IMG/VR virus record: IMGVR_UViG_3300044627_000709
Coordinates: 1-30,754 of that record
Reading direction: 5' to 3' (one strand)
DNA: 30,754 nt
DNA from: a virus
Part shown: positions 1 to 30,754 of the stretch, in pieces
How the letters are laid out: the number at the start of each line of letters is the position of its first letter
Position numbering within the stretch: the stretch's first letter is position 1
Program-made: the position numbers and the translations under genes
Notes under the pieces: generated by a model
What the model was told of the DNA's origin: nothing
Seen by the model: only the letters and a program-made list of their open reading frames with translations
Database searches by the model: none

Positions 1-2738
1 TTGTTAAAGGTTGTCCAATCCGCAGCACTTAATGCACCTCGGTTACTAGCAGATGCCGTAGGGACATTTAAGGTAATAACAGGAGTAGTTGTGCTATTGG
101 CAACCGTACTTGACAAGTCAGTTCCTGATGTGCCTAGAGTTAAAGCCGCAACGCTAGTAACTGTTCCTACTGTAATTGACTGAGTAGACAATACTCCAGT
201 TGAACTAGCAACAACCATTCGTGTGCCTGTGCCTCCTAGGTTAGATAAAGTAACTACGCCTGTAGAGCCTATGCTTAATGCGGTAGTACCTGCATTTATT
301 AAATTTAAAGTTTCAGAAGAGTTAAAATATATAATCCTAGCCAAACTATCTGTTCCACTAGTAGAAAAATCTATTAAACTTCCTGTTGCACCATTTAATT
401 GAATTTGTGCAAAATTACTTTCATTAAATATGTGGACTCCGTTTCCTGTGTTTGTGAGAGTTCCTCCGCTTACATAAAAGTTAGAATTTAATGTAGCACT
501 AGTACCGTTTAAAGCACCTGTTAAAGTTCCCCCTGCCAAAGGCAAATAAGTACTCGCAGCAGCAGCGGTTGTTAAGTAAGTCGAATTATCATAGCTGATT
601 GTTGTTCCGCTAATCTTAACAAAACCTGTTCCGTTTAATGCTTGTTGTTTGGAGTTAAAAGTATTCCAATCAGTGCTAGACAAGAATCCATTGGTAGACC
701 CACTCGCTTGAGTTATGCTTATAGCACCTGTTGTATTGTTATACTGAATAGGAGCAACATTACTTAGTGAGGTTAATGTAATAAAGGCACTAGGGTTAGA
801 TGCTAGATAGTAAGTCGAGTTATCGTAGCTAATAGTAGTTCCGCTAATCTTAACGAATCCTGTTCCGTTTAAGGCTTGCTGCTTAGAGTTAAAAGTACTC
901 CAATCCGTTCCGCTTAATGCTCCTGTTACTCCTGCACTTGCTAGACCTAGAGACAACTGCTGACCTGATAATCCAAGTCCGTTAGCAATACCTAATGTAA
1001 CCGCAGCATGACGAGCAGCGGTGTTGGCAGCAACATCTGTGTTAGCACTTACCCTCGCCTCTGTGTAATATAAATTCGTCAACTCAGGAACTGCTGCGGT
1101 ATTTAGCGTCTGAAAAGTCTTGTCACCTCTAAAGTACTGAGCGGTAGTTCCAGCAGTTATAGCGTTTTCCTTGCTATTGAAAGTAGTCCAATCAGTAGAA
1201 GACAAAGCACCATTCTGTGAGCCACTCGCAAGCTGCAAACTCAACTGCTGAGTAGACAAGCTAAGACCATTTGCAGTACCAAGAGTAACGGCATTGTGTC
1301 TTGCTGCCGTATTCGCAGCGACATCGGTATTCGAACTAACTCTAGCCTCGGTATAATAAAGGTTAGTATTCTCAGTTACCTGACTTGTGTTGTAGTCCCC
1401 ATTCGCAGCAATGACATTACCTGTTCTGCCAAAGACACTACTTACCGCATCTGTGTTGTCTACCTTCTGCCAAGCACTTCCGTTGGAGATAATCCAATCA
1501 CCAACCTCAAAGCTAATGCTTGCAAATGTTCCTGCCGTGCTGACAATGTAGTAGTATCCCTTAGTTCCACTCGATGGAGGGTTAACCAATGTAGGGTTAT
1601 TCGTTGCAGCGTTCCAAAGACCTTGGTAGTTGACATTACCAATCAACGCATCATTAATCTGAGCCAAGGGAACTTTGCCATTGCCATCTAGCGATGCATA
1701 TCCGTTAGGTTGTCCTTTCTCAGATGTTACCTGATAAGTGGAGTTATCGTAGGTTATCGTTGTACCACTTGCCTTGACGAAGCCTGTGCCGTTAAGTTGA
1801 TTTTGCTTGTTATTAAATGTACTCCAATCAGTAGAAGACAACGCTCCTCTGTTTGTTGCAGAAGCCGTAGGCAAGTTAAATGTATGCGTATCGGTAGCAC
1901 TCGCAATGTTAAAGTTAGTTCCGCTTGTACCTACTGCAAAGAACTGAACTTGACTAGTCAATCCGTTTAATGCGGATAATCCTGTCGTAAATGTGGTTAT
2001 AACTTGGCAAAGGTGACCATTCTCAGTATGTAGAGTAATGGTTCTGCCAGCAGTAGTAACATAAATGCGAATAGCTAATCTATCCGTTAAAGTTAAAGTA
2101 GTCTGAGGAACCGCTAAAGCACTAAAGTAAGCCTCAATACTTGTTCCATCGTTAATTAACTTAGGAGAGCCACTATTGGATGCAATTAGGCTAAAGGTTG
2201 TTCCATCGTACTTATACAACTCAAGATAAAAGGTTGGACTTCCTCCACCGCTTGATGCCTCAAAGTAAGTTTCAAAATTCCAGTTACCAGCAGGAATAAC
2301 TAATAAAGCTGGGTCGTTTGCATCAGTTAAAAACGAAGCAATGTAACCATTTGAGTTTCTAGTAAAATCAGTTCCTGCTCCGATAATCGGAGTCTTATTC
2401 ATCTCGTAGTAAGTGACTCCGCCTATCGTTCCTTGGTTAACAGAACCATTCAAGTAGTAGCTTACAGATGCTCCTGAACCAATACTTTGAGGAAAGTCTG
2501 CCAACGAGCCATCTCCTCTGACATACTGAGCAACTGTTCCTGCTCCACCTAAAACTTGACTATCAGTAATTGATAAAGCCGTTGCAGCAGGGGCAATTGT
2601 TACAGGCAAATGATTTTGAGTACTTCCAGCTGGGTCAACTGGGTCTTGACCTTCTGATTCAACAAATCCAGCAGATGCAGGCCTTGAACCTTCTCTTACT
2701 ACTGATGTTCTGAATTTATTTATGTTAATATCTGCCAT
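1..2738 (-). CDS. Phage tail fibre / receptor-binding protein, 3' end missing
   Basis: The frame opens at an ATG (2736-2738) directly after the stop of the upstream tail gene and stays open to the window edge, about 912 codons, so the C-terminus is missing. I translated most of the frame and met no stop. The N-terminus (MADININKFRTSVVREG) is a plausible tail-attachment part. A middle portion near codons 120-260 looks like a beta-rich domain. The rest is built from repeated modules with the motifs LSSTDWSTFNNKQ, NGTGFVKASGTTITYDNSTY, SVFGRTGNVIAANGDY and YYTEARVSANTDVAANTAARH. These motifs are familiar from tail fibres of Bacteroidota phages. The protein is rich in Ser, Thr, Asn and Gly and has almost no Cys. 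It probably trimerises and contacts the host surface. The receptor cannot be read from the sequence. Confidence 0.85.
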   Translation of the reverse strand, partial: MADININKFRTSVVREGSRPASAGFVESEGQDPVDPAGSTQNHLPVTIAPAATALSITDSQVLGGAGTVAQYVRGDGSLADFPQSIGSGASVSYYLNGSVNQGTIGGVTYYEMNKTPIIGAGTDFTRNSNGYIASFLTDANDPALLVIPAGNWNFETYFEASSGGGSPTFYLELYKYDGTTFSLIASNSGSPKLINDGTSIEAYFSALAVPQTTLTLTDRLAIRIYVTTAGRTITLHTENGHLCQVITTFTTGLSALNGLTSQVQFFAVGTSGTNFNIASATDTHTFNLPTASATNRGALSSTDWSTFNNKQNQLNGTGFVKASGTTITYDNSTYQVTSEKGQPNGYASLDGNGKVPLAQINDALIGNVNYQGLWNAATNNPTLVNPPSSGTKGYYYIVSTAGTFASISFEVGDWIISNGSAWQKVDNTDAVSSVFGRTGNVIAANGDYNTSQVTENTNLYYTEARVSSNTDVAANTAARHNAVTLGTANGLSLSTQQLSLQLASGSQNGALSSTDWTTFNSKENAITAGTTAQYFRGDKTFQTLNTAAVPELTNLYYTEARVSANTDVAANTAARHAAVTLGIANGLGLSGQQLSLGLASAGVTGALSGTDWSTFNSKQQALNGTGFVKISGTTISYDNSTYYLASNPSAFITLTSLSNVAPIQYNNTTGAISITQASGSTNGFLSSTDWNTFNSKQQALNGTGFVKISGTTISYDNSTYLTTAAAASTYLPLAGGTLTGALNGTSATLNSNFYVSGGTLTNTGNGVHIFNESNFAQIQLNGATGSLIDFSTSGTDSLARIIYFNSSETLNLINAGTTALSIGSTGVVTLSNLGGTGTRMVVASSTGVLSTQSITVGTVTSVAALTLGTSGTDLSSTVANSTTTPVITLNVPTASASNRGALSAADWTTFN
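574..1852 (-). repeat. Three dispersed copies of the NGTGFVK..DNSTY module in the fibre gene
   Basis: Three in-frame copies of a segment of about 105 bp lie near 574-690, 812-918 and 1738-1852. Each encodes [WT]xTFNxKQxxLNGTGFVK[IA]SGTTI[ST]YDNSTY. They differ by scattered, mostly synonymous substitutions, as expected for old duplications kept by selection on the protein. Confidence 0.8.
931..1368 (-). repeat. Two adjacent copies of the TEARVSxNTDVAANTAARH module
   Basis: Segments near 1208-1368 and 931-1083 both encode YYTEARVSxNTDVAANTAARHxAVTLGxANGLxLSxQQLSLxLASxG. The copies are in the same frame and align without gaps over about 50 codons. Each is followed by an LSxTDWxTFN element, so the larger repeated unit is roughly 270-290 bp. 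Confidence 0.8.
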
Positions 2739-4943
2739 TTATGTAGTTGGTTCAATTCCTAAATCGTAAAGCTCAATTTGTGCCGTTCCTGTTCTGCAAT
2801 TTAGCTGATAAGAAACAAGCGCCCAATAACGACCATTAAATAAAAAGGATTTCCAAGGTTCAATTTGTTGTCTTTCTAAGGTCCCTATAATTCTATAATT
2901 TGTTCTACCTTTTAGGTTAGCTAATTCTTGAACTATAACGTCAAGCAAAGGTAAAGATTCCACTCCATCTCTTGACCATTCTTCTGAAACAGGATTTCCA
3001 GCAATTAGCAATTGAATTGCTGAAGCTGAATTGCTAGTAATAGCATCTCCAATGTATGTGTCATAATCGGGATGCACATTTGAATATGCAGTATTTGTAA
3101 TCGCTTTTACTCCTAATTGAGAAAGAGATAATCCGTCAGTTTTCTCAATTTTTAACGAAAGGTCATCATATCGCAAAGCATATCTGTTTGCAGTTCCTGA
3201 TTTACAGATTAATTGGTAAAGTCTTATTTCAACCTCTCCATCTGTTGGGACTAAAACATTATTAATTGCAATGCTATTCCATACTGACCCAGCAGTTACC
3301 GCAAACTCCATTATAGTTGATGTGGCAGTCCAATCAAATGTTGTTGTGGTATCTCTATATAAGTATTGATTTCCAATTTTTACCATTAAGCCAACCGCAT
3401 GAGTTCCAAGTGCTGGAGAAATTGCAAAACTGCCACTAACTCTTTCAACCCAATATTGAAAGGTTAAAGAGATAGTATTTGCAGTTTCTTGTGCAATTTT
3501 TATTGCGCCGCCAGTACTATTGGTATTTGCAGAAATCCAAGAAATATTAGGGTCGCTTGTTCCTGATGTTGTCGTTGTTGTCCAAATTTGGCAATACTCT
3601 CCACTTCCATCCGAAACATATTGAACCAAAGCCGTATTTCCACTTGGAACGCTACTAGGTTGATTGCTAGGAATAGCATTGTGGTAATCCCATAAATTCA
3701 AATGATATGTATTTGGATAAGGAGAAACTGGCGACATTACAAACCATTCTGCACTTAAAAACTTTGCATCAAAAACTCCTCCTTGTGAATCTAAGTCTAA
3801 AACACCTAAATTTAAAAATGCATTAAAATCTGTAAATACTCTTCTCGCGGTTTCTTCAGGTCTATTTATTTCGCAATCAATATCAACTCCATTTACTATT
3901 GTTTCAGTATCCTCTAAAGTTTGTTCTGCATCAAATAAATAAGCCTTGTAATCTGTTTTTGACAATTCATTTAATCGAATGACATAAAATTGGTCCTTCC
4001 ATAAGAATACACGGCAAAGAAATGGATTTACCATCCTTTCAATTGTGTCCTTTAAATGTAATTGTTGGTTTTCAGTTACAACACCATTGGTAAACTTTGC
4101 AGTCTCTCCATCTGTGTAGATTGCATTTAATGGAATGTTAAATTGTTCAAAAACACAATCATCAGAATCCATTCTAGTTTCGTGAATTTCACAACCTATT
4201 AAAACTTTACGTTGTTCAATAAAGCTTTGATTTAATGCACCAATAACGGCAGATAATGCTTGGTCTTTTGGTTGTGGCCAAGAAGAATAATCTGAACGAA
4301 TGGAATCAAAACCTTTTAATCCATCAATTGCAGTAAAAGAAAAAAGCTTCTTACCACTTGAATAAGGTGATGTTATAAAATCAGGACTAATAAAACCACT
4401 AAAGAAAATTGTTTCACCTTCTGATAAAACAACTTTCCATGTTCTATTTCCTCCAATTAAAAATTCATTAAAATCGCCTGTTTCTCCAGCAATTGTAAAG
4501 TCAACTGAGGAGCCAATAATTGTTTCTAATGGGTCATTTCCTAAATTGCCCCAATTGTACGTTATATCATTAATTAACAAGTCTAGTACGTCTCCTGAAT
4601 AGTCTTGCTTATAAATTTTTAAATTCCAGCAATCCCCTCCGTAATTAGTGCCATAATCTCCCTCGTATTTTAATCCGTAATCATTTACAGGAATATTAGA
4701 GCCAGCTAAAAAAACACCTATTTTGGTGTCTTGGCTAGGCATTGTAAAGCTAAATGAAAGATTAGAAGATATTAAAGTATTGTTTGGAGAAGAATACCAT
4801 TGAGCCGTTGTATATCCATCGCTGGGAACCACTGCAAGCGTCAAAACATCTCCTTCGGTGTAGAAATCAGCTGGAGTACCTCCATTAACTGTGACAACTC
4901 CAATTCCTTCACGAACCGTAATTAATAACCTATAATCGTTCAT
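2739..4943 (-). CDS. Large tail-tip / tail-hub protein
   Basis: This 734-residue protein lies between the tape measure and the tail fibre, where siphophages encode distal tail and hub proteins. Residues 1-85 look like a bacterial Ig or B-repeat-like beta domain (VTVNGGTPADFYTEGDVLTL, later GYTTAQWYS). Residues about 90-330 carry a segment (LKIYKQDYSGDVLDLLIND, later SGFISPDFI) that resembles tail-tip proteins of other Bacteroidota phages. Residues about 420-600 are Ser/Thr-rich and may be a jelly-roll or carbohydrate-binding insertion. The start ATG overlaps the tape-measure stop by one base (TAATG) and its TAA directly precedes the fibre ATG. The role comes mainly from position. No enzymatic motif was found. 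Confidence 0.7.
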   Translation of the reverse strand: MNDYRLLITVREGIGVVTVNGGTPADFYTEGDVLTLAVVPSDGYTTAQWYSSPNNTLISSNLSFSFTMPSQDTKIGVFLAGSNIPVNDYGLKYEGDYGTNYGGDCWNLKIYKQDYSGDVLDLLINDITYNWGNLGNDPLETIIGSSVDFTIAGETGDFNEFLIGGNRTWKVVLSEGETIFFSGFISPDFITSPYSSGKKLFSFTAIDGLKGFDSIRSDYSSWPQPKDQALSAVIGALNQSFIEQRKVLIGCEIHETRMDSDDCVFEQFNIPLNAIYTDGETAKFTNGVVTENQQLHLKDTIERMVNPFLCRVFLWKDQFYVIRLNELSKTDYKAYLFDAEQTLEDTETIVNGVDIDCEINRPEETARRVFTDFNAFLNLGVLDLDSQGGVFDAKFLSAEWFVMSPVSPYPNTYHLNLWDYHNAIPSNQPSSVPSGNTALVQYVSDGSGEYCQIWTTTTTSGTSDPNISWISANTNSTGGAIKIAQETANTISLTFQYWVERVSGSFAISPALGTHAVGLMVKIGNQYLYRDTTTTFDWTATSTIMEFAVTAGSVWNSIAINNVLVPTDGEVEIRLYQLICKSGTANRYALRYDDLSLKIEKTDGLSLSQLGVKAITNTAYSNVHPDYDTYIGDAITSNSASAIQLLIAGNPVSEEWSRDGVESLPLLDVIVQELANLKGRTNYRIIGTLERQQIEPWKSFLFNGRYWALVSYQLNCRTGTAQIELYDLGIEPTT

Positions 4944-6691
4944 TATCCTTTATTTATTCTGTTGCCTGCTTGACCTAATACATAAACCAAATCTGAACCC
5001 CTAACGACAAACTCACCGCTTACGTCTCTGTTACCAGTAAAGAAATTGCCTTCAGCACCTCCTCCAACAAATGAACTTCCAGCACCTAATCCACTAGAGC
5101 CAGCGGCAGAACCTCCATTAAATCCTCCTTGACCAATTGAGCCAATTAAACCTGAGATTGCAGTTAATGCAATACCAGCAGCAATAGCAACACCACCAGC
5201 AGGAATTGCCGTAAATGGATTTGATAATGCTAATGAAGCTTTACCAAATGCTATTGTGGCAACACCATAAGCGATTAATTGCTCTCCAAATTGACCAAGA
5301 AATCTACCAAATGATTTAAGAATTGAGTTACCAATTGCTTTAATTACATTGCTTCCAGTCCCTAAAGCTTCACCAATTGTATAGCCTAAATCTATAAATG
5401 CGTTTGTAACATTACTTTGAAGTAAGTCACGAATATTTGTTGCAAATTCAGCTACCCTTTGCTCAAATTCAGTGAATCTTCTTGGGTTTAATGATTCAAG
5501 CAATCTATCCATAAAAGGCACCTCGTCTGCAACATCCTCATCTAAAACAACGTCAGTTTTAATCTCAACCTTTATTGGCTTCTCAGGCGCTTTAGCTAAA
5601 GCCTCAAAAAGTGACTTTAACTTCTTCTCTCCTTCAATTTGTAGTTGATTAAATTTATCTGAAAGAATATTAGCTTCTTCCTGTCTTAAATTATACTCAT
5701 CCCAAGCCTTAGAATATCTTTCAAGTGCTTCTTTATTCTTATCTACTTTGTCAGACTTATCATTGTAAAAATCTAGTTGCTTATTTGTTACCTTAATCTT
5801 CTCACTTAAATTGTTATAGCTTTGAACTGCATCTCTAATCTTTGGGTCTAAAGACTCAAAAGCACTGGTATTTCCTTTTAATCCTTCAATAAATTGAACC
5901 GCTTCTTTTCTTGTAAGCTTTAACTGTGTTCCAACAATTCTTAATTGGTCATTTGCTAACTCTGATAAAGAGGATTTTATTCCTGATAATTGTTGTTCAT
6001 TTAGTGTTGAAAATGCTTCTGTTGTGATTTTGCTAAAATCATCAGCAGTTATATTAAAAAGAGTTAATGAATCGTTTAGCTTTAAAACTTCGTCTATTTG
6101 CTTTGTTATTACCTCGTTAACCAAATCCAATGTTGCCAATTTTTTAGCTACATTTTCAACACTATCAGCAATCTCATCATAAGATTCTTTAATCTTATCG
6201 TTTAAGCTGATTGTTTTGGTTGCATTTTGTTGATAAAGTGTCCAACCAGTAACTAAAGCAGAAACTCCAAGAGTTAATAAGTTTCCAGCACTAAAAATGC
6301 CACCTAAAATCTTTGTAAAGGATTGACCTTGCGCTCCAGCTTGTTGAAATGATTCAGCTAATGCGGTAATGTTGTTACCTACACCAATAATTCCAAAAGG
6401 AGCATCTTGAATTAGTCTTGAAAAGTTAACACCAACTGCATTATAGTTTGATGTGGCTTTTGTCAAAGGGTCTACACCTGATGATTTAAGCTGGGTTAAT
6501 GCGGATTTAGTTTGAGAAAGTTTTGCATTTAATCCTTGAATCTCAGGTAAAGTTGTCGCAGCCTTTAAAGCTTGTTCAAGTTCTAAAGCCTGTTTTTCTA
6601 GGGTTTCAATAATTTTTACTGATTCCCCAAATCCTGAACGCAGTCCATCAATGACCGCACCTATTTCAACCTCTATTTTTGGATTTGCCAT
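4943..6691 (-). CDS. Tail tape measure protein
   Basis: At 582 residues, this is the longest gene after the chaperone pair, which is the usual tape-measure position. The N-terminal 90 residues and residues about 280-370 are charged helical segments likely to form coiled coils. Residues about 95-170 and 465-540 are Gly/Ala-rich and hydrophobic (for example AIPAGGVAIAAGIALTAISG), as in tape measures that reach the host membrane. The C-terminus is Gly/Ser-rich. By the usual relation of about 0.15 nm per residue the tail would be roughly 85-90 nm long, which is an inference. The start overlaps the preceding frame by 26 bp. Confidence 0.85.
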   Translation of the reverse strand: MANPKIEVEIGAVIDGLRSGFGESVKIIETLEKQALELEQALKAATTLPEIQGLNAKLSQTKSALTQLKSSGVDPLTKATSNYNAVGVNFSRLIQDAPFGIIGVGNNITALAESFQQAGAQGQSFTKILGGIFSAGNLLTLGVSALVTGWTLYQQNATKTISLNDKIKESYDEIADSVENVAKKLATLDLVNEVITKQIDEVLKLNDSLTLFNITADDFSKITTEAFSTLNEQQLSGIKSSLSELANDQLRIVGTQLKLTRKEAVQFIEGLKGNTSAFESLDPKIRDAVQSYNNLSEKIKVTNKQLDFYNDKSDKVDKNKEALERYSKAWDEYNLRQEEANILSDKFNQLQIEGEKKLKSLFEALAKAPEKPIKVEIKTDVVLDEDVADEVPFMDRLLESLNPRRFTEFEQRVAEFATNIRDLLQSNVTNAFIDLGYTIGEALGTGSNVIKAIGNSILKSFGRFLGQFGEQLIAYGVATIAFGKASLALSNPFTAIPAGGVAIAAGIALTAISGLIGSIGQGGFNGGSAAGSSGLGAGSSFVGGGAEGNFFTGNRDVSGEFVVRGSDLVYVLGQAGNRINKG

Positions 6692-6983
6692 TTTTCTCTA
6701 GTTTACTTGCAATTTCCAACAATTTCTTTGCTTTAGCAAAGTCTTGAGGAGTTGACTCCAATGGCTTTGGTGTATTGTCCCAAGGCAATGGCCAAATTTT
6801 TTCAGGCAATATATTAGTGCCTTTTTTTAGATGAGGTTGTAAACCAATGATTGCATGAATTCTCATTGATTCTACTAAATCTTTTTGGTCTATTTCATGC
6901 CCTCTAATTAAGGCGTTTAATTCTTTTATTGATAAAGCAAAAAGCTGGTCATAGGGGATTTTTGTCCTACCTACAACCAGCAT
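6666..6983 (-). CDS. Tail assembly chaperone, frameshift extension (gpT-like part)
   Basis: The frame from its first ATG encodes 105 residues, but it is open further upstream through the 3' end of the chaperone gene at 7025-7354, in the -1 frame. A run of nine A at 7030-7038 (minus-strand reading) allows ribosomes to slip into it. The fused reading continues from the slip site through VTEQNEEKLNAREYLMLVVG. The protein is therefore probably made mainly as the C-terminal part of a longer gpGT-type fusion, as in lambda and many siphophages. Its own ATG has no obvious ribosome binding site. It is positively charged near the C-terminus and overlaps the tape measure start. Confidence 0.75.
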   Translation of the reverse strand: MLVVGRTKIPYDQLFALSIKELNALIRGHEIDQKDLVESMRIHAIIGLQPHLKKGTNILPEKIWPLPWDNTPKPLESTPQDFAKAKKLLEIASKLEKNGKSKNRG

Positions 6984-7024
6984 TAAGTACTCACGAGCAT
7001 TTAATTTCTCTTCGTTCTGTTCAG

Positions 7025-7354
7025 TTACCTTTTTTTTTCTTCAGATTCTAAACCAAGACCAAGTTCTAGCAATAAATCTGCCAGTACTTCGTTAAATAGC
7101 TTCATTACTTCTTTGCCGTCAATCCAAGTTTTTAATTCTTCTAAACTTATTGGATTTACTGATTTACGAATACAAGCAACCTTGTGGCATTCAAGTAATA
7201 AAGCATAAATAAACTCTAATTTAGGAATGCTTCCTGTATTGAAAGCGTCAGCAATTCCAAGTCCTGTTGAGTCTTCAAAATTAGCTAATGCGCCAAGATT
7301 TGGGTAAAAGAAAATCTCCCCTTCTTTAAAAGGAGCTGAATGGTATTTAGCCAT
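7025..7354 (-). CDS. Tail assembly chaperone (gpG-like)
   Basis: This 109-residue, mostly helical acidic protein lies between the tail tube and the tape measure. That position, and the overlap with a second frame through a slippery A run at its 3' end, match the G/T tail-chaperone arrangement. The family binds the tape measure during tail assembly and is absent from virions. The frame ends SEEKKR-stop with the slip sequence in the last four codons. No individual residue motif identifies it, so the call is positional. Confidence 0.75.
   Translation of the reverse strand: MAKYHSAPFKEGEIFFYPNLGALANFEDSTGLGIADAFNTGSIPKLEFIYALLLECHKVACIRKSVNPISLEELKTWIDGKEVMKLFNEVLADLLLELGLGLESEEKKR
7031..7037 (-). 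promoter_or_regulatory. Programmed -1 ribosomal frameshift site
   Basis: On the minus strand the zero-frame codons are GAA AAA AAA AGG TAA. The heptamer A_AAA_AAA at 7037-7031 is a classic slippery site. Slipping back one base gives AAA AAA AAG GTA ACT, which continues open for 121 codons after AAA AAA and includes the whole downstream chaperone frame. The zero-frame stop is only one codon further on. I did not identify a clear stimulatory hairpin. Confidence 0.75.
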
Positions 7355-7363
7355 ATATTTAGT

Positions 7364-7780
7364 TTAGGTTGGTATTACGCTAATTACTGGAGCGCCAGCA
7401 AAATCGAAAGTTCCTGAGAAAGATACTTGAGAGTTTCTTTCAGCAGTAATTTCAAGGGAGTTTAACTGAGCATCAACAGTGATAATCTTGTCACCTGATT
7501 CAGTGCCTCCAAATACCAATTCAAACACTTTACCGATGTCTTCCATCAAGTCAAATGCAGAAAGGTTAGAAACTCCAGTAGATGCAAAATCTAGGTCTCC
7601 ACTAAAAGAGAAAGAGCCTGATTTGTCGCCGCCTTCAAGTCTTACTCCGTAATCTCCTGTGCAATCGTTTCTAACAATTACAGATTCGTTGGAGATGGAA
7701 ACTGAAGCGGAAGTTTTACAAACGACAGGAAGATTATTCCATTCGAAAGTAAAGAAATTGCCTAATTGATATGTTGCCAT
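7364..7780 (-). CDS. Major tail tube protein
   Basis: The protein has 138 residues and is rich in beta-strand, with composition and motifs typical of TP901-1-like tail tubes: an early KTSASVSISNE strand, the SGSFSFSGDLDF loop and a closing QVSFSGTFDFAG strand. It lies between the tail terminator and the chaperones. It has its own promoter with a very short leader (see 7797-7824), which fits a highly expressed virion protein. It would form the stacked rings of the tail tube. Confidence 0.8.
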   Translation of the reverse strand: MATYQLGNFFTFEWNNLPVVCKTSASVSISNESVIVRNDCTGDYGVRLEGGDKSGSFSFSGDLDFASTGVSNLSAFDLMEDIGKVFELVFGGTESGDKIITVDAQLNSLEITAERNSQVSFSGTFDFAGAPVISVIPT

Positions 7781-7796
7781 TGCTTATTCGTTTTAA

Positions 7797-7824
7797 CAAA
7801 TATACATAAATTTTTATTTATCAA
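7797..7824 (-). promoter_or_regulatory. Late promoter before the tail tube gene
   Basis: Minus-strand reading gives TTG (7824-7822), a 17-base spacer and TATATTTG (7804-7797), a good match to the Bacteroidota -33/-7 consensus. The ATG follows 16 bases after the -7 box. Box, spacing and leader (TTAAAACGAATAAGCA) are nearly identical before the portal and protease genes. Confidence 0.75.
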
Positions 7825-8270
7825 GATACTTGGAAAACATCCAAGGTATAAGACAAGATTTTTTGGTAAGCGATTTGGCTACTGCCTTGCTCAATTTGAA
7901 CCCTAGAAAAGTTCTTTCGGATGTTTATCGCTTGTAAATCATTCGGCAAATCAATATCCGTCAAATTCATTTTCAGCTGAATAGCATTAGAAATATTTTC
8001 AGAAAGCTTTTTGCCTCCACTTCCTTGTGGAAACTTTGTTACAATGTTAATTTGAAAAACTGCGTTTTGTCTTATCGAGCAATCGTTGTTTGTTGTCTCA
8101 GCCTCGTTTTGGTCTGTAATAAGTACGTAAGCCTGAGAGCCTAAATAAACCGCTGGATTAATTGTAGACGGCAATTCTGTGTCATGTACTGGAATAGTCA
8201 CACCACTAAGGACCAAAGGTGTTATTGCATCAATTACCGCAATCCGTATGTCAGTAGATATCTCTCTCAT
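7821..8270 (-). CDS. Tail terminator / tail completion protein
   Basis: This 149-residue protein lies between the HK97 gp10-like protein and the tail tube, the standard place for the tail terminator (lambda gpU or DUF3168-like role). It begins with a helix (STDIRIAVIDAITPLV) followed by alternating strands (AYVLITDQNEAE, AVFQINIVTKFPQG) and a helix (KLSENISNAIQLKM), consistent with that fold. It would cap the tail tube and join it to the head. Its ATG overlaps the upstream stop (ATGA). Confidence 0.65.
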   Translation of the reverse strand: MREISTDIRIAVIDAITPLVLSGVTIPVHDTELPSTINPAVYLGSQAYVLITDQNEAETTNNDCSIRQNAVFQINIVTKFPQGSGGKKLSENISNAIQLKMNLTDIDLPNDLQAINIRKNFSRVQIEQGSSQIAYQKILSYTLDVFQVS

Positions 8271-8731
8271 TTAATGTCATTTTTAATTTGCTCTTCGATT
8301 TCTTGTACTAAGTTCGCAGTATTTGCAAAGAAAGCTGGCATTAGGTATGGCTCACCAATAATCCGACCTTCACCATTTCGATAAAATTGTCTTGCAATAT
8401 CTCTTACCTCTTGGGTGTATTGTGGATTAGCAAGAATCTCTTTTGCACTTAATCCAGTTCCAAATTCCAACCACGCTTCAATTTCAAATACTGGGTCTCC
8501 TGATTGAACTCCAACTTTCCAAGCCAATCCGTTATTTTCAGAAACCTTGTCAATCCTTTGCTTAATGTTTAAAGGCAAACCATTCCAAGTGCTGGGTGCG
8601 TTTCTTATTGCCTGAATTTCAATATCTGTCGCAGCACTTGCCAATGATTCTTTAACCGCATCAATTACTGCATCACTTTTAGTATTCAAGTCAGCTAAAG
8701 CCTTGTCCAATCCTTTAACAGTTACACTCAT
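8267..8731 (-). CDS. HK97 gp10-like head-tail / tail component
   Basis: The 154 residues show the pattern of the HK97 gp10 family: MSVTVKGLDKALADLNTK at the start, a central ALxFGT-like element (EAWLEFGTGLS), then a PYLMPAF segment and a C-terminal helix. These proteins connect neck and tail in siphophages. The gene overlaps its neighbours on both sides by four bases (ATGA), so it is part of a tightly coupled connector operon. Confidence 0.8.
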   Translation of the reverse strand: MSVTVKGLDKALADLNTKSDAVIDAVKESLASAATDIEIQAIRNAPSTWNGLPLNIKQRIDKVSENNGLAWKVGVQSGDPVFEIEAWLEFGTGLSAKEILANPQYTQEVRDIARQFYRNGEGRIIGEPYLMPAFFANTANLVQEIEEQIKNDIK

Positions 8732-9054
8732 ACCGCAACCATTGTGATAATATACTCTTTGTGTTGCCTCTGCTCATTTACTTGTACGCCTAAAATCTTG
8801 TGGTATTTAGAGGCGTAAAGCACTTGGTAAATTTCGCTAGGAACAAATGAGGTTCTGTACTGAATCGCTATTTGGTATGTGTTTGGCAATACCATTTCTC
8901 CAGCCTCTAATCCATTGCTACCTCTTGTCTGCTTAACAGATGCAAAGGTTGTTAAAGTCGTTGATGGCGTTGGTGTTGTTCCTCCAGCTCCATCGCTTAC
9001 AGATTGAAAGGTCACAAAAGAAACCTTTTGGTCATATTTGCCAAAATTAATCAT
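8728..9054 (-). CDS. Head closure / head-tail adaptor protein (SPP1 gp16-like)
   Basis: The protein has 108 residues. It opens with a short strand (INFGKYDQKVSF), then a DGAGG turn, a segment like WAxVKxxxG (FASVKQTRGSNGLEAGE) and closing strands (YHKILGVQVNEQRQHKEYI). This is the layout of the phage head-tail joining family (Phage_H_T_join). Such proteins close the DNA exit channel below the connector. ATGA overlaps with both neighbours support co-translation. Confidence 0.8.
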   Translation of the reverse strand: MINFGKYDQKVSFVTFQSVSDGAGGTTPTPSTTLTTFASVKQTRGSNGLEAGEMVLPNTYQIAIQYRTSFVPSEIYQVLYASKYHKILGVQVNEQRQHKEYIITMVAV

Positions 9055-9518
9055 ACGAATAGGTCGGCTCTATATTTTAACTCAGTTGTGATACTAGACT
9101 TTTGAGCGTAATAAGTTTGCATATCAATTAAGTTCTGTCGATAAGCAAAATCTGTCGCAATCCTTTTAAGCATAGCAACTTTAAGGTCTTGAGGCAAAGG
9201 ATTTGACACATTAAATCCAGCTGAGTAAATGTAATTTTCAACTTCAGTTTCGTCAGTTGTAACATCTGAAACCCAAGGTCCAATTGGATAAATCCTTTCT
9301 GCTCGCTTATTATTTGAAACAGTAACATTACGTTGAACGTAAAGCATACCGCTTGCCTTTTCAGACTCAATCCTTGCAGCTGGAATCAATTGGCTAGTTA
9401 ACAAACTATCCCAATCTGAATAGTCAATCTGTAACCAAGCTTTAGCTTCTGCCAATGTAATTGGCTCGGTTGCTACTTGATAATTGTAGCTAATGTCTAA
9501 AGGTCTAACAACGCTCAT
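9051..9518 (-). CDS. Head-tail connector, gp6-like
   Basis: The 155-residue protein contains the family hallmark near its start (EPITLAEAKAWLQID), followed by a helix with DSLLTSQLIPAARIESE. This is the helical core of gp6/gp15-type adaptors that bind under the portal. The C-terminal helical part (DLKVAMLKRIATDFAYRQN) also fits. The start codon overlaps the stop of the preceding 46-residue gene. Confidence 0.85.
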   Translation of the reverse strand: MSVVRPLDISYNYQVATEPITLAEAKAWLQIDYSDWDSLLTSQLIPAARIESEKASGMLYVQRNVTVSNNKRAERIYPIGPWVSDVTTDETEVENYIYSAGFNVSNPLPQDLKVAMLKRIATDFAYRQNLIDMQTYYAQKSSITTELKYRADLFV

Positions 9519-9655
9519 TTCGTTTTAATTTTTTCTTTGTCCACTTTGACCCAAACGGCCATGCCTTTGTCAACCAAGTAGGTGTCATAGGTCTTGCCTA
9601 CGCTTAAAACCTCACCTTTTTGAAATGGCGCCAAGTCAATCAATAATTTTATCAT
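9515..9655 (-). CDS. Small structural-region protein, 46 residues
   Basis: A 46-codon frame starts at 9655 and ends in an ATGA overlap with the connector gene. The product begins MIKLLIDLAPFQKGEVLSV and continues through KTYDTYLVDKGMAVW. The pattern KG-[DE]V-x-x-V ... YLV-x-KG-x-A is common in small proteins encoded between capsid and connector genes of tailed phages. Their function is not known to me. The coupling makes it very likely to be translated. Confidence 0.7.
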   Translation of the reverse strand: MIKLLIDLAPFQKGEVLSVGKTYDTYLVDKGMAVWVKVDKEKIKTK

Positions 9656-9666
9656 AAATGTACCGA

Positions 9667-10209
9667 TTATTTTTGTAAATGTTTTTTATCATTCCAAGGC
9701 TCATCATCTGTCCAAAGTCGGTAACCATGAAAAACATAAAGAGACCTAATCAATCCAATCTTTAAATCTAACTCTTTAACCCTCATTGAAAACAAAGAAT
9801 CAAAAGCCAAACTATTTTCTGTAAACTTAATCTTTTTCCATGTTTTATACTGAAACGCCATAAAAAAGCCTGCGATATACTCTTTAATTTCTTGAATGCC
9901 TTCTTCTTTATATGAATTAGCTATCTCAAAATGATTTCTCACATTTAAATCGTAGTTAAAGGCATTCCTATGCAATTGGTGTTTTGACCTTAATCTGTTT
10001 GTGTAGCATCCAACCAAGCCAAATTTGTCTCCATCTAAAGACAACGCATCGTTTATTCTTTTGCCCCAGTCGGGAGTCAAATAAAGTATGTCACCATCTT
10101 GCATTACAATCCAATCATCGTCTTTTGCATTTAGGCTGGACAAGTATTCATTGTAGGCTTTTCCTATATCTTTATCTAAGCTAAAAGGATTGGAGTAAAA
10201 TATTCTCAT
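9667..10209 (-). CDS. Glycosyltransferase-like protein (GT-A fold), 180 residues
   Basis: The segment DDDWIVMQDGDILYLTPDWG (residues 31-50) matches the nucleotide-sugar/metal-binding DxD region of GT-A enzymes. The later AGFFMAFQYKTWKKI resembles the acceptor-side part of family 2 enzymes. It is short and lacks an obvious N-terminal nucleotide-binding strand, so it may be a trimmed enzyme or work with its neighbour, whose stop it overlaps. The A+T-rich composition matches the other genes of this cassette. Substrate unknown. Confidence 0.65.
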   Translation of the reverse strand: MRIFYSNPFSLDKDIGKAYNEYLSSLNAKDDDWIVMQDGDILYLTPDWGKRINDALSLDGDKFGLVGCYTNRLRSKHQLHRNAFNYDLNVRNHFEIANSYKEEGIQEIKEYIAGFFMAFQYKTWKKIKFTENSLAFDSLFSMRVKELDLKIGLIRSLYVFHGYRLWTDDEPWNDKKHLQK

Positions 10210-10898
10210 TTGTAATTTACAAATTCAGGGCGCTTCAAAAACTCTTCGTAAAGCTTCAAGTTTTTTTTACCGCTTTCTCTTCTATCATTAATTGATAAAG
10301 AAGAATTAACCGCAAACCTCCAATCTAAAACATCAAATAAATCTAGGCTATTTTTTACATCCATAAATGCATGAGGAGTTAATCCTAAGTCGTGTATTCT
10401 TTGAGAATATTCTACGTGTTCAAATCCCCAAAGTCCAAATTCAGGTCTCATTCCACCAGCTACTTGAATGCATATATTTTTTAAGTAAAGCATACATCCA
10501 TTTGGCGCAGTATATGTCATTAATCCTTCATATTCACCGCTAACCCTAATCGAAGGACTATAAATAACATTGTTGCTTTTTTTATCAAAGGTCAAGCACA
10601 AATGGTTTACTTCAGAATTAATGTATGGCTTATGCCAATCATCTGATTTAGGTCTTACATCGTCATCGCAAAGAAAAATGTGGTCATATTCATCGGCTAA
10701 CTCTAAACACTTGTTTTTAGCGTTAGCTATTCCAACATTTTGCTCAAACCGATAATTAGATTTTACTGGATTTATAGATGCGTCATCAACTACAAAAATT
10801 GTAGCATTGGATGGCAGATACTTTTCCCATTCGCTTAATGTTTCGTCAAATACTTCTTTTCGATTGTGCGTTGTTATGCAGACTGCGATTGTTTCCAT
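10206..10898 (-). CDS. Family 2 glycosyltransferase
   Basis: The protein has 230 residues. The N-terminus IAVCITTHNRKEVFDETLSE is the typical GT2 start, followed by ATIFVVDDAS and the metal-binding motif FLCDDDV at about residue 76. A later GGMRPEFGLWGFEHVEYSQR matches the GxxxExFxxWGxEDxE-type catalytic region, with Glu and His in place. It would transfer a sugar from a nucleotide donor. The acceptor could be a virion protein, phage DNA or a host glycan, and the sequence does not decide this. Confidence 0.85.
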   Translation of the reverse strand: METIAVCITTHNRKEVFDETLSEWEKYLPSNATIFVVDDASINPVKSNYRFEQNVGIANAKNKCLELADEYDHIFLCDDDVRPKSDDWHKPYINSEVNHLCLTFDKKSNNVIYSPSIRVSGEYEGLMTYTAPNGCMLYLKNICIQVAGGMRPEFGLWGFEHVEYSQRIHDLGLTPHAFMDVKNSLDLFDVLDWRFAVNSSLSINDRRESGKKNLKLYEEFLKRPEFVNYK

Positions 10899-12184
10899 TC
10901 TAAGAATTTTGGATGTTCTGAAAATAAATTTTGATTATATTTTTGATTGAATAACTCTAGCTTGGACCACATCAAATCATTTCTATCATTAATGTTTCTT
11001 TGTTTTAATGTTTGGCTACCCAAATGATTTACTTTAGCCGAAGGAACCAACATTGGAGGCATATCAATTTTCTTTAACTGCTCAATTAATGAATTGTCAG
11101 CAAACCAAAAATCAAAATCCTCATCAAGGCCACCAATTTCTTTGTACAATGACCTTTTCATCATAAATGCCCAACCTGATAAGTTTCTTCCGCATTCCCA
11201 TCCTTTTTCATTTTCTGTGACATCCTTTTGCCTAAAGTCAGCCATTGCAATAGGACTAACAATAGGATAGTCAGCAGCTAACAAACCATGCAACCAGCCA
11301 TTTTTAAATATCAAGTCATTGTTACAAAACATGACCCAAGGAGCGTTACCTCTAATTGCACCAAAATTTAAAAATTTGTTATAGTTAAATTTTGAATGAG
11401 GATTGTATGTCGCTGCATTTTTATAAAACAAATTATTTTTTTCTTCTATAACAATACAATTGACTTCCAAGCCATTTGCTGCTTGTATGCAACTATCAAT
11501 CGCTTGCTGAGTCATTCTTGACCCCATTTTTGTAGCATTTGAAATAAACACCACATCTACAATTGGATTCATATTACCTTTTCGTTTATTTCTTATGTGA
11601 GGGATATACTCTTGAGCAACGGTTGTTAAATCGCTATAATCGTAATGGTAAAGAACTTTATTAATTTTAAACTCTGAGTTTAAATGCGGTTTTAAAATCT
11701 TTGCATAAGCAGCATCCTCAGCTCTAGGTAAACTAGGAAAAGAAACCTTTGTAGAAACTTCCTTTTTTATTACTGCAATATGATTTGGCAATCTATAATA
11801 AGCTTCCTCTGTATTGTAGTCGTTAGGAAAATCTTTAGAATAGTAACAGATTTTAGGATTGTTGCCATTTAGTGAAACAGAAACCTCAAATACAATTGAA
11901 TCTGCATCAGAATCAATTGCCTCTAAAATAGTTGAAATGTAATCAGGCTCAATTCGGTCGTCACAATCAACAAATGAAATGTATTTACCGCTTGCTATGC
12001 TAATCATAAGATTTCTTTTATCACCTAGCATAATGGTTTTATTATCTATTAAATAAATAATTTCAACCTCCTTTTGTTCTTGTTCTGGCAATGCCTCTAA
12101 TTGACCATAAAGCATATCCAATGATTTAGGCAAAAAGGTATTTCTTCGGCCTGCTACTGAAGGGACTAAAATTGATAATTTCAT
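10874..12184 (-). CDS. Two-domain glycosyltransferase
   Basis: There are 436 residues with two GT-A-like halves. The first has MKLSILVPSVAGR at the start and the metal-binding YISFVDCDDRIEPDY at about residues 88-102. The second begins near residue 210 (VDVVFISNATKMGS) and has APWVMFCNNDLIFKNGW near residue 290, then GGLDEDFDFWFADNSL, the usual acceptor/catalytic segment. Both domains look intact, so two linkages or a repeating disaccharide are possible. It overlaps its downstream glycosyltransferase by 25 bp and the upstream methyltransferase by 4 bp. Confidence 0.8.
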   Translation of the reverse strand: MKLSILVPSVAGRRNTFLPKSLDMLYGQLEALPEQEQKEVEIIYLIDNKTIMLGDKRNLMISIASGKYISFVDCDDRIEPDYISTILEAIDSDADSIVFEVSVSLNGNNPKICYYSKDFPNDYNTEEAYYRLPNHIAVIKKEVSTKVSFPSLPRAEDAAYAKILKPHLNSEFKINKVLYHYDYSDLTTVAQEYIPHIRNKRKGNMNPIVDVVFISNATKMGSRMTQQAIDSCIQAANGLEVNCIVIEEKNNLFYKNAATYNPHSKFNYNKFLNFGAIRGNAPWVMFCNNDLIFKNGWLHGLLAADYPIVSPIAMADFRQKDVTENEKGWECGRNLSGWAFMMKRSLYKEIGGLDEDFDFWFADNSLIEQLKKIDMPPMLVPSAKVNHLGSQTLKQRNINDRNDLMWSKLELFNQKYNQNLFSEHPKFLEWKQSQSA

Positions 12185-12720
12185 TTAAACCAAATTATTC
12201 CTGTACCTGAATGATGACCAATATCTGTCCAATCTGCTTTCTGCTCTGGAATTTGTTCCCAAAGTTTAGAAAGCTCATCAAAAAGCACAATATCATCCAT
12301 TAGAACTATTCCTTTCCATTTAATTTCTCTTAAATGATTTAATACTTCTTGTTCGTAAATTCCATCATGCATAGTGTCAATAAACAATAAATCAAAAGAA
12401 TCATCAATAAATTTATGACCATTTTCCATTATTGAAAACTTAACATTCTCAGGCTTATCATTTAAAGAAATATAATCTTCAACATCATAGGTAAATACCT
12501 TGTTTCCTGATTTAGATAGACAAAGAGCTGAATGACCTCTAAAAGTCCCTAATTCCATAATATTACCTTTTAACTGGCCACCAATCCATGCAAGTAATCT
12601 ATAATGCTCTTCTCCAGCTTTCATATCTATATATTGAAAATTGGTATCATCATTTGGAATTGATTCCATGATTTTAATCATGTCAATTGAATTAAGCGTT
12701 TTTTTTGTAGGTTTTTTCAT
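12181..12720 (-). CDS. Class I SAM-dependent methyltransferase
   Basis: The Rossmann motif I is GNIMELGTFRGHSALCLS, followed by motif II (VFTYDVEDY), an FDLLFIDTMHDGIYEQE segment and GIVLMDDI. This is the arrangement of Methyltransf_24 / cephalosporin hydroxylase-like methyltransferases that often accompany glycosyltransferases. I use the ATG at 12720 (MKKPTKKTLNS), two bases after the preceding stop, rather than one 18 bp upstream that would overlap the Cys-rich gene. The product has 179 residues. It may methylate a sugar made by the adjacent enzymes. Confidence 0.75.
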   Translation of the reverse strand: MKKPTKKTLNSIDMIKIMESIPNDDTNFQYIDMKAGEEHYRLLAWIGGQLKGNIMELGTFRGHSALCLSKSGNKVFTYDVEDYISLNDKPENVKFSIMENGHKFIDDSFDLLFIDTMHDGIYEQEVLNHLREIKWKGIVLMDDIVLFDELSKLWEQIPEQKADWTDIGHHSGTGIIWFK

Positions 12721-12722
12721 AA

Positions 12723-12899
12723 TTATATTTCGCCACAAGGCTTACAATTCTTTTTGAAATATACTTTGCAATCAGTCCCTTCGTGGTTGCATGGTTCGTC
12801 ATTAAAGTAAACCTGACCTTCAGTAGCCTTAGAAGTAAACCGAAGGCAAGATAATTTTAGCTTGCATCTTTGAGGCTTACACATTGTAAATTCTGCCAT
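12723..12899 (-). CDS. Cys-rich mini-protein, 58 residues
   Basis: The frame starts MAEFTMCKPQRCKLKLSC and contains eight Cys, with the pattern C-x4-C-x5-C-x-R-F-T-S-K, then YFNDEP and C-x4-C-x6-C-x2-C. This spacing suggests metal binding. The same C-x4-C-x5-C-x-R-[FY]-T-[SA]-K signature occurs in the plus-strand protein at 28158-28406. The gene lies just after the capsid terminator and two bases before the methyltransferase. No promoter is obvious in the 45 bases upstream. Confidence 0.75.
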   Translation of the reverse strand: MAEFTMCKPQRCKLKLSCLRFTSKATEGQVYFNDEPCNHEGTDCKVYFKKNCKPCGEI

Positions 12900-12944
12900 A
12901 GTTTATTATTTATTTTTTAAAGTAAGTGATTTTGAACGCTTTAA

Positions 12945-12978
12945 ACAAAAAAAGGCGGGAAATTTTCCCGCCCTTTTA
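12945..12978 (-). terminator. Strong intrinsic terminator after the capsid gene
   Basis: The stem GGCGGGAAA / TTTCCCGCC (12954-12972) is followed on the minus strand by seven T at 12953-12947. It lies 26 bp after the capsid stop. It probably limits read-through into the glycosyltransferase cassette. A shorter T stretch on the other side makes weak plus-strand activity possible. Confidence 0.9.
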
Positions 12979-13003
12979 CACTAAACACAAACACCAAACA
13001 CTA

Positions 13004-14275
13004 TTAAGTAGTCTCAAGGATAGCCTTTGCAGCTGCAAAAGTTCCTTTAACCAATACTGGAGTATCGTTAGCAGAGATAAACTGAACCAAACGCTGCTCA
13101 ATTCTTACAGTCTTCAAGTTGTCGATAAAGTCATCACCTGACTCACCAATTGCTACTTGCAAACCGCTTCTCAAACGTACGTTGATTACTGAAAGGTCAC
13201 CACCTACGAAGTTAGCAGCAGTTCCAGTCAAAGCGTTAGTTGGGATAATGTTTACACCCCAAGCAGTAATTCCACCTTGTGCATTGAAAGTAACGCCAGC
13301 TGGCAAGATATATTGCTTTTCTGCATCCTTCTCAGAAAGCATCAAGTGATATTGTCCAGTCTCAACGAATACGCCAGTAGCAGTTCCGTTTGCAGCTCTT
13401 ACTTGAGCGATGATTCCGTGGATAACATCCCAGTTAGTAGCAGACTCAACACCACCAGCCATTGAACCGCCAGTGAAAGTGGTAGACTTAGACAACAAAC
13501 CAGCAAGCTGAGGAGAAGTTCCGTTACCAGTGAACAACTGGTTTTCAATTACAGTCTCAACACGCTTAACGCCATTGGATTGGATGTAAGAAGCCAAGTA
13601 AGCGGCATCCTCAAGCATTTCCATAGAAACCTTCATGTGAACACCAATCTTTTCAACCTTAGCTCTCTGCTCCTTGTATTGTACGTCGATTTGAGTTTTC
13701 TCAACACCTTCGCCAATCATTACTGGAGTTCCTTGTTGGTCGTATTCTTCAACCCATACTGCATACTGAGTACCGATTGCTCCAACGCTTGCGTTAGCAA
13801 GGTAAACCAACAAACGCTGACGGATAGGAGAAACAACACCTGTAAACTCAGAGATTGTTACTTGTCCTGAAGACGCTTCGTTAGCAATAGTTGAAGCTAA
13901 AGTGATAGTCCCAACTGACTTCTCGTTAATTTCAAATACCAAAGGAGCCTTAAGACGAGCGTTAGGCTCATTCTTCAAACGCTCGATTTCAGCTTTAACT
14001 GGAGCGTAAGCCTTAATAAATGCAGTCTTGAAATCTTCTGCACTTACTTCTTTCTCAACTGCGCTTTTTTGCATAGCGATGTCAAGCTTGTCAAGTTGCT
14101 TTTGCATTTCTGCTGCATCTTCTTTACTTACTACATTGTCGAATGATTTCAACAATGCTTCAGCCTTTTCGAAAGCCTCGTTAGCTTTCACCTCTGCATT
14201 GCTTGCTTTAGCCTTAAGAGCCTCGCCAGCTTCTGCAATCACTGCCTTTACGGCATCAATTGTTAGATTTTCCAT
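13004..14275 (-). CDS. HK97-fold major capsid protein
   Basis: This 423-residue protein has the layout of HK97-type capsids: an N-terminal helical, Ala/Glu/Lys-rich segment (residues 1 to about 105) typical of the scaffolding delta domain that the protease removes, then the shell domain. Shell features include FTGVVSPIRQRLLVYL, MKVSMEMLEDAAYLASYIQS, an ENQLFTGNGTSPQ loop and FVGGDLSVINVRLRSG. It follows the prohead protease (12-bp overlap) and has higher G+C than the genes after it (28 of 60 bases in 13201-13260). The cleavage site is probably near residue 100-110 (inference). Confidence 0.9.
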   Translation of the reverse strand: MENLTIDAVKAVIAEAGEALKAKASNAEVKANEAFEKAEALLKSFDNVVSKEDAAEMQKQLDKLDIAMQKSAVEKEVSAEDFKTAFIKAYAPVKAEIERLKNEPNARLKAPLVFEINEKSVGTITLASTIANEASSGQVTISEFTGVVSPIRQRLLVYLANASVGAIGTQYAVWVEEYDQQGTPVMIGEGVEKTQIDVQYKEQRAKVEKIGVHMKVSMEMLEDAAYLASYIQSNGVKRVETVIENQLFTGNGTSPQLAGLLSKSTTFTGGSMAGGVESATNWDVIHGIIAQVRAANGTATGVFVETGQYHLMLSEKDAEKQYILPAGVTFNAQGGITAWGVNIIPTNALTGTAANFVGGDLSVINVRLRSGLQVAIGESGDDFIDNLKTVRIEQRLVQFISANDTPVLVKGTFAAAKAILETT

Positions 14276-15294
14276 GATTCAAATTGTTTTTTAAGTTCGT
14301 TAATTGTTATTATTTCGACCTCCTCGGCTTTCTTAATTTCCAAAGTAGGCTCAGCTGGCTTTAGAAACTCCAAAAGTGATTTAAGTTGATTTTCTAGTTT
14401 TTCAAGTGTTTCATCCGTTGCGTCAGATGTCTTTACAAACTTCTCAAGTCTGCTAAGATATTCGAATGCATCAGACTCGCTTTTTAAGTCAATAAATGTG
14501 GTCTCAGGATTAGCACCTAAGAATTGAACGGCAGAACCCTCATACATCATTACCTCTTTAATTAGGTTAGCTTTGGCCTCTTGGTCGAACTGCTCTTTAA
14601 TAGTTCTAAAGCCAAACGAATGCTGGTTGATTAGTTCGCTTTCAATCATCTTTTGAAAGTCTTGGCCAGCAGCATGAGAGCCAATCTTTGCTTCGTAACG
14701 CAATCCTTTATTGTCTTCGTAAAGATTAGTGATTTTTGCGACAACCTTGTTTTTGTCATGGTCAAGCAAATACTTGATAAGCTGCTTTCCTTGCGGTCCA
14801 CGTTCCATGATTGTCTTGGTAAACGCTCCAGCTTCGATAACGTCACCATCAAGGTCTTTATTGCCAAAAACGGCAAAGTAACCCGAAACAATACCTTGTT
14901 TCATGTCGCTATCTGTAAAGCCTTGGTTTAATCCTTTTTTTACGAAACCCATATCGCTATTATCTTTTATTTCACCTAATTCTCTCAATTTACTTCTGCT
15001 CCATCCTAAAGCAGCCTTACCACCCCAAGCGTCATACATAAGCAATCCGCAACCATCTGAATAAGACGTGGAGGCTTGTAAATCAACCTCGTGACGGCTT
15101 AAATACGAATACATTCGCTTAATGGTGTCAACGGACAGAGGCTCGCCGTTTGCAAGCTGGTTGGCTCTTTGTTTGCCTACTGGCGTACCACAAGGCCCCC
15201 AACCATTCTCCTCAACATATTTCAAAACCCTTCTAGCGTTATTTCTAACTGACTGAGGATAATCGGAATATGATTGCTCGGCTTTTTCTAGCAT
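14263..15294 (-). CDS. HK97-family prohead protease with N-terminal accessory domain
   Basis: There are 343 residues in three parts. Residues 10-105 form an extra domain (RRVLKYVEENGWGPCGTPVG, later RANQLANGEPLS and MYSYLSRHEVD) also seen in other phage proteases. Residues 130-250 are the S78 protease: SGYFAVFGNKDLDGD, a likely catalytic His in LLDHD (H179) and Ser in QHSFGF (S226). The C-terminus (about 270-343) is charged and helical and may act as scaffold. It would trim the capsid delta domain during maturation. The promoter at 15311 gives it its own transcript start. Confidence 0.85.
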   Translation of the reverse strand: MLEKAEQSYSDYPQSVRNNARRVLKYVEENGWGPCGTPVGKQRANQLANGEPLSVDTIKRMYSYLSRHEVDLQASTSYSDGCGLLMYDAWGGKAALGWSRSKLRELGEIKDNSDMGFVKKGLNQGFTDSDMKQGIVSGYFAVFGNKDLDGDVIEAGAFTKTIMERGPQGKQLIKYLLDHDKNKVVAKITNLYEDNKGLRYEAKIGSHAAGQDFQKMIESELINQHSFGFRTIKEQFDQEAKANLIKEVMMYEGSAVQFLGANPETTFIDLKSESDAFEYLSRLEKFVKTSDATDETLEKLENQLKSLLEFLKPAEPTLEIKKAEEVEIITINELKKQFESWKI

Positions 15295-15310
15295 TGCTTA
15301 TTCGTTTACC

Positions 15311-15344
15311 CAAATATACAAATAAAAAAAATTAGGAAACAAAA
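15311..15344 (-). promoter_or_regulatory. Late promoter before the prohead protease
   Basis: TATATTTG (15318-15311, minus reading) lies 16 bases before the ATG, with leader GGTAAACGAATAAGCA. A candidate TTTTG (15344-15340) lies 21 bases upstream, at the long end of the accepted range. The box and leader match those of the tail tube and portal genes. Confidence 0.65.
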
Positions 15345-15349
15345 GGCGA

Positions 15350-16120
15350 TTAAATCACAAATGCATTAGGAAAGTTTCGGCGTGCATAAGACTCTGAAAC
15401 ATAAACAACAACGCAACTGCAATTTACTGTTTGAGCTGCTCCTCCGTTAATATCTCCTGGTTTGTCCATTTGTACAATGGTAAAATTAGGATTGGTAAAT
15501 TGAAAAAATAAGTCTGCTCTAATTGGTTTGTCTTGCGCTTGTATGTGCTGGATTCTTGGCTCTCTAGCTCCGCCGTGAATCCATATTTTCCAAAGTTGAG
15601 TTCCAGTTTGTCTTGCCCAATCTTCAGCAGATTTCTTTTTACCTTCATTGTAGGCTCGTGTTGATTCTGTCCTTGCTATTGCTCTTGCACGTTTTATGTC
15701 AGGGATAAACTCTAATAAAAGCCTTTCAATCTCAAAAGGATTTAATCCATCTTCAATACCTTGAGCAATAATTTCATTAACCTTTTTTTGAGTTGTGTTG
15801 GTTACATCCAAAATAAGCTGACCAAGATTTTGCAAAACCCAGTCCTTAATCCATTCCTTCCAAGTGTTTAAAAAGAAATTATCGGGAATAAAAGCCTTCT
15901 CTCTGTTGTCTTGTCTTATGCGATTAAACTCTTTGCGTGCTGAATCAACAAAAACATTTTGGTAAAACTCGATGTAAGCGTTTTGCATAGGCAACAATGG
16001 AACAACTGGTTTTGCCTGTTCCTTCAATGCCTCAGTAAATATTTTTACCCCAAGGCGTTCGTATCTCTTTAAGTCTGCTTGCGCTGACCTTCTAACCTTG
16101 GAATAATTTATTTTTCTCAT
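15350..16120 (-). CDS. Mu F-like / SPP1 gp7-like minor head protein
   Basis: The 256-residue protein carries the C-terminal signature of the phage Mu F-like domain: RARAIARTESTRAYNEGKKK, then LWKIWIHGGAREPRIQHIQAQ and the NCSCVVVYV cysteine motif. The N-terminal half is a long charged helix. Proteins of this family are carried in the procapsid and are thought to assist head assembly or DNA ejection. It lies directly after the portal gene, three bases apart, as in many siphophages. Confidence 0.85.
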   Translation of the reverse strand: MRKINYSKVRRSAQADLKRYERLGVKIFTEALKEQAKPVVPLLPMQNAYIEFYQNVFVDSARKEFNRIRQDNREKAFIPDNFFLNTWKEWIKDWVLQNLGQLILDVTNTTQKKVNEIIAQGIEDGLNPFEIERLLLEFIPDIKRARAIARTESTRAYNEGKKKSAEDWARQTGTQLWKIWIHGGAREPRIQHIQAQDKPIRADLFFQFTNPNFTIVQMDKPGDINGGAAQTVNCSCVVVYVSESYARRNFPNAFVI

Positions 16121-16123
16121 TGC

Positions 16124-17506
16124 TTAGGCTTGGAAATCTACAAAGTCAGTAGCTGCATTACCTAAAGCCTCCTCGCTTGGAATTACGTTGCTTGGAATCC
16201 AATGCACATCCATTGCTGGGTCTTCGCTTGCGTGCCAGTTTAGTAGGCTTCTAACCTCGTTACCAGTAAAGTAAGGTGACTTGCCATAAGTGTCAAGAAT
16301 TACCTTTACATCGGGTTGCAACTCGCTAAAGCTAGAAATATCAAAGTCAATAACGTAATCCATGCCATAAGACTTGCCAATCCATTGAGTAAACTTCTCC
16401 TCAATCATTTGAAGCTGCGGCATAATTACGTCAGTAACCAAAGCCTTTTGAGCGCCTTCTAAGTTGGCATAAGTAGCGTTAGAGGTAAATAATACTGGAT
16501 TAACTCCCCAAAGACCGCAAAGGGTCTGCAAGTCCATGTTTTGAGAGTTAATGATATCCATTGCAACTGGAGACAATCCGATTGCATCGTAACGCAAAGG
16601 AATGGAAGAGGCAACGATTTTATTAATGTTTTTATTGCCATTAATACGTTCGTCAATTCTTTCATCCATTTTTGCCCTTTGGTCAGGCGATGGCCAAAAC
16701 TCAGGGTTTGTAATGTTAGGCGAAATAATACCTTTGGCGCCTCCGTTTTGGAAAGTCTTTTGCTTTGCTTCGGTCGCTTCGTTGTTTGCTTGCAAGGTCT
16801 TTAAACCAGCCAATAGGGGAGGCATACCTCTAAGTTGTGCGCCGTTCAAATCCCAAGTAAGGTTTGTTGTTTTGATGTGCAATACTTGGTCTGCTGGTAT
16901 CTCAATGTTTTGGTCGCCAATAATCAATTTGTAGCCTCTCACAGGCTCAAACAAATTACCAGCTACAATTTCTACATAGTTTGACGGCATTACGTACATC
17001 TCCTTAATCTTGCCCTTATTTGGTCCTTCAGCTGGAGAAAAGCCATAAACAAATATTTCACCGCTAGTATTGTACCACGTTAGCATGGCATCTAAAAACT
17101 CCGCCCAAGTTTGCATCGGGTTAGGGTTTTTAATTAGCTGGCTTACTGGGTCAGAGTAATTAACATCTTGCAGCTCTTTTTTTCTAAACGCTATGCTTTG
17201 CAATCTGTTTAACTCTTTAGAGTTGTATTTCCCTCCTCTGTATTTCTTTGCTGATTCAGTTTCTTTATAAACGTAAGTAGGGCATTGCTTACCCTTCTCT
17301 GCTATTTTTCGAATAATTGAATAAACTAAAGCGTTTCCCTTGTAACCTTGGTCAATAAAAGTTTGCTGGTTTGAGTCATACCAAACAACAAGAGTCGAAG
17401 CCGTAAATTGGCCGTATAGGATTTGATTGAGCAGATTTACATCGGGATAAGTCTTGGTTGGCATGACTTGTGGCGTGATGTAATTCTGAAGAGCCTTTAA
17501 TAGCAT
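16124..17506 (-). CDS. Portal protein (HK97-like)
   Basis: The 460 residues show typical portal segments: an N-terminal YKGNALVYSIIRKIAEKGKQ, a SQLIKNPNPMQTWAEFLDA stretch, GEIFVYGFSPAEGPN, a VLHIKTTNLTWDLNGAQLRG clip/stem region and a C-terminal NPVLFTSNATYANLEGAQKA. It forms the dodecameric DNA channel that docks the terminase. Position after the large terminase supports it. The ATG at 17506 is chosen because the nearby ATG at 17511 is out of frame and stops at once. Confidence 0.9.
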   Translation of the reverse strand: MLLKALQNYITPQVMPTKTYPDVNLLNQILYGQFTASTLVVWYDSNQQTFIDQGYKGNALVYSIIRKIAEKGKQCPTYVYKETESAKKYRGGKYNSKELNRLQSIAFRKKELQDVNYSDPVSQLIKNPNPMQTWAEFLDAMLTWYNTSGEIFVYGFSPAEGPNKGKIKEMYVMPSNYVEIVAGNLFEPVRGYKLIIGDQNIEIPADQVLHIKTTNLTWDLNGAQLRGMPPLLAGLKTLQANNEATEAKQKTFQNGGAKGIISPNITNPEFWPSPDQRAKMDERIDERINGNKNINKIVASSIPLRYDAIGLSPVAMDIINSQNMDLQTLCGLWGVNPVLFTSNATYANLEGAQKALVTDVIMPQLQMIEEKFTQWIGKSYGMDYVIDFDISSFSELQPDVKVILDTYGKSPYFTGNEVRSLLNWHASEDPAMDVHWIPSNVIPSEEALGNAATDFVDFQA

Positions 17507-17522
17507 AGCATATTCGTTTTAA

Positions 17523-17530
17523 CAAATATA
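17523..17530 (-). promoter_or_regulatory. Late promoter -7 box before the portal gene
   Basis: TATATTTG lies exactly 16 bases before the portal ATG, followed by leader TTAAAACGAATATGCT, almost identical to that of the tail tube gene. The -33 position holds only an A/T run (CATTTTTAG), so this copy may be weaker or rely on a phage factor. Confidence 0.6.
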
Positions 17531-17531
17531 C

Positions 17532-17696
17532 CTATTTATTTTTTTCTAAAAATGTAGTTCCATAAAACCAAATTACAAGCATGGAAGCTCTTGCTACCCA
17601 ATGCCATGTAAGCGGATTAAAATCTAAAGTTATAAATGCAATCAGCACGTAGGTGATAAACATTAGAATAATCGCTGCAATTGTTTCTTTGCTCAT
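17532..17696 (-). CDS. Small two-helix membrane protein
   Basis: The 54-residue protein starts at the ATG at 17696, which overlaps the large terminase stop (ATGA). A start 48 bp upstream is also possible but would lie deep in the terminase gene. Two hydrophobic segments, about residues 6-22 (IAAIILMFITYVLIAFITL) and 32-47 (ASMLVIWFYGTTF), are separated by a short loop, with a basic end. Holin-like topology is possible, but the packaging location makes this uncertain. I do not recognise the family. Confidence 0.65.
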   Translation of the reverse strand: MSKETIAAIILMFITYVLIAFITLDFNPLTWHWVARASMLVIWFYGTTFLEKNK

Positions 17697-18910
17697 ATTG
17701 AAAAGGTGAATTTTGAACCCAAAAGTAATTCGGTAAATCCCCAAACAAGTGCATCCACTCTGTCAGGCGACTTGCCTTTATCAGGGTCAAATGTAATCAT
17801 TTGATTTTCAAGGATTGGAAATTGGCCAATGTGATAAATTTTATTTTGCTCATAAAGTGAATAGATAGGCTCAGCTCTAACGTATTTACCCTTAGTTGCA
17901 TTTACTAACTTTATCCTTGCGGTCGTGTTTTGCGACCTCAAAACGCTTTCAACCATATCTCCTCCCATGTTTTTCTCGGCAACTATGCAATCGGCGTTCC
18001 AGCGTTCAAATGCTTTAACTGCAACTGATGCCCATTGGCTAGGTGAGTATTTACCACTTAAGTCTTCCAATACATACCCGTTTCCATTTGAATCTTTAGC
18101 ACAGACAATTATACCCGTCTCATCTGAATCTAAATTGGCGGATGCCGCTGGGTCAACTGATATGACAATGCGTTCTAATTGTGGCGGATTCGCCATTCTT
18201 AGACGTTCAATTATTTGCCTATTCCACAACATTCCCTCGGCATCTTCAAGCCAATGACCAAGGAATAAATGGTTGTATCGATGTAGGTTTTCCGTTCTAG
18301 TTCGTTCAGCTTGGGCCACAAAAGAAGGAGACAAGTTTTTTTCGTTGTCTAGGTAGGTGGTATGAATGTAACTTGTATCGTTTCGAGGATGCTTTACAAA
18401 TCTGTTATAAATCCAATGAGATTTGTAACTAGGATTCATTACCAAAATAACTCTGTTTGGCTTGTTTACGGCACGAATAGAAAGGTCGATTCGGTCAAAT
18501 ACATCCTCATCCATTAACTCCTCGGATTCATCAAGAATAAATGTCGTAACGCCAGCAATTGACTTTAGATTAGCCGTTGCGGTCCCTTGGCTAGTCTTAA
18601 TGCCTCTGAATAAAATCTTTGAGCCTGTTGCCTTGTTAATGATTTCTGACTGGGTTATTTCAAAGTCCTCCGCTTTATTCATCAAATCAATTTTGTCGAT
18701 GAATTCAGGAATAATCGAAATAAACGCAGAGGTTAGAGTCCAACGAGTAAAAAGGATTACGTGTCCCTCTTCGTAAGTTAGGTTTAAAAGAAATAACGAA
18801 AGTGTCCACGACTTACCGCTACCTCGACCACCAGTAATTAGGAAGTAACGGCTTTGAGGATGCTCTATAAAAAGAGGTTTGTATTTATCTATTATTCGGA
18901 TTTTATCCAC
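17693..18910 (-). CDS. terL: Terminase large subunit
   Basis: This 405-residue packaging motor has Walker A GGRGSGKS (27-34), Walker B FILDESE (D127, E128) and a C-terminal RNase H-like nuclease with acidic residues in VISVDPAAS (D253), CIVAEKN (E312) and SPDRVDAL (D383, D386). All key residues are present, so both ATPase and nuclease should be active. It cuts concatemers and drives DNA into the procapsid. It overlaps the small subunit by 19 bp. Confidence 0.95.
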   Translation of the reverse strand: MDKIRIIDKYKPLFIEHPQSRYFLITGGRGSGKSWTLSLFLLNLTYEEGHVILFTRWTLTSAFISIIPEFIDKIDLMNKAEDFEITQSEIINKATGSKILFRGIKTSQGTATANLKSIAGVTTFILDESEELMDEDVFDRIDLSIRAVNKPNRVILVMNPSYKSHWIYNRFVKHPRNDTSYIHTTYLDNEKNLSPSFVAQAERTRTENLHRYNHLFLGHWLEDAEGMLWNRQIIERLRMANPPQLERIVISVDPAASANLDSDETGIIVCAKDSNGNGYVLEDLSGKYSPSQWASVAVKAFERWNADCIVAEKNMGGDMVESVLRSQNTTARIKLVNATKGKYVRAEPIYSLYEQNKIYHIGQFPILENQMITFDPDKGKSPDRVDALVWGFTELLLGSKFTFSI

Positions 18911-19242
18911 TCGATTGGAGGCGTGATTTTGTCGCCTTTAGTTGTATGGTCGTGGTCAAACTTATCCCTTTGCCCTAGCCTTTGTTTTCCTAGCCAAATA
19001 AGCATACCTCGGTCTTTATCCTTTAAAGCTGCCTCGTATTGCTTGGCAAGTAGCAACGCATCTCCCTTGCTCCTATTTTGCCGCAAAAACTCGGTAAAAC
19101 CCATCGCGAGGTCATCTTTGCAGCGGTTGTAAAATGTCTCCTCGTCTATGCCTAAATAAGCAGCACATTGGACTCCTGTACATCCAGCCTGAACGAGTCG
19201 CCCCATTTCTATCCAGTCTATTGGTGATTTTGGTCGTGCCAT
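18892..19242 (-). CDS. terS: Terminase small subunit
   Basis: The 116-residue protein has an N-terminal helix-turn-helix (MGRLVQAGCTGVQCAAYLGI, then DEETFYNRCK), as expected for DNA recognition by small terminases, followed by a helical oligomerisation part (DALLLAKQYEAALKDKDRGM). The ending GLIWLGKQRLGQRDK-like pattern (here MLIWLGKQRLGQRDK) is a frequent small-terminase signature. Its ATG overlaps the stop of the ABC/GNAT gene by one base (TAATG), which couples the two translationally. Confidence 0.9.
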   Translation of the reverse strand: MARPKSPIDWIEMGRLVQAGCTGVQCAAYLGIDEETFYNRCKDDLAMGFTEFLRQNRSKGDALLLAKQYEAALKDKDRGMLIWLGKQRLGQRDKFDHDHTTKGDKITPPIEWIKSE

Positions 19243-20312
19243 TATTTTAATTCAAATGAAACTGTAATTCTATTTTGAGATGTGTTCATATTTCCAACTG
19301 TGCTACCTTTACTTTGACTTTTTGTTCTTCCACTTCTAGTACAAATCCAATTTTTTGATTTTTTTAATGAATTTATTAATGATGGTGAAGAAGAAACGAT
19401 GTTAAATCTCTGTTGTTGTTTTTTGTAAAAATAACCAATCTCATTCAATAATTTTATGCCTATACCAAGACCTTGATAATCCGGAAGAACAACCAATCTG
19501 TGAACTTTTTTTATATTTTTTGCACTAGGATGTGGAAAATGTAAAATTGAAATGAATCCTGCTACTTCATTATTTACAATTGACACATAAACTTCTGATG
19601 CATTATTATGAGAATGACTTAAATAGTGATGCTTTGCAAACATTTTCCATATTCCCTTATCTTTTGTGTTGAATATTTCAAATTTAATTTCTGGTCTATT
19701 TTTTTTTTGCCCTTCAAGAGATTGAAAGGTCATTGTATCAGTATTAAAAATCCAATCAGGCAAAAGCCAATCTATTATATCAAAATGGCAAGAAATTGCT
19801 ATAAATTGTTTTTTTGTCTTTCTAATTGCTTTTTGCATTGCAAATGAGCCTATTTGAGCAACTTGTCTGTCAACAACAGATGTAAATTCGTCAAAAACAA
19901 ATAAATCTTGATTTTCAAGAATTGCTCTTGCTAAATCAACTCTCATTTTTTGACCATTAGATAAAACTGAATATGGTTTTAGCCAAGATGGAGGAGAAGA
20001 AAATCCAACAGAATTAAAAGCTTGAGTAATATCATCGATTGAACAATTTTTAGGCATATCATCCAAAACTGTCTCTGACTGATAATCATAACTAGTAATA
20101 TATGATTCGGGAAAAAGTTGTTTTGCTATTGTTGTTTTTCCTGTACCTGATTTTCCAACAATTATTCCTATTTGCCAATTGTTTGACAAATCAATATTAC
20201 CCTCAAATTTTTCTACAATATGTTCTGATTGTAAATCAAATTTACCAATTACTGAAGCAACTCTAAATGTTTGCTTTGGTTTTACTTCTTTTATAATGTT
20301 AAAAGTCGGCAT
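19242..20312 (-). CDS. ABC-type ATPase fused to GNAT acetyltransferase
   Basis: In this 356-residue fusion, residues 1 to about 200 are a soluble ABC ATPase: Walker A GKSGTGKTT (53-61), signature LSNGQ (117-121), Walker B LFVFDE (137-142) and switch His H176. There are no membrane segments, so it is not a transporter. Residues 210-356 are a GNAT domain with FAKHHYLSHSH (226-235) and the acetyl-CoA pyrophosphate loop RLVVLPDYQGLGIG (272-285). It overlaps the ParB-domain gene by 22 bp and the small terminase by 1 bp. The gene is much more A+T-rich (30 G/C of 120 in 19321-19440) than the terminase (28 of 60 in 19021-19080), a sign of transfer. GNAT-fold Mom of phage Mu modifies adenine in phage DNA, so a DNA-modification role is a reasonable hypothesis only. 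Confidence 0.85.
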   Translation of the reverse strand: MPTFNIIKEVKPKQTFRVASVIGKFDLQSEHIVEKFEGNIDLSNNWQIGIIVGKSGTGKTTIAKQLFPESYITSYDYQSETVLDDMPKNCSIDDITQAFNSVGFSSPPSWLKPYSVLSNGQKMRVDLARAILENQDLFVFDEFTSVVDRQVAQIGSFAMQKAIRKTKKQFIAISCHFDIIDWLLPDWIFNTDTMTFQSLEGQKKNRPEIKFEIFNTKDKGIWKMFAKHHYLSHSHNNASEVYVSIVNNEVAGFISILHFPHPSAKNIKKVHRLVVLPDYQGLGIGIKLLNEIGYFYKKQQQRFNIVSSSPSLINSLKKSKNWICTRSGRTKSQSKGSTVGNMNTSQNRITVSFELK

Positions 20313-20803
20313 TCAAATCCTAGTTCAATAAGTTTGTTATAAGTTTTCTCTTGTTCTTCTTCTGAATTACAATTAACCTCAATTTTAAACATTTGAGTTA
20401 AACTATCCGATAAATCTTTTGGTTCTTCTAAATCCTCAAATTTTGGTATATCCAAACCCCATTCCTCTAATTTTTCCGCATCCCATTCGTTAGCCAACTG
20501 CTCCCAATCCCATTCACCAAATCCCACGTTGTCTTTAATTATAAATTGCTTCTGCTCGTCTTCTGTTAAGTCTTCTGCAAAAATGATTGTAACCTCTTTT
20601 AATCCTGCTTCTTTGCAAGCCTTTAGTCTCATATTACCCCCAAGCACAATCATATCTGAGTTAACTACTATTGGCCTAATTTCGAGCATTTTTGGAAACT
20701 CCTTAATAGATTTTACTAGCTTATTAAACTTGTCATCCTTAATTAACCTTGGGTTATTAGGATTGCTTTTTACCTCTGAGATTTTTACTTTTTGTATATT
20801 CAT
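20291..20803 (-). CDS. ParB/Srx-domain protein
   Basis: The 170-residue protein begins with KISEVKSNPNNPRLIKDDKF and has the nucleotide-binding motif VLGGNMRLKACKEAG (about residues 53-67), the phage-type equivalent of the ParB GERRxxA box. An EDEQKQFIIKDNVGFGEWDW segment follows, common in phage ParB-like proteins next to DNA-modifying enzymes. There is no helix-turn-helix like that of chromosomal ParB. The C-terminal 45 residues are acidic. The gene runs into the ABC/GNAT gene by overlap, so the two proteins probably act together. Confidence 0.85.
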   Translation of the reverse strand: MNIQKVKISEVKSNPNNPRLIKDDKFNKLVKSIKEFPKMLEIRPIVVNSDMIVLGGNMRLKACKEAGLKEVTIIFAEDLTEDEQKQFIIKDNVGFGEWDWEQLANEWDAEKLEEWGLDIPKFEDLEEPKDLSDSLTQMFKIEVNCNSEEEQEKTYNKLIELGFECRLLTL

Positions 20804-20822
20804 ATTGCTTTAATTTAATTTT

Positions 20823-20855
20823 AAAAAAAAGCTTGAGCAAAACCCAAGCCTTTTT
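20823..20855 (-). terminator. Intrinsic terminator at the end of the early operon
   Basis: On the minus strand, GGCTTG, a short loop and CAAGC (stem 20831-20835 with 20845-20849, extendable) are followed by eight T (20830-20823). It lies between the 83-residue gene and the ParB-domain gene, and so separates early and packaging operons. Confidence 0.8.
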
Positions 20856-20878
20856 CGATTAACAAAAACCCAAAATAA

Positions 20879-21130
20879 CTACATTAATATTATTGTTTGA
20901 CCAGTAGGCTCGCCACTAAAATTGCAAAGCTTTCCGTTCCATTCAAATCTAACTTCTTTCTCTCTTCCTTGGTAAGATGCTGCTAGCGTTCTAATCTGTC
21001 TTTGTACTATATCCATACTTTCAAACTTTCCTTTTCCTTTGTTTGACCAAGGCGACCATTGTCCATCTCTTAAGCGATAACGGATTTCCAGCGAATAGTC
21101 AGGCTTTGAAATCGGGTAACCTTTAGCCAT
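20879..21130 (-). CDS. Hypothetical protein, 83 residues
   Basis: The frame begins MAKGYPISKPDYSLEIRYRL and is basic, with several Trp and Arg (DGQWSPWSNKGKG). It predicts a small beta-rich fold followed by a helix. I do not recognise a family. The ATG overlaps the end of the XRE regulator gene by 8 bp, so the two share the promoter at 21343-21370, and the transcript ends at the terminator just downstream. A role beside the regulator is possible. Confidence 0.6.
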   Translation of the reverse strand: MAKGYPISKPDYSLEIRYRLRDGQWSPWSNKGKGKFESMDIVQRQIRTLAASYQGREKEVRFEWNGKLCNFSGEPTGQTIILM

Positions 21131-21326
21131 CTTTCCGCTTTATTACTACCTCCAAACCAATCTCTTCACAAATCTTTCGCAAGTTTAAAAGGCTTATTGA
21201 CTCCAAACCATTCTCGACATGGTTAATTGGTGCATGACTCAATCCAATTTTCTTGCACAAATCCAGCTGGTTATAGCCAGCTTGCTTTCTTGCTTTCTTA
21301 ATTAGTAACCCTTCGTAAATACTCAT
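21123..21326 (-). CDS. XRE/Cro-family transcription regulator
   Basis: The 67-residue protein is a single HTH_3 domain: GLLIKKARKQAGYNQLDLCK (helices 1-2), KIGLSHAPINHVENG (recognition helix near residues 28-38) and SLLNLRKICEEIGLEVVI. There is no ligand or protease domain, so it is Cro-like rather than CI-like. It has its own consensus promoter, and an inverted repeat sits across the -7 box, which suggests autoregulation. Confidence 0.85.
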   Translation of the reverse strand: MSIYEGLLIKKARKQAGYNQLDLCKKIGLSHAPINHVENGLESISLLNLRKICEEIGLEVVIKRKDG

Positions 21327-21332
21327 TTGCTT

Positions 21333-21355
21333 AATCTTTACGCAAATATAAGATT
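21333..21355. promoter_or_regulatory. Candidate operator (inverted repeat) for the XRE regulator
   Basis: AATCTT (21333-21338) and AAGATT (21350-21355) form a perfect 6-bp inverted repeat with an 11-base spacer. The centre lies on the -7 box of the regulator promoter, so bound repressor would block RNA polymerase. The arm length fits XRE dimers but is short enough to arise by chance in A+T-rich DNA. Confidence 0.5.
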
Positions 21356-21370
21356 GCGATTTGATTCCAA
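21343..21370 (-). promoter_or_regulatory. Promoter of the XRE regulator
   Basis: TTG (21370-21368), 17 bases, TATATTTG (21350-21343) on the minus strand matches the Bacteroidota consensus. The regulator ATG lies 16 bases after the -7 box, the same distance as in the late promoters. Confidence 0.75.
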
Positions 21371-21390
21371 GTTAAAACCAAGATTTTTGT

Positions 21391-21732
21391 TTAAAAAGGT
21401 AATAACTGATAAATGCCCATTTGTATAAATTCTTCTCCTTTTTTAACCAAGCACTTGCGCACGTTTAACTCAAAAACGTTTTTGTCGTCAAAACCGTACT
21501 TTTTCTGTGCAATATCCATCAATAACTTAACTGGGTTGTCGAGGTCACTTGCTGAGTTGCTAAAACCAAAGAAAAACTCAACCCTTAACATTTGGCTTGT
21601 GTCTACTTTTGATGCTGGCATACGCAAGAGCATTGCCTTCTCGTAATCTTTGTATGCTGGTGTTTTGAAACGCTTGCCTTGCCACGCTAAATTGACGCTT
21701 AAAGGCTTCTCGTTTATTTTAAACTGAATCAT
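21391..21732 (-). CDS. rusA: RusA-family Holliday junction resolvase
   Basis: The 113-residue protein has the RusA layout: an N-terminal strand with PLSVNLAWQGKRF, a central SASDLDNPVKLLMD with the metal-binding Asp pair (D63, D65) and Lys (K69), and GFDDKNVFEL with further Asp (D82/D83). The family cuts four-way junctions, here probably during replication or before packaging. It overlaps the small membrane protein gene upstream by ATGA. Confidence 0.9.
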   Translation of the reverse strand: MIQFKINEKPLSVNLAWQGKRFKTPAYKDYEKAMLLRMPASKVDTSQMLRVEFFFGFSNSASDLDNPVKLLMDIAQKKYGFDDKNVFELNVRKCLVKKGEEFIQMGIYQLLPF

Positions 21733-21878
21733 TTGCAGCGTTCATAAATCCAAGACCAAGCGATTGTCCACAAAGCAAGCAGTACCATAAAAAGTAGCAG
21801 GCTAGACAACTTAAGTAGCAAAAGTAGACCAAAGCCTACCAATGCCACAAAGATTGCGTACAAATCATTTTTTTTCAT
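21729..21878 (-). CDS. Small membrane protein with two hydrophobic segments, 49 residues
   Basis: The frame starts directly after the stop of the SSB-like gene and ends in an ATGA overlap with rusA. After MKKNDLYA come two hydrophobic helices (AIFVALVGFGLLLLL, LLLFMVLLALWTIAWSW) and a short charged end. Its place among replication genes argues against a holin. I do not recognise it. Confidence 0.65.
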   Translation of the reverse strand: MKKNDLYAIFVALVGFGLLLLLKLSSLLLFMVLLALWTIAWSWIYERCK

Positions 21879-22151
21879 TTAAAAGGGTAAGTTATCGTTT
21901 TCGACAATGCGCTTCTCTGTCGGCTTGTTTGCTACTTGTACAGGCTTCCAATCGTCTACTTCCAAATAATGTGTTGCTTTGCCATCAACTTTCTCTTGCT
22001 TTTCCTTCATTACTAGATTAACCCATTCGGTATCGTTGGAGTTTAGGTATGCCAATAACTTTTCTAGGTCAGTTCTGCTTTGGCTAATCTTTGTCATTGT
22101 TCCAAATTTTGTTTGGATAATCTTTGCGTTTCCGCCGTAAATCTTGCTCAT
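21879..22151 (-). CDS. SSB-like single-stranded DNA-binding protein candidate
   Basis: The 90-residue protein begins MSKIYGGNAKIIQTKFGTMT and has short strands with conserved-looking TEWVNLVMKEK and ATHYLEVDDWKP, like a small OB-fold. It ends in ENDNLPF, closely resembling the acidic DDIPF tip of bacterial SSB that recruits partner proteins. It is shorter than cellular SSB (about 110-170 residues). The recombination and replication neighbours support the call. Assignment rests on the tail and context. Confidence 0.6.
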   Translation of the reverse strand: MSKIYGGNAKIIQTKFGTMTKISQSRTDLEKLLAYLNSNDTEWVNLVMKEKQEKVDGKATHYLEVDDWKPVQVANKPTEKRIVENDNLPF

Positions 22152-22158
22152 AATTGTT

Positions 22159-22338
22159 TTATTTAATGGTTATTTTAATTGTGTTAAATTTTGTTTCATA
22201 AAACATAGGGTCGCTAATTCCAATTTTAATTTCTGCGTTTAAAGGTATTCCTTTTCTAAGGCAAAACATTTGAATTTGCCTAGTTAATTGACTCCAATGC
22301 TTTTCTTTCCTGTTTGATAAAAAATAAGTATTTGACAT
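22159..22338 (-). CDS. Small protein of the replication block, 59 residues
   Basis: The frame from 22338 to the stop at 22159 encodes MSNTYFLSNRKEKHWSQLTR, continuing through IQMFCLRKGIPLNAEIKIGI. Like the next gene it has the leader AAAACAATTATG right at its start, which supports translation. The protein is basic with a strand-rich end. No family recognised. Confidence 0.6.
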   Translation of the reverse strand: MSNTYFLSNRKEKHWSQLTRQIQMFCLRKGIPLNAEIKIGISDPMFYETKFNTIKITIK

Positions 22339-22349
22339 AATTGTTTTGC

Positions 22350-22979
22350 TTATATTAATTTATCTAAATCCTTGTTTTCTCTGATTGCTTGTAAAATAAA
22401 CAACTTCCAAATTTTGTTCTTGGTCTTGGCTCCAACGCTGGTCTCGTCTACATATCTCACCGTAAAGCGTAACTCTTTTCGCACGTCGTTCTCCATCTCC
22501 TCCACGTTAAACTCCCAAGGCTTTAAAATTCCTTTTTCTTGAAACTTATTAAACCAGTTCATGCCCCATTCTGCAATATCCCTGCAAAATCCTGTGTCCT
22601 TGGCATACTGGTAATTATCTCGAAATATCTGCTTTCCAACCTCAATCCAGTAGGCAATCTCTTCGTTGCTGGGTTCGCTTTCTTTGTTATTTAAAGCTTG
22701 GACTTCTTGCACAATTTGGCTTTGGTGATGGGCATAATATTGATTTATCCAAACGCTAACTGTCTTCTCGTTTACGTGGTAAAAATCGCCGTACTGCCCT
22801 CGCATACCAGCGTGCAAAATGTAGTCAACTCTTGCCTCTGTCATCCAGCCGTAGCTTCCAAATAATTTACTGAGGCATCCAAGTAATTCGTTTGCCTCTT
22901 CTTTTTTGTATTCTTTAAATTGCTTTAGTCCGCAAACAAACTCCATCTTTCGGAGGTGCGTTAAAATTATCTCATTCAT
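22350..22979 (-). CDS. Phage replication-region protein, 209 residues
   Basis: This mainly helical protein begins MNEIILTHLRKMEFVCGLKQ, with a middle region RVDYILHAGMRGQYGDFYHV followed by NEKTVSVWINQYYAHHQ. In Bacteroidota phages genes of this kind follow a DUF6291-type gene, and I infer a part in replication initiation or helicase loading. No catalytic motif is visible. It overlaps the upstream gene by 8 bp. Confidence 0.6.
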   Translation of the reverse strand: MNEIILTHLRKMEFVCGLKQFKEYKKEEANELLGCLSKLFGSYGWMTEARVDYILHAGMRGQYGDFYHVNEKTVSVWINQYYAHHQSQIVQEVQALNNKESEPSNEEIAYWIEVGKQIFRDNYQYAKDTGFCRDIAEWGMNWFNKFQEKGILKPWEFNVEEMENDVRKELRFTVRYVDETSVGAKTKNKIWKLFILQAIRENKDLDKLI

Positions 22980-23676
22980 TGTTTAGGTGTTTTTGTTTTT
23001 GTAAGTCTTCGTAAAGTTCGTCAAAAACATTGTAGGTCTTTGACTTTTCAGCTGGCTTGTAGCTGGTTTTTAAATTGTTGGCTAAATAAAGGTTAAAACT
23101 ATTTTCAGCCTTGGCAATCGTCATGTTTTCGCCTTCTTTAATTGTTGCCCATTTTTCAAATAGTTTTTCAATGGTTTCGTTATCTGTTGAATGTACGTGC
23201 GCCATTCTTTCAAAATACGGCCGCTTTAAAGGCTTTTCTTTTTTAAAATCAATAAAGACCTCCTCCAAAGAAAAAAGTGCGCCAGCGCTTATTTGATTGT
23301 TTACATTACCATTTACATTAACATTATCATTTACATTAACATTACCATTTACATTAACAGCTAGGTTTGCTAGAGAATTTGTAGCATTGCTAGGATTTGC
23401 TAGGTCATTTCTAGCATTGCTAGCTTTTGCTAGACCTCCCTTTTTTCCAGCTTCAGACCTTAAATGTTTTTTCTCATCCCAAATTTTTAGGTCCCTTTTA
23501 AGCTGGGTCTTAATTGGAAGGAATGCAAGGCGCACAAACTTATCTTCAGCCTCAGGATTCTCATCGTTAACATAGCTAAAAATATGCTTAATTAACTTTC
23601 CAGCTTGCTCATCGTCAAGCTCTTCAAAGACTTCTCTTTGGTCCGTGTACAATACAAATGATTTTTTGCCTTCCAT
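22972..23676 (-). CDS. DUF6291-like replication protein with low-complexity linker
   Basis: There are 234 residues. The N-terminal domain (LYTDQREVFEELDDEQAGKL, then IKHIFSYVNDENPE) is typical of DUF6291 proteins in Bacteroidota phages. Residues about 80-130 are a repetitive linker, first LAKASNARND / LANPSNATNS, then alternating Asn-Val. The C-terminal domain (about 135-234) has IDFKKEKPLKRPYFERMAHV and may bind DNA or a helicase. The ATG follows the base of a terminator-like hairpin by 9 bases, so expression probably depends on that leader. Confidence 0.7.
   Translation of the reverse strand: MEGKKSFVLYTDQREVFEELDDEQAGKLIKHIFSYVNDENPEAEDKFVRLAFLPIKTQLKRDLKIWDEKKHLRSEAGKKGGLAKASNARNDLANPSNATNSLANLAVNVNGNVNVNDNVNVNGNVNNQISAGALFSLEEVFIDFKKEKPLKRPYFERMAHVHSTDNETIEKLFEKWATIKEGENMTIAKAENSFNLYLANNLKTSYKPAEKSKTYNVFDELYEDLQKQKHLNNE
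23300..23358 (-). repeat. Tandem 18-bp repeat encoding Asn-Val linker
   Basis: About three units of CCATTTACATTAACATTA (plus-strand reading; second unit starts TC) begin at 23309, with a degenerate part before them. They keep frame and encode hexapeptides such as NVNVNG and NVNVND. Copy number could change by slippage without breaking the frame. Confidence 0.8.
23365..23432 (-). repeat. Imperfect 30-bp tandem repeat encoding LAxxSNAxNx
   Basis: Two and a part copies encode LAKASNARND, LANPSNATNS and LAN. At DNA level the element AGCATTGCTAG and TTTGCTAG recur. It lies directly next to the Asn-Val repeat, so the whole linker is made of short expansions. Confidence 0.65.
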
Positions 23677-23713
23677 AAAATAAAAAACCCAACTGGTGGT
23701 AGACAGTCGGGTT
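23677..23713 (-). terminator. Terminator-like hairpin just before the DUF6291-like gene
   Basis: A 10-bp stem (one G-T pair) is followed by TTTTTTATTTT on the minus strand. The next ATG starts 9 bases after the stem, so termination here would shut off the gene and read-through would express it. Confidence 0.65.
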
Positions 23714-23765
23714 CAGGTTAAAGTTAACCTATGGAATTATTCTAGCTACCACACTGGAATAATTC
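23677..23765 (-). ncRNA. Structured leader RNA with three hairpins and complementary loops
   Basis: The predicted transcript starts near 23765. Hairpin 1: GAATTATTC (23765-23757) pairs perfectly with GAATAATTC (23742-23734), with a 14-nt loop containing GTGGTAG. Hairpin 2: AGGTTAA / TTAACCT (23730-23715) with a 2-nt centre. Hairpin 3: AACCCGACTG / CAGTTGGGTT (23713-23686), one G-T pair, with an 8-nt loop containing CTACCAC, then TTTTTTATTTT. The two loops are perfectly complementary over 7 nt, so a kissing interaction is possible. It could be an attenuator, a stabilising leader for the gene at 23676 or a stand-alone small RNA. Confidence 0.6.
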
Positions 23766-23771
23766 GATACA

Positions 23772-23799
23772 CAAATATAAATCTTTTAGATTTATCCAA
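23772..23799 (-). promoter_or_regulatory. Promoter for the leader RNA and replication genes
   Basis: TTG (23799-23797), 17 bases, TATATTTG (23779-23772) is a good match to the Bacteroidota consensus. Start of transcription, about 7 bases on, falls at the first base of hairpin 1. The -33 part overlaps the end of the preceding gene. Confidence 0.75.
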
Positions 23800-23941
23800 C
23801 TAGTGAACGCTTCTTTAGTTGAAAATAAATACAACCGTAGGATAGTCCCATTTCTTGAGCAATGACCTTAATTTGTTTTCGGTCTCGCCAGCCTTCAAAG
23901 ATTAACTCTTTTTCGTGTTCGGTTAAATTGCGGCCTCTCAT
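23792..23941 (-). CDS. Small helix-turn-helix protein, 49 residues
   Basis: The frame overlaps the nuclease gene by ATGA. The product MRGRNLTEHEKELIFEGWRD, then KQIKVIAQEMGLSYGCIYFQ, is a lone helix-turn-helix with the recognition helix near residues 32-42, like a shortened transposase-type or sigma-region-4-type HTH. It could be a DNA-binding regulator. Its 3' end contains the -33 box of the next promoter. Confidence 0.7.
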   Translation of the reverse strand: MRGRNLTEHEKELIFEGWRDRKQIKVIAQEMGLSYGCIYFQLKKRSLVG

Positions 23942-24297
23942 ACTAAATCTTTTATTTTAACAAGCACGCCAACGCTGGTGTTGTTGTCTCCACCTCTAAC
24001 ATTTGGTCTTGCTTTGCCTTCGTCTACTAATTTTTTAACAAGCATTTTAAGTTCGTCTGTTTTAATTACAATTGCTTTAAATTCTGCGATTTTATAAACC
24101 CAATAATCGGCTTGAGTTGTGGCAATGCCTGAGAGTTTACCTCGGCTTTCGTATTCTATGTAAATGTTTCCTGTCCTTGCAGACATTCGGTCTGTCTTAA
24201 CCTCAAATTTGGAATTACTTACAATGTCGTGAAACCAAGTTTCTCCTTCGACAATGCCATACTCTAAGTCGTATCTAAAATCGCTATTAAACTCCAC
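23938..24297 (-). CDS. PD-(D/E)XK-type nuclease
   Basis: In this 119-residue protein, residues 8-60 carry the nuclease core: RYDLEYG (D10), FEVKTD with E32-x-K34, and IYIEYESRGKLSGI, followed by TTQADYWVY. This arrangement is typical of small phage nucleases of the restriction-enzyme fold. With ERF and RusA nearby it could process recombination intermediates. It overlaps the HTH gene at 24287 by 11 bp and the next one by ATGA. Confidence 0.75.
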   Translation of the reverse strand: MEFNSDFRYDLEYGIVEGETWFHDIVSNSKFEVKTDRMSARTGNIYIEYESRGKLSGIATTQADYWVYKIAEFKAIVIKTDELKMLVKKLVDEGKARPNVRGGDNNTSVGVLVKIKDLV

Positions 24298-24502
24298 GCT
24301 TTAAAAAGTAGCGTGCAACCCTCTTGCCATTTTCCAGCGTAACCATGTCGGTCACCACGTTTAAACCTTTGTCTCTAAGGTCTGCAATTCTTGCGGCTAG
24401 TCTAAAGCATCCAAACTGGTTTAAAGCTTCTAGCTGGGTCAAGGAATAGCCATTTAATAGCCATCCCTTGATTAGTGCGTTTTGTGAGTCGGTGTTTGTC
24501 AT
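24287..24502 (-). CDS. Winged helix-turn-helix protein (HTH_39-like)
   Basis: The 71-residue protein reads through GYSLTQLEALNQFGCFRLAA and RIADLRDKGLNVVTDMV, the pattern of the HTH_39 family found in many phages: helix, helix, RxAARIxDLRxxG and a beta wing. A regulatory or DNA-binding role is likely. The ATG overlaps the upstream stop by one base. Confidence 0.8.
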   Translation of the reverse strand: MTNTDSQNALIKGWLLNGYSLTQLEALNQFGCFRLAARIADLRDKGLNVVTDMVTLENGKRVARYFLKRGV

Positions 24503-24789
24503 TAGTTCATTAATTTTTCTATCTCTAAAGTTGCATCAGTATAGACTTGACGAAATTCGTATTCATTCAAAGGCTCAATTTCATTTTTCGCCCAAAAATC
24601 TGCGTGCCATTTAATCAAATCAATTTTGATATAGGCATAAATAAACAAATCAGGTAAATAATTAGGGTTTACAACTAGCACATCATTGTCGTTTAAAATC
24701 ATGTAATGAAAGTCCATTATTTTAAAATACTTAGGCACATCCATTTCAAACTCTGTGACTTTGGTTGATTTAATTGTGTAAAAATTCAT
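24502..24789 (-). CDS. Hypothetical protein, 95 residues
   Basis: The protein begins MNFYTIKSTKVTEFEMDVPK and is rich in aromatic and acidic residues, with a helical C-terminus. I do not recognise a family. The start is preceded by the leader AAACACCTATG, which recurs before other genes of this block, and the stop overlaps the next ATG (TAATG). Confidence 0.6.
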   Translation of the reverse strand: MNFYTIKSTKVTEFEMDVPKYFKIMDFHYMILNDNDVLVVNPNYLPDLFIYAYIKIDLIKWHADFWAKNEIEPLNEYEFRQVYTDATLEIEKLMN

Positions 24790-24801
24790 AGGTGTTTGGT
24801 T

Positions 24802-24909
24802 TTATTGTTGCATTAATTTAATGCCTAGCATATAGCCAAGCGCAAAGATTGGTGACATTGCTAGGATAAAATACAAGATTTTTCCGATTACTCTAGTTGC
24901 TTTTTTCAT
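24802..24909 (-). CDS. Single-pass membrane mini-protein, 35 residues
   Basis: The frame overlaps the preceding mini-gene by ATGA. The product starts MKKATRVIGK, followed by a hydrophobic segment (ILYFILAMSPIFALGYML) and a polar end. A basic N-terminus and one helix fit a small membrane protein. Function unknown. Confidence 0.6.
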   Translation of the reverse strand: MKKATRVIGKILYFILAMSPIFALGYMLGIKLMQQ

Positions 24910-25049
24910 AGGTAAGTTTGGTAAAAGTCCATTAATCGTTTTGCTCTTGACCATTCAATTGAGCCAATAACCGCCTCAGCAGAATAAAAGCAATACCAGT
25001 ATTTTGCGCCTTGCTTTGTAAATGGTCCGTAATGTGTTTGATTTTCCAT
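24906..25049 (-). CDS. Mini-protein, 47 residues
   Basis: The product starts MENQTHYGPFTKQGAKYWYC and continues through FYSAEAVIGSIEWSRAK. The leader ACACCA before the ATG resembles that of neighbouring genes. The stop is shared in an ATGA overlap with the membrane mini-gene. No family recognised. Confidence 0.6.
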   Translation of the reverse strand: MENQTHYGPFTKQGAKYWYCFYSAEAVIGSIEWSRAKRLMDFYQTYL

Positions 25050-25097
25050 TGGTGTATTGGTTAAATGTTTAGCAATATTAAAAAGAATCTAAGAAAT

Positions 25098-25119
25098 AAA
25101 AAAGATTTTATATCTTTTT
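25098..25119 (-). terminator. Weak A+T-rich terminator candidate
   Basis: AAAAAGAT / ATCTTTTT with a 5-base loop, overlapping the end of the HTH gene at 25108-25440. The stem is only A-T and two G-C pairs, so activity is doubtful. Confidence 0.3.
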
Positions 25120-25440
25120 CTCAATCATGTTTTTAGACTGTGCTATATCCAGCAACTTCTTAACCTTGCGAAATTCTATGTTTTGGTCCTCAGCTATTTC
25201 TCGGCAGCAATAACCATAAGTAGCCAAAGTTAATATGCGGCTAACTTGGTGGTCACTAAGTATCTGAAAAATGTTTTCATCCATTAGCTTTCGTGGGTAA
25301 ATTTCATGCAGCTTTAGCTTTGTGTAAAGTAGGTAACCCACCTTTTCCGCATCCAATCCTAGCTTTGCAGCTATCTTTTTGCGTGTAAATCCTTCGATGT
25401 ACAAGCGCTTGATTTCGTCGATTATCTCTTGAGTTTCCAC
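25108..25440 (-). CDS. Helix-turn-helix protein, 110 residues
   Basis: There are two HTH-like units. Residues about 8-32 read EIKRLYIEGFTRKKIAAKLG and residues about 66-92 include ATYGYCCREIAEDQNIEFRK. Two DNA-contacting units in one short chain suggest a regulator or an adaptor for replication. No enzymatic motif is present. It overlaps the preceding mini-gene by 19 bp. Confidence 0.7.
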   Translation of the reverse strand: METQEIIDEIKRLYIEGFTRKKIAAKLGLDAEKVGYLLYTKLKLHEIYPRKLMDENIFQILSDHQVSRILTLATYGYCCREIAEDQNIEFRKVKKLLDIAQSKNMIEKKI

Positions 25441-25559
25441 AATCTTTCAAAGGTTTCGTTAAATGGTAGCTTTTCAGTTTGGTAAGTAGACTTAATGCCT
25501 CTCGGCGCTAGGTCTGCTGGGCGTTGTATCTCTTTGCCCAAATAGGTGTATTTTCTCAT
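25422..25559 (-). CDS. Mini-protein, 45 residues
   Basis: The frame starts in an ATGA overlap with the gene upstream and encodes MRKYTYLGKEIQRPADLAPR, ending with NETFERLWKLKR. It is strongly basic. The arrangement suggests real translation, but the function is unknown. Confidence 0.6.
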   Translation of the reverse strand: MRKYTYLGKEIQRPADLAPRGIKSTYQTEKLPFNETFERLWKLKR

Positions 25560-25771
25560 TTATTTACGTAGGTTTCGTTGTAATATTTTTTTGAATCAGA
25601 ATTTCTACAACCGACATCCCAAACTCCAGATTCATAAGCTTCTACTATCTGCTCCTTCTCCATTTTTTTGGCTTTCTTAAAAATCTTTACATTATTAGTA
25701 AAATCTTTTTCAATAAAAGGATTCAGCATTAAATTATCTTCCAACCATTCTACTGCCGTTTTATATTTCAT
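25556..25771 (-). CDS. Hypothetical protein, 71 residues
   Basis: The product begins MKYKTAVEWLEDNLMLNPFI and contains KKAKKMEKEQIVEAYESGVW. This pattern, a helix then EQIxxAY, is familiar from small proteins of unknown function in Bacteroidota phages. Four-base overlaps on both sides place it in the operon. Confidence 0.65.
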   Translation of the reverse strand: MKYKTAVEWLEDNLMLNPFIEKDFTNNVKIFKKAKKMEKEQIVEAYESGVWDVGCRNSDSKKYYNETYVNK

Positions 25772-26253
25772 TTGATTTGAAGATTAAAGTTTTCGATTAG
25801 TCTTGCTCCAGTAATATTCTCGCCGCGTTTGATGGCTTCTTTGATTGCTACTTTGTCAGCGGTTACCACGTTTTTAATATTTATAAACTCGCTAGGCAAA
25901 GCCTCCACAATGTCTACCTCCACCGCCTCGCTACGGCGCAAACTAAGCTTGAATAAAGGACTTTCTATTTTGTCGATAGCACTTACCAGCATCGCCTCCC
26001 TTACTGCATCCTTAAGCCTTGTAATGGCTCGCTCTTTACTTTCTTTCATTGCTTTTAATCGCTTTATTTCTTGGTCGATTGCGTCGCTATCGCTTTGAAT
26101 GTTTGCAATTACCTTGGCGTAATTATTAACCTTTACTTCCATCTTTTCTTGGTTAATTACCAGCATTGCCTCCAACTCAGGCGTTAACTCTTCGGTTTCC
26201 AATAGGGAGGCTAACTCTAGAGCCTCCCTTGTTATTTCATATAAGTTTGCCAT
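25768..26253 (-). CDS. Gp157-family protein
   Basis: The 161-residue protein is built as the siphovirus Gp157 family: a helical N-terminal coiled coil (INQEKMEVKVNNYAKVIANI, then IDQEIKRLKAMKESKERAIT), then a strand (SPLFKLSLRRSEAVEV) and a C-terminal KEAIKRGENITGARLIE. Gp157 proteins of Streptococcus phages have been linked to phage resistance, but their role in replication is not clear. It is coupled by TAATG to the ERF gene. Confidence 0.8.
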   Translation of the reverse strand: MANLYEITREALELASLLETEELTPELEAMLVINQEKMEVKVNNYAKVIANIQSDSDAIDQEIKRLKAMKESKERAITRLKDAVREAMLVSAIDKIESPLFKLSLRRSEAVEVDIVEALPSEFINIKNVVTADKVAIKEAIKRGENITGARLIENFNLQIK

Positions 26254-26804
26254 TATAGTAATCCGTCTAAGGTGTCCTTTTGGTCCTGTGTCAATTCGTA
26301 TTTAGTCAAAGCATCCTTGGCTTGCTTGCGCTGAGCATCGGTTCCGTTTAGGTAGCGTACTATGTAGGCAAATTGCTCGTCGGTTGGCTTGGTTTTAACA
26401 ACCGCTGGAACTTGGCGCACTGGTCTAGTTGCAGCCTCTCCATCGTCATCGCTAATTGCCAAGTTTAAAATGCTTGTAATGGCGTAACGTCTTGCGTAAC
26501 TAATTGCAGAGCCTTGCGCTTGTGGGTCGTTCTGTCTAACCACTTGCAAGGTGTAGGTTGCTGAAATGTACTCGCCACTCTCTGCGTGAATTAGCATCGT
26601 GGTAAGTCCATCGCCGTTTGGAAACTGGCTAAGGATTAAACCAGCCTTTTCTAGCGGTTCGCTGACCTCTGTAATAATGTGAGGCAAGCTGGCGTAATTG
26701 GACTTAAAGAATGGGTTTTTAGCATCTTTGCTAATTTTCCCAACCATCGCATGGAACTTGGCAAGTCCTTGCGTTAGGTTTTGGATACTCTGTGATTTTT
26801 CCAT
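26253..26804 (-). CDS. erf: ERF-family single-strand annealing recombinase
   Basis: The signature segments NPFFKSNYASLPHII and DPQAQGSAISYARRYAITSI (followed by LNLAISDDDGE) are typical of the ERF family, which anneals single-stranded DNA during phage recombination and circularisation. I take the ATG at 26804 (MEKSQSIQNL), because the recurrent leader ACACCT sits directly before it. A start 30 bp upstream would overlap the preceding gene. The product has 183 residues, with a C-terminal Lys/Gln-rich linker and helix. Confidence 0.9.
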   Translation of the reverse strand: MEKSQSIQNLTQGLAKFHAMVGKISKDAKNPFFKSNYASLPHIITEVSEPLEKAGLILSQFPNGDGLTTMLIHAESGEYISATYTLQVVRQNDPQAQGSAISYARRYAITSILNLAISDDDGEAATRPVRQVPAVVKTKPTDEQFAYIVRYLNGTDAQRKQAKDALTKYELTQDQKDTLDGLL

Positions 26805-26817
26805 AGGTGTTTGTTTG

Positions 26818-27093
26818 TTAAATGTTGCGTTCAATGTTTAGTACTACTTCGTAAATAAGGGAGTTGGTAGGTGTCACCTCATCCCAGCCGTTGGTCTCTT
26901 CGTTAAACTTGGTGATTGCTTTAGTTGTCTCAATCTCAACCTCAATCTCAGAGTCGCCGCAGTAATCCCAGTCGGCTTCCTCGCCGCATTGCTTGACCTC
27001 GTAATGACCAGTCCAGCAATACTCCTCGCCTTCGTAATAGAATAGCACCTCTTGGTCGAGGTACATTTCAGAATCGTTAAATAGTTTTCCCAT
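26818..27093 (-). CDS. Acidic hypothetical protein, 91 residues
   Basis: The product begins MGKLFNDSEMYLDQEVLFYY and is strongly acidic, with WTGHYEVKQCGEEADWDYCG and a run of Glu-rich strands. A DNA-mimic role is conceivable from charge alone, but nothing specific is visible. The leader ACACCT precedes the ATG. Confidence 0.6.
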   Translation of the reverse strand: MGKLFNDSEMYLDQEVLFYYEGEEYCWTGHYEVKQCGEEADWDYCGDSEIEVEIETTKAITKFNEETNGWDEVTPTNSLIYEVVLNIERNI

Positions 27094-27109
27094 AGGTGTA
27101 GAAAGTTAT

Positions 27110-27123
27110 GCCCCCGAAGGGGC
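27110..27123 (-). other. Stable UUCG hairpin between two early genes
   Basis: On the minus strand, GCCCC-TTCG-GGGGC forms five G-C pairs closed by a UUCG tetraloop, the most stable tetraloop type. It lies between the stop of the DUF3820-like gene and the acidic protein gene. It lacks a T run, so it is more likely an RNA-stability or processing element than a terminator. Confidence 0.6.
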
Positions 27124-27129
27124 GTTTAA

Positions 27130-27393
27130 TTAAATACCATAATACATAGAACCAGCGCAGCAAGAACAAATGCCTCTGCGACAATCTGTTTTAGCAGCTT
27201 CTTTTTTCTCTTGCTCAAAAATAGCGTCATAAATAGCCTCGCCTTTTCTCGAATTGCCATCCCAACCAACTAATTGCTTATGCAATGGCTGAACTGCTGG
27301 CTTAAACCAATCCTGTTTTTTTAACCATTCCTGATACCATACTGGAGTAGTATCTAAATCTTGACCTTTAAATTTTCCGAATGCTAATTTCAT
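27130..27393 (-). CDS. DUF3820-like protein with C-terminal Cys cluster
   Basis: The product starts MKLAFGKFKGQDLDTTPVWY, then QEWLKKQDWF, the FGKYKG...YLxWL pattern of DUF3820-type domains, and ends with a C-x4-C-x-C-C cluster (TDCRRGICSCCAGS). I choose the ATG at 27393 since the upstream ATG at 27426 would lie before the expected transcription start of the promoter at 27424-27452. The length is 87 residues. The family function is not established. The Cys cluster could bind metal. Confidence 0.65.
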   Translation of the reverse strand: MKLAFGKFKGQDLDTTPVWYQEWLKKQDWFKPAVQPLHKQLVGWDGNSRKGEAIYDAIFEQEKKEAAKTDCRRGICSCCAGSMYYGI

Positions 27394-27423
27394 AAATGAG
27401 TTTTTATGGGTTAAATGAATACC

Positions 27424-27452
27424 CAAAATTAAATAAATAAATTAGATTCAAA
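27424..27452 (-). promoter_or_regulatory. Early promoter of the leftward operon
   Basis: TTTG (27452-27449), 17 bases, TAATTTTG (27431-27424) on the minus strand. It lies in the divergent gap between the leftward operon and the plus-strand island. I found no equally good promoter in the plus direction in 27427-27526, which is otherwise an A+T-rich stretch without genes. Confidence 0.65.
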
Positions 27453-27526
27453 AATATTTCTAACTTTTTTTTTAACAAAAAGCGATATTTTTTTAAAGTC
27501 TCGTTTTTTATGCTTTTAACTTGCGT

Positions 27527-27832
27527 ATGGAAGAGGCACAAATCATTAACCCGTTTGGCTACCTAAGTGCAACCAAGGTGCTAGACGAGAATCGCAAGCC
27601 AGCTGACTGGTGGATGCAATATTTGGAATTTAACCAAGCCGTTGTAGAGAACGAATTTTATATTCTGTTTGCCGATGGCTTACTTGTTAAAAAAGGAAAA
27701 TCTAAATTTAAGACCTCTCAATATGTTAAAGGCGAAAAGTACGTGGACTTTAAGACGTTTTACCACCAAGCGAAATCTGAAAAAGATTCCAGCGATGCTT
27801 GGGTTTTGTATGGTGACAATTTGCCTTATTAA
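27527..27832 (+). CDS. Hypothetical protein of the plus-strand island
   Basis: The frame with ATG at 27527 encodes 101 residues, beginning MEEAQIINPFGYLSATKVLD. It has a central strand FYILFADGLLVKKGKSKFKT and ends AWVLYGDNLPY. A TTG six bases upstream is in frame but less likely as start. It opens a three-gene unit transcribed against the rest of the window. No family recognised. Confidence 0.6.
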   Translation: MEEAQIINPFGYLSATKVLDENRKPADWWMQYLEFNQAVVENEFYILFADGLLVKKGKSKFKTSQYVKGEKYVDFKTFYHQAKSEKDSSDAWVLYGDNLPY

Positions 27833-27858
27833 ATGGTTGTATGAATTTCTAAAAATAC

Positions 27859-28125
27859 ATGGATAAGAATTTTTTTGCCGTACAAGTTACGGTTGTACTT
27901 GAGGAAATACGGGATTTGCTAATTGCTAAAAATCAAAAGTACGGCAACTCAGCATTAGAGCCTTTAGGAGTGTTCAGTCAGTTGTCCGCAAAAGAAGGAC
28001 TACTCATCCGCATAGATGACAAGCTAAAGCGAATCAAGAATGGAAGCTTAGAGAAAGATGATGAGGATGTGGTAAACGATTTGATTGGTTATCTAGTACT
28101 GCTGAAGATTAGTGATAATGTGTAA
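27859..28125 (+). CDS. DUF1599/Nmad1-like (MazG-like) protein
   Basis: The 88-residue protein has the hallmark segments KNQKYGNSALEPLGVFS, LLIRIDDKLKRIKNG and DVVNDLIGYLVLL, matching the DUF1599 or nucleotide-modification-associated domain 1 family, an all-alpha MazG-like fold. Such proteins are predicted to act on nucleotides or modified bases. Key acidic residues (E15, the DD of RIDDK and D of VNDLIGY) are present. It lies 26 bp after the preceding gene. Confidence 0.7.
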   Translation: MDKNFFAVQVTVVLEEIRDLLIAKNQKYGNSALEPLGVFSQLSAKEGLLIRIDDKLKRIKNGSLEKDDEDVVNDLIGYLVLLKISDNV

Positions 28126-28157
28126 TATATTGCACAATAAACTCTGTTTTATATGCA

Positions 28158-28406
28158 ATGTCGTATAAATCAGACAAAAGTGCATTAAAACGCTTAAATG
28201 CATATAATATGCCTGACATCACCATGTGCCTAGGGACAAATTGTCCCTACAAAGAAACTTGCTACCGCTACACGGCTAAGCCTAATGAGTATTATCAATC
28301 CTACTTTACAGAGCCACCTATTAAAGATGGCAAATGTGATATGTATTGGGGAGACAATGCAGAGGCTATTTTTAACCAGCTCAAGGATATTGTAAAGCCT
28401 AAATAA
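28158..28406 (+). CDS. Cys-rich mini-protein, 82 residues
   Basis: The product contains CLGTNCPYKETCYRYTAK, that is C-x4-C-x5-C-x-R-Y-T-A-K, followed by YFTEPP and DGKCDMYW. This matches the minus-strand 58-residue protein at 12723-12899 in motif order and spacing, with a longer C-terminal helix. Four Cys could hold a metal ion or form disulfides. Function unknown. Confidence 0.7.
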   Translation: MSYKSDKSALKRLNAYNMPDITMCLGTNCPYKETCYRYTAKPNEYYQSYFTEPPIKDGKCDMYWGDNAEAIFNQLKDIVKPK

Positions 28407-28438
28407 GTAACTCGGAAAATATCCGAATAACAACCTAT

Positions 28439-28465
28439 AAGTTCACAGATTGGGAACTTTTGTTA
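28439..28465 (+). terminator. Terminator candidate of the plus-strand island
   Basis: AAGTTC and GAACTT (28439-28444 with 28454-28459) form a 6-bp stem followed by TTTGTT. It lies in the convergent gap between the plus-strand island and the minus-strand membrane-anchored gene. A weaker CGGA/TCCG hairpin lies just before it. Confidence 0.45.
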
Positions 28466-28469
28466 ACCT

Positions 28470-29018
28470 TTAGAATAACTTTTTTGCAACGCCTATTTGA
28501 TGAATTCTTTGCATAGGCTGAAATTGGTAGCTAAATAAATATTTGTTGTCCAAGTAGGCAACTGATGCGCTAGGCTCTAGCAATGAATTAACACCCCCAC
28601 CCAAGTAAATTCCTTTCGGTTTTTGTACAATTGTTCGAGTTTCTGTGTTCGTAATTGTGTTGGTTACGACTGGCAATTTATAATCGTTTGTAGCGGTCAT
28701 TTTAAGTACCTCTCCAAGGACTTCACCGCTTATGCTTGTACTTCCATGCTCAAATGGAAAAGACGCCGTAAACTGGCTAATTTGTGGCTTAAAATCGATT
28801 AGTATTGTATCCCTTAAAACTTCGGTTTTTATCTTGGTTTTAGGGATGTAAACCGTCTCCAATTTGTCGACAAACAAAGTGTCCGTTTTTGTCACGGTTT
28901 CAAACTTATATATGGTCTCAGATTCAGGCTTTGGGTAAACTACAAAGGTCAAAACCACGCCAATTAAAAAGGCGACAATTGCAATGCGTATGCGCTCGTC
29001 ATCCAGCAACTCTTTCAT
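28470..29018 (-). CDS. Membrane-anchored protein of the lysis block
   Basis: In this 182-residue protein, residues 10-28 form one transmembrane helix (RIAIVAFLIGVVLTFVVY), with a charged N-terminus and the remainder on the far side. The distal part has repeated Thr-rich strands (KFETVTKTDTLFVDKLETVY, later TNTITNTETRTIVQK) and ends in a beta-rich segment. Such proteins stand near lysis genes of Bacteroidota phages, and a spanin-like or envelope role is possible. No Rz/Rz1 pair is seen. Confidence 0.6.
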   Translation of the reverse strand: MKELLDDERIRIAIVAFLIGVVLTFVVYPKPESETIYKFETVTKTDTLFVDKLETVYIPKTKIKTEVLRDTILIDFKPQISQFTASFPFEHGSTSISGEVLGEVLKMTATNDYKLPVVTNTITNTETRTIVQKPKGIYLGGGVNSLLEPSASVAYLDNKYLFSYQFQPMQRIHQIGVAKKLF

Positions 29019-29158
29019 TTTTTGCCTTTATATTGTACGTAACAAACAACTAAACGCTGGTCCATACGTGGGAACTCACGCTCCATAACTGGGTCGGATA
29101 CACATCTAGCAACAAAGTCGCTTTGGCTTTCTGCTGGTTTTGGCTTTGGTAATGGCAT
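29015..29158 (-). CDS. Mini-protein with RC...VC motif, 47 residues
   Basis: The product is MPLPKPKPAESQSDFVARCV, then a SDPVMEREFPRMDQRLVVCY segment. The pattern ESxxDFxxRC...M..EFP...QR..VC recurs in small phage proteins and in the N-terminal part of some phage head proteins. Two Cys and conserved charge suggest a small folded unit. It is coupled by ATGA to the membrane-anchored gene and abuts the 73-residue gene. Confidence 0.7.
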   Translation of the reverse strand: MPLPKPKPAESQSDFVARCVSDPVMEREFPRMDQRLVVCYVQYKGKK

Positions 29159-29380
29159 TTATTTATCTAGGTCTATATTTTCCTCGTAAAGCAAAGTCCT
29201 AAGCTGGTCCCGACAAGCTTGGTATACTTGGTGCTGGTCGTCGTTTAGGTCCTCGTATTTTATCTTAGACCGCAACCATTGGTCAAATTCATTTAAAACG
29301 CAATGCATTCCGCTTGCATTTACCGCCATGTACCAGCCATGTTGGTCTTCAGGTAGTTCAAATTCTAGTATTGCTTTCAT
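29159..29380 (-). CDS. Hypothetical protein, 73 residues
   Basis: The product begins MKAILEFELPEDQHGWYMAV and continues with NEFDQWLRSKIKYEDLNDDQ, a pattern common in small phage proteins located beside lysis genes. It overlaps the M15 peptidase stop (ATGA) and its TAA directly precedes the next ATG. Function unknown. Confidence 0.65.
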   Translation of the reverse strand: MKAILEFELPEDQHGWYMAVNASGMHCVLNEFDQWLRSKIKYEDLNDDQHQVYQACRDQLRTLLYEENIDLDK

Positions 29381-29754
29381 TTTTTCCAGCGTGATTTTGT
29401 GCCTCTAAAATCGTAATGCACCCAAGTGCGGTAAATCCCTAAACCGCCTTCTTTCATTTTACCTTCTTTAATCAACAATTCAATCGCCTTTGCAACGTCT
29501 TCGGGTTTAACCTTACCAACTTGAATGTCAGCTGCCATGCCAAGCACGTGGAATGAATTTAAAGCGCCACCAATTTTCGCATTGTGTTCTTTGCTTCTAA
29601 AGCCTGACGTTACACGTATTGGCTGACCCAAATGCTTACGTAATACCTCCAAGTTCTTGGCTAGTTCAGTCAAGTTTTTCAGCACCTCACCGCTAGGAGC
29701 AGTCCCGTCAGCAGAGGCGAATTCGTCTAGGTTAAAGTTTGTAGAAAGTTTCAT
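29377..29754 (-). CDS. M15-family peptidase, endolysin candidate
   Basis: The 125 residues match peptidase M15_3 (D-Ala-D-Ala carboxypeptidase type): IRVTSGFRSKEHN (R53), SFHVLGMAADIQV with zinc ligands H69 and D76, and TWVHYDFRG with H113. There is no signal peptide or wall-binding domain, so release would depend on a holin. It cleaves peptidoglycan stem peptides at the end of infection. Four-base overlaps on both sides place it in the lysis block. Confidence 0.85.
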   Translation of the reverse strand: MKLSTNFNLDEFASADGTAPSGEVLKNLTELAKNLEVLRKHLGQPIRVTSGFRSKEHNAKIGGALNSFHVLGMAADIQVGKVKPEDVAKAIELLIKEGKMKEGGLGIYRTWVHYDFRGTKSRWKK

Positions 29755-30632
29755 AGCGGAAATTTACAAGAATCGACTAGCAATTCCCAAGTATCATTTT
29801 CTTTGGTCCTAATCCGTCTGCCATCTAGGTTTAAAATTCTGCCTCCAGTTGGCTTAATTGGTGCGCCTCGTTCAATATGCCAACCTCCAAATCCGTCTTC
29901 ATATTCTTCCTTATAAGCGCCAGTAATGGCAAGGTGAATTTGCTTTTGGATTAACTCATGGCAATGCTTTCCTGAATTGTATTGTATTGCATCCCTAGCA
30001 TCATTTCTGCTAGAGTTTTCGTGAATGTGACCCATTATAAAAACATCCATATTTTCATACATTTCCAAAGCACGAGTAAGGTTAATCGCTCCCTTAGTTA
30101 CCACTCCACCGCCTCCGCTACCATGAAAGTATTTAACCATCTTGGTCATAAAAGTGTTGCTTTCAACTTGTTTTTTAACAACAAGCCAACCACCATAACC
30201 GCCAGTATGCACGCTGGTTTTATTCTTATAATTTAGCAAGTCAACAAATCTCTGCAATGGGTCAGTCTCAAGGTTTTTGATTATAGCCGTTTCGTGGTTT
30301 CCGTAACCGATAACAGTCAAAAGATTGGCATAAGGACTCCACCAATCAACCGCATCCTCAATAACCGCATCTAAATAATTGTTTACATTATGTTCGGGTC
30401 GAATGTCTTTTTTACTTCGCCTTGGGTCCCACTTACCCATCATTAAACAAAAGAAATCGCCGTTTATAAAGATTGGCATTTCTTGCTCTTTACAATAGTC
30501 CAAATGCCGCTTTAGTTTTTCTCGGTCGCATTTAGGGTTGTCCCAGTGAATATCAGATAACAACGCAATTTTGGACTCTTTTAGGTCAAGGTTGATTTGG
30601 TGCAAATTCCTTGATATTTTCTTTATCTCCAT
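29751..30632 (-). CDS. Calcineurin-like metallophosphoesterase
   Basis: In this 293-residue protein the five metal-binding blocks are in order: ALLSDIHWD (D27, H29), FINGDF (D59), GYGNHET (N112, H113), YFHG (H170) and FIMGHIHEN (H202, H204). All ligands are present. Substrate is unknown; phage members range from phosphatases to nucleases. It lies between a membrane protein and the peptidase, coupled by TAATG and ATGA overlaps. Confidence 0.85.
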   Translation of the reverse strand: MEIKKISRNLHQINLDLKESKIALLSDIHWDNPKCDREKLKRHLDYCKEQEMPIFINGDFFCLMMGKWDPRRSKKDIRPEHNVNNYLDAVIEDAVDWWSPYANLLTVIGYGNHETAIIKNLETDPLQRFVDLLNYKNKTSVHTGGYGGWLVVKKQVESNTFMTKMVKYFHGSGGGGVVTKGAINLTRALEMYENMDVFIMGHIHENSSRNDARDAIQYNSGKHCHELIQKQIHLAITGAYKEEYEDGFGGWHIERGAPIKPTGGRILNLDGRRIRTKENDTWELLVDSCKFPL

Positions 30633-30754
30633 TATAGGATTAGGCTAGTGACGATTGTTTTAAGTAGGTCGAAGAATGACCCTACGCTATGCTCAGGCAA
30701 TAGAAATGCAGCGGTTCCTCCGACTACAATTAAAAAAACCGCCCAAATTCCTAG
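30632..30754 (-). CDS. Small membrane protein, 5' part missing (holin candidate)
   Basis: The last 40 residues are visible, up to a stop overlapping the phosphoesterase ATG by one base. They contain a hydrophobic stretch (LGIWAVFLIVVGGTAAFLLP) and a second one at the very end (LLKTIVTSLIL). The frame continues past the window edge. The position before an endolysin candidate suggests a holin, but the sequence is too short to be sure. Confidence 0.6.
   Translation of the reverse strand, partial: LGIWAVFLIVVGGTAAFLLPEHSVGSFFDLLKTIVTSLIL

Follow-up and report, generated by a model that had tools for sequence, protein, structure and literature searches.

A promoter-terminator leader with matching loops before a probable replication gene of a Flavobacterium-type virus

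On the minus strand of this viral DNA (the window, i.e. the whole analysed stretch of 30,754 nucleotides) a compact leader with hairpins, two of which carry matching loops, lies directly before a phage gene. Does it control this gene, does it give rise to an independent RNA, or do unrelated elements merely lie side by side? The window encoded phage genes for terminase, portal, head protease, major head protein, ERF and Gp157, and the host of its nearest annotated relatives is Flavobacterium. No integrase or repressor was found among the window ORFs searched. Adjoining the terminase genes, positions 19242-20312 encoded a 356-aa protein with ABC-ATPase-like and GNAT acetyltransferase matches.

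Promoter and fold of the leader

The leader and its neighbours comprised the following features, listed in the direction of transcription.

23792-23941, minus strand: small HTH-like ORF, 5' neighbour of the leader, with its stop at 23792
23796-23799, minus strand: TTGG, candidate -33 element, 16 nt upstream of the -7 box
23772-23779, minus strand: TATATTTG, Bacteroidota -7 element, perfect match to TAHHTTTG
about 23767, minus strand: predicted transcription start (+1), placed from the G of the -7 box at -5
23734-23765, minus strand: hairpin 1 (sequence and fold), perfect 9-bp stem GAATTATTC/GAATAATTC, presenting loop 1
23746-23752, minus strand: kissing sequence GTGGTAG of loop 1
23715-23730, minus strand: hairpin 2 (fold), 6 bp and a 4-nt loop, class I only
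23685-23714, minus strand: hairpin 3 (fold and terminator scan), intrinsic-terminator hairpin AACCCGACTG/CAGTTGGGTT
23696-23702, minus strand: kissing sequence CTACCAC of loop 3
23677-23685, minus strand: T-rich terminator tract TTTTATTTT, abutting the start codon
22972-23676, minus strand: gene for a DUF6291 protein (PF19808, E 3e-25), the putatively regulated gene, with its ATG at 23676

The first-pass annotation had described a near-consensus promoter placing the transcript start at hairpin 1. The predicted start does fall there, but the promoter is of another kind: a sigma-70 scan had no entry at this site, and we rejected a sigma-70 promoter in favour of the perfect Bacteroidota -7 element. 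In Flavobacterium the consensus of this element is TAHHTTTG with its G at -5 (PMC6847099), and TAnnTTTG is also known from F. psychrophilum (PMC9723704). This spacing puts the predicted start 2 nt before hairpin 1. Among loci chosen by their downstream protein, the -7 box was present in 43 of 43 with DUF6291 and 59 of 61 with Lin1244. Hairpin 1 most commonly began 6 nt past the box (38 of 89 leaders), and since it lies close behind the box in relatives it should form the extreme 5' end of the RNA, which would fall about 5 nt past the TANNTTTG box. The candidate -33 element TTGG was conserved among class I relatives (the type of the window leader), a conservation confounded by the coding region, as it overlaps the 3' end of the HTH-like ORF. 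TTG at suitable spacing was found in 58 of 89 distinct leaders.

Most of the anatomy described at first was borne out by the sequence, i.e. the perfect 9-bp stem of hairpin 1 (23765-23734), the 10-bp stem of hairpin 3 (11 bp if a G-U pair is counted) with its T run, the complementarity of GTGGTAG and CTACCAC in loops 1 and 3 over 7 nt, and the ATG 9 nt past hairpin 3 when counted from the 10-bp terminator stem. Hairpin 2, credited with 7 bp, has 6, as a seventh pair would leave a loop of 2 nt. The predicted fold of the leader RNA had a free energy of -31.3 kcal/mol against -15.0 +/- 2.9 kcal/mol for shuffled sequences (z -5.6), and 0 of 200 shuffles equalled the real sequence. The three-hairpin layout turned out to be general in part. 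Hairpins 1 and 3 recurred in relatives, the stem of the former being kept with differing letters and that of the latter retained through compensatory changes (helix 3 of class II), whereas hairpin 2 belongs to class I and is weak or absent outside it, where an A-rich linker takes its place.

Loop pairing and distribution among phages

Class I relatives were gathered through similarity of the downstream protein alone, with no requirement placed on the leader. A perfect 7-nt loop match was present in 104 of 104 loci picked in this way: all 43 DUF6291 loci with upstream sequence carried the -7 box, the leader and the match, and all 61 Lin1244_N loci the leader and the match. The two Lin1244_N loci with a different -7 box both had GTAGGAG as their matching loop sequence. 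Counted by distinct leaders, loop 1 paired with loop 3 in 63 of 63 class I cases, with neither a mismatch nor a G-U pair. Six codes occurred with their exact complements (GTGGTAG, GTAGGAG, GTCGGAG, GTGAGAG, GTCGCAG and GTGGAAG). The outer positions GU..AG were invariant and the three central positions varied, always as Watson-Crick partners and with no G-U intermediate. The loops were spaced tightly, at 40-45 nt. Predicted duplexes between loops of five codes had a mean of -12.0 kcal/mol for cognate and -4.8 kcal/mol for non-cognate pairs. As a MAFFT alignment of all class I types (A1) misplaced the loops, class I pairs were counted by script, and covariation was tested formally in class II.

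Class II leaders have a different scaffold, with GGTAGCTGA-kiss-ATTAAGCTATT, an A-rich linker and a terminator with an internal loop, and carry the codes CTTCGAC, CATCGAC, TATCGAC, CATCCAC, CATGCAC and CAACGAC. With the kiss treated as a pseudoknot, 98.8% of cells were paired overall. The kissing helix of 7 pairs showed double changes at 5 and pairing in 100% of cells, a value that is partly ascertained because these leaders were found with a detector that required a match; this detector places no demand on alternative letters at five positions, nor on covariation of the terminator stem, where 5 of 11 pairs had double changes. The covariation score was 0.362 against 0.120 for shuffles, with 0 of 500 shuffles reaching it, and sliding the partner by one column reduced the covariation of the kiss to 0.03-0.04. 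The covariation that had been suggested as a check on the leader is thus found in related phages, with loop complementarity kept through compensatory changes in about 90 distinct leaders; the finding named beforehand as fatal to the idea, loops whose complementarity is not conserved, did not occur.

Isolated phages of Flavobacterium, Olleya and Cellulophaga had the same leader layout in unrelated letters. Their loops were CGGGCAGG/CCTGCCCG in Flavobacterium phage 11b, TGAGAGC/GCTCTCA in Elemovirus (elemo), GTGAGACG/CGTCTCAC in lillamy, hattifnatt and tooticki, GTGGTGG/CCACCAC in Olleya phage Harreka_1 and CTCTCACAA/TTGTGAGAG in Cellulophaga phage phi13:2.

Outside class I, an internal loop rich in purines breaks the terminator stem. 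It is GGAU/UGAA in class II (L323-L367, e.g. L329 1871-1970) and AGUA/GAA in phage 11b, Harreka_1 and L310; further sites with such a loop are L228 33621-33720 and L231 30069-30180. The AGUA/GAA loop resembles a loop-E/sarcin-ricin motif. The linker after hairpin 1 of these leaders is A-rich (AAAAACATT), and internal loop and linker together may form a tertiary docking element.

A simple first detector had a background of 8 matches per 667 kb, and a stricter one was therefore adopted that combined the -7 box, hairpin 1, hairpin 3, the T-run and a loop match of at least 7 nt. In the window it reported exactly one site, the leader described here. It gave 181 matches, corresponding to 92 distinct leaders, over 2.55 Mb of sequence, 7 matches in 240 kb of isolated-phage and similar sequences and 0 in 370 kb of dinucleotide-shuffled phage DNA; most comparison contigs were metagenomic. 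Harreka_1 and phi13:2 were missed by this detector, owing to its filter against two-letter kisses and to a short hairpin 1, respectively. Neither the examined stretch of Bacteroides phage B124-14 nor the initial 50 kb of crAss001 nor 12 kb of Riemerella phage RAP44 yielded a leader with this detector. Two covariance models (R1 and R2), the E-values of which are rough, were each run against 400 Flavobacteriaceae genomes and returned chance terminators only, without the kiss, and a plasmid search gave no match. No family of Rfam 15, isrK and C4 included, reached its gathering score in the window. The best match below threshold in the leader was ncr1575 with 24.5 bits against the 60 needed, and in the loci of six relatives Rfam recognized a tRNA and DUF805b only, both outside the leaders. 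The DUF805b RNA (RF02914, 52 bits) lay at 12781-12815 of lillamy9-1 (L229), just before a ParB_N-like gene. Judged by these sequence comparisons, the leader belongs to a known general kind of RNA and forms an undescribed family within it, carried by many viruses of Flavobacterium-type hosts.

Downstream genes and exchange of leaders

The distance from terminator stem to start codon had a median of 12 nt and was at most 20 nt in 84 of 89 distinct leaders; some leaders stood 26-46 nt from the ATG. The proteins encoded behind them were non-homologous, namely DUF6291, Lin1244_N (PF14297), SGWIKLHR-type and MDKLQWF-type proteins, and the leader also preceded ERF, helicase and HNH endonuclease genes. 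Three leaders with three codes were present in hattifnatt9-1 (L230, at 9358, 13299 and 14334), and contigs L039, L349 and L357 had two leaders each, with codes differing within a contig. The hattifnatt9-1 leaders precede a helicase gene, an HNH endonuclease gene and a replication operon. A leader with the code CGTCCAC lies directly before the ERF recombinase gene in L349 (at 310) and L357 (at 559), where the second leader follows further on.

The gene behind the window leader had been called a replication gene. Genomic context and the annotation of similar proteins speak for this, and a structure match was not obtained. DUF6291 relatives are annotated as 'replication protein' in Elemovirus and Olleya phages, and in Elemovirus primase/helicase genes lie downstream of them. 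The last 27 residues (..NVFDELYEDLQKQKHLNNE) are common to DUF6291 and Lin1244_N-type initiation proteins, which are otherwise unrelated, and this stretch is perhaps a helicase-binding tail. It was seen in relatives L187-L201 and at 22972-23056 (minus strand) of the window. The fold model of the DUF6291 protein was of low confidence (pLDDT 60) and had no meaningful PDB match, and a sequence search was empty; the replication role therefore rests on context, and we regard the protein as a probable replication protein. Its gene further contained in-frame direct repeats of 18 and 30 nt at 23300-23425 of the window (NVNGNVN-type and LAN/SNA-type), which form a low-complexity linker joining the two halves of the protein.

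The leader often differed between phages whose flanks were more than 90% identical. Between the window and L127, identity was 90% upstream, 61% in the leader and 94% in the gene; the corresponding values were 96%, 73% and 96% for L123 and L132, and 94%, 61% and 92% for L126 and L135. On a tree of 34 DUF6291 genes the code changed at least 15 times, and on a tree of 50 Lin1244 genes at least 18 times, against a minimum of 4 in either tree if each code formed one clade. Different codes between near-identical flanks together with repeated changes on the trees indicate that whole leaders are exchanged, which may stem from selection for differing codes or from recombination alone. Phages sharing a metagenome did not avoid equal codes, with 5 same and 8 different where shuffling gave a mean of 2.7 same. 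The only other GTGGTAG in the window was at 13479, inside a coding gene, and no separate partner RNA was found in the window for either loop.

Possible modes of action and known systems

The first-pass annotation had offered two readings, an attenuator whose terminator is governed by pairing of the loops and a small RNA in its own right. Its own promoter, its terminator, the start codon at a median of 12 nt and the conserved loop pairing fit the attenuator, within which hairpin 2 is not a general part. A promoter and a G+C-rich hairpin with T-tract before the start codon give the general layout of such a device. Tentatively, and at somewhat less than an even chance, we read the leader as a promoter-terminator attenuator controlled by loop-loop pairing whose short RNA also acts in trans. 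Most transcripts would stop at hairpin 3 and yield a stable RNA of about 90 nt, while a minority would read through and express the replication protein, and the pairing of loops 1 and 3 would determine the frequency with which hairpin 3 closes in time. In trans, finished short RNAs would bind, loop to loop, to nascent leaders of the same code, and downstream expression would then depend on the number of same-code leader copies transcribed, i.e. on a feedback from genome copy number. Termination, read-through, pairing in the cell, and action in trans with its sign are all steps that we infer. No sequence core was conserved across classes, which makes a binding site for a ligand or protein a poor candidate and points to pairing as the selected trait.

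Two further candidates were rejected. In the case of a ligand-binding riboswitch, loops, stems and linkers all differ between classes while the pairing persists, and a conserved core is lacking. As for a type III toxin-antitoxin RNA, no direct-repeat family was reported in the leader and the downstream genes include those of DUF6291, Lin1244_N, ERF and helicase.

We lean towards feedback by the terminated RNA, directed at sister transcripts that share its loop code, for two reasons. The known systems closest in working, P4 CI RNA, IsrK and pT181, steer termination or read-through by same-strand or loop-loop pairing and have regulators that act in trans, and codes swap. Code diversity alone does not prove action in trans, the class II loop helix having 5/7 and the terminator stem 5/11 pairs with double changes. 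The invariant outer loop positions of class I, and the window's lack of a separate partner RNA for either loop, also speak against the favoured reading. As class II loops show no clear excess of change over the terminator stem and equal codes are not avoided within a metagenome, we go no further than favouring this reading. An attenuator working in cis only is nearly as likely as the trans feedback. The kiss within the same nascent RNA would tune or time the terminator, by delaying or speeding the closure of hairpin 3 or by making it sensitive to the speed of elongation, to temperature or to a general factor, and recombination would swap leaders in which any complementary pair works, hence the differing codes. 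All of the covariation is equally compatible with pairing in cis, as are the tight spacing of class I loops, an A-rich linker long enough for the hairpins to meet outside class I, and codes that are not avoided within samples. Cis pairing alone leaves unexplained, however, why leaders between near-identical flanks are repeatedly replaced by others of different code, and judged from the geometry a formed hairpin 2 would shorten the class I linker.

A stand-alone phage small RNA with other phage or host targets, the downstream gene being served by leak-through or from upstream promoters, would agree with the leader's own promoter, strong terminator and compact, very stable fold, and with the prediction of a stable 90-nt RNA. 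We consider it improbable, as the leader lies within about 20 nt of the start codon in nearly all cases, the downstream gene varies in type and is usually one of replication or recombination, and loops whose codes change freely cannot recognize a fixed outside target. Even less probable is control of translation, in which hairpin 3 would block initiation on the read-through mRNA and the short RNA would open or close it, as for IsrK. Hairpin 3 does end 9 nt before the ATG, structure at the start codon tunes translation in Flavobacterium (PMC6847099), and IsrK is a case in which the terminated short isoform can switch on, in trans, the isoform that results from read-through (PMC4825925), but the T-tract is conserved, which puts termination first in order of effect, and the ATG of some members is 26-46 nt away. 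That the terminator of an upstream operon happens to lie beside an unrelated hairpin might be suspected in an AT-rich genome with 18 terminator-like sites in 10.8 kb against 9 expected; the covariation, the conservation in every one of the 104 loci and the lack of detector matches in shuffled DNA refute this coincidence, to which we give practically no chance.

Extending the preferred trans attenuator, we think it unlikely, if conceivable, that the leader is an address-coded, RNA-only copy-number sensor of Flavobacteriia phages, in which the terminated leader pairs in trans via interchangeable codes of 7-9 nt. If true, co-infecting phages or separate operons would be coupled or insulated by their code, in the manner of plasmid incompatibility groups.

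Several known systems resemble the leader. In the P4 passage of PMC4825925, the CI RNA with seqA and seqC is likewise a case of short complementary stretches within one transcript that control premature termination upstream of replication genes, with regulator and target on the same strand. P4 is a temperate phage. Its CI RNA results from the processing of a longer transcript, whereas the short RNA here would be the terminated transcript itself; moreover, in the leader one loop pairs with the loop of an intrinsic terminator, and no sequence or Rfam match was found. The layout shared with P4 CI and P1 C4, with complementary and covarying segments in one leader, is a resemblance and not homology. 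The single promoter of IsrK (Gifsy-1) gives rise both to a terminated short RNA and to an mRNA made by read-through, as that of the leader would, and the shorter IsrK RNA base-pairs in trans with the longer one (PMC4825925). IsrK differs in acting on translation of a small ORF before the antirepressor, comes from a different host phylum and has no Rfam match here, and a kiss of a 5'-hairpin loop with the terminator loop is not described for it. In pT181, kissing hairpins decide terminator formation before a replication initiator gene with specificity residing in the loop sequence (PMC4878617). The pT181 regulator is a separate antisense RNA fully complementary to its leader, whereas the two partners seen here are parts of one RNA and match in their loops alone. 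An attenuator of this type is also found in pIP501. In ColE1, loop-loop pairs of 7 nt between RNA I and RNA II decide replication control and incompatibility, much as the loop codes here might; they involve a primer RNA and the antisense strand and not a terminator-controlled mRNA. The C4 RNA of P1 and P7, temperate phages of Enterobacteria, is again a same-strand leader, in whose own operon short complementary boxes occur, and shows phage specificity. It differs in blocking the translation of ant; C4 gave no Rfam match in the window leader. By the sequence tests made, the leader belongs to none of these systems. It adds a structured regulatory RNA family absent from Rfam and found repeatedly ahead of genes in the replication region of many unrelated Bacteroidota phages, with 11b, lillamy, hattifnatt, elemo, Harreka_1 and phi13:2 as isolated carriers that can be tested in the laboratory. 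As matching loops are the sole trait conserved throughout the family, these leaders are a natural set of mutually distinguishable attenuators, and they allow testing whether phages, by RNA codes like those of plasmids, meter their early genes or recognize co-resident relatives.
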